This document shows positions 1 through 30,979 of a stretch of 30,979 nt of DNA, piece after piece. The DNA lies in IMG/VR virus record IMGVR_UViG_3300047274_000195, positions 1 to 30,979 of that record. One strand, 5' to 3'. This stretch comes from a virus. The notes under the pieces were generated by a model. The model did not search any database. It worked only from the letters and a program-made list of their open reading frames with translations, and was not told the origin of the DNA. Made by a program: the position numbers and the translations under genes. Each line of letters opens with the position of its first letter. The first letter of the stretch is position 1.

Positions 1-69
1 GAAACGGTAGCGGATCACCTCAAGCGTGTCGATGAACACAAGCAGGTAAACGGTAACACGGCAGAGTAA
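1..69 (+). CDS. 3' end of the 119-aa unknown gene (continues from 30551-30910 across the join)
   Basis: The reading frame from base 1 encodes the same 22 C-terminal residues (ending in GNTAE) and TAA stop as the end of the gene at 30551-30910. It is the duplicated tail of that gene inside the terminal repeat, not a separate gene. On the circular molecule the next gene downstream is the AAA ATPase. Confidence 0.85.
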   Translation, partial: ETVADHLKRVDEHKQVNGNTAE

Positions 70-80
70 ATAATGAATAT

Positions 81-119
81 TGTTCCAACTGTTCCGTACA
101 TACTTGCGGATTGGGGAAC
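81..119. promoter_or_regulatory. TGTTCC/GGAAC inverted-repeat operator candidate
   Basis: TGTTCC occurs at 81-86 and again at 90-95, followed after 19 bases by the inverted half GGAAC at 115-119. The GGAAC half lies inside the spacer of the promoter at 104-132, so a protein bound here would block RNA polymerase. The same arrangement with 19-20-base spacing is found at 2250-2283, 26204-26236 and 29977-30006. Calling it an operator is inference from position and recurrence. Confidence 0.55.
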
Positions 120-132
120 GATAAGGTATAAA
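104..132 (+). promoter_or_regulatory. Sigma70-type promoter of the helicase operon
   Basis: The -35 TTGCGG (104-109), a 17-base spacer and the -10 TATAAA (127-132) fit an RpoD-type promoter with start near 139, about 25-45 nt before the AAA ATPase gene. In the other copy of the terminal repeat the first base of the -10 is G (GATAAA), which should be weaker. An operator half-site GGAAC lies between the two boxes. Confidence 0.6.
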
Positions 133-143
133 TAAGATACCGA

Positions 144-159
144 TGACCAATAAAGGTCA
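144..159. promoter_or_regulatory. TGACC-AATAAA-GGTCA inverted repeat overlapping the ATPase ribosome site
   Basis: Perfect 5-bp arms TGACC (144-148) and GGTCA (155-159) surround AATAAA. A 14-base block from 143 to 156 is identical at 29255-29268, ahead of the leftward early operon. The AAAGGT that could act as ribosome site for ATG 163 lies within the loop and right arm, so it could be a DNA operator or an RNA hairpin that masks that site. Both readings are inference. Confidence 0.5.
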
Positions 160-162
160 CGG

Positions 163-1308
163 ATGTTAGAAGAGGTAAATAAAGTGCAAATGTTTGATTT
201 TTCGAAGGTCATCGTTATGGACCACACGTCCAGACCCACGGATGGTGAAATGATGATAGAGCAGTTGGTCCCCGGCTTGATTGAGGAGAATACGCTCTCC
301 GTTATCGCAGCCCCTTCCTTTGCTGGTAAGAGTTGGGTTGCTATGGCGGTAGCACGTTGCGTAAACGACCCTGACTACAAGTTCATCGGGTTCGGCACAG
401 AGGTTGAGCGTCCTGTCCTCTACGTCGATAAAGAGATGGGAGTTAAGCAGTTCAAGGATCGCTGGAACCGCTTGGGTGGTCAGTGGGAACCGGGCAACAC
501 ATTCCACTATGCTGACCTTACGGGCGAGTACTTCTCCCTTGCAGAGCGTACGCACGTTGAGGCTCTCGCAGACTTTGTAGTCCAGAAGGGTATTGAGTTC
601 GTAGTTATTGACAGCTTGGGTGCTGCTTCTGGTGGTGCTGAAGAGAACAGTAACAGCACGATGCTAGCAGTGATGGATAACGTTAAGGTGCTTCGTGCGG
701 TATGTGCTGTGATGATTATTCACCATACTGGTAAGAGTGCGAAGAAGGATGACCTTGACTCTAATGCACTGCGTGGAGCGTCTGCTATCCGTGACCAGTG
801 CGACAACGTGTTCTTCGTCAACACGCACGAAGGTACGCACCGCACCCTGCGTGAGAACAAGCGTAGGAATAAGGCTGGTGAGATTGAGGACTACGCATTC
901 AATATGCTGTTCGATGGTGGCAATGTCTCCTTCGAACTAGAGGAGAAGATGAAGCCTATCAGTGCAGACTTCCAGCGTGTCGTACAGACGCTTATCATGC
1001 TTGATGAGGCTGTTAGCGGGAACGCACTAAAGAAGGCACTGCGACAGGCTGGACTTACGGTCAAGAACGATGACTTTAACCCTATGCTAGAGCGTATGGA
1101 GCGTGAGGGATTGATCGAGATAGACCGCACAAGCGGTCGTGGATGGAAGATTACCGTAAGCGATGCGGGACGTGAGCGTTATGAGGAAGTAGACCTTATG
1201 ACGGGCTACCGTGACAGCGAGTTGATTGATGAGTTTGAGCAGGAGGAACACGACACGGTTACCGAATGCGACACCTGCGGTTACACCCCTTGTGAGTGTG
1301 ACGAGTAA
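163..1308 (+). CDS. RepA-like AAA ATPase, probable replicative helicase
   Basis: A 381-aa P-loop ATPase of the RecA/RepA (AAA_25) type, likely the phage's replicative helicase or helicase loader acting in the cytoplasm. The Walker A motif APSFAGKS lies at about residues 50-57 and a Walker B-like stretch FVVIDSLGAA near 146-155. VMIIHHTGKS follows about 40 residues later, as in RepA-family ATPases. The C-terminal third (about 260-340) reads as a winged-helix domain. The end TECDTCGYTPCECDE has four cysteines in CxxC/CxC spacing, possibly a small metal site. Two starts compete: ATG 163, or GTG 184, which has the better AGAGGT ribosome site (171-176, 7-nt spacing). It is the first gene after the promoter at 104-132. 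No primase or polymerase accompanies it, so the host must supply the rest of the replisome. Confidence 0.85.
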   Translation: MLEEVNKVQMFDFSKVIVMDHTSRPTDGEMMIEQLVPGLIEENTLSVIAAPSFAGKSWVAMAVARCVNDPDYKFIGFGTEVERPVLYVDKEMGVKQFKDRWNRLGGQWEPGNTFHYADLTGEYFSLAERTHVEALADFVVQKGIEFVVIDSLGAASGGAEENSNSTMLAVMDNVKVLRAVCAVMIIHHTGKSAKKDDLDSNALRGASAIRDQCDNVFFVNTHEGTHRTLRENKRRNKAGEIEDYAFNMLFDGGNVSFELEEKMKPISADFQRVVQTLIMLDEAVSGNALKKALRQAGLTVKNDDFNPMLERMEREGLIEIDRTSGRGWKITVSDAGRERYEEVDLMTGYRDSELIDEFEQEEHDTVTECDTCGYTPCECDE

Positions 1309-1319
1309 GAGGTTTGTAG

Positions 1320-1946
1320 ATGGTAGGTCTGGCTATGGAAAGAGCAAGAAAACATAACCAGACTTACCCAGCAAGCGTAGGAGTACCGCTTGTGCGGGAT
1401 TGTACCTTTGAAGGTAAGAGGAGAACTATGATGGATAAGACTACGGAGATGAGCGTAGATGCGTTTTGTATGGCAGTTGGCAGTAACGGCGGGTTAGAGT
1501 TTAAGTACATCGATGACAGATGGCAGGTAACGCTGTCAGCAACGTACCCAGATTTTACAGATGAGGGTTGGGTACTAGATCAAAGCCGGTTGATAGCGAA
1601 CGGGAAGGAAGAGCATCCCGCACTGTACACAAGACGAAGCCTTAACAAGATGTTTGGCACTAGAAACATAAAGAGCTTGTATGGCTACTATGAGGCCCAG
1701 TGGGAGGCATACAACAAGCGTCAGCAGGAGATAAATGATGCGGACGACATTGAGATAGCAATCCGTGAGAGTTATGCTGTTGTTGATATTGGTGATGACG
1801 GGTTGATGGACGAAGAGCGAGCTTACTTCCAATCTGTGGATAAAATCATCGAAGATATAATAAGAGATGATGAGAGATGCAGTGCAGGTATACCGCCAGC
1901 ACAACACTCTTGGTACGGATCGCCTGACGGGCCATATAATCAGTAG
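1320..1946 (+). CDS. Unknown acidic protein with two well-formed starts
   Basis: I do not recognise this 208-aa protein. It follows the ATPase by 11 nt with ribosome site AAGAGGT (1307-1313) and ATG 1320. A second in-frame start, ATG 1431, has an even stronger site AGAGGAG (1417-1423, 7 nt away), giving a 171-aa form beginning MDKTTEMSVDAF. A 6-bp hairpin (TACCTT/AAGGTA, 1404-1417) sits directly before that second site. The segment 1320-1430 encodes a basic, low-complexity leader, whereas the rest is acidic with a helical C-terminal half (DEERAYFQSVDKIIEDIIRD). The main product may be the 171-aa form, with the longer one either a minor isoform or a separate leader peptide. Its place in the replication operon suggests an accessory role; this is inference. 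Confidence 0.7.
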   Translation: MVGLAMERARKHNQTYPASVGVPLVRDCTFEGKRRTMMDKTTEMSVDAFCMAVGSNGGLEFKYIDDRWQVTLSATYPDFTDEGWVLDQSRLIANGKEEHPALYTRRSLNKMFGTRNIKSLYGYYEAQWEAYNKRQQEINDADDIEIAIRESYAVVDIGDDGLMDEERAYFQSVDKIIEDIIRDDERCSAGIPPAQHSWYGSPDGPYNQ

Positions 1947-1955
1947 GAGAGAATA

Positions 1956-2141
1956 ATGAACGAATTACTTATAGAGTTTCGCAATATGGTAGCAAGCCTA
2001 CCCACGCACAGTTCATCTGCAGTGTGGGTTATGAGCCGGAAGCATTACAACATGATGGTTCACGCTAACTACAAGCGTGTGAAGGCTATCAGGAAGGCAA
2101 AGGCACGAAGGAAGCGTGTGCGTACTAAATGCGGACAATAA
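1956..2141 (+). CDS. Small basic unknown protein
   Basis: A 61-aa protein with an AGGAG ribosome site 9 nt after the previous stop, so it is co-translated with its neighbour. The C-terminal 25 residues are strongly basic (KRVKAIRKAKARRKRVRTK), which suggests binding to nucleic acid; there is no recognisable domain. It is the last gene before the terminator at 2210-2238. Confidence 0.65.
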   Translation: MNELLIEFRNMVASLPTHSSSAVWVMSRKHYNMMVHANYKRVKAIRKAKARRKRVRTKCGQ

Positions 2142-2209
2142 GCGGTAAACTGTAAATGCCACGGCGTTGTAACCCGTGAGTAACTGAACAACTACCTTAC
2201 ACAAGAAAA

Positions 2210-2238
2210 GCCACTGGATCTCTCCGGTGGCTCTTTTT
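2210..2238. terminator. Bidirectional intrinsic terminator between converging operons
   Basis: A 9-bp stem (GCCACTGGA 2210-2218 with TCCGGTGGC 2223-2231, one T-G pair) closes a TCTC loop. On the + strand it is followed by TCTTTTT, and on the - strand by TTTTCTTG. It lies between the rightward replication operon and the end of the leftward late operon and can stop both. Confidence 0.85.
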
Positions 2239-2249
2239 GGTTTTATTCC

Positions 2250-2283
2250 CTGTTCCTAGTCTGGTGCTACTTCTGGGGAACAG
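2250..2283. repeat. CTGTTCC-N20-GGAACAG inverted repeat
   Basis: Seven-base arms CTGTTCC (2250-2256) and GGAACAG (2277-2283) are separated by 20 bases. It lies just past the terminator, and the right arm falls in the last codons of the final late gene. It belongs to the same family as the sites at 90-119, 26204-26236 and 29977-30006. With no promoter here, it resembles the operator-like sites that some phages carry at operon ends. Confidence 0.5.
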
Positions 2284-2455
2284 TCTTCCGCAACCGTCTA
2301 CGACAAGCGTTCATAATCTCTTGAACGTCACGCTCTGATAGTTGGTCTGTTATAAGGTCTATAATGAACGGAGCAGTAATGTCAAGTACTGGCTGTATAG
2401 CATCTACCGTGCGTTTTCCGAGCAGTTTACTAGCAATCTGACTGATGATACTCAT
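2267..2455 (-). CDS. Small unknown protein at the end of the late operon
   Basis: A 62-aa protein whose ATG overlaps the endolysin stop (ATGA), so it is translationally coupled to it. It starts MSIISQIASKLLGKRTVDA, has a hydrophobic middle (TAPFIIDLITDQL) and ends in a basic tail (CRRRLRKTVPQK). The hydrophobic part is short for a membrane span and could be an amphipathic helix. Its place directly after the endolysin makes a lysis-related role possible, but no holin or spanin features are clear. Confidence 0.6.
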   Translation of the reverse strand: MSIISQIASKLLGKRTVDAIQPVLDITAPFIIDLITDQLSERDVQEIMNACRRRLRKTVPQK

Positions 2456-3051
2456 ACTACATTTTCCTTCCCTTTTACGGGCTTTTTAGGGCTGTTTTTA
2501 GGGGCTTCAGGTTTAACTGCATCCATACGAATATAGCCACCAAACTCTCCCCACGTTCTCCAGTCCCTACGTCTCTTGTAGACACCACCACCGTTACGCT
2601 CTACTGTATTTGGGTCACCGTCATTAGTATTGCCTTCTACACACCAGCAACCACGAGCGTCCGCCTCTTCTACAACAATCCCTATGTGTGCGTGACGGTC
2701 TTTATCCTTGAACCAGAAGCACAGTAAGTCCCCAGCCAGTGGTCTGTTTACAATACTCTCCTTTGCTGTTTCCACGCTTACCCATCTGTTGTTCTTCTTT
2801 GCCCAGTTAACGAAGTCTGGTACATAGCCACTTTTTGGAAAGCCAGCAGGTAGAGGCACACCAGTTTTAACGCTGCCTTGCTCGTATCTGTAGTATGCAA
2901 AAGCTGCACACCAAGGCAACCCCTCTTCTAGTCCGACACTTTGGAGGTACACGTCTATGTATTTGCCGTGGTTATCCTTCCCAGCATCTTCAACAACACC
3001 AATGTTTGCAGTAGCGTCGAGTGCTACCTGATTTGCAAGTATTCTTTTCAC
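2452..3051 (-). CDS. CHAP-domain endolysin / peptidoglycan hydrolase
   Basis: A 199-aa cysteine peptidase/amidase of the CHAP family that cuts peptidoglycan for release of virions, or locally at entry if carried on the tail. The catalytic cysteine is Cys48 in GLPWCAAF, the histidine His122 in RHAHIGIVV, and the polar partner lies in VEGNT (Glu139/Asn141), in the order expected of CHAP. The domain spans about residues 5-175. A Lys/Pro-rich tail of about 25 residues follows, with no cell-wall-binding repeats. The ATG overlaps the preceding tail gene by 4 nt, which places the enzyme in the tail operon. There is no signal peptide, so export needs a holin; a candidate is encoded at 18087-18374. 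Confidence 0.88.
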   Translation of the reverse strand: MKRILANQVALDATANIGVVEDAGKDNHGKYIDVYLQSVGLEEGLPWCAAFAYYRYEQGSVKTGVPLPAGFPKSGYVPDFVNWAKKNNRWVSVETAKESIVNRPLAGDLLCFWFKDKDRHAHIGIVVEEADARGCWCVEGNTNDGDPNTVERNGGGVYKRRRDWRTWGEFGGYIRMDAVKPEAPKNSPKKPVKGKENVV

Positions 3052-5960
3052 GAGTACGTCCTCCCACCATCTGTGCTACGAACTACAGTAATTCCTGTGC
3101 TTGTGTGGTTATAAACAATGTAGAGATCATCTAGACGCTCATAGATATCTATACTGGTATCTGCAACGCTTCCGGTCACTACAACTGTGGCAGTCATAAG
3201 TACAGTGCCAGCACTATCAAGTATTTTGCTCTCGATGTTCCCTGCACTTGTTCTCCAGATGTAGATCTCACGACCTAGCGTATCCACACAAAACGCTGGT
3301 CTTGTACCTGTAGAATTAATTACTGTTGCCACTGATATTGTTGCTCCACTGTCGGACGTATAGTACCTTTCAAGGTTCCCGGAGGTCTTTTGCACGAACA
3401 GGATGCCACCGTTAAGGTTATCCCTAGTAAGCATTCTCAAGCATCCGTCAGACACACCAGTAATACTTGTAACTTGCTCTACATAGTCTGTTGCTAGCGG
3501 ACCGTTAGCCTTCCATAAACTGATGGCTCCACCGCTGATAGTTGCGTAGTAGTGGCGATAAATGTCATCCCTGTCTGCAGATAGCATTGTTCCTGCTGCG
3601 GGAGCTTGACGGAAACAGGCACGATACTGCTTGTTAGTTGATAGTGGATCAGGGTCAAAAGTATTTAGTAGGAGGCAGAGCGTGTTATGGTTTTTAGTAC
3701 CCAGACCATAAGGATAAGAAGTGTCATACCGCCCAGCAGTGTCAGAAGTACCAGTACCACGAAGACTTCCGTCAGAGTCGAGCGTAAGTTGCACAGTACT
3801 TCCCGCAAGCGGTTGTGAGTTAGTTTGTAGTACAAGCCCGTGCGACCTCCCTCTTTGGTAAGACACTGCACCTACGGTCATCCACAAGTCTCCAGAGTCA
3901 CCTTGTTCAAACACATCAAGCATATCTGGTACATAATTTCCGTTAATGCTACGGAAGTACGTTTGTGCGTATACCTGTGCTTCTGGGCCATCTAAACTCT
4001 GGTCTGTGTCTACCCAGTGCTTTACTTCTCCAGAACCACCAATCTTGCGGAATGTAGTACCTCCTAACCAGTAAGCATGACCGTTTACACTGTTGGCGTA
4101 CCCGTTCTTGACAAATGTAGGTGATGTGTTTGGTGTGCTTGCGGAACAGGAGTAACCTTGATGACGCTTAACTCCAGAGTCGGTAGCGTTCATCTCGTTT
4201 ACAAAGTCAGTGATGGTCATTATGGTGCTGGTAGGTGTAGTTGACCATAGAGCCCAACCCTCTTCCGTTTGCGTGTTACCTTGAGCATCACCTTGGTAGA
4301 GACGGTTGGTGTACTGGGTCACGCCACCGAAGGTAGTAAACTTTTGCTTGTACCAGTTCTTTGTCGGACACCAGTAACCTTTCGTGTAATTTGAACTCGG
4401 ATCCTGAATAACAACATGTACATCTCCTAGTTCAAGGTTAGCATTTGTGATTGCTATGCTGGTTACTCGGTTTACGCCGTAGTAGTCCCCATCGACGTAT
4501 TGAGCCACGTTTGTAGTGTCAGACGGATTCATTCTAGGGTAAGGGTTATCAGTCTCGTCTATGGTCGTTGTAGCGTTTTGTGGGCTGTTTAGGTCAAGGT
4601 AGAAGTATGAGGTTGTACTGCTAGTTGCGCTAATACTGTATGTTTTTAAGACAGAACCCGGTTGTGTAGTAAGTGTAAGGGTTCCGTTTTGAGTCGTGCC
4701 TGTAAGGGATCGAAGCTGTATGCGGAGATACCTATAAGAGTTTAAGGCTATACCCGGAGCGGAGAAGGTTCTAGTGCTAGTTACTACGCCAGTAGATATT
4801 GGGGTAGTGTCCGCTTGTATAACACTTGCTCCCGGAAACCACCATCCACGAAGCATTAACTTTGTATTTGTAGTGTCATCTCCTAGTGCTGTAAGAGAAG
4901 CGGTTTTGATGTCCGCACTAATACTTGTAGGCACTGTATTTACTGTTTGTGAGTTTGTCTGGTTAACTGTAGCAGTACCACTCCACGATGTAATGTTAGT
5001 CTGTACGAACGTATTCAGGAACGCAGCGTCCTCTTGAAATGCCCCAGCAGTTGCAGTGATGTCACGATACCCCAAACCACCAACATCAAAGCCGGTAATG
5101 CGACAGGCAAGGTCATCAGGGTAACTTTTATCAAATGCACGGATCTGCCCTTTCATCCTCATCAACCTACGGAGTGTGATGTTAGTTGTACCCGTGATAA
5201 GTGCTATGTAACCAACGGATGGTCCATAACCAGTAACTACATATTGTAACGCTGTAGCAGTCTGACCAAAGTAAGTATGGCTGTATGACGGTACGCTACT
5301 AACCAAGCTTGTCCCGTTACAAAGACCCGGAGATACAGTCAACGTCTGTGCTACGGTCGTATTGTTAAACATATTCAAACCTAGACGTAAGTCCCACGTC
5401 ATAGCAGATGCAGTGCTTATAGTGCCTGTGCTTGTTTTAGTAAGACCGTTAATGACAATCTTTGCTGTTGCTGTACCGCCTATGTTACTTGTTTCATAGG
5501 AATTATATGTAATGTCTGGATACTCTGCCCCAACACCAGAGAATGCAGCTTGAGTGATGTCCCAGTAAACGGTGCTTTGGTCAACCGTACCTGTCCAATC
5601 AATGTTTAGACCGCCAACATTAACGCTGATGCCTACTGATGCTTGCGCTGGTGTACCTGTTCCTGATTGAAGTACAAGGTCTGATGTAGATGACACACCA
5701 AATCCGTTGTTTGTCGTAACCCTTGCTACTACCTGCCACGTCCAAGAAGCAGTGCCAAATGCAGAGCTTCCACCAATACCAAGTATAGTTACGCTTCCTG
5801 TTTGCTGGTTAGACCCAAACGTTGTAGCACCTTGTACAGGGCCATATCGTTCAAGGTCATCAGGGATAGGGACATCGTTAGGAAACACGAATACACGAAG
5901 GTTGCTTGCTATAGAACAAGTAACTTCACTCTTGCGGGATCTGTCAATATAAACAGCCAT
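3048..5960 (-). CDS. Large tail-tip / receptor-binding protein with Asp-box-like C-terminus
   Basis: A 970-aa, Ser/Thr/Gly-rich, beta-rich protein without transmembrane segments, last of the large tail genes before the endolysin, the usual place for a receptor-binding or fibre protein. The C-terminal 150 residues contain Asp-box-like turns (YYTSDSGATIS and, at the very end, RSTDGGRTYS), as in BNR/sialidase-type beta-propellers that bind or cut glycans. The gene stops exactly at this last motif. The N-terminus starts MAVYIDRSRKSEV and is followed by repeated Ig-like beta sandwiches. It begins 3 nt downstream of the preceding tail gene. The host-recognition role is inferred from position and composition. 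Confidence 0.7.
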   Translation of the reverse strand: MAVYIDRSRKSEVTCSIASNLRVFVFPNDVPIPDDLERYGPVQGATTFGSNQQTGSVTILGIGGSSAFGTASWTWQVVARVTTNNGFGVSSTSDLVLQSGTGTPAQASVGISVNVGGLNIDWTGTVDQSTVYWDITQAAFSGVGAEYPDITYNSYETSNIGGTATAKIVINGLTKTSTGTISTASAMTWDLRLGLNMFNNTTVAQTLTVSPGLCNGTSLVSSVPSYSHTYFGQTATALQYVVTGYGPSVGYIALITGTTNITLRRLMRMKGQIRAFDKSYPDDLACRITGFDVGGLGYRDITATAGAFQEDAAFLNTFVQTNITSWSGTATVNQTNSQTVNTVPTSISADIKTASLTALGDDTTNTKLMLRGWWFPGASVIQADTTPISTGVVTSTRTFSAPGIALNSYRYLRIQLRSLTGTTQNGTLTLTTQPGSVLKTYSISATSSTTSYFYLDLNSPQNATTTIDETDNPYPRMNPSDTTNVAQYVDGDYYGVNRVTSIAITNANLELGDVHVVIQDPSSNYTKGYWCPTKNWYKQKFTTFGGVTQYTNRLYQGDAQGNTQTEEGWALWSTTPTSTIMTITDFVNEMNATDSGVKRHQGYSCSASTPNTSPTFVKNGYANSVNGHAYWLGGTTFRKIGGSGEVKHWVDTDQSLDGPEAQVYAQTYFRSINGNYVPDMLDVFEQGDSGDLWMTVGAVSYQRGRSHGLVLQTNSQPLAGSTVQLTLDSDGSLRGTGTSDTAGRYDTSYPYGLGTKNHNTLCLLLNTFDPDPLSTNKQYRACFRQAPAAGTMLSADRDDIYRHYYATISGGAISLWKANGPLATDYVEQVTSITGVSDGCLRMLTRDNLNGGILFVQKTSGNLERYYTSDSGATISVATVINSTGTRPAFCVDTLGREIYIWRTSAGNIESKILDSAGTVLMTATVVVTGSVADTSIDIYERLDDLYIVYNHTSTGITVVRSTDGGRTYS

Positions 5961-5963
5961 AAA

Positions 5964-8738
5964 TTACACCTGAACTGCTTTGTATACACATTGACGAACC
6001 TTGAATGTTGTATCGTCTAGGCTCTCTTTTACGAACGTTATTTGAGGTATGGACACTATCCTAAAAGTACCAAAGTCTGTAGGTCCTGTGACGGATACAC
6101 CATCCCACGCATCCTTTACCAGAACTGTGTCTCCTAGCCATACAACGTTAAGTTTGGATAATCCTGTATTGACACGAGTAATACCACTCATTGTTGGGTA
6201 TTGCGTTGCTCCCGGACCACTTACAGCAGACAAGTAAAATCCTGACGGTGTGGGGCTTTTTACATAGTAGGTAGTTCCAGCAGTAAAGTTACCTATGGTC
6301 TGCTTTAACGTGATTGGTTGGTTAGCAGTAAAGGTGTTAACCGCAAGTATCCACGGCGCACGAACATTAGCAGTACCGTAAGAGTTTGGCGTTATAGCAG
6401 CACCACCTAATGTAGCACTTACTTGAAAGGTAGATGCCGTCACGCCAGCTCTAATGTAATAAGATGTGCCAGCAACTATGTTTGTGCCTATGTTGGTGTC
6501 AAAGACTACCTCTTGGTTAGCATAGAAATTATTTATGCCGTTGATAGTTGGGTTAGTGCCATCCGCAACAGCAGCACTCTGACCATAGAATGTAGCCTTT
6601 ATTGGTGCAGGGTCCTCATACATCAAGAGGTCACTCTCAAACTCAATCAAGTGCCTTCCTGTTGCGATGCGTGACGCTACAACGTTAGCACTCTGATTGA
6701 CGCTAGTTTGGGTCGTAAGTGATGGTTCTACGAGTATGTAAGGTACTGGTCTTCCACGCCAGTTTGTAGGACGTGACGCAGGTGCTGTAGTTGGATCTTG
6801 TGATGCAGCGTCTATGTAGTACCCAGATATCAAGCTGTTCTTACTAGGATCCGCACCAATAACAACTACTTGATTTGCCTCTGGCTTTTCGTAGTATCTT
6901 TTGAGCGCACGGATAGTCTGCTTGCTCGCCTCTGTAACCGTAAGACCGCCAAATGTAGTAGCATCATAGTCTGATTGCCAGATGGTTGGTGTCTGCGGAG
7001 AGGTGTAGTAGGACGGGTCAATCAAGTAAAACTTATAACCACCAACAGGAATTAAATTAGGTGATGGTCTCCAACACATAATCCAGTTAGCAAGGTAAGT
7101 GTCCCTGAAGTTCTGCAGGATAGCACCGGGCGTGTCAGAACGCTTTGGCACTAGCGTGTATTCACCTCTAGGCATATCTGGATGCCAGTTAGTCCTAAAG
7201 GTGCTTGTGTGCATACCTTCAAAGTATGTGGCAGGGTTGTATCCCGCCATAGGCATGATGTTATAGAACACCTCATTGATAGTGTTGTAATCTAGTGGGA
7301 TGGCCTCTTGACATTGACCAAGGTTAAAGTCTAGGAAGCGGTCTTCACCAGTAAAGTTAAGGATTGCCCAGTTGAGGGAAGTTTGGTCTTTACCGGGTTC
7401 ATATACAATCTCTGGAGGAGAAAGCGTACCCCTGAAGATGTCAAACCATAGAGGAATACCAGCAACAAGGTAATCACTCTTTATCTGCACTGCTATCGGA
7501 CGGTCGCTTGTAACTAGAGGTTTTTGTATACCTAAATCCACAAGACGCTTATGACGGCAACTCATCTGCAAACCAGTACGACCGCTCTCATCTACACTCA
7601 TTGATAGGGTTGACACTGCGGACGTAATGTCGATATTGCCAGCGTACGTTTGTGAGTACGGAGGATCTACCCACGCATCAGCAGCAAATAATGTACTGTT
7701 TGTGCCTCCAGAAGCTCCAGAGAACGACACTTTAATGCGAGCTTGATTGTTTGTCCCGTTGGCTACAAAAGCACCTGTTCCTGCCACATCTACTACTGTT
7801 GCGCTTACAGATGGGAATGATGCACCTTGACCAAAGTACTCGTGATAATACTGAAAAAGAGGCCCTGTTCCCCAGTCCGTAGCCGTAGGTGCATAACGGA
7901 ACGTCTTCACCTGACTCATAATGTAGCCGTTTTGCTCAAAGTAACATCGGGCTACCTGTACGCTTGTTTTCCCTTGAGGAACTGTAATGCTGAACTTGCC
8001 AGAAGGACACGCAGGAAGGATTGGGTTTGTATCAGGATTGTTAGGATAGTCAAGGCCAGCAAACGTGTGGATAAAACAAGTACCAGCATCAGTCCATACA
8101 AGTAAATCTCTTCCACGAAGGGGAATTATCATTACATTGACGTATTTCTGGGCAGGGTTAAAAATACTTGTGTACGCTCTTTGGCTTGAGAAGTTGTTGC
8201 CTGATCGGTCGTATTCGTTTTCTAATACACCGTTCTTGAATACACTGACAGAGCCGTTCTCACGAAACTTTAACTGCACAGAAAAGTTATCTGGTGCTGT
8301 TCCCGCTGCACCAACGTTGTATCCAATAACAAGAAAAGGGTCATCCGTACTATCCTGCGTAGTGTTGCGGTAGTAGCGAACATACATAGGGCAGTTGCGT
8401 GGTAATGCTGTAGTGAGATTGATAGGGTTAGCGGTAGTACTCTTCATAGCAAGAGCCTTGTTACCAGCAGATTTATCTATGGCATACTGCTCCCACTTAC
8501 TAATGTCTGTGCCTGTAAAGTCAGACAGTCCAAAACGTGCGTAATTCCCTGTAAATGTAGTCTTCCACGCAGGTGTTATGGGTAGAGGCTTTAACATTAC
8601 ACTACTGCTACAAGGATCAATCCAGACGTTAGAACTCATCTTGTAGTCCCACGTCGATCCGTCAGCACCTACTGCAAACCTTCCCTTTAGAGGACGTGGC
8701 TCAACAGCATCCATCAAAATACGCATTTGTCCAGCCAT
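5964..8738 (-). CDS. Tail-tip hub / minor tail protein with lectin-like N-terminal half
   Basis: A 924-aa structural protein directly downstream of the tape measure, where distal-tail and hub proteins lie. Residues about 60-280 read as a jelly-roll, lectin-like domain (RENGSVSVFKNG and surrounding strands). The central part, about 400-700, contains a hub-like region (EGMHTSTFRTNWHPDMPRGEY; KQTIRALKRYYEKPEANQVVV), and the last 200 residues hold Thr/Gly-rich repeats built on FTANQPITL and YYVKSPTP-type strands. ATG 8738 has a GGGAG ribosome site. The assignment to the tail hub rests on gene order; no enzymatic motif is visible. Confidence 0.65.
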   Translation of the reverse strand: MAGQMRILMDAVEPRPLKGRFAVGADGSTWDYKMSSNVWIDPCSSSVMLKPLPITPAWKTTFTGNYARFGLSDFTGTDISKWEQYAIDKSAGNKALAMKSTTANPINLTTALPRNCPMYVRYYRNTTQDSTDDPFLVIGYNVGAAGTAPDNFSVQLKFRENGSVSVFKNGVLENEYDRSGNNFSSQRAYTSIFNPAQKYVNVMIIPLRGRDLLVWTDAGTCFIHTFAGLDYPNNPDTNPILPACPSGKFSITVPQGKTSVQVARCYFEQNGYIMSQVKTFRYAPTATDWGTGPLFQYYHEYFGQGASFPSVSATVVDVAGTGAFVANGTNNQARIKVSFSGASGGTNSTLFAADAWVDPPYSQTYAGNIDITSAVSTLSMSVDESGRTGLQMSCRHKRLVDLGIQKPLVTSDRPIAVQIKSDYLVAGIPLWFDIFRGTLSPPEIVYEPGKDQTSLNWAILNFTGEDRFLDFNLGQCQEAIPLDYNTINEVFYNIMPMAGYNPATYFEGMHTSTFRTNWHPDMPRGEYTLVPKRSDTPGAILQNFRDTYLANWIMCWRPSPNLIPVGGYKFYLIDPSYYTSPQTPTIWQSDYDATTFGGLTVTEASKQTIRALKRYYEKPEANQVVVIGADPSKNSLISGYYIDAASQDPTTAPASRPTNWRGRPVPYILVEPSLTTQTSVNQSANVVASRIATGRHLIEFESDLLMYEDPAPIKATFYGQSAAVADGTNPTINGINNFYANQEVVFDTNIGTNIVAGTSYYIRAGVTASTFQVSATLGGAAITPNSYGTANVRAPWILAVNTFTANQPITLKQTIGNFTAGTTYYVKSPTPSGFYLSAVSGPGATQYPTMSGITRVNTGLSKLNVVWLGDTVLVKDAWDGVSVTGPTDFGTFRIVSIPQITFVKESLDDTTFKVRQCVYKAVQV

Positions 8739-8749
8739 CGTATTACTCC

Positions 8750-10810
8750 CTAGAACCTAACCCTGTTGATAGGAGAACCCTGTATAGCAAAGTTCATGTT
8801 TCCATAAACGAGATCCTTGATACCTCTAATTACTTGCGTGTCTGGTCTGATTGGAGAGCGGAGTGTTATTTCAGAGCGGTTCTTGAGTCCCATCCCTGCT
8901 ATCTCCGCACCAGTTACACCAAGGGCTGCAATCTCACCACCACCGATAGTTTGACGGCGCAAATCAAGTAATTCAGCACTCTTGCGGGTGTTGTTCTCAA
9001 TCTTCTCAAGAGTACGCTTTGCTTTATCTTTATTTTCTTTATCATCAGCACCACCGCCACCAAACGGAAGGATGCCACCGAACGGGTCAGTTAGACGCTT
9101 CTTATTGCTTGGTGTTCTTGTCTTTGCTTGCTTATCCATCTCTTCCAGATACCTCTTTGCAGTATCAGGAATGTTAGACGTAGCACCAAGACCGGAGCCT
9201 GTAGGGTCGGCAAGTCCACCCAAGAAGCGGAAGATGGTCATAGAGCGGGAGCCAACACGCTGTAAACCGCCAATGACGTTCTGTTGTGTAGATACGTTAT
9301 TCCACTCTTTGATAGCAGCTCCAAGTTGTCTCGGCACAGATGTAGCGAACGCCATCGTGTACGCAATCATCTGCTTGATTGCTTCAGTAAGGTCTTTTAC
9401 AGTGCCAGTAAACGCTTCCATAGGAGCCAACAGGTCTCGTGCTACAGCCTCTGCGAAACGACTACCCTCTATCTGCTTTAGTACAGTTGCAAGTGCGCCC
9501 TCAAAAGGACCAAGTCCCTTATTGATAGCGTCTCCGAAAGATATCTGTATCTGGTCAAGGCTGTCCTGAATGTTAGCACGGGTACTCTCGGTCGTGTTAG
9601 CCATCAACTGTGTAACCTTCTTGTACTTCTCGTTGATGATAGCCTCCATCTCAACCATAACCTTTTCAGTGCTTGAGATGAGTTCCGAGCCTTTAAACTT
9701 AACGCCACGATCCTTGAGCATAGCCTTGGTAATACCCATCTGGTTAAGCACTTGAATGTCTGGCATTTGACCACCAGCAAGTTGACCAAAGGCATTACCG
9801 TACATTGATAGTTGTTCTGGTCCCGCACCGAATGCATTACCTAACTTACCAATCAAGGGAAGAACACGCTCTACATTCAAGCCGTAGGAAAGAACCTGTG
9901 CGCTCATCTGTTCCATCTGACGGGTAGTAAACTTTGATGGACCTGCGACCTCACGGGCAAGTCCTAATACTTGGTCAACAGATGAACCTTGCTTATTTAG
10001 ACCACCAAGTCTTGCTCGTAATGACTCACGCTCAACAGATGCCTTTGATGCTTCTCTGGCATAGTTTATTAGTGCAGATGTAGCAGTAGCCAAAGCACCA
10101 GCGAGACCTACAGCCGCATTTTGTGCCAACCCAAACGCTCCAGCAAGAGGCTTTGTTGTAAGGTTTCCGCTACCTTCCTGATAACCGATAAGTGCGTTGT
10201 AAGTCTTTGCTCTTAACGATGCTCCACCGGGGAAGTTGTTTGACGTTGCATAAACATACCGCTGTCTAACATTGTCAAGGGCAGTTCTGAAACCAACCCT
10301 CTTACCCCTAACTACTTCAAACTCTCCTTCTGGACCAAATGCAACTTCAGAAGCACCACGAGCAAAGGGGTTCATCGGCCATATTGTCCGTCTTTGCTCA
10401 TAAATGCTGTTGACCATAGCACTTGTCATACCTCTTGGAGGTGCTACCGTTGCCCTACCGCCTCTTGAACTATAAAGTGCGTTTGCTACCTGTTTATTGG
10501 TAAGTATCTGGGCAATCTGCGTAAAGCCATCTAAAGCAGCATTTAGGGGCTTATTCATACGCTCCAGCTCTTTGGTAACCTCACGCAATGCTGATGCTGT
10601 ACCTGCCATAGGATTAGCAGATGAACCAGAAGTTTGACCCACCTGCCCACGGAGTAAGCGTGACTGTTGAGCATTGAAACTACGCATAGAACGAGCTGCT
10701 TGCGTTTCAATACGCTTTAGTTGCGCCTCTATGTCAGCAAGGTCTTTCTTGACTTTTGCTGTGTCATCGGAGCGTATTTTTAGTACAAGTTCTGCGAGTG
10801 TTTGTGCCAT
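8750..10810 (-). CDS. Tape measure protein
   Basis: A 686-aa tape measure that sets tail length and lies in the tail lumen. It opens with a coiled coil (KVKKDLADIEAQLKRIETQ) and carries the tape-measure N-terminal domain at about 255-380, with typical wording LSYGLNVERVLPLIGKLG and GGQMPDIQVLNQMGITKAM. A membrane-active stretch near residues 215-250 (AAVGLAGALATATSALI) could insert in the host membrane. By the usual rule of roughly 0.15 nm per residue, the tail would be about 100 nm. It follows the chaperone pair (10820-11388), the conserved order in siphoviruses. Confidence 0.9.
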   Translation of the reverse strand: MAQTLAELVLKIRSDDTAKVKKDLADIEAQLKRIETQAARSMRSFNAQQSRLLRGQVGQTSGSSANPMAGTASALREVTKELERMNKPLNAALDGFTQIAQILTNKQVANALYSSRGGRATVAPPRGMTSAMVNSIYEQRRTIWPMNPFARGASEVAFGPEGEFEVVRGKRVGFRTALDNVRQRYVYATSNNFPGGASLRAKTYNALIGYQEGSGNLTTKPLAGAFGLAQNAAVGLAGALATATSALINYAREASKASVERESLRARLGGLNKQGSSVDQVLGLAREVAGPSKFTTRQMEQMSAQVLSYGLNVERVLPLIGKLGNAFGAGPEQLSMYGNAFGQLAGGQMPDIQVLNQMGITKAMLKDRGVKFKGSELISSTEKVMVEMEAIINEKYKKVTQLMANTTESTRANIQDSLDQIQISFGDAINKGLGPFEGALATVLKQIEGSRFAEAVARDLLAPMEAFTGTVKDLTEAIKQMIAYTMAFATSVPRQLGAAIKEWNNVSTQQNVIGGLQRVGSRSMTIFRFLGGLADPTGSGLGATSNIPDTAKRYLEEMDKQAKTRTPSNKKRLTDPFGGILPFGGGGADDKENKDKAKRTLEKIENNTRKSAELLDLRRQTIGGGEIAALGVTGAEIAGMGLKNRSEITLRSPIRPDTQVIRGIKDLVYGNMNFAIQGSPINRVRF

Positions 10811-10819
10811 AACCGTATC

Positions 10820-10996
10820 CTATATCACCCTTCCGGCGAGAGACTTTATTAGAGCCTCCCACCGTGCGTTCTCAACCTTCTCTGCTTCACGACCAGCCCA
10901 TATAACATCTGCCATCATAGAGGGCGAGTATTCAGTTAACTCTGACGGGTGTTTACCGAGTTTAGTAACGGAATGATAGAGAAACTCTCCCGTCAT
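10820..10996 (-). CDS. Tail assembly chaperone, second (T-like) ORF in the -1 frame
   Basis: A 58-codon ORF (MTGEFLYHSVTKLGKHPSEL to KSLAGRVI) whose ATG overlaps the stop of the upstream chaperone (ATGA at 10993-10996) and which ends 10 nt before the tape measure start. It lies in the -1 frame relative to the upstream ORF and stays open back to the slippery heptamer at 11008-11014. It can therefore be made as the C-terminal part of a frameshift fusion of about 189 aa, as lambda gpGT is. Its size, position and helical content fit the second half of tail assembly chaperones, which hold the tape measure before tube assembly. Coupled reinitiation at the ATGA is the alternative way it could be translated. 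Confidence 0.82.
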   Translation of the reverse strand: MTGEFLYHSVTKLGKHPSELTEYSPSMMADVIWAGREAEKVENARWEALIKSLAGRVI

Positions 10997-11388
10997 TCCG
11001 TAGAGTCGTTTTTTGCTTCTTCTACCTTCTCATCTGGGTCCGACACATCAAACGCTTCAAAGAACGATGACAGGATGTGGAAGAACACCTCTTTATGGTT
11101 CCGTGCGATGTCCCCGATAGCCCTAACTGGTTCTGCTTCTTCCTCACCATCATCTGGTACATAGCAACGTGCCATAAGGTTGACTTGATACGTCATTGGC
11201 GCAGGAAACTCTGGAAACATCATCTGTATCTCTTTAAGGTTAGATGCATCCGGAAACAACTCGCTTGCTCTGGGTTCTTTGAAAATAAGACGGGTTTTGG
11301 GGTCACCTGTCCACTTCTCCAACGACACAACAAGGTTAGGTCTGCGGGTCATTTTTAGACCCTCAAGTGCTTTAAGTCCGATAGCCAT
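10993..11388 (-). CDS. Tail assembly chaperone, first (G-like) ORF
   Basis: A 131-aa protein (MAIGLKALEGLKMTRRPNL) with AAGGAG ribosome site, located between the tail tube and tape measure genes. The acidic, helical C-terminus (SSFFEAFDVSDPDEKVEEA) and position match the G-type tail assembly chaperone that coats the tape measure and helps recruit tube subunits. The codons AAA AAC for residues 126-127 form a slippery site. Most ribosomes should stop at TGA after residue 131, and a minority should shift to -1 and add RLYG plus the 58 residues of the next ORF. Confidence 0.82.
   Translation of the reverse strand: MAIGLKALEGLKMTRRPNLVVSLEKWTGDPKTRLIFKEPRASELFPDASNLKEIQMMFPEFPAPMTYQVNLMARCYVPDDGEEEAEPVRAIGDIARNHKEVFFHILSSFFEAFDVSDPDEKVEEAKNDSTE
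11008..11014 (-). other. Programmed -1 frameshift site A_AAA_AAC
   Basis: On the minus strand the heptamer A AAA AAC is in exactly the X_XXY_YYZ phase relative to the chaperone frame (GCA AAA AAC GAC). Slipping back one base gives CGA CTC TAC GGA ATG ACG, which runs into the 58-codon ORF at 10820-10996. This is the arrangement of the lambda G/GT genes. I did not identify a downstream pseudoknot. Confidence 0.85.
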
Positions 11389-11410
11389 AGGTTTGCTCCT
11401 TACATAGACA

Positions 11411-11458
11411 AAAAGGGTGTGGCGGTATGTACCAAAAAAAGATACATGCCACCCACCC
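11411..11458 (-). terminator. Terminator-like hairpin after the tail tube gene
   Basis: Imperfect arms 11415-11431 and 11443-11458 (GGGTG with CACCC at the base, ATGTA with TACAT at the top) surround a T-rich loop. In the leftward direction the stem is followed by TTTTTGT. Located between the tail tube gene and the chaperones, it would reduce transcription into the tape measure, matching the need for much more tube protein. Confidence 0.6.
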
Positions 11459-11473
11459 TAGATAACGACGAAA

Positions 11474-11920
11474 TTATGCGTAGATGCTAGTGAAGCCCCA
11501 CGCTCCAAGAGCGATAGAAACGGATTCAGTCTGTACCTCTCCGGGTGTCATTGACAAAGTACAGTCAGTGACAAGACCGTTGTATGTTTTGATACCACCG
11601 GCAGTGGAACCGAGAGTTACTTTTACCTTGCACAACCAGCCGACTTTGCCTTGAAAGATTGGACCAAGGGTTTTATCAACCCAGACATCCATATCAAGGG
11701 AACCGGCTTTGCGGGTTTCAAATACCTCATTAGTACCACTACAGATGGTAGACAAGTCAACAGTTGAGGATTGGATGGACACCCTCAAGCTTCTGGCTTG
11801 GCATTCATAGTTAGGGTCAGCAGCTGTTGGGTCAGGTGGCACAGGGGTAGCACCGCTTTGAGCGGTAGTTCCGAATGACACTTCAACCAGTACATCTTTT
11901 ACGAGTAACGGTGTGGGCAT
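11474..11920 (-). CDS. Major tail tube protein
   Basis: A 148-aa protein with AAGGAAG ribosome site. Features typical of siphoviral tail tube subunits are the small beta-rich fold (VDLSTICSGTNEVFETRKAG; LDMDVWVDKTLGPIFQGK) and the C-terminal strand pattern ending in GAWGFTSIYA. The tail terminator gene lies upstream and the chaperone pair with frameshift site downstream, so gene order supports the call. A terminator hairpin follows directly, as expected for the most abundant tail protein. Confidence 0.8.
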   Translation of the reverse strand: MPTPLLVKDVLVEVSFGTTAQSGATPVPPDPTAADPNYECQARSLRVSIQSSTVDLSTICSGTNEVFETRKAGSLDMDVWVDKTLGPIFQGKVGWLCKVKVTLGSTAGGIKTYNGLVTDCTLSMTPGEVQTESVSIALGAWGFTSIYA

Positions 11921-11937
11921 ATTTCAAACACTTCCTT

Positions 11938-12414
11938 TTAGAATGTAACTGTGAACCCATAAATTATAGTCAGACCATAATCTATGTGACCATCAGTTCC
12001 GACAATGATTGGCTGTTCCGTGTCCAACCGTAGGGAAGCGAAATCCAGCCCATCCAATGAGACTTTCTGACCATCCAGTAGAACGGTTATCCTGTCTGCG
12101 ATGGATTGTACCCTTGAGTAGGATATTGAACCTGATTGCTCATACCATACAGTAACACGATAAGAGGGATAAGAGACGTGCGTCCCGCCACATAATGCAT
12201 TACCAAGAGGCTCCCAACTTCCAGTGCGAGAGAACACGATGTACGGCAATACAGGCTCTTTACCGCTTACAGGGTCAACAGTAGGGGCCATCTCTCCATA
12301 CACGCCTAGTTGGAACCCCGGTGCTTTACTGCCAGCAAGAAGTGACTTTAGCGTAGCATCACCAGATAAGGTCTGAAAGATGTACTTTGCTACTGTTAGT
12401 GTTTCAAAACTCAT
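11938..12414 (-). CDS. Tail terminator / tail completion protein
   Basis: A 158-aa protein of the type that caps the growing tail tube and joins it to the head (lambda gpU / DUF3168-like). It begins with a helix (LTVAKYIFQTLSGDATLKSL), has the central strand LPYIVFSRTGSW, a helix SRVQSIADRITVLLDG and final strands DYGLTIIYGFTVTF, the usual order in this family. It overlaps the gp10-like gene by 4 nt and precedes the tail tube gene. Confidence 0.75.
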   Translation of the reverse strand: MSFETLTVAKYIFQTLSGDATLKSLLAGSKAPGFQLGVYGEMAPTVDPVSGKEPVLPYIVFSRTGSWEPLGNALCGGTHVSYPSYRVTVWYEQSGSISYSRVQSIADRITVLLDGQKVSLDGLDFASLRLDTEQPIIVGTDGHIDYGLTIIYGFTVTF

Positions 12415-12794
12415 TGCCAGTTATCCTTCAGTTTCTTATTAACCCTCTTCTTCAACTCATTGATCGCTGGGGCTACAAAGGGGCGTGGTCGCATCTTACT
12501 AGTACCGTACTCTAATGCTCCTGCATATGGGCTGTTTATGAGCATTTCAGACGATCCTGTGCCAGTTTTTCTACTAGAGATACTTTTACTCAAGTCCCCA
12601 CTATCAGTCTTTGGTGCTTGACCCGGAGAGGATGCACGATGTAAGCGGTTGTCATTCTCATAGACCTTACCAGTGCCAGAGCCAGTATTTAACTCCTTCT
12701 TGATAATTCCCTCAAGTTCCTTTGCTGCGCCCTCACCTAAAGCTGTCAAAATGTCCAGTTTTCCGATGATTTGAGGCACATATGACTTCAGCAT
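12411..12794 (-). CDS. HK97 gp10-like head-tail joining protein
   Basis: A 127-aa protein with the signature of the HK97 gp10 family: the loop HRASSPGQAPKTDSGDLSKS, then SPYAGALEYGTSKMRPRPF and a C-terminal helix. Proteins of this family sit at the neck between head-completion proteins and tail terminator. It overlaps both neighbours by 1-4 nt. In most related phages the head closure protein is encoded directly before it; here about 5.6 kb of other genes lie between. Confidence 0.85.
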   Translation of the reverse strand: MLKSYVPQIIGKLDILTALGEGAAKELEGIIKKELNTGSGTGKVYENDNRLHRASSPGQAPKTDSGDLSKSISSRKTGTGSSEMLINSPYAGALEYGTSKMRPRPFVAPAINELKKRVNKKLKDNWQ

Positions 12795-13150
12795 TACAAA
12801 GCCTCTACTTCAACACGATAAGGGCCAAAAATGCGTGTTATTCCACCTACTTGCTCAAGAATCACATAGTAGTTGTATAGACCGCTAACCCAAGTGTAAC
12901 CAGAGAAGGACACGATACCTAGTGCTGTTTGCGCTTTGGTTGTTGTTGACCCTGTAGTTGCTACCACGGCCCCAGTATTAGCATTGTAGATGGCAGACGC
13001 TACAGTGCCAGATGTTATGTCATATGGTGTCCCGTTGCGATCCGTAATCTGAAAATACATAACGTCTGATGTTCCAGTAATAAGCGTGATGCTAGGCATG
13101 TCAGCACCAAACTCTACTAGTGGTAGTGGTCTAATTTTATTATCTAACAT
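12794..13150 (-). CDS. Small Ig-like structural protein
   Basis: A 118-aa all-beta protein. The pattern SDVMYFQITDRNGTPYDITS, then SGLYNYYVILEQVGG and GPYRVEVEAL resembles the N-terminal domain of BppU-type baseplate upper proteins and other phage Ig-like modules that anchor fibres. It overlaps the gp10-like gene by one base and lies next to the 719-aa fibre protein, so a connector for that fibre is the likely role. This is inference. Confidence 0.6.
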   Translation of the reverse strand: MLDNKIRPLPLVEFGADMPSITLITGTSDVMYFQITDRNGTPYDITSGTVASAIYNANTGAVVATTGSTTTKAQTALGIVSFSGYTWVSGLYNYYVILEQVGGITRIFGPYRVEVEAL

Positions 13151-13153
13151 CTC

Positions 13154-15313
13154 TTACAGTCCCTTTACCAAGAGTTGGAGTCCTCCATACTTGATGAGAG
13201 TTCCGTCCGTCACTTCAGCAACAACCGTATAGCGTCCCGCAGTAGCAGTAGTAGTTGTTGTGAACGTAGCGGAGATGTACCCCAGACCAGCATAGTCAAC
13301 TGTTCCGGCGGATGTTTCTACTAACGTCCCAGCACTGTTGTATGTTTTAAGGTTGATGGTCGCTGTGCCTGATAAAGGTACAGGTGTTCCCGTTCCGTCC
13401 CCTATCTGTATCTGTAACGGAACATCACTTCCTACCAATGCTTCTACTACACCGCTGATTGTGTCCTGCTCGCTTTGCATCGTGAACGGACCCTGCCTTA
13501 CTGTTACGGAAGAGCCACCACCTCCACCACCACCAGTAGGCGCAAGCTCCAGAGCGTTAGCGGTAAATCTGTACACTGCGCCGTCCAACTGAAGTGTAGT
13601 GTCAAGCTTGCTTGTCACATTGCTTACTGTTGTTAACCCACCACTTGTTGCAAGACCGGACTGGATCTCACTTACAGCAGAAGCAGCAAGAGCGTTGGCA
13701 TCTATAGCATCAGCAGAGAAATCAGCATTAGTGATAACACCCGGTTGCAACTCGTGAATGTCAGCAGCAACGTGATTTGAGCCTGTAACAGAGACTGTAG
13801 ACTGCGCTGAAGCAGACCGCAGTACCTTCTGTCCAAAGCTGTCAGCCACACCGTAAGATGCTAGCAATGCATTCCATACCGCACCTGCTGTACCTGCTGT
13901 GTTCAGAGGGGCAGTATAACTTGCGCTAGCCAAACGACTCGATACCGTAGCGTCAATGTTTGTCTTTAGTTGCAATCCAATACTGTTGGCAAGGCTAACT
14001 GTGGAAGCAAGAACATCCCATACGCTCAACGCAGTGATGTCGTTGAAGCCAGTAATTCCAGTACCCTTTGCTAGCACTATGTTAGTTCCAGCAGTAAGAG
14101 TACGAGTACCAGCAGTCCAGATGTCATTAGTAGATACATCATTGAAGCCAGTAATACCAGTTCCTTTAGCGAGAACAATGTTAGTGCCAGCAGTAAGAGT
14201 TCTCGTTCCAACTGTCCATACATTTCCTGCCACGCTTCCAACAGCAGCATTGAGGTTGTTGCCAATAATGAAGCCCGCTGTACCTGAAGTGTATGCTCCG
14301 GGGAGAGTTGTGGACCAAGGATCGGCAGCAGATCCTGCAGCGTTAAGTTTAAATCCTGCTTGAGTAGATGTGTATGAACCGGGGAGCGTTTCCGACCATA
14401 CATTATTAGCAGTAATGTCGTTAAAGCCTGTTATGCCAGTACCCTTTGCGAGAACAATATTTGCCCCAGATGTAAGCGTACGGGTAGCACTTGCCCAGAC
14501 TTGTGCGTCAGTAAGTGTAGAGCGTGAAGACACTGTAGCGTTAAGGTTATCTACAATAAGCTTCCCTACGCTTCCTACAGTTGTGAGCGAACTGGTAGCG
14601 TCATCCCAGATGTTCTGTACGGCTGTTGCTGTGAGGCTTCCGACAGAGCCAGTGACGTTACCGCCCACGTTGCCTGTCACGCTTCCTACAGCACCCGTTA
14701 CAGAGCCTACAGAGCCAGACAAGTTACCAGTGATAGATCCGGTAAGGTTGAATGTTTGCGTACCAGAGAGTGAGTATCCAGTTTTATCCGATACGGTTCC
14801 TGCGGTTACTGCTCCACCTGCCGTTATAGCAAGGGATGAGAAGTTAGCAGGGAAGGCTTGTGTGAGGCTGTAACCAGTCTTGTCGTTGTTAGTTGCTACT
14901 GTTACCTGACCTGTTGCGGAGCCTGTTGGTAGTGCGCCAGCGTTACCTTGAGCAACGTTAGGGATGCTTGTAAGACCTATGCGAACTACATCGTAAGGGT
15001 CGTATGCCATAATCTGAACATGAGCATTATATTGCCGTGCATTGGAGGCTTGCACGTTAACCGTAATCCACCCAAGGTTTGCTAGTTCAGCAGCAGTTAA
15101 CTCTAGGTAGTAGACACCGGCTGTAGCTTGTCCACCAGCAAGAGTAGCAACGGCAACTGTGTTAGTTGTAGCAACCCACGTTGCCCCGTTTTGAGATATG
15201 TATGCTACAGGGCTAGTAGGTGTGACAGGTGTAAACCCATCGGTACTTGAGACGAAAAGGACAGGTATCCTACGTCTTGCTGCTGTCGCTTCACTTTGCT
15301 TAATTTGAAACAC
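13154..15313 (-). CDS. Repetitive fibre/whisker protein, 719 aa
   Basis: The protein starts at GTG 15313 with a GGAGG site 8 nt away. The N-terminal about 105 residues form an anchoring beta domain ending in AYDPYDVVRIGLTSIPN, a stretch I associate with phage fibre proteins. A shaft follows with short Gly/Ser/Val repeats (LSGSVGSVTGAVGSVTGNVG) and then three units of TRTLTxGxNIVLAKGTGITG alternating with LPGxYTSxxAGF units. A seven-glycine hinge near residue 590 leads to a C-terminal Ig-like domain (about 600-719). A trimeric or dimeric fibre is likely. Its place among head-tail connector genes rather than at the tail tip suggests a head or neck fibre, possibly for loose adhesion to host or surface sugars. 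Confidence 0.7.
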   Translation of the reverse strand: MFQIKQSEATAARRRIPVLFVSSTDGFTPVTPTSPVAYISQNGATWVATTNTVAVATLAGGQATAGVYYLELTAAELANLGWITVNVQASNARQYNAHVQIMAYDPYDVVRIGLTSIPNVAQGNAGALPTGSATGQVTVATNNDKTGYSLTQAFPANFSSLAITAGGAVTAGTVSDKTGYSLSGTQTFNLTGSITGNLSGSVGSVTGAVGSVTGNVGGNVTGSVGSLTATAVQNIWDDATSSLTTVGSVGKLIVDNLNATVSSRSTLTDAQVWASATRTLTSGANIVLAKGTGITGFNDITANNVWSETLPGSYTSTQAGFKLNAAGSAADPWSTTLPGAYTSGTAGFIIGNNLNAAVGSVAGNVWTVGTRTLTAGTNIVLAKGTGITGFNDVSTNDIWTAGTRTLTAGTNIVLAKGTGITGFNDITALSVWDVLASTVSLANSIGLQLKTNIDATVSSRLASASYTAPLNTAGTAGAVWNALLASYGVADSFGQKVLRSASAQSTVSVTGSNHVAADIHELQPGVITNADFSADAIDANALAASAVSEIQSGLATSGGLTTVSNVTSKLDTTLQLDGAVYRFTANALELAPTGGGGGGGSSVTVRQGPFTMQSEQDTISGVVEALVGSDVPLQIQIGDGTGTPVPLSGTATINLKTYNSAGTLVETSAGTVDYAGLGYISATFTTTTTATAGRYTVVAEVTDGTLIKYGGLQLLVKGL
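14038..14499. repeat. Diverged roughly 80-bp coding repeats in the fibre gene
   Basis: Three related units lie near 14038-14117, 14139-14219 and 14418-14499, all encoding variants of TRTLTAGTNIVLAKGTGITG. They differ mainly at third codon positions, showing old duplication with selection on the protein. The units around 14270-14400 encode the alternate LPGxYTS repeat. Confidence 0.75.
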
Positions 15314-15347
15314 TTTTAGTCCTCCGGGGTTCTCTTATAATGTACCT

Positions 15348-16424
15348 CTACCCGATGCTGTTGAACCCGGCAGGGATGATGTAGTTGGTTGTGCCACCAG
15401 TCTGGTTGTACTGAAGTCCGTTAAATAACAGTGTCCCTACTGGTCTTGTTGTTGTTGTTTCTGTAAATGTAGTACCGTTGTATGAGGCAATATTACAAAC
15501 TATCCCGTCACTCACATCCGATAGTAATGCAGCAGAAAATCCAGCCATAATTCTCGGTGTAGGGCACGTTGTTCCACCACTTGCTTGAAAGAGGATGTAA
15601 TACTTTGTGCCTGATGTAAGCCAAATGTCCTGATCGAGAATACAAGGATAATAACCTGAAGGAGACGTATAGTCGCAGTCAAATGATGATGTGTCTAGTA
15701 GTGCCCCAGCAGTATTACGCACAACTACATTGAAAGATGCACCCGCAGTGAATGTAGTAAGCTTCTGGGTGATTGCGTGTAGCCTTAAATCTGGGTGTCC
15801 TAGAGGTATAGTTATTGCCCATCCGTATTCAGTAGTTCCAGAAGGCGTAGTCCCAGCACTCTCCGTTGTAGATATAGCACTGTTCCCGTACCACTTTGTA
15901 GCAGAGCCATAGAAGACGTGAGAAGGCATAAGGTTGCCTCTTGCTCCCCACGTTCCAGATGCCCTTCTAGTGTGATAAGGGAAACCTACACTAGCACGAG
16001 TAAAGTGTGTGTAGTTGAAAGAAATGTCTCCTGTCCAACCAGTAGTAGGATTTCTAACAACAACAGCAAAGAGTTGTCCAGCAGTAAGGCTCACACTGTT
16101 TGGAAGCGTGTAAGTTTTAACGCCAGTAGACCCACCCGCCTCTGACGCAAAGTTAGTGGTAGATGTACCTGTTCCATCCAGCCAGTTACCAGACGGAGAC
16201 CCAGTAGTAAGGCTTTGTAATCCCACCGAAAGGCTTGAGGATGGGGTCGTAGGTCTAGCACTAACACGCAGGGAAATACGAGTTATAGTTGCTGTCTCCT
16301 CTGCTTGAAATATCCACGCTAATCCACCGTTATTGGCGTTAATTTGACCTCCTGCGATCGTGAGGTCACCTTCTACACCTTGTGCGTGAAACCATAGTTC
16401 TGTATCTGTTTGGACTAACGCCAT
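15348..16424 (-). CDS. Fibre/decoration protein, paralogue of its neighbour
   Basis: A 358-aa beta-rich protein. It shares the block order of the 466-aa protein just upstream: a first jelly-roll-like part (NGGLAWIFQAEETATITRIS; SVGLQSLTTGSPSGNWLDG), the WYGNS segment, then GHPDLRLHAIT with a second sandwich (KYYILFQASGGTTCP). The two genes therefore arose by duplication. The start overlaps the upstream stop as TGATG, with a GGAGG site. Its function is likely virion surface binding or decoration; no enzyme motif is visible. Confidence 0.65.
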   Translation of the reverse strand: MALVQTDTELWFHAQGVEGDLTIAGGQINANNGGLAWIFQAEETATITRISLRVSARPTTPSSSLSVGLQSLTTGSPSGNWLDGTGTSTTNFASEAGGSTGVKTYTLPNSVSLTAGQLFAVVVRNPTTGWTGDISFNYTHFTRASVGFPYHTRRASGTWGARGNLMPSHVFYGSATKWYGNSAISTTESAGTTPSGTTEYGWAITIPLGHPDLRLHAITQKLTTFTAGASFNVVVRNTAGALLDTSSFDCDYTSPSGYYPCILDQDIWLTSGTKYYILFQASGGTTCPTPRIMAGFSAALLSDVSDGIVCNIASYNGTTFTETTTTRPVGTLLFNGLQYNQTGGTTNYIIPAGFNSIG

Positions 16425-17824
16425 CAGTTGCCTCCAATACCAGCAAAACCGTAAGACGCATTAGCAAATCCACCACCGCCTCCTCCAGAAGAGTCGTTGT
16501 AGCGTAATGCCCCAGATGTTATTGTCCACGGAGCGTAAGCGTCAGGGTTATTGTTAAACCACGTCCCAGCACCTTGCCAGTTCAATACAAAATCTCCACT
16601 GTAAGCACCAACCACATTTCTCCGCCCGTTTAGGACTTGACCAGCATAGTAGTTGACTGTTGGTGTTCCACTAGAAGGTGTTACATCGAATCCACACATA
16701 AGTATGTAAGAACTACCCGCATTGAGCCAAGTAGTGCTGGCTGTCTGGAATATAGTAGATCGGAAGTTACTAGCAGCGGAGTTACCCATAGAGTCGCCAG
16801 CAATAACAGATAGGTCAGACACGAACGTTGGTGTTACTCCTAAACCGTTATCAGTAAAGAGTTGAGCCTTCCAGTTACTTGCAGTCCCCGGAGATGCAGT
16901 AGGGTGTGACGCAAACGTTATCCTCTCAAGTAAGATGTCTGGATGCCCTGCAGGAACAGTAAAACGGAATCCAAAGCGGTCGTTGTTGTTTAGGGTAGAT
17001 GATGTAACCCTACCGGAGGAGACTTGCGGTGTTCCATACCAGTTTGTGCCATCAGTGTATTGAACAGGAATACCACGAGTACCAGATGCTTTTGACCATA
17101 CTGCACCGACTCTTGTAGCATAACCAATACCGTACTGTACGCTTTGGCCGTTAGCAGTTCCAGTGTCTCCACCGTTATAAGATACAGACCCAGTACTTGT
17201 GCCAGAGAACTGAAAACACAGCCAATATCGTGTGTTTTGCGTGATACTAGCGGAAATACCTGCACAGTGAGTCCAACCCATACTTGCATAGCTAAATGTG
17301 TTACCACCGGGCGATACAGAAGCTGTCCACGAGAAGACTGGAGATAATGTGGCAGATGTAGATATTGTCATCTGGTTAGTTGCCGGAACACTAGCAACCC
17401 AGTAGTCAGTGTTTATTGCTACACCACCAGTCGTATTAGCAAAACGAATTACATCACCAACTTTAAGGTAGTGGGCCACCGTGGTGTTCATTAACGGATT
17501 GCCACTTGTTGTAGAGAACTGTGCTGCTAGAGACCAAGTATTAGCAGGAAGTGTAATACTGCCGTTAGTAAGAAATGTTCCTGATGGTATGCCGGATCCA
17601 CTATCTGTTTGTATTCCGATAGTTAACGCAGCAGCAACAGTACCACCAACACCACTAGCAGCAACGCCAATGTCAGTAACAGTCATAGTTCGCTCTGCTA
17701 TAAACGGAAATGCAATACCTCCGTTAGTAACAGTGAGGTTCATAGTGACGTTGTTGAATACCTGTGCTTGACGTGGGAGAAATGACCCAAACTGTAGCCT
17801 TGCGGGTGTTGTTATTATTGCCAT
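16424..17824 (-). CDS. Fibre/decoration protein, longer paralogue
   Basis: A 466-aa protein with two beta-sandwich halves. The first (about 25-230) carries NGGIAFPFIAERTMTVTDIG and SGSGIPSGTFLTNGSITLP, the second contains GHPDILLERITFAS. Residues about 90-170 (HYLKVGDVIRFANTTGGVAI, WVASVPATNQMTIS) are an extra insert missing from the 358-aa paralogue. A similar insert motif (YYIRAGVTASTFQVS) occurs in the 924-aa tail protein, suggesting shared modules. The Gly-rich tail (SSGGGGGGFANASYG) may be flexible. ATG overlaps the previous stop as TGATG. It is probably a surface fibre component of the neck or head. Confidence 0.65.
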   Translation of the reverse strand: MAIITTPARLQFGSFLPRQAQVFNNVTMNLTVTNGGIAFPFIAERTMTVTDIGVAASGVGGTVAAALTIGIQTDSGSGIPSGTFLTNGSITLPANTWSLAAQFSTTSGNPLMNTTVAHYLKVGDVIRFANTTGGVAINTDYWVASVPATNQMTISTSATLSPVFSWTASVSPGGNTFSYASMGWTHCAGISASITQNTRYWLCFQFSGTSTGSVSYNGGDTGTANGQSVQYGIGYATRVGAVWSKASGTRGIPVQYTDGTNWYGTPQVSSGRVTSSTLNNNDRFGFRFTVPAGHPDILLERITFASHPTASPGTASNWKAQLFTDNGLGVTPTFVSDLSVIAGDSMGNSAASNFRSTIFQTASTTWLNAGSSYILMCGFDVTPSSGTPTVNYYAGQVLNGRRNVVGAYSGDFVLNWQGAGTWFNNNPDAYAPWTITSGALRYNDSSGGGGGGFANASYGFAGIGGN

Positions 17825-18090
17825 CAGAGTACCTTTACAATATTGCCATCTGCTGCAGTTAGGTCAAGTGATAACGTTCTTCCAACTATAGACACACCTT
17901 CCTGAACCAACATACAAATAAGGAAGCTCTTGAGGTCTATAGGTAAGTCCCCGTCACGCACCTCACAATCTAAAATTAGGGCCTCTTCATTGCCATACAA
18001 GTATCCAGTGCCATCATCAAACGTTACCTGTATCGTGCCATCATCGTTCACCGTTTTGTCAGTGAGCGTTACTTGTGCTGTATGTGTCAT
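17824..18090 (-). CDS. Unknown small acidic protein
   Basis: An 88-aa acidic protein (MTHTAQVTLTDKTVNDDGTI) with a beta-hairpin-like first half (QVTFDDGTGYLYGNEEALIL) and a helix around DLKSFLICMLVQEG. I do not recognise it. It overlaps the holin-like gene upstream by 4 nt and the 466-aa gene by 1 nt, so it is translated as part of this module. A chaperone or small connector for the adjacent fibre proteins is possible. Confidence 0.6.
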   Translation of the reverse strand: MTHTAQVTLTDKTVNDDGTIQVTFDDGTGYLYGNEEALILDCEVRDGDLPIDLKSFLICMLVQEGVSIVGRTLSLDLTAADGNIVKVL

Positions 18091-18374
18091 TTGCCCTCTC
18101 CCGTAAGCCCAATCTTATCTGTAATCAACTCCACGCCACGCAAGCCTAATACCCCTAAAAGAAAGGCAAATCCGCACAGGTGTGTTGGATCATTGTCATG
18201 TAATACTTTGCCTACTAGAGGGGTTAAATAAGTGGCAGAAGCAGTACCAGTAATAACCGCCACGCTTGCTGGTATCCACATAATCTTGCCCTTCTTCTTT
18301 AGCACCATAATCACAGCACCAATAAAGCCAGCAATAATTTGATTCACGTTATACACAGGTGTAGGTTCTGTCAT
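18087..18374 (-). CDS. Holin-like small membrane protein
   Basis: A 95-aa protein with three probable membrane segments: about residues 11-27 (QIIAGFIGAVIMVL), 31-54 (IMWIPASVAVITGTASATYL) and 64-80 (LCGFAFLLGVLGLRGVELI). KKKGK lies between the first two and a charged tail at the end. The GFIGA start, central conserved-type proline and final LLGVLGL helix resemble class I/II holins and related phage membrane proteins. It would form the lesion that lets the CHAP endolysin reach peptidoglycan. Its place among head-tail genes, 15 kb from the endolysin gene, is unusual, so another membrane role cannot be excluded. It overlaps both neighbours by 4 nt. Confidence 0.65.
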   Translation of the reverse strand: MTEPTPVYNVNQIIAGFIGAVIMVLKKKGKIMWIPASVAVITGTASATYLTPLVGKVLHDNDPTHLCGFAFLLGVLGLRGVELITDKIGLTGEGK

Positions 18375-18745
18375 CTTGTTCTCTCCTCAACCTTGCAAGC
18401 AGTGAAGAGACCATCAGTAGCCCCACGGTCGGTTCCTACTACATCAAAGTATCTGTTTGGGATTTCATCAAACTGTATGTAGATCCGGTCATTTAGCCTT
18501 ATATCAGCGTCGAAGGGCAGTAATATACTCCACTCATTATTGGACGTGATTGCTTGTCCTGCGTTGTCCTGAAGGCTGTTAACGTGAACAACCCTTGCCT
18601 TGACCGTACCCTGTAAACGCCAGTCTGTAGTGACACCTCCGTTAGCGTCAACCTCATTAGCAGATCTCATAATATCTACAGTATTTGGCAGTTGGTATTG
18701 CGTAGCACTTTGCCGTAAGAGTGCGATGAGTGCGTCTGGTGTCAT
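18371..18745 (-). CDS. Head closure / head-tail adaptor protein
   Basis: A 124-aa protein of the SPP1 gp16 / HK97 gp7 type that seals the connector after packaging. Typical parts are NTVDIMRSANEVDANGGVTT, the strand pair TVKARVVHVNSLQ, and the Asp-Arg rich loop DIRLNDRIYIQFDEIPNRYF with YFDVVG. It lies between the connector gene (1-nt overlap) and the holin-like gene (4-nt overlap), the normal place directly after the capsid/connector genes. Confidence 0.75.
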   Translation of the reverse strand: MTPDALIALLRQSATQYQLPNTVDIMRSANEVDANGGVTTDWRLQGTVKARVVHVNSLQDNAGQAITSNNEWSILLPFDADIRLNDRIYIQFDEIPNRYFDVVGTDRGATDGLFTACKVEERTR

Positions 18746-19227
18746 TAAATTATCTCCAGCCCGTTGTATCTATCTGCCATCAAGAGACACTGCTTATGTA
18801 AGTTTCCTAGTTGAAGGTCTTGCTGTCCGTCTTTTACTTGTAAGAGATGGGCAACCTTACCTGCCTTCTGTCTCCACGCTATAGATGCCCCTTTTTTAAC
18901 GTTCCAGCGATCTTTGGAAGCAGCCCCGCAATCTACCCAATACATAGTGCTACCATCGCCATAAACGCATCCTGTAGTCTCTTGCACTGGACCTTCTGGA
19001 AAAGGATTGATAGTGCTAGTTGTCCCGCCATAAACACACCGATACATCCGTCCGTTGTTTATTGACGAGATAACAACATCATTAACAGCATATGTAGTAC
19101 TTGCGGTCCAGATGTCATAGTCCTTGCACTGGTCAATAATACGCCCTAATTCCGTACTATCCAGTTCAGGGTAAATGTTTGCTTGTGCATCAAAAGCAAC
19201 TTGTTCTATAGCTTGATCACGGGTCAT
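18745..19227 (-). CDS. Head-tail connector with an inserted CBM5/12-like domain
   Basis: A 160-aa protein. Residues 1-36 (MTRDQAIEQVAFDAQANIYP, then STELGRIIDQCK) and 107-160 (WRQKAGKVAHLLQVKDGQQD and following helix) form a helical scaffold like gp6/gp15-type connectors that stack under the portal. In between, about 38-105, an unrelated beta module appears: IWTASTTYAVNDVVI, NGRMYRCVYGGTTS, NPFPEGP. The spacing W...Y..ND.V...Y.C is that of CBM5/12-type carbohydrate-binding modules common in phage tails. ATG 19227 has an AGAGGA site. The connector role is inferred from position behind the capsid gene. Confidence 0.65.
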   Translation of the reverse strand: MTRDQAIEQVAFDAQANIYPELDSTELGRIIDQCKDYDIWTASTTYAVNDVVISSINNGRMYRCVYGGTTSTINPFPEGPVQETTGCVYGDGSTMYWVDCGAASKDRWNVKKGASIAWRQKAGKVAHLLQVKDGQQDLQLGNLHKQCLLMADRYNGLEII

Positions 19228-19269
19228 TGTAGTCCTCTGCAGTAATGTACCCCGTTCCCCTTATAGCAA

Positions 19270-19298
19270 AAGAAAAGGGACCACCCGAAGGTAGTCCC
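19270..19298 (-). terminator. Intrinsic terminator after the major capsid gene
   Basis: In the leftward direction a 9-bp stem GGGACTACC/GGTGGTCCC (19290-19298 with 19277-19285, one T-G pair) closes a very stable TTCG tetraloop and is followed by TTTTCTTTTG. Another inverted repeat (CCCAGCA 19314-19320 with TGCTGGG 19344-19350) precedes it. It should cut transcription after the capsid gene so that downstream genes are made in smaller amounts. Confidence 0.85.
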
Positions 19299-19358
19299 CA
19301 ATCTCCATAGTGACCCAGCAGTTTTGAGCATAGTATAGAGGCTTGCTGGGTTCTGTTC

Positions 19359-20678
19359 CTATGTTCCTGCAGCGGAGAGAACGATGAGCGAACCCGGTAC
19401 ACGGTTAGCAGCAGAAGCGTCAGCATTACCCTTGTCGAACGCATTGAATGCAACACGCTCTTTAGCACGAATGACGATGCTGTCTTCCATATACTTGACC
19501 TGATCGGACTGTCCAATCTCCATAGCCATACGGTCGCCGAGACATACACCTACAGAGAGGTCAGCAAGGCAGAGTACAGGAGTGTTAGCAGTAAGATCAC
19601 CGTCAAGGTTCTGCACAAATACAACAGGGTAGCCCAAGAACATTGGAGTTGGTCCCCAGTAATTTGCGTAGTCTCCGATAGCGTTGCCAGAGAGAGCATC
19701 ACCAAGGTTAGCCATACGGGAGTAGAAGAATGCCTTGCTGACGTACCACTTTGCATTGAGTGCGTACTGTGGCAACTTTGCTACCATAGTGCGGTATGTG
19801 GCGATGGTAAGGTTTGCAGGGGTTGCGATAGAACCAGCAGGAGCAAACACCAGACCAGCAATATCACCCTTTGTTGCAGATACCTTATAGACGCTCTGGA
19901 AGATACCGTCGATGTTACCGTCAGTTGCGTTAAGAGCGTTACCCTTGAAGAAGACACGATCCTCTTCTTTTGCAAGAGTAAACATCAAGCTCTTTGCAGC
20001 AGCAGCAGCATAGTCGATAACAGCATCATCACGAAGTTCGGTCGAGAAGATGTTGTATGCATTCAACTTCTTTGCGGTAAGACCAACGTTAGCAAATGTG
20101 AGGTCATATGCAGTGTTAGCAGTGTTCTCAACACCCCATACAGCAGTACCGTCACCAGTGAGGTTAGGGACAACCTGTACATCAGATGTCATAGGAACCT
20201 TGTATGCTTCACGGCGCACAACACCATAAGTATCACGGAGCATAATGAGGTCAGGAAGAACGATGTCTGGGGTCAAAAATCCACCAGCAGTTGTCGTGCC
20301 TTCGTTGTTAGCCTTAAGGTGTCCGTTGTTCTTCAACCAGCTCTTTGCTTCGGTATTACCAAAGCCGTTAGCCTGAAGATACTTACCAAAGACATATGCC
20401 TTGTATTCCTTCTCTGCTTTTGAACCAGAGAACGGGAGGTCTGTATTGAGGTAAGGACCAGCCTTAAACTCTACACGTCCAGTATTTTCCATCTTTGTCT
20501 CCACACTCTTGACAGGGAGTTCTTCCACAGCGTCAAGTAGTTCAATCTTCTTGTCGATCTCAAGGTTCATGTCGATAAACTTCTGCGCCTCTTCCGTTGA
20601 ACCGTCCGGGGAGGTCAGGATTTCTCTTGCCTTGATAGCGTTTTCACGCTTCTGCTCAAGCAATGTTTCCTTATTCAT
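19359..20678 (-). CDS. Major capsid protein, HK97 fold
   Basis: A 439-aa HK97-type capsid protein. I use ATG 20678 (MNKETLLEQKRENAIKAREI), which has a strong AAGGAAGG site; a longer frame to 20714 has none. Residues 1-60 form a charged coiled coil, the delta-domain type of scaffold removed by the protease encoded just upstream. The body starts near residue 70, with TTTAGGFLTPDIVLPDLIML, VPMTSDVQVVPNLTGDGTA and the late LADLSVGVCLGDRMAMEIGQ stretch, the normal pattern of this family. A terminator with a UUCG loop follows the stop, and tandem GGAACA motifs overlap the end of the gene. Confidence 0.92.
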   Translation of the reverse strand: MNKETLLEQKRENAIKAREILTSPDGSTEEAQKFIDMNLEIDKKIELLDAVEELPVKSVETKMENTGRVEFKAGPYLNTDLPFSGSKAEKEYKAYVFGKYLQANGFGNTEAKSWLKNNGHLKANNEGTTTAGGFLTPDIVLPDLIMLRDTYGVVRREAYKVPMTSDVQVVPNLTGDGTAVWGVENTANTAYDLTFANVGLTAKKLNAYNIFSTELRDDAVIDYAAAAAKSLMFTLAKEEDRVFFKGNALNATDGNIDGIFQSVYKVSATKGDIAGLVFAPAGSIATPANLTIATYRTMVAKLPQYALNAKWYVSKAFFYSRMANLGDALSGNAIGDYANYWGPTPMFLGYPVVFVQNLDGDLTANTPVLCLADLSVGVCLGDRMAMEIGQSDQVKYMEDSIVIRAKERVAFNAFDKGNADASAANRVPGSLIVLSAAGT

Positions 20679-20691
20679 ATAATTCCTTCCT

Positions 20692-21732
20692 TTACAGTAG
20701 GTCGAGAAGGACACGTTTTAACATATCCTCACGAACCTTGATGTTGGGGTCGATAGTATCCGCTACCTCATCTACCTCACGCAGACTTTGCCAGACGGTT
20801 GGAGTAATGCGTTTGGCTTCACTCCGGGAGAGACGAAATGCATCACGCACACGTCTTTCACACTCTTTGATGCTGGCGGGACGTGTTTTACGCAACGCCT
20901 TCATCGCTTCTACTTCAGCAGGTATATTGGCCATCATTACTGAAGCCATACCTACAGCACGTTTATGGAACTCCGCTAGGACAGCATCAAGTAGTTCAGC
21001 GTCAGATTCATCTAACGCAATCTCAATACCGTACTGTGCTCTTTCCCATAATTCGTGTATTGCTTCTACTGCCAACTGTTGCTCAATGTCGGAAAAGATT
21101 TCTTGTACTTGTGTTGGGATGTCAGCGGTCTCATCTACAATAATTTCTTCAATGTAGCCTTCCTCTTCCATCTCTCCATCATCTTTTTTAGGCTTACACA
21201 TAGCAACTTCAGGAGCATACATTTTTGCTTCTACAATGCATCGGGGTTCTGCTGGAGTCGGTGTTACGCTTGCTTCTGCTAATGCCCAACGTGTAATCTC
21301 ATAAGCATCGCCGACCATCTTACGTTCTACTAAATGACTACCAGCACCAGAAGAGAAGCCTAATTTACCTTTTCTGGCTAGTTCTGCGATCATCCTGCCA
21401 TATTCATCCGCCATAGCAATCTGACCTTCAAACCATACACCAGCACTTGTTTTCTTGATGAATCCTTTGCCGATAGCACTCTTCTTGATCATCTCGTCCA
21501 TACCGTGATGATAGTAAAGGTTAATACTAGAAGGCTGGCTCAAGTCACGTCCAAAGTCTGTGCGCTCTGTAAAATAATCACCAGTACTGTCAGGAGAAGA
21601 CGCATCAGTAAACCGCACGAGATAACCTTTGATGTTGCCTTGTGCGTCTGCCTTAATTTCAGTTCCAAATGCAATCAGTAAGTCTTCCATATCTTCTCCC
21701 GGTGTAACTTGCGAGATTGTACCTTTACTCAT
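20692..21732 (-). CDS. Prohead protease with helical C-terminal extension
   Basis: A 346-aa protein. The first 180 residues are a herpesvirus/HK97-type (U35) maturation protease: the histidine is in NLYYHHGMD (75-76), the serine in KLGFSSGAGSH (127-128), followed by the strand ALAEASVTPTPAEP. The remaining 165 residues are acidic and then highly helical (IEQQLAVEAIHELWERAQYG; KRAVGMASVMMANIPAEVEA). Such an extension could serve as an extra scaffold inside the prohead. It overlaps the portal gene by 8 nt. A second possible start at ATG 21690 (MEDLLIAFG) has its own GGGAGA site. It cleaves the capsid delta domain during head maturation. Confidence 0.85.
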   Translation of the reverse strand: MSKGTISQVTPGEDMEDLLIAFGTEIKADAQGNIKGYLVRFTDASSPDSTGDYFTERTDFGRDLSQPSSINLYYHHGMDEMIKKSAIGKGFIKKTSAGVWFEGQIAMADEYGRMIAELARKGKLGFSSGAGSHLVERKMVGDAYEITRWALAEASVTPTPAEPRCIVEAKMYAPEVAMCKPKKDDGEMEEEGYIEEIIVDETADIPTQVQEIFSDIEQQLAVEAIHELWERAQYGIEIALDESDAELLDAVLAEFHKRAVGMASVMMANIPAEVEAMKALRKTRPASIKECERRVRDAFRLSRSEAKRITPTVWQSLREVDEVADTIDPNIKVREDMLKRVLLDLL

Positions 21733-23455
21733 CTTTGGCCCCTTCTACAATACGCTGTGACCACGACATCCCAGCATCTCCACCCCAAAGATCCCACGCA
21801 ATACGGCCAGCAGAAGGAAATCCATCTTCCCCTTGATTAAAACCTTCAGCATCCTTATCTACTTCGTGGCGAGAGAAATAAGAACTCATACGCATTACAG
21901 TGTCAAAGGATAGGTTCTCTTTATTTTTTAGTTGGACAGCACGAGCAACACCAACTTCTGTGCCACCACGTCCAAACTCCTTACGCCACTCTAATGCTCT
22001 GCTTGCGTTGTCTGCCATAGCGTCTGTAGGTTTGTATGACGCAGCTTTAGTCTCATCTCTAACAGTAACAGGTAAGAGGCCCGTATGGTTAATCTGGATA
22101 CCTAAAGCGTCATTGATACTCTCTACATCATAACCAGCACGAATAAGAGTACCAGCAGTGTCAGCAACAACCTTAAAACCTTCTGTGCGCCCCGTAGTAA
22201 TGCTGTCATCACCATCTTCAGGTACAAGTCCAGCGATACGTTTAGCCTCCGCAAGAGAAGCAATACCAGCCTTATAGAGCATTTCAGCACGTTTAGCCTC
22301 TTCTGTGCGGTTGTCCATAAGAGCTTTAACTTTACTGTAGTCGTATTCAATGTAGTCACCCTCTTCATAGGTATTAAACTCTGGAAGGAGACCGTATGTG
22401 AACGCTTCTGCAACTAACTGACAAAGAGGCAGCATCCCATCTTCCCACGCTTGCTGTTGTGCTTCTTGATAATTACTGTAGGTGCTATGCTGTAGACCTG
22501 ACGACAACCCAAGGACCATAGGATTTAGCCCCATAACAGCACAAATACGGGTCTCTGGAAGCATACGCAGGGTATCTAGTGCCATATCTTGAGGTGTGTA
22601 TGAAACCTTCTCGATCTTTACAGGGGAGGTCATTACAACTACTCCCGCACCGTTGTCAGAGTTGTATTGTGATTGAAGCCTATCCTTGACTGCTACCGCT
22701 TGCTCACGAGTCACTTCTGTTGCATTACCTGTCATGTCCGGTGATACAAACATAGATGGCAAAGGACTGTTAGCAAGAGCATAAGCAGTACTACCGGCAA
22801 CATTATCAGTAGCAATCTCTTTTAGGGCTGAAACAAGCGCACTACGGCCATAACGTAAGTCTTTTGGGTCTCTACCTACCTTGATGTGAATAATGTCGTT
22901 AACGTCAATATCGTACGCTTCTGACCCTAGAGGACTGTACTTATAACCTACTAGCACACCACGAGAATTAGAGTTAAAACCCACACAGTCTGCAGGTAGG
23001 TATTGTAATGCGCCAACTGTTTTATCTCTGTTGCGTACCTTCCTGATATAACCGTTTCCCTGAACAATGATGTCGGTAATAAGGTTGGAGTAAAAAACGC
23101 TCGGCAAGGATACGGACGGACAGGGGTTGTTTAGCAGCTTGATTACAGGACTTTCAACAGTATCTTGCTCCACTCCGTTAACGGGCCTCTTATATGTTGG
23201 ATACACTTGATTCCAGTTTCGTGTGTACCAGTTTAAACCACACGCCACTACACCGTTAAGTCCAAGATCGCCAGCAACGTCACGCCAGTTCCTGTTACTT
23301 GATGGTAGCTTCTGGGATAACAAGGAATATAAGCCACCGACACCAGACCAAGTAAGATAACTCGTTCCTGTATTGCGTATAGGCGGAGCAAGCATTTCCT
23401 GTTGATTTGCCTGTGCTTTAGTATTACCGCCAAAAAACCTATCAAAAAGTCCCAT
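21725..23455 (-). CDS. Portal protein with a C-terminal YF-RHE domain
   Basis: A 576-aa HK97-type portal, the 12-subunit ring through which DNA enters the head. The core (about 20-420) includes VVACGLNWYTRNWNQVYPTY, DIIVQGNGYIRKVRNRD, DIIHIKVGRDP and the LPETRICAVMGLNPMVLGL region, as usual. The last 80-90 residues are a separate module (EWRKEFGRGGTEVGVARAVQ; TVMRMSSYFSRHEVDK; GFPSAGRIAWDLWGGDAG) that I know as a small domain found in various phage structural proteins, of unknown function. It is translated upstream of the protease with an 8-nt overlap; its ribosome site AAGGAA is part of tandem GGAAC motifs (23460-23472). Confidence 0.88.
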   Translation of the reverse strand: MGLFDRFFGGNTKAQANQQEMLAPPIRNTGTSYLTWSGVGGLYSLLSQKLPSSNRNWRDVAGDLGLNGVVACGLNWYTRNWNQVYPTYKRPVNGVEQDTVESPVIKLLNNPCPSVSLPSVFYSNLITDIIVQGNGYIRKVRNRDKTVGALQYLPADCVGFNSNSRGVLVGYKYSPLGSEAYDIDVNDIIHIKVGRDPKDLRYGRSALVSALKEIATDNVAGSTAYALANSPLPSMFVSPDMTGNATEVTREQAVAVKDRLQSQYNSDNGAGVVVMTSPVKIEKVSYTPQDMALDTLRMLPETRICAVMGLNPMVLGLSSGLQHSTYSNYQEAQQQAWEDGMLPLCQLVAEAFTYGLLPEFNTYEEGDYIEYDYSKVKALMDNRTEEAKRAEMLYKAGIASLAEAKRIAGLVPEDGDDSITTGRTEGFKVVADTAGTLIRAGYDVESINDALGIQINHTGLLPVTVRDETKAASYKPTDAMADNASRALEWRKEFGRGGTEVGVARAVQLKNKENLSFDTVMRMSSYFSRHEVDKDAEGFNQGEDGFPSAGRIAWDLWGGDAGMSWSQRIVEGAKDE

Positions 23456-23499
23456 ATCGTGTTCCTTGTTCCGTTAACTGGATGATTGTACCCGTGAGC

Positions 23500-24684
23500 T
23501 TATATTGCCTCAAAAACCCTCTGCCCTTGCTTTAGTGCTTCGTATGCGTAAACCATAGCATCAACTAGGTCATCGTTCTTGCCCATCGGAAATGCTAGTA
23601 ATTCGTCCTCAAAATACGGTGGTAAAGATGGTCTATGGAAGATTAGCCCTTGTTCATACCGGGCCTCTAATAATGCAAAGCGGGAAACCTTATCTCCCTT
23701 TGGTCTTACTCCGATAACATTTAATTTAGGGTCCCGGCGCAATAACTCTTGAACTACTGCTACCTGATACTGCACGTTCTCGATCGCAATACAAGATGGG
23801 GTATGTTTGTCAGCCATCTTTTGTATAGTCTTGAGTACATCATTAAAAGAGGCCTGAACCCTTGTGCAGTCTGTTACATAGAGTAGATTGTCTTTATCCT
23901 TCTCCATAACAACGATGGCGGTATAGTCAGCACCCTCTTTAGTACTGATAGCAAGGTCAACACCCATAAAGCGTTCACAAGAATTAGGGATTGTTTGACC
24001 CTTCTGTATCCACTCACGCCTTATTCTCGTTCCTGCGACATCAAGGAACTCCGCTTCGTATTCTTGACGGAAGGCGATGGACGGTATTCCCTTTGACGCT
24101 TTCTGGATTTCTTCCGGATCAATGAACGGGTTTGCGGTTGACGGGAGCCTGAATGATTTCCACTCTTCATCGTGTTCCTCCATCTTGTACAGTTTATGGA
24201 AGTAGTTGATGCCCTTTGGTGTAGAACAGAAGTATGCGTCACCAGCGTAGTCAGTTAAGGTTGGTCTGATGGCTTGTGTCCACGCTTCTTCTAAATGACG
24301 ACACATAGCAGCTTCATCTACAAGGATACGAGCATACTTACGACCTCTTGCTACGGTACTGGGATCATCAAGTGTCCAGAAGTCTATAACCCCTCCGTTT
24401 ATCAGTTCTATAGAGGGATAAGGTGTAGTTACTGACCGCTTTATTACAGGTTTTAGGATGCGGTTTATTGCCCGATATGCCTCTTCTAGCAAACGGTAAG
24501 TAGGGGCGAACCATCCAAAAGGTTTACCTGACTGTAATGCTGTTTCTACTATGAGATAAGTACCCAGACTTGTTTTTCCAAATCTTCTCCCACAGGCTAA
24601 AACATTAAAACGGTTACGACCATCAAGGATATCCTTCTGTCCGCTGTGGGGTCTCTGTAAGTTTATTGTAAGTGATTTAGGCAT
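23500..24684 (-). CDS. terL: Terminase large subunit
   Basis: A 394-aa DNA packaging motor. The ATPase domain has Walker A CGRRFGKTS (31-39) and Walker B RILVDEAAM (about 121-129), plus the coupling motif FCSTPKGINYFHK. The nuclease domain shows the acidic residues in GVDLAISTKEGADYT (about 241), IAIENVQYQ (about 300) and NDDLVDAMVYA (near 375), as in RNase H-fold terminases. The length is at the short end for the family but all motifs are present. It follows terS by 17 nt. Confidence 0.93.
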   Translation of the reverse strand: MPKSLTINLQRPHSGQKDILDGRNRFNVLACGRRFGKTSLGTYLIVETALQSGKPFGWFAPTYRLLEEAYRAINRILKPVIKRSVTTPYPSIELINGGVIDFWTLDDPSTVARGRKYARILVDEAAMCRHLEEAWTQAIRPTLTDYAGDAYFCSTPKGINYFHKLYKMEEHDEEWKSFRLPSTANPFIDPEEIQKASKGIPSIAFRQEYEAEFLDVAGTRIRREWIQKGQTIPNSCERFMGVDLAISTKEGADYTAIVVMEKDKDNLLYVTDCTRVQASFNDVLKTIQKMADKHTPSCIAIENVQYQVAVVQELLRRDPKLNVIGVRPKGDKVSRFALLEARYEQGLIFHRPSLPPYFEDELLAFPMGKNDDLVDAMVYAYEALKQGQRVFEAI

Positions 24685-24701
24685 TGCTCTTTACCATCAC
24701 A

Positions 24702-25133
24702 TTACTTCTGTGGATCGTCTTCGTAGCGCACAATAATTTCTACTTGACCATCGTGTTGTTGGTGTAATTCTTGACGGTCAGACCAATCTTCCTTACGTCT
24801 ACGCTTTAGGTATTCCAATGCAGCTTTCCAGTCACCTTCAGGATCGTCAATCTCGTGCATCAAGCGTCTGACTGCTTTACTTGTAGCTACAGCCTCCGCT
24901 TCTGACAGCATAAGGTCTATCTGTGGGTGCGATACTCTCCAAGTGTATACATTTGACCAAGCAACTCCGCATAGGGCAGCAGCGTCAATAACAGGCATTC
25001 CATCTGCAACATAAGCACAGATAGCCTCTACGGTCTCCACGTTGCATTTAGCATTATGCTTTACACGAGCAAGTAACCCTCTATCCTTTGATGGTCTCCC
25101 GCCTCCGTTCGAACCTGATGTGCTAGTTCTCAT
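24702..25133 (-). CDS. terS: Terminase small subunit
   Basis: A 143-aa DNA-recognition subunit of the packaging enzyme. The N-terminal HTH is visible at about 38-70 (AICAYVADGMPVIDAAALCG, VAWSNVYTWRVSHPQI), followed by a helical oligomerisation region with charged coiled character (ALEYLKRRRKEDWSDRQEL) and a short beta tail (GQVEIIVRYEDDPQK) likely to contact the large subunit. Its position directly before terL supports the call. Confidence 0.85.
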   Translation of the reverse strand: MRTSTSGSNGGGRPSKDRGLLARVKHNAKCNVETVEAICAYVADGMPVIDAAALCGVAWSNVYTWRVSHPQIDLMLSEAEAVATSKAVRRLMHEIDDPEGDWKAALEYLKRRRKEDWSDRQELHQQHDGQVEIIVRYEDDPQK

Positions 25134-25170
25134 TTCTTTGCCCTCACTAATAACTCAATCCAATGTGTTG

Positions 25171-25371
25171 TCATACCTGCTCCTTGTTAGCGTGTTCCCA
25201 TCTCATACAAATCTCGGTCATCTGCCTCAAGCAATACGGCTCCTTTGGTTGCTTGCAGGTCTCTATGTGCCTTATTTGCTCTACTGTAAGTCCTGTTGCT
25301 TCCATAATGAGCGAGAATACTACACCTGCTTTGCGTAGCCAGAAATAACCAAGTACTGTTTCAGGTCTCAT
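25171..25371 (-). CDS. Unknown small protein
   Basis: A 66-aa protein that starts inside the end of the methyltransferase gene (11-nt overlap) with AAAGGTAC upstream. It contains a helix pair (GLTVEQIRHIETC and LRQMTEICMRWEHANKEQV) and three cysteines; it could be a small DNA- or protein-binding factor. No family recognised. It lies between the methyltransferase and terS. Confidence 0.6.
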   Translation of the reverse strand: MRPETVLGYFWLRKAGVVFSLIMEATGLTVEQIRHIETCKQPKEPYCLRQMTEICMRWEHANKEQV

Positions 25372-26185
25372 GTGTAGAATGTACCTTTATGTATTCATCC
25401 ACAGAGTAGGATATCTCTGCTGGGCTTATGCAGGGTATGTATGACGTAGCGTTTAACCAGTAAGAGTAGTCAGCGTTCTTTAGCGCATTCAAGGCACGTT
25501 CCGACTTTAATTTGATGAATGCAGTAGTGCGTGGGTTGTAATCAGTGCCATCTAAAACCTGACCAGCATAGGAGCCGTGAGTTCTTATAGCAATGTCAGG
25601 GTTGTCACTTTTACGAACAAACAGTATCTCTTTGGATCGGTAGTTGTTAAACTTCGGCCTGTCGTGCTGTAAACGCTTGTAGATGTGGAACTCTGTCTTG
25701 AGGTGTCCGCCATCGTGTACTTTTCCGTCCGCATCCTCAAAGGCAACTCGTGGGACAGGGGTTGTGTAAATAAGATGGTATTTAGGGTGTAATTTGTCTA
25801 GTATGCTTGTCTTGCGAAATGATGGTGGGATGATGAACGCTATGTATTGTGCTTCTCCGTTAGCAAGCGCATTGAAGATCTTGACTGCGAGAGAGCAAGC
25901 ACGTCCAAAGGGAGGGTTACCTATAACTGCTTTACCCTTTACATCTGGCGTGTCCGTTAGTATGTCGCACTGTATTACACTCTCGTGCTTTGGGTCTATG
26001 TCGTATGCTGTTACGCTCTCACCAATGCCATAGAGTGCGTCAACAAAAGCACCCTTACCAGCTGTTGGTTCTACCCAATCTAACCCGCTGCCTATAATGC
26101 CTACTGCTACGTTTGTTAAATACTCCGCTACACTACCTATGGTGTAGAACTGCTCAAGGCCTTGTTTCCTGCTGTTTCCGTTCAT
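25361..26185 (-). CDS. Adenine-specific (N6) DNA methyltransferase
   Basis: A 274-aa SAM-dependent methyltransferase. Motif X-like QFYT (12-15), motif I EPTAGKGAFVDAL (39-51), motif II AYDIDP (60-65) and catalytic motif IV NPPFG (90-94) occur in the order X-I-II-IV, typical of gamma-class N6-adenine enzymes. The target recognition part would be the C-terminal half. Roles include shielding the phage genome from host restriction, or marking DNA for packaging or replication. It is the first gene of the late operon. A PD-(D/E)XK nuclease is encoded just upstream (26358-27068), so a restriction-modification pair is possible but not shown. Confidence 0.88.
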   Translation of the reverse strand: MNGNSRKQGLEQFYTIGSVAEYLTNVAVGIIGSGLDWVEPTAGKGAFVDALYGIGESVTAYDIDPKHESVIQCDILTDTPDVKGKAVIGNPPFGRACSLAVKIFNALANGEAQYIAFIIPPSFRKTSILDKLHPKYHLIYTTPVPRVAFEDADGKVHDGGHLKTEFHIYKRLQHDRPKFNNYRSKEILFVRKSDNPDIAIRTHGSYAGQVLDGTDYNPRTTAFIKLKSERALNALKNADYSYWLNATSYIPCISPAEISYSVDEYIKVHSTHET

Positions 26186-26203
26186 ATGGGAATGTACCTT
26201 TAG

Positions 26204-26236
26204 TGTTCCGTGGTTTTAGGGCGGAGGTGGGAACAG
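26204..26236. promoter_or_regulatory. TGTTCC-N20-GGAACA inverted repeat ahead of the late operon
   Basis: TGTTCC (26204-26209) and GGAACA (26230-26235) are 20 bases apart, in the leader of the methyltransferase gene, between the leader terminator and the start codon. It is a member of the dispersed operator-like family (81-119, 2250-2283, 29977-30006). Confidence 0.55.
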
Positions 26237-26244
26237 GGATAGGT

Positions 26245-26275
26245 AAAAAATAACCCCCAAGATCTCTCGTGGGGG
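26245..26275 (-). terminator. Intrinsic terminator upstream of the late operon
   Basis: Read leftward, TGGGGG pairs with CCCCCA (26270-26275 with 26254-26259, helped by two inner pairs) and is followed by TTATTTTTT. It ends transcripts of the early leftward operon. It also ends transcripts from the promoter at 26324-26353 after about 70 nt, so the late genes need either readthrough or antitermination. Confidence 0.82.
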
Positions 26276-26323
26276 CTTTGAGGTTAGAAAAGGAAATCAG
26301 TGGCTGTTCAGGTCACCGTTTAA

Positions 26324-26353
26324 ATTATACAAGTTATTTACCGCTTTTGCCTA
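26324..26353 (-). promoter_or_regulatory. Leftward promoter before the late-operon leader terminator
   Basis: On the minus strand TAGGCA (26348-26353), 18 bases and the perfect -10 TATAAT (26324-26329) form an RpoD-like promoter with an imperfect -35. Transcription would start near 26317 and reach the terminator at 26245-26275 within about 50-70 nt. This resembles the lambda pR'-tR' arrangement used for antitermination control of late genes. Confidence 0.5.
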
Positions 26354-26357
26354 CCTT

Positions 26358-27068
26358 TTATTCAATCTCCTCCTGCACTTCATCCTCCCAGAACTTCGGG
26401 CTTGTGAATGCGGAGCGTAGGTTAAGGCTCTTATTATAGATACCTGCTGCAATGTCCATACCGGGTTCTACAAGGGCACACCAGTCAAGCGGTATCCATA
26501 AGCAGTGGTGTCCGTGTGCCTTATCGCTGTATTTATTCTCTACCCAACGCACCTGTGGCTTTGAGGTTGACCGCATATCATCATAGAAGCGTTTAGGGTC
26601 ACCGTTAGTCTTATCCCAGTTCTTTGCTCTCTGATACAGCCAAGGATGCAGGTGTCCAAGGCTTATAGCGTAAATCTCTGTACCAAGATCAGGCTCACCA
26701 AGTTGTTTGTAGATCTCCGACACTAGCACGATAGGAACAACTTTGCCCGTGCCACGCCAGTTAGGTGCGTACTTATCCCAGATACCTACAATCTTATCCA
26801 TACCAATCTGTACGCAGTGATACGGGTTGCTCTTATCAAAGCGGTCTCGGAACTTCGCTTCTGCAAGCCCGATGAACTTGTCATTCCTATACACTTCAGC
26901 ATCTGCGTGGTCAAACTTACCAAGGCTAGCCTCAAGCTTCCAACCACTCTTTGGAAGTGACTTACGGAACGTATCCAGCATACGCTCCTGTCGCTCAATG
27001 TCTTCTGGGTTAACATAACTCCCGTCTGCTGCCTTATTCCGGAAAGGTATCTCTTGCTCTTTTTGCAT
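26358..27068 (-). CDS. PD-(D/E)XK-type nuclease, putative
   Basis: A 236-aa protein whose N-terminal third holds a PD-(D/E)XK-like core: GKFDHADAEVY (Asp56 or Glu58) and 12 residues later LAEAKFRD (Glu70-x-Lys72), followed by a helix region (YHCVQIGMDKIVGIW). The rest contains PIVLVSEIYKQLG and HCLWIPLDWCALV strands. It may cut DNA as a resolvase, repair or restriction-like enzyme. The methyltransferase gene lies next on the same strand, separated by the leader terminator. It starts 2 nt after the stop of the upstream gene and is the last early leftward gene. Confidence 0.65.
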   Translation of the reverse strand: MQKEQEIPFRNKAADGSYVNPEDIERQERMLDTFRKSLPKSGWKLEASLGKFDHADAEVYRNDKFIGLAEAKFRDRFDKSNPYHCVQIGMDKIVGIWDKYAPNWRGTGKVVPIVLVSEIYKQLGEPDLGTEIYAISLGHLHPWLYQRAKNWDKTNGDPKRFYDDMRSTSKPQVRWVENKYSDKAHGHHCLWIPLDWCALVEPGMDIAAGIYNKSLNLRSAFTSPKFWEDEVQEEIE

Positions 27069-27070
27069 CT

Positions 27071-27346
27071 TTACTGGTCCTCATCAATCATAAACAACGT
27101 CTCTGGATCAATCTTTTCTTTCACTCTTGCTCCATCCTTCATCACGACAATACTTATCGCTTCTGTATCTATGTTATCATACTTATTCGCTGGAAAGTAC
27201 ACACCATCCTTGTCCTTCTGTACTTTAACCAACTCCCATCCAGTGAGCGGTATGTAATGCTCGCCGACCTTTATGCACACGTCACTTAGATGTATGTCCT
27301 CATTAGAGTCAAAAAGGAACGACTGAATAAACTGTCTTACTGTCAT
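27071..27346 (-). CDS. Unknown protein
   Basis: A 91-aa protein with GGGGAG ribosome site. It is mostly beta (DVCIKVGEHYIPLTGWELVK; AISIVVMKDGARVKEK) with an acidic C-terminus. No family recognised. It lies between the small membrane protein and the nuclease, with gaps of 2-4 nt, so it belongs to the same operon. Confidence 0.65.
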   Translation of the reverse strand: MTVRQFIQSFLFDSNEDIHLSDVCIKVGEHYIPLTGWELVKVQKDKDGVYFPANKYDNIDTEAISIVVMKDGARVKEKIDPETLFMIDEDQ

Positions 27347-27350
27347 GTAT

Positions 27351-27458
27351 TTACTCCCCGTACTTCCAAATTAGCAGCATAGTGGCCACAAACTCAAGTA
27401 CTGCAACAATAACCACTAATGCTCCAATGCTAGCCAATACCGAAATTAAGATACTCAT
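27351..27458 (-). CDS. 35-residue single-pass membrane protein
   Basis: A small ORF: MSILISVLASIGALVVIVAV continues LEFVATMLLIWKYGE. Nearly the whole length is hydrophobic, with a charged end (KYGE). The ATG overlaps the stop of the VRR-NUC gene (ATGA, 27455-27458) and has a GGGAG site; its stop is 4 nt before the next gene. It therefore fills an otherwise unexplained gap in a tightly packed operon. Possible roles are a toxin-like, holin-like or superinfection-exclusion peptide; none is shown. Confidence 0.75.
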   Translation of the reverse strand: MSILISVLASIGALVVIVAVLEFVATMLLIWKYGE

Positions 27459-27838
27459 AAGTTTTCTCCCGTGCGGAGATACTCTTTGATGGCTGCTATA
27501 GCCTCCTCCGCTGTTTTACAAACCACCATCTGTGGAGTTTTAAGACTACTGGCGTAGATATCCTTGCTGAACTGGATCTGCTCCGCTGTGAGCTTGCCTT
27601 TTGGACCCTTCATTTCAATCCAAAGGGAAGACCATACTCCGTTATCAAGTGGCAGGTGCAAGTCCCATACGCCCTTACGCACTCCTAGTAACTGTAACCA
27701 TCGAATTACCCCAAACCCCATCCCAAAGTAAGAGCCAGCAGGATGATAAAGGGTTCGCAGTGCGGGTGTATCAATCTCGTGATGCTTTACCCACGCTATA
27801 ACTTTCTTCTGCTCGTCGCTTTCAGGTGTCTTTGCCAA
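27455..27838 (-). CDS. VRR-NUC domain nuclease
   Basis: A 127-aa protein consisting only of a VRR-NUC domain, a PD-(D/E)XK nuclease fold found in phage Holliday-junction resolvases and repair nucleases. The motif GVRKGVWDL gives the first acid (Asp59), WIEMKGPKGKLTAEQ gives Glu75-x-Lys77 and the trailing Gln. The start codon is TTG 27838, with AAGGAG 8 nt before it inside the end of the sigma factor gene (17-nt overlap). It probably resolves branched DNA formed during replication or before packaging. Confidence 0.85.
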   Translation of the reverse strand: MAKTPESDEQKKVIAWVKHHEIDTPALRTLYHPAGSYFGMGFGVIRWLQLLGVRKGVWDLHLPLDNGVWSSLWIEMKGPKGKLTAEQIQFSKDIYASSLKTPQMVVCKTAEEAIAAIKEYLRTGENL

Positions 27839-28532
27839 TGTATTGCTCCTTTATCTTTATTATACCGTTATTGTACAACTTTGTGAACGTAGCCTCATCG
27901 AACGGTGGTTTCTCATCACTGATTCCAACAAGGTACATCACGCAGTCACGCTCATCGGGAGTGAGGCTGTCTAGTGCCTCTAAAATGCCCGTAGAGAGGC
28001 TTTGATAGTGGTCAGTGGGCAATGTGTCCAACTCGTTATTCAAGGGGCAGGTTGAGACACTAAACGCTTCCATAGCCTTAACGATGCGGTCTAGAGGTAA
28101 GCCTGTTGATTCACAGATTTCAGTTAGGGAAGATGCTCCGGATCCTATAGCCTTGTTCACTTTTGTTTGAGTCTCATGAACGTGTGATGGTAGGCGGATA
28201 GTGCGGTGATTCCCTTCTATCTCTTCTAGGATGTATTTGCGGATCCAGACGTATGCGTAGGTTGATAATTTGGTAGATCCATCATGTCTCTCTATAGCAA
28301 CTAGAAGACCACGAATGCCAGCTTGAACCATATCATCCACGCTGTAACCAATGTGCGTGTACTTGTTGGCTATAGACCGAACAAGGCCAGTGTTTGATGC
28401 GACGAGAATATCTAGGGCTGTATCGTTGTCTCGCATCTTAAGTAAAAAGCACTCTTCCTCCTTTGAGAGTAGAGTGCCTTTCTTCAAGTACAGCCTTCGT
28501 AACCTACTTGCGTCTCTCATTGCAGATATCAC
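27822..28532 (-). CDS. Phage-encoded RpoD-like sigma factor
   Basis: A 236-aa sigma70-family protein. Region 2 is very clear: LVASNTGLVRSIANKY (2.1), YSVDDMVQAGIRGLLVAIER (2.2), KLSTYAYVWIRKYILEEI (2.3-2.4), followed by RTIRLPSHVHE (region 3 start) as in group 1/2 sigmas. A helical region 3 (ICESTGLPLDRIVKAME) follows. The last 45 residues (LDSLTPDERDCVMYLVGISD) resemble region 4.1, but the -35-binding helix-turn-helix is short or divergent. It could redirect host core polymerase to phage promoters by -10 recognition. The start is GTG 28532 or ATG 28520, both inside the repressor gene, so translation is coupled. Confidence 0.88.
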   Translation of the reverse strand: MISAMRDASRLRRLYLKKGTLLSKEEECFLLKMRDNDTALDILVASNTGLVRSIANKYTHIGYSVDDMVQAGIRGLLVAIERHDGSTKLSTYAYVWIRKYILEEIEGNHRTIRLPSHVHETQTKVNKAIGSGASSLTEICESTGLPLDRIVKAMEAFSVSTCPLNNELDTLPTDHYQSLSTGILEALDSLTPDERDCVMYLVGISDEKPPFDEATFTKLYNNGIIKIKEQYIGKDT

Positions 28533-28725
28533 GCAGCTTCATAGACAAGTCATCAACAGGGACATCTAATACGTTTGCCAAGTGTTGTAACCTCCCGTAC
28601 CTAGGAACCCTTACGCCGTTGAGCCATACATTAACACTTGATAGCGGAACACCCATCTCTCGTGCTACGTCTGACTGCGACTTACCCTTTAGTAAACTAT
28701 AAACCTTATCGTTCTTGATGTGCAT
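28504..28725 (-). CDS. Cro/CI-type HTH regulator
   Basis: A 73-aa protein made up almost only of an HTH_3 domain: KSQSDVAREMGVPLSSVNVW is the helix-turn-helix, followed by LNGVRVPRYGRLQHLANVLD and VPVDDL as in Cro/CI proteins. There is no peptidase or oligomerisation domain, so it is Cro-like in size. Its ATG directly follows the TAA of the upstream gene, and its end overlaps the sigma gene by 29 nt. It is the likely reader of one of the operator families described here (TGTTCC/GGAAC or TGACC/GGTCA); the pairing is inference. Confidence 0.85.
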   Translation of the reverse strand: MHIKNDKVYSLLKGKSQSDVAREMGVPLSSVNVWLNGVRVPRYGRLQHLANVLDVPVDDLSMKLRDICNERRK

Positions 28726-28908
28726 TTATTCTCCTCCTCCTGCTGCACGTTTCAGTTCCTCACCACGCTTCTCTACTAGGTTAGATAATTCTTCTATCCT
28801 CTTCTCGATGCGGTTGAGGTGAAACCCGATGATGTTGTGGGTGATGCTTGTTGTAGCCACTACGCCTACAGCCACCCAAATGATGTCTGCCCAATCTTGA
28901 TCTGTCAT
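28726..28908 (-). CDS. Small membrane-anchored coiled-coil protein
   Basis: A 60-aa protein with one membrane segment (about 8-27, DIIWVAVGVVATTSITHNII) and a charged coiled coil (LNRIEKRIEELSNLVEKRGE) ending in AAGGGE. The topology is similar to small phage membrane-tethered proteins, but no family is recognised. It is the first gene after the promoter at 28950-28977, and its stop abuts the repressor start. Confidence 0.65.
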   Translation of the reverse strand: MTDQDWADIIWVAVGVVATTSITHNIIGFHLNRIEKRIEELSNLVEKRGEELKRAAGGGE

Positions 28909-28937
28909 TGCTCTTTATCCTCTCATAATAACCAAGC

Positions 28938-28977
28938 GGTTATAATTTGATTATACCACTCTTATTATCGTATTCAA
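28938..28977 (-). promoter_or_regulatory. Leftward promoter with palindromic -10 region
   Basis: On the minus strand TTGAAT (28972-28977), 16 bases and TATAAT (28950-28955) make a good RpoD-type promoter for the regulator operon. The -10 lies in a near-palindrome GGTTATAAT-TTG-ATTATACC (28938-28957), so TATAAT occurs on both strands; an operator for autoregulation is a natural reading. Confidence 0.6.
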
Positions 28978-29201
28978 AGCACCTTCTCCTCCTTGTGATG
29001 ATCAACTACGAAAATACTTCCCATCCCATCGTTGAGTAAGTCCACCACTGTTTGCTTTGGTCCTTTTTGAGACAACCAGTGTTCTAGTTCCTCTACGTCT
29101 ACCCAATCCCCATCTGGAGTGATTGCACCAACGTACACCCGCAATGCGGGTATCAACGTGTGCGTAGGTCTGTTGTCTTCTATCTCTTGATTATCGTCCA
29201 T
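28974..29201 (-). CDS. Small acidic unknown protein, first leftward early gene
   Basis: A 75-aa acidic protein (MDDNQEIEDNRPTHTLIPAL). I start at ATG 29201 because GGAGG lies 6 nt ahead; the frame stays open to 29309, but that part overlaps the inverted-repeat cluster and has no ribosome site. The middle has strands ALRVYVGAITPDGDWVD and a helix EELEHWLSQKG. Its acidity and first position suggest an early host-takeover protein; this is inference. Confidence 0.7.
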   Translation of the reverse strand: MDDNQEIEDNRPTHTLIPALRVYVGAITPDGDWVDVEELEHWLSQKGPKQTVVDLLNDGMGSIFVVDHHKEEKVL

Positions 29202-29218
29202 AAAAACCTCCATATTCT

Positions 29219-29301
29219 GGCTGTTTACAGCCAAGGTAAGGTACAAGCTTACCAATGACCAATAAAGGGTCAGAATGACCCGTTTTAGGGTCTCTGTGAC
29301 C
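29219..29301. promoter_or_regulatory. Cluster of four adjacent inverted repeats at the head of the leftward operon
   Basis: In order: GGCTG-TTTA-CAGCC (29219-29232), GGTAAG-N7-CTTACC (29235-29253), TGACC-N7-GGTCA (29256-29272), TGACCC-N6-GGGTC (29276-29292), then a further TGACC at 29297-29301. The third shares 14 identical bases with 143-156 before the helicase gene. It may be a multi-site operator or an attenuator-like leader for the gene at 28974-29201. Confidence 0.55.
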
Positions 29302-29491
29302 ATATCCACTTATTCCTTTAAGAGTAATTTGCTTACATTACCTTCCACGCAGACGGAACATTAAAAGAACAACAAAAGACTTATAATTCCCTGCAAGGTC
29401 TTGATCCTCTTAAATAACCTCTGGTTCTCTTATCTAGACCCCTCTTACTTAAACCTTCGGTTCTTTACAGCGGTCTACCTGTAACGGAAGA

Positions 29492-29507
29492 AAGGTCTTT
29501 AGACCTT
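29492..29507. repeat. Perfect stem-loop with TTTA loop
   Basis: AAGGTC-TTTA-GACCTT, 6-bp arms and a 4-base loop. It shares only the TTTA loop with the hairpins at 29219-29232, 29816-29829 and (opposite strand) 29667-29678; the stems differ. Confidence 0.7.
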
Positions 29508-29542
29508 GATGTAGTGGAAGGTATGGCCCTGTTCCGTAGTGA

Positions 29543-29623
29543 AGCGAAGCGTAACGAAGGATGACTGTAATCAGATTACTACTACACTTACCAGAGGTTA
29601 CGATATTCATCCGTCGCTTCGCT
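29543..29623. repeat. Long-range inverted repeat enclosing a smaller hairpin
   Basis: AGCGAAGCG (29543-29551) pairs with CGCTTCGCT (29615-29623). Further inside, GGATGA pairs with TCATCC. The enclosed part holds GTAATC-A-GATTAC (29567-29579). Nesting of this kind points to an RNA fold rather than a simple protein site. Confidence 0.55.
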
Positions 29624-29638
29624 CCTCCTTCTATCGTA

Positions 29639-29678
29639 GGGGTACATACCCCGTCATTACGTCTACGGGCTAAAGCCC
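29639..29678. repeat. Two consecutive stem-loops
   Basis: GGGGT-ACAT-ACCCC (29639-29652) is followed by GGGC-TAAA-GCCC (29667-29678). The second reads TTTA in its loop on the minus strand. Confidence 0.65.
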
Positions 29679-29815
29679 TTGACTTCATTCAGGGGTAGTA
29701 CACCCTGTATTTCTACATCTCATTGCAGATACAGTTTCTTTATAAGAGATCTCTCTTCTTACCTAGTCTGTTGTTTGTTTAGATACCTACTATATGTGTC
29801 GGGTTCCGTAACGGG

Positions 29816-29829
29816 GATGCTTTAGCATC
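29816..29829. repeat. Perfect stem-loop with TTTA loop
   Basis: GATGC-TTTA-GCATC, 5-bp arms; see the hairpin at 29492-29507 for the shared loop. Confidence 0.65.
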
Positions 29830-29850
29830 ACCAGTGGAGGAAGCCACACG

Positions 29851-29930
29851 CCAGTTGAGACTGGCAAGTCTCATTATCTTTATCTACCGTAGGTAGGGAA
29901 GATAAGAACCAATATGCGTTGCGTAGCAAC
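29851..29930. repeat. Series of stem-loops including two mutually exclusive ones
   Basis: CCAGT-TGAG-ACTGG (29851-29864) overlaps TGAGACT-GGCA-AGTCTCA (29856-29873), so only one can form. Next comes a 12-bp stem with an internal loop (TTATCTT 29874-29880 with AAGATAA 29899-29905; CTACC 29884-29888 with GGTAG 29892-29896, loop GTA), then GTTGC-GTA-GCAAC (29918-29930). Confidence 0.65.
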
Positions 29931-29940
29931 ATCAGTTTTA

Positions 29941-29982
29941 TGTTCCTACACATAGGTCTGTTCCTACACATAGGTCTGTTCC
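29941..29982. repeat. Two tandem 18-bp repeats plus a third TGTTCC
   Basis: The same 18 bases (TGTTCCTACACATAGGTC) occur at 29941-29958 and 29959-29976, and TGTTCC restarts at 29977. CCTA-CACA-TAGG within each unit is itself an inverted repeat. The third TGTTCC (29977-29982) lies 19 bases before GGAAC at 30002, making the same composite site as at 90-119. Iterons for replication or clustered operators are both possible. Confidence 0.75.
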
Positions 29983-29995
29983 TTATTTCATTTAC

Positions 29996-30064
29996 TATAT
30001 AGGAACGGGGAACAGTCACTACTTATCCCAGATTCATCTGTTATATAGGAACGGGGAACAGTCA
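29996..30064. repeat. Two exact copies of a 23-bp repeat ahead of the rightward promoter
   Basis: The copies at 29996-30018 and 30042-30064 are identical, start-to-start distance 46 bp. Each consists of TATATA followed by GGAACGGGGAACAG, i.e. two GGAAC half-sites 7 bp apart. The second copy ends 8 bases before the -35 at 30072. Read leftward, TATAGT (29994-29999) could be a -10 for transcription into the hairpin region. Confidence 0.75.
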
Positions 30065-30071
30065 GGATTTT

Positions 30072-30101
30072 TTGAAGGTGATGTGTCCTTGTAGCGATAA
30101 T
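30072..30101 (+). promoter_or_regulatory. Rightward early promoter
   Basis: TTGAAG (30072-30077), 18 bases, GATAAT (30096-30101), start near 30108, 37 nt ahead of ATG 30145. The GGAAC repeat pair just upstream suggests control by the same regulator as the other boundary sites. Confidence 0.6.
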
Positions 30102-30144
30102 AATCCGATAATACACTGTGCAATCAGCACATAGGAGAAATTAC

Positions 30145-30450
30145 ATGAACGCTTACACGGTAACAATCAACTGGGTTATGACCACGGGCAACGCCCGCAT
30201 CTTGTCCGATGAGGGACGCAGGACTATCGTACGCACCGCACCATCTGCTAGGGTATTAGCAAAGGAAATCATCGCAGACCTTAAATCACAGCCATACAAC
30301 GCTGGAGCAAGGTGTGTAGATTCTTGTGCGGTCATCTATCGTTCCGGAACAGTCATCGATCTCGTTAACACACTCTATGTAGAAGAGGCTCGTGACAACG
30401 TAGCCTTCCACGAGATGAACATCAGGATTAACAATAACGGAGCTTGCTAA
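30145..30450 (+). CDS. Unknown protein, first rightward gene
   Basis: A 101-aa protein beginning MNAYTVTINWVMTTGNARIL, with AGGAG 7 nt before ATG 30145 (the frame is open from 30118, but that stretch lies across the promoter start and has no ribosome site). It has an alternating beta-alpha-beta look: strand YTVTINWVM, helix SARVLAKEIIADLKS, strands DSCAVIYRSGTVIDLVN. No family recognised. As the first product of the rightward operon it may act early, with the helicase. Confidence 0.7.
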   Translation: MNAYTVTINWVMTTGNARILSDEGRRTIVRTAPSARVLAKEIIADLKSQPYNAGARCVDSCAVIYRSGTVIDLVNTLYVEEARDNVAFHEMNIRINNNGAC

Positions 30451-30481
30451 CAGGCAAACATAAGTTCACTGTATAAAGGTA

Positions 30482-30510
30482 TTGACAAAGCGGTAATGAA
30501 ACGGTAATCT
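30482..30510 (+). promoter_or_regulatory. Strong sigma70 promoter before the 119-aa gene
   Basis: TTGACA (30482-30487), exactly 17 bases, TAATCT (30505-30510), start near 30517. TGTTCC (30516-30521) lies on the expected start, as if a repressor half-site had been placed there. Confidence 0.75.
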
Positions 30511-30550
30511 TCTACTGTTCCCGCCGTTATGGGATCAAGAGGTAAAGATT

Positions 30551-30910
30551 ATGTGTTTAGACGAGTTTGTTGGGTTTAACATCGGTCCTGTAGCATCGCA
30601 GGATCTTCCAAAGGGTTATTGGGTAGCGTCAATGTTCTCTGACCAGTTCTGCGCTATCTTTGCGTTGCCTGTCTATAAGGACGGTAGCGTAGTAGACTTC
30701 CGTCCTCTCGTTAGCGACAAGAGTGCTGGGTTGATTACTGTACTGCAGAACCACGCATTCTCAAAGCTCATTGGGGTTAAGATGCACACAAGTAAGAAGT
30801 ACTCCGCAGACCTTAACGGAGTACAGGCAACCATCATTGTGGAAACGGTAGCGGATCACCTCAAGCGTGTCGATGAACACAAGCAGGTAAACGGTAACAC
30901 GGCAGAGTAA
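30551..30910 (+). CDS. Unknown protein spanning the circular join
   Basis: A 119-aa protein with AGAGGT 7 nt before ATG. Beta-rich start (MCLDEFVGFNIGPVASQDLP), a central FCAIFALPVYKDGSVVDFRP, and a charged helical end (ETVADHLKRVDEHKQ). The last 69 nt are repeated at 1-69 because of the terminal redundancy. On the circle the helicase promoter and gene follow within 93 nt. No family recognised. Confidence 0.7.
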   Translation: MCLDEFVGFNIGPVASQDLPKGYWVASMFSDQFCAIFALPVYKDGSVVDFRPLVSDKSAGLITVLQNHAFSKLIGVKMHTSKKYSADLNGVQATIIVETVADHLKRVDEHKQVNGNTAE

Positions 30911-30979
30911 ATAATGAATATTGTTCCAACTGTTCCGTACATACTTGCGGATTGGGGAACGATAAGGGATAAATAAGAT
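30842..30979. repeat. Right copy of 138-bp terminal repeat
   Basis: Same as 1-138 except G at 30968 where the left copy has T at 127. That base is the first of the -10 box of the helicase promoter (TATAAA on the left, GATAAA here). Confidence 0.95.

Follow-up and report, generated by a model that had tools for sequence, protein, structure and literature searches.

Two divergent gene blocks meet at a noncoding region of about 0.9 kb (29202-30144) that is packed with short hairpins (Table 1). The window, that is, the whole stretch of DNA analysed, is the 30,979-base record IMGVR_UViG_3300047274_000195, whose two ends (1-138 and 30842-30979) overlap by 138 bp with one mismatch, so that the record closes into a full circular map of about 30,841 bp. 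It is a tailed dsDNA phage and carries a terminase and a portal. The leftward block starts from 29201 and carries a 75-aa gene, an HTH gene, a sigma factor, two nuclease-like genes, a methyltransferase, the terminase, portal, capsid and tail genes and an endolysin. The rightward block carries two genes without a named function, a RecA-type helicase and small genes. Family searches gave no match for either of the bordering proteins, the 75-aa leftward one (28974-29201) or the 101-aa rightward one (30145-30450). Of the nuclease-like genes, 27455-27838 (minus strand) encodes a VRR-NUC-like structure-specific nuclease, and 26358-27068 (minus strand) a second protein that resembles a PD-(D/E)XK nuclease as judged by eye. 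Conserved promoter-like elements were seen at 28950-28977 (minus strand; GGTATAAT) ahead of gene 28726-28908, and at 30486-30514 (plus strand; TTGACA-17-TAATCT) ahead of gene 30551.

The sole relative that we found is IMGVR_UViG_3300020044_009685 (L028 in coordinates below), with amino-acid identities of 91% for the helicase and 83% for the sigma factor. Searches with the sigma factor, the helicase, the first rightward protein and core DNA patterns returned only that one contig; no direct DNA relative was found among known phages and plasmids, and the methyltransferase had no relative in the genome collection. The relative keeps both the ribosome-binding site and the ATG of the 75-aa leftward gene.

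Table 1 Elements of the hairpin region and genes referred to in the text, in window coordinates; "relative" is IMGVR_UViG_3300020044_009685.
Feature	Positions	Strand	Remarks
RecA-type (AAA_25) RepA/DnaB-like helicase	163-1308	+	probable C-terminal winged helix
Leftward operon, mostly late	2267-28532	-	
First leftward gene, 75 aa	28974-29201	-	left border of hairpin region; RBS ggagg at 29204-29208
Hairpin TGGCTG-TTTA-CAGCCA	29218-29233		relative GGACTG-TAAA-CAGTCC, two compensatory pair changes
Hairpin GGTAAG-(7)-CTTACC	29235-29253		relative AGTAA..TTACT, one compensatory pair (G-C to A-T), innermost pair lost
Hairpin GGGTCA-GAA-TGACCC	29267-29281		G-N-A triloop on + strand; identical in relative
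Hairpin GGTC-(5)-GACC	29287-29299		left arm shifted by one base in relative, pairing kept; alignment read directly
Inverted repeat TTCC...GGAA	29343-29358		conserved; operator or hairpin
Segment	29403-29637		absent from relative, where about 45 nt take its place and include an extra GGGCTAAAGCCC hairpin
Hairpin AAGGTC-TTTA-GACCTT	29492-29507		inside segment 29403-29637, absent from relative
Conserved block	29638-29708		palindromes GGGGTACATACCCC (29639-29652) and GGGGTAGTACACCC (29692-29705) flanking GGGC-TAAA-GCCC (29667-29678)
Core, about 135 bp	29794-29927		97% identical in relative
Imperfect 54-nt hairpin of core	29796-29849		tip GATGC-TTTA-GCATC at 29816-29829
Mutually exclusive hairpins GCCAGTTGAGACTGGC / TGAGACTGGCAAGTCTCA, or H-type pseudoknot	29850-29873		identical in relative
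Hairpin TTATCTT..CTACC-GTA-GGTAG..AAGATAA	29874-29905		G-N-A triloop
Hairpin GTTGC-GTA-GCAAC	29918-29930		relative GTTGT-GAA-ACAAC, compensatory pair (C-G to T-A), loop still G-N-A
Iteron-like tandem repeat TGTTCCTACACATAGGTC, 2.4 copies	29941-29983	+	18-bp unit; 19-bp unit in relative
Two 32-bp copies (91%), TTCAT..TATATAGGAACGGGGAACAGTCA	29987-30018, 30033-30064	+	single copy in relative; may be an extended -10 promoter or a binding site
First rightward gene, 101 aa	30145-30450	+	right border of hairpin region; RBS aggag read directly

We counted perfect, non-overlapping hairpins with a stem of at least 5 bp and a loop of 3-8 nt. Positions 29202-30117 hold 15 of them, against 5.1±1.8 (maximum 10) in 200 dinucleotide shuffles, so the dense small inverted repeats reported in the initial annotation are real. 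The median 916-bp stretch of the record holds 2, and this one is the densest. Terminator-like hairpins across 28900-30979 number 8 versus 1.5±1.3; a promoter consensus scan stayed at chance level. Spacers of 2, 3 and 4 nt account for most of the excess of dyads; at exactly 2 nt, the region has 7 dyads versus 0.2 expected from the coding part. The pair of hairpins described as mutually exclusive was also confirmed, as GCCAGTTGAGACTGGC (29850-29865) competes with TGAGACTGGCAAGTCTCA (29856-29873) and both are unchanged in the relative. Palindromes GGGGTACATACCCC and GGGGTAGTACACCC are likewise able to pair with each other. A nested repeat claimed at 29543-29623 is not conserved and is the weakest part of the density claim: it lies within segment 29403-29637, which is missing from the relative and which shows no excess of local folding over shuffles (z about 0 to +1). 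That the region contains no credible gene agrees with the relative, in which ORFs 29449-29688 and 29828-30019 are not open; its better borders are 29202 (leftward gene start) and 30144 (rightward gene start).

Apart from segment 29403-29637, the relative keeps the region. Within the core, 126/130 positions are identical, versus a median of 109/130 (84%) in aligned windows outside the region; only two coding stretches among these windows match the level of the core. Outside the core, hairpins have kept their pairing while their letters changed. In the three letter-changed hairpins (29218-29233, 29235-29253 and 29918-29930) 4 pairs are compensated and 1 is broken, and the compensatory changes all lead from one Watson-Crick pair to another. 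Compensated and broken pairs stand at 5:12 over the whole region, versus 1:59 for chance hairpins in aligned genes. On either strand, the alignment folds better than its column-shuffled versions (z -3.9 to -7.2). The covariation material consists of 4-5 compensatory pairs from two genomes only and does not distinguish the strand. Of the earlier proposal of a structured RNA or origin, a conserved and structurally constrained noncoding region finds support in the compensatory changes and the folding z; the half that envisaged a GOLLD- or ROOL-like RNA does not find support.

GOLLD is often located near tRNA genes, and no tRNA or tmRNA was found in the complete genome. What the region has in common with GOLLD and ROOL (PMC12286853) is that it is a structured noncoding part of a phage genome, and long, close to GOLLD in size. 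In contrast to these RNAs, it is an array of small, separate hairpins with poorly conserved linkers instead of one large fold. The GOLLD and ROOL models gave no match on the region at E<=10, and Rfam models over the whole window gave 0 matches at the gathering score, so we rejected GOLLD, ROOL and any other Rfam family. Nor is there a strand signal in the region, as G-U counts are similar and folding z values alike on the two strands, and its hairpins contain no GNRA or UNCG loops.

Two classes of loop stand out in the region and are fixed while the stems vary freely between hairpins. TTTA/TAAA loops make up 4/897 of the tetraloop hairpins in control contigs; with stems of at least 4 bp, all four in the window lie in this region, and all four in the relative likewise. 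The window has three G-N-A triloop hairpins with stems of at least 5 bp, and every one of them is in the region, on the plus strand (P ~8e-4, post hoc; the loop classes were spotted after looking, so that their probabilities are only guides). The relative keeps all three, one with GAA for GTA, and has three more outside the region. As an observation apart, its right operon carries TGGTCGC-GAA-GCGACCA and TGGTCGC-GTA-GCGACCA at L028:10379-10395 and 12081-12097, one of them just past the helicase gene and neither present in the window. In DNA, GAA has been called the most stable loop by virtue of a sheared G-A pair (PMC9828363), TTTA is a compact tetraloop closed by a T-A pair between its first and last bases (PMC8037738), and in phage N4 physiological levels of supercoiling suffice to extrude short hairpins whose triloop has a sheared G:A pair (PMC4496689). 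Taken together, the loops of the region suggest the compact DNA-hairpin type and are not typical of RNA.

These observations bear directly on the main rival to a DNA-based reading, a structured leader RNA. The region, or its core together with the hairpins near 29201, would then be transcribed as a leader or free noncoding RNA with a fold of several hairpins, controlling the adjacent genes by attenuation, antitermination or binding. RNA folding is strong (z -6.0 on the plus and -4.9 on the minus strand), the alignment folding on both strands counts in its favour, the near-invariant core holds a pseudoknot-capable element, and such an RNA would leave compensatory changes identical to those observed. 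Yet besides the missing Rfam match, strand signal and GNRA/UNCG loops, the palindromes with a 2-nt centre and the G-N-A and TTTA loops are of DNA type, one TTTA loop has become TAAA in the relative, and a candidate rightward promoter (~29996, ~30042) lies downstream of the array. We consider an RNA of this kind conceivable but rather unlikely.

The chances are lower still that the region is a dense divergent promoter region whose palindromes are duplex sites for the HTH protein and other regulators, which we regard as distinctly unlikely. A Cro/CI-like HTH gene does lie nearby at 28504-28725, TGTTCC/GGAAC half-sites and tandem repeats (29941-30064) are present, and the promoter-like elements at 28950-28977 and 30486-30514 are conserved. 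However, the sites of one protein share their arm sequence, whereas here the arms differ and only complementarity and loop are kept; about ten conserved hairpins are also far above the need of the regulators recognised. Least probable, and in our judgement very unlikely, are REP-like or small mobile palindromes gathering in the only sizeable noncoding region and purged from genes: gain and loss between the relatives would fit (the relative has a second CTACGGGCTAAAGCCCTTG unit, lacks 29403-29637 and has two TGGTCGCGNAGCGACCA copies elsewhere), but the hairpins are for the most part distinct sequences instead of copies of one another, neutral repeats would not be expected to leave a core with 97% identity, and the GGGCTAAAGCCCTTG pattern occurs elsewhere only at chance level. 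The hairpin pattern TACGGGCTAAAGCCCTTG was rejected as a host or mobile repeat, its matches being at chance level too.

Unexpectedly, we also found that short-loop Watson-Crick hairpins are strongly avoided in most late genes. The leftward genes contain 37 stems of 5 bp with loops of 3-7 nt, versus 136 expected from 12-40-nt spacers; the avoidance is strongest at loops of 3-4 nt and gone at 10 nt or more. Compared with synonymous codon shuffles, the portal gene has 3 hairpins versus 34, the protease 2 versus 17.9, TerL 5 versus 22 and the sigma factor 4 versus 13, with a peak in protease and portal at about 0.1 of expectation. The capsid gene shows mild avoidance, hairpins are normal in the helicase gene (21 versus 22.6) and in gene 26361-27068 (12 versus 11.4), and the right operon shows no avoidance. 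Opposite to its neighbours, a 148-aa tail-region gene (11477-11920, minus strand) has an excess (19 versus 10.2). The relative shows the same pattern, with the avoidance at L028:1-7736.

This ban is strand-symmetric, acts at synonymous sites and tracks DNA pairing, not mRNA pairing. In the strongly affected genes pooled, 5-bp stems number 6 versus 60.8 expected (z -6.6). One G.U pair in the mRNA makes a stem no scarcer (ratio 0.62) than A.C-mismatch stems would lead one to expect (0.74), and stems with two G.U pairs are normal. The mRNA strand shows no avoidance of GNRA hairpins with 3-bp stems (13 versus 11.7), and late genes contain no G-N-A/T-N-C triloop on a 4-bp stem at all (0 versus 13.2). 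The symmetry between strands, the indifference to G.U pairs, the tolerance of GNRA hairpins and the absence of the triloops fit DNA better than mRNA; mRNA folding was rejected as the cause because the sense strand is no more avoided than the antisense strand. Mutation bias or composition was rejected as well, since the long-spacer controls, codon shuffles, right operon and portal relatives do not show the effect. Across 172 control bins from 28 contigs, lambda included, the median ratio is about 1 and the minimum 0.37, versus values down to 0.15 in the window, and 34 portal-bearing contigs (portals of ~30-70% identity) show no avoidance, with portal ratios of 0.74-1.51, so that the ban is specific to this lineage. 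Even without a mechanism, an approximately ten-fold, strand-symmetric avoidance of 5-bp stems at synonymous sites, absent from 34 portal relatives, demands explanation. The lowest control bin (0.37; L030:10001-12500) belongs to a phage contig; one of the proteins encoded on this contig is distantly related to the helicase.

The initial annotation had noted only a helicase for replication and had raised the possibility of an origin. Among the proteins searched, no other replication protein was recognised, in agreement with the former remark; this covers primases, Rep initiators and hairpin-reading polymerases. No virion or T7-like RNA polymerase gene was found among the proteins searched, a set without the two longest ones (970 and 924 aa). 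The helicase model places H-H-H-E-E at residues 268-332 with low confidence (mean pLDDT 44.5), which points to a probable C-terminal winged helix. The helicase and the iteron-like 18-bp repeat speak for the origin reading. Against it, the DnaA box TTWTNCACA is absent from 29202-30144, although some iteron origins do without, and the 2.4 copies of the repeat are fewer than usual for iteron origins. The GC-skew minimum in the region was discarded as evidence, as it is confounded by gene orientation. An origin at the region is thus possible.

Weighing this evidence, we tentatively favour, at slightly less than even odds, the reading that folded DNA makes this a control region, and that it most likely holds the start of replication that the RepA-like helicase uses. 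An array of folded-DNA signals would lie where the two divergent transcription units meet, and its short perfect palindromes with TTTA/TAAA or G-N-A loops would extrude in vivo under negative supercoiling or when single-stranded. DNA between divergent promoters is negatively supercoiled, a state that would promote extrusion; for the promoter hairpins of N4, extrusion under supercoiling has been shown (PMC4496689). The extruded hairpins could then be read by a phage or host factor. From the iteron-like repeat, the three-hairpin core and the RepA-like helicase, we infer that the likeliest use is the start of phage DNA replication, where the 135-bp three-hairpin core and the adjoining iteron-like repeat would form the loading place for the RepA-like helicase, together with host polymerase and primase.

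We further propose that the signal function of hairpins led to their removal from the late genes. More broadly, short DNA hairpins could serve this lineage as a genome-wide signal: packed in the control region, they would be kept out of most late genes by selection that acts on folded DNA, and a hairpin-reading factor (a loader, primase, nuclease or defence system) would act at the intended places only. This wider idea is doubtful, and the uneven ban and the hairpin array may have separate causes. If true, the control region of a small tailed phage would rely on folded DNA, which would replace or complement specificity coded in sequence, with late genes reshaped so that the hairpin signal stays unique. 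Sequence avoidance across a genome would here take a new form, one that targets a structure and not a word. Such a purge is measurable in any genome and could expose hairpin-reading machinery or defences elsewhere.

The filamentous phage intergenic region offers one precedent, with hairpins A-E forming the packaging signal and the origins. It shares with our region a hairpin-packed noncoding stretch, the replication role here being putative; in contrast, ours is a tailed dsDNA phage with terminase and portal, and no rolling-circle Rep was found. The plasmid RSF1010 has iterons and a RepA helicase. Hairpins are present in its oriV as ssiA and ssiB (PMC4434180), and the phage resembles it in having a RepA-type helicase gene, iteron-like direct repeats and hairpins in a noncoding control region. 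Four bases past the core hairpin at 29816-29829 stands a GTG, a weak lead towards an ssi-like layout. Unlike in RSF1010, neither a RepB' primase nor a RepC initiator was recognised among the phage proteins searched, the repeats amount to only 2.4 copies, the hairpins are far more numerous and the origin is putative. At the early promoters of phage N4, in turn, supercoiling extrudes DNA hairpins that the virion RNA polymerase reads (PMC4496689). Likewise, our region has short phage palindromes whose stems measure 5-7 bp and whose 3-nt loops contain a G..A pair, some letters of the stem being free where only pairing counts; its three conserved G-N-A triloops, with none elsewhere in the window, are phage hairpins of this G..A type. 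In contrast, N4 has few promoters and a giant virion RNA polymerase, whereas no such polymerase was found among the proteins searched here, and many of the loops here are TTTA/TAAA. Finally, one motif, ATGACCAATAAAGG(G)TCA, occurs both at 143-159, just upstream of the helicase gene, and at 29255-29272 in the hairpin region.
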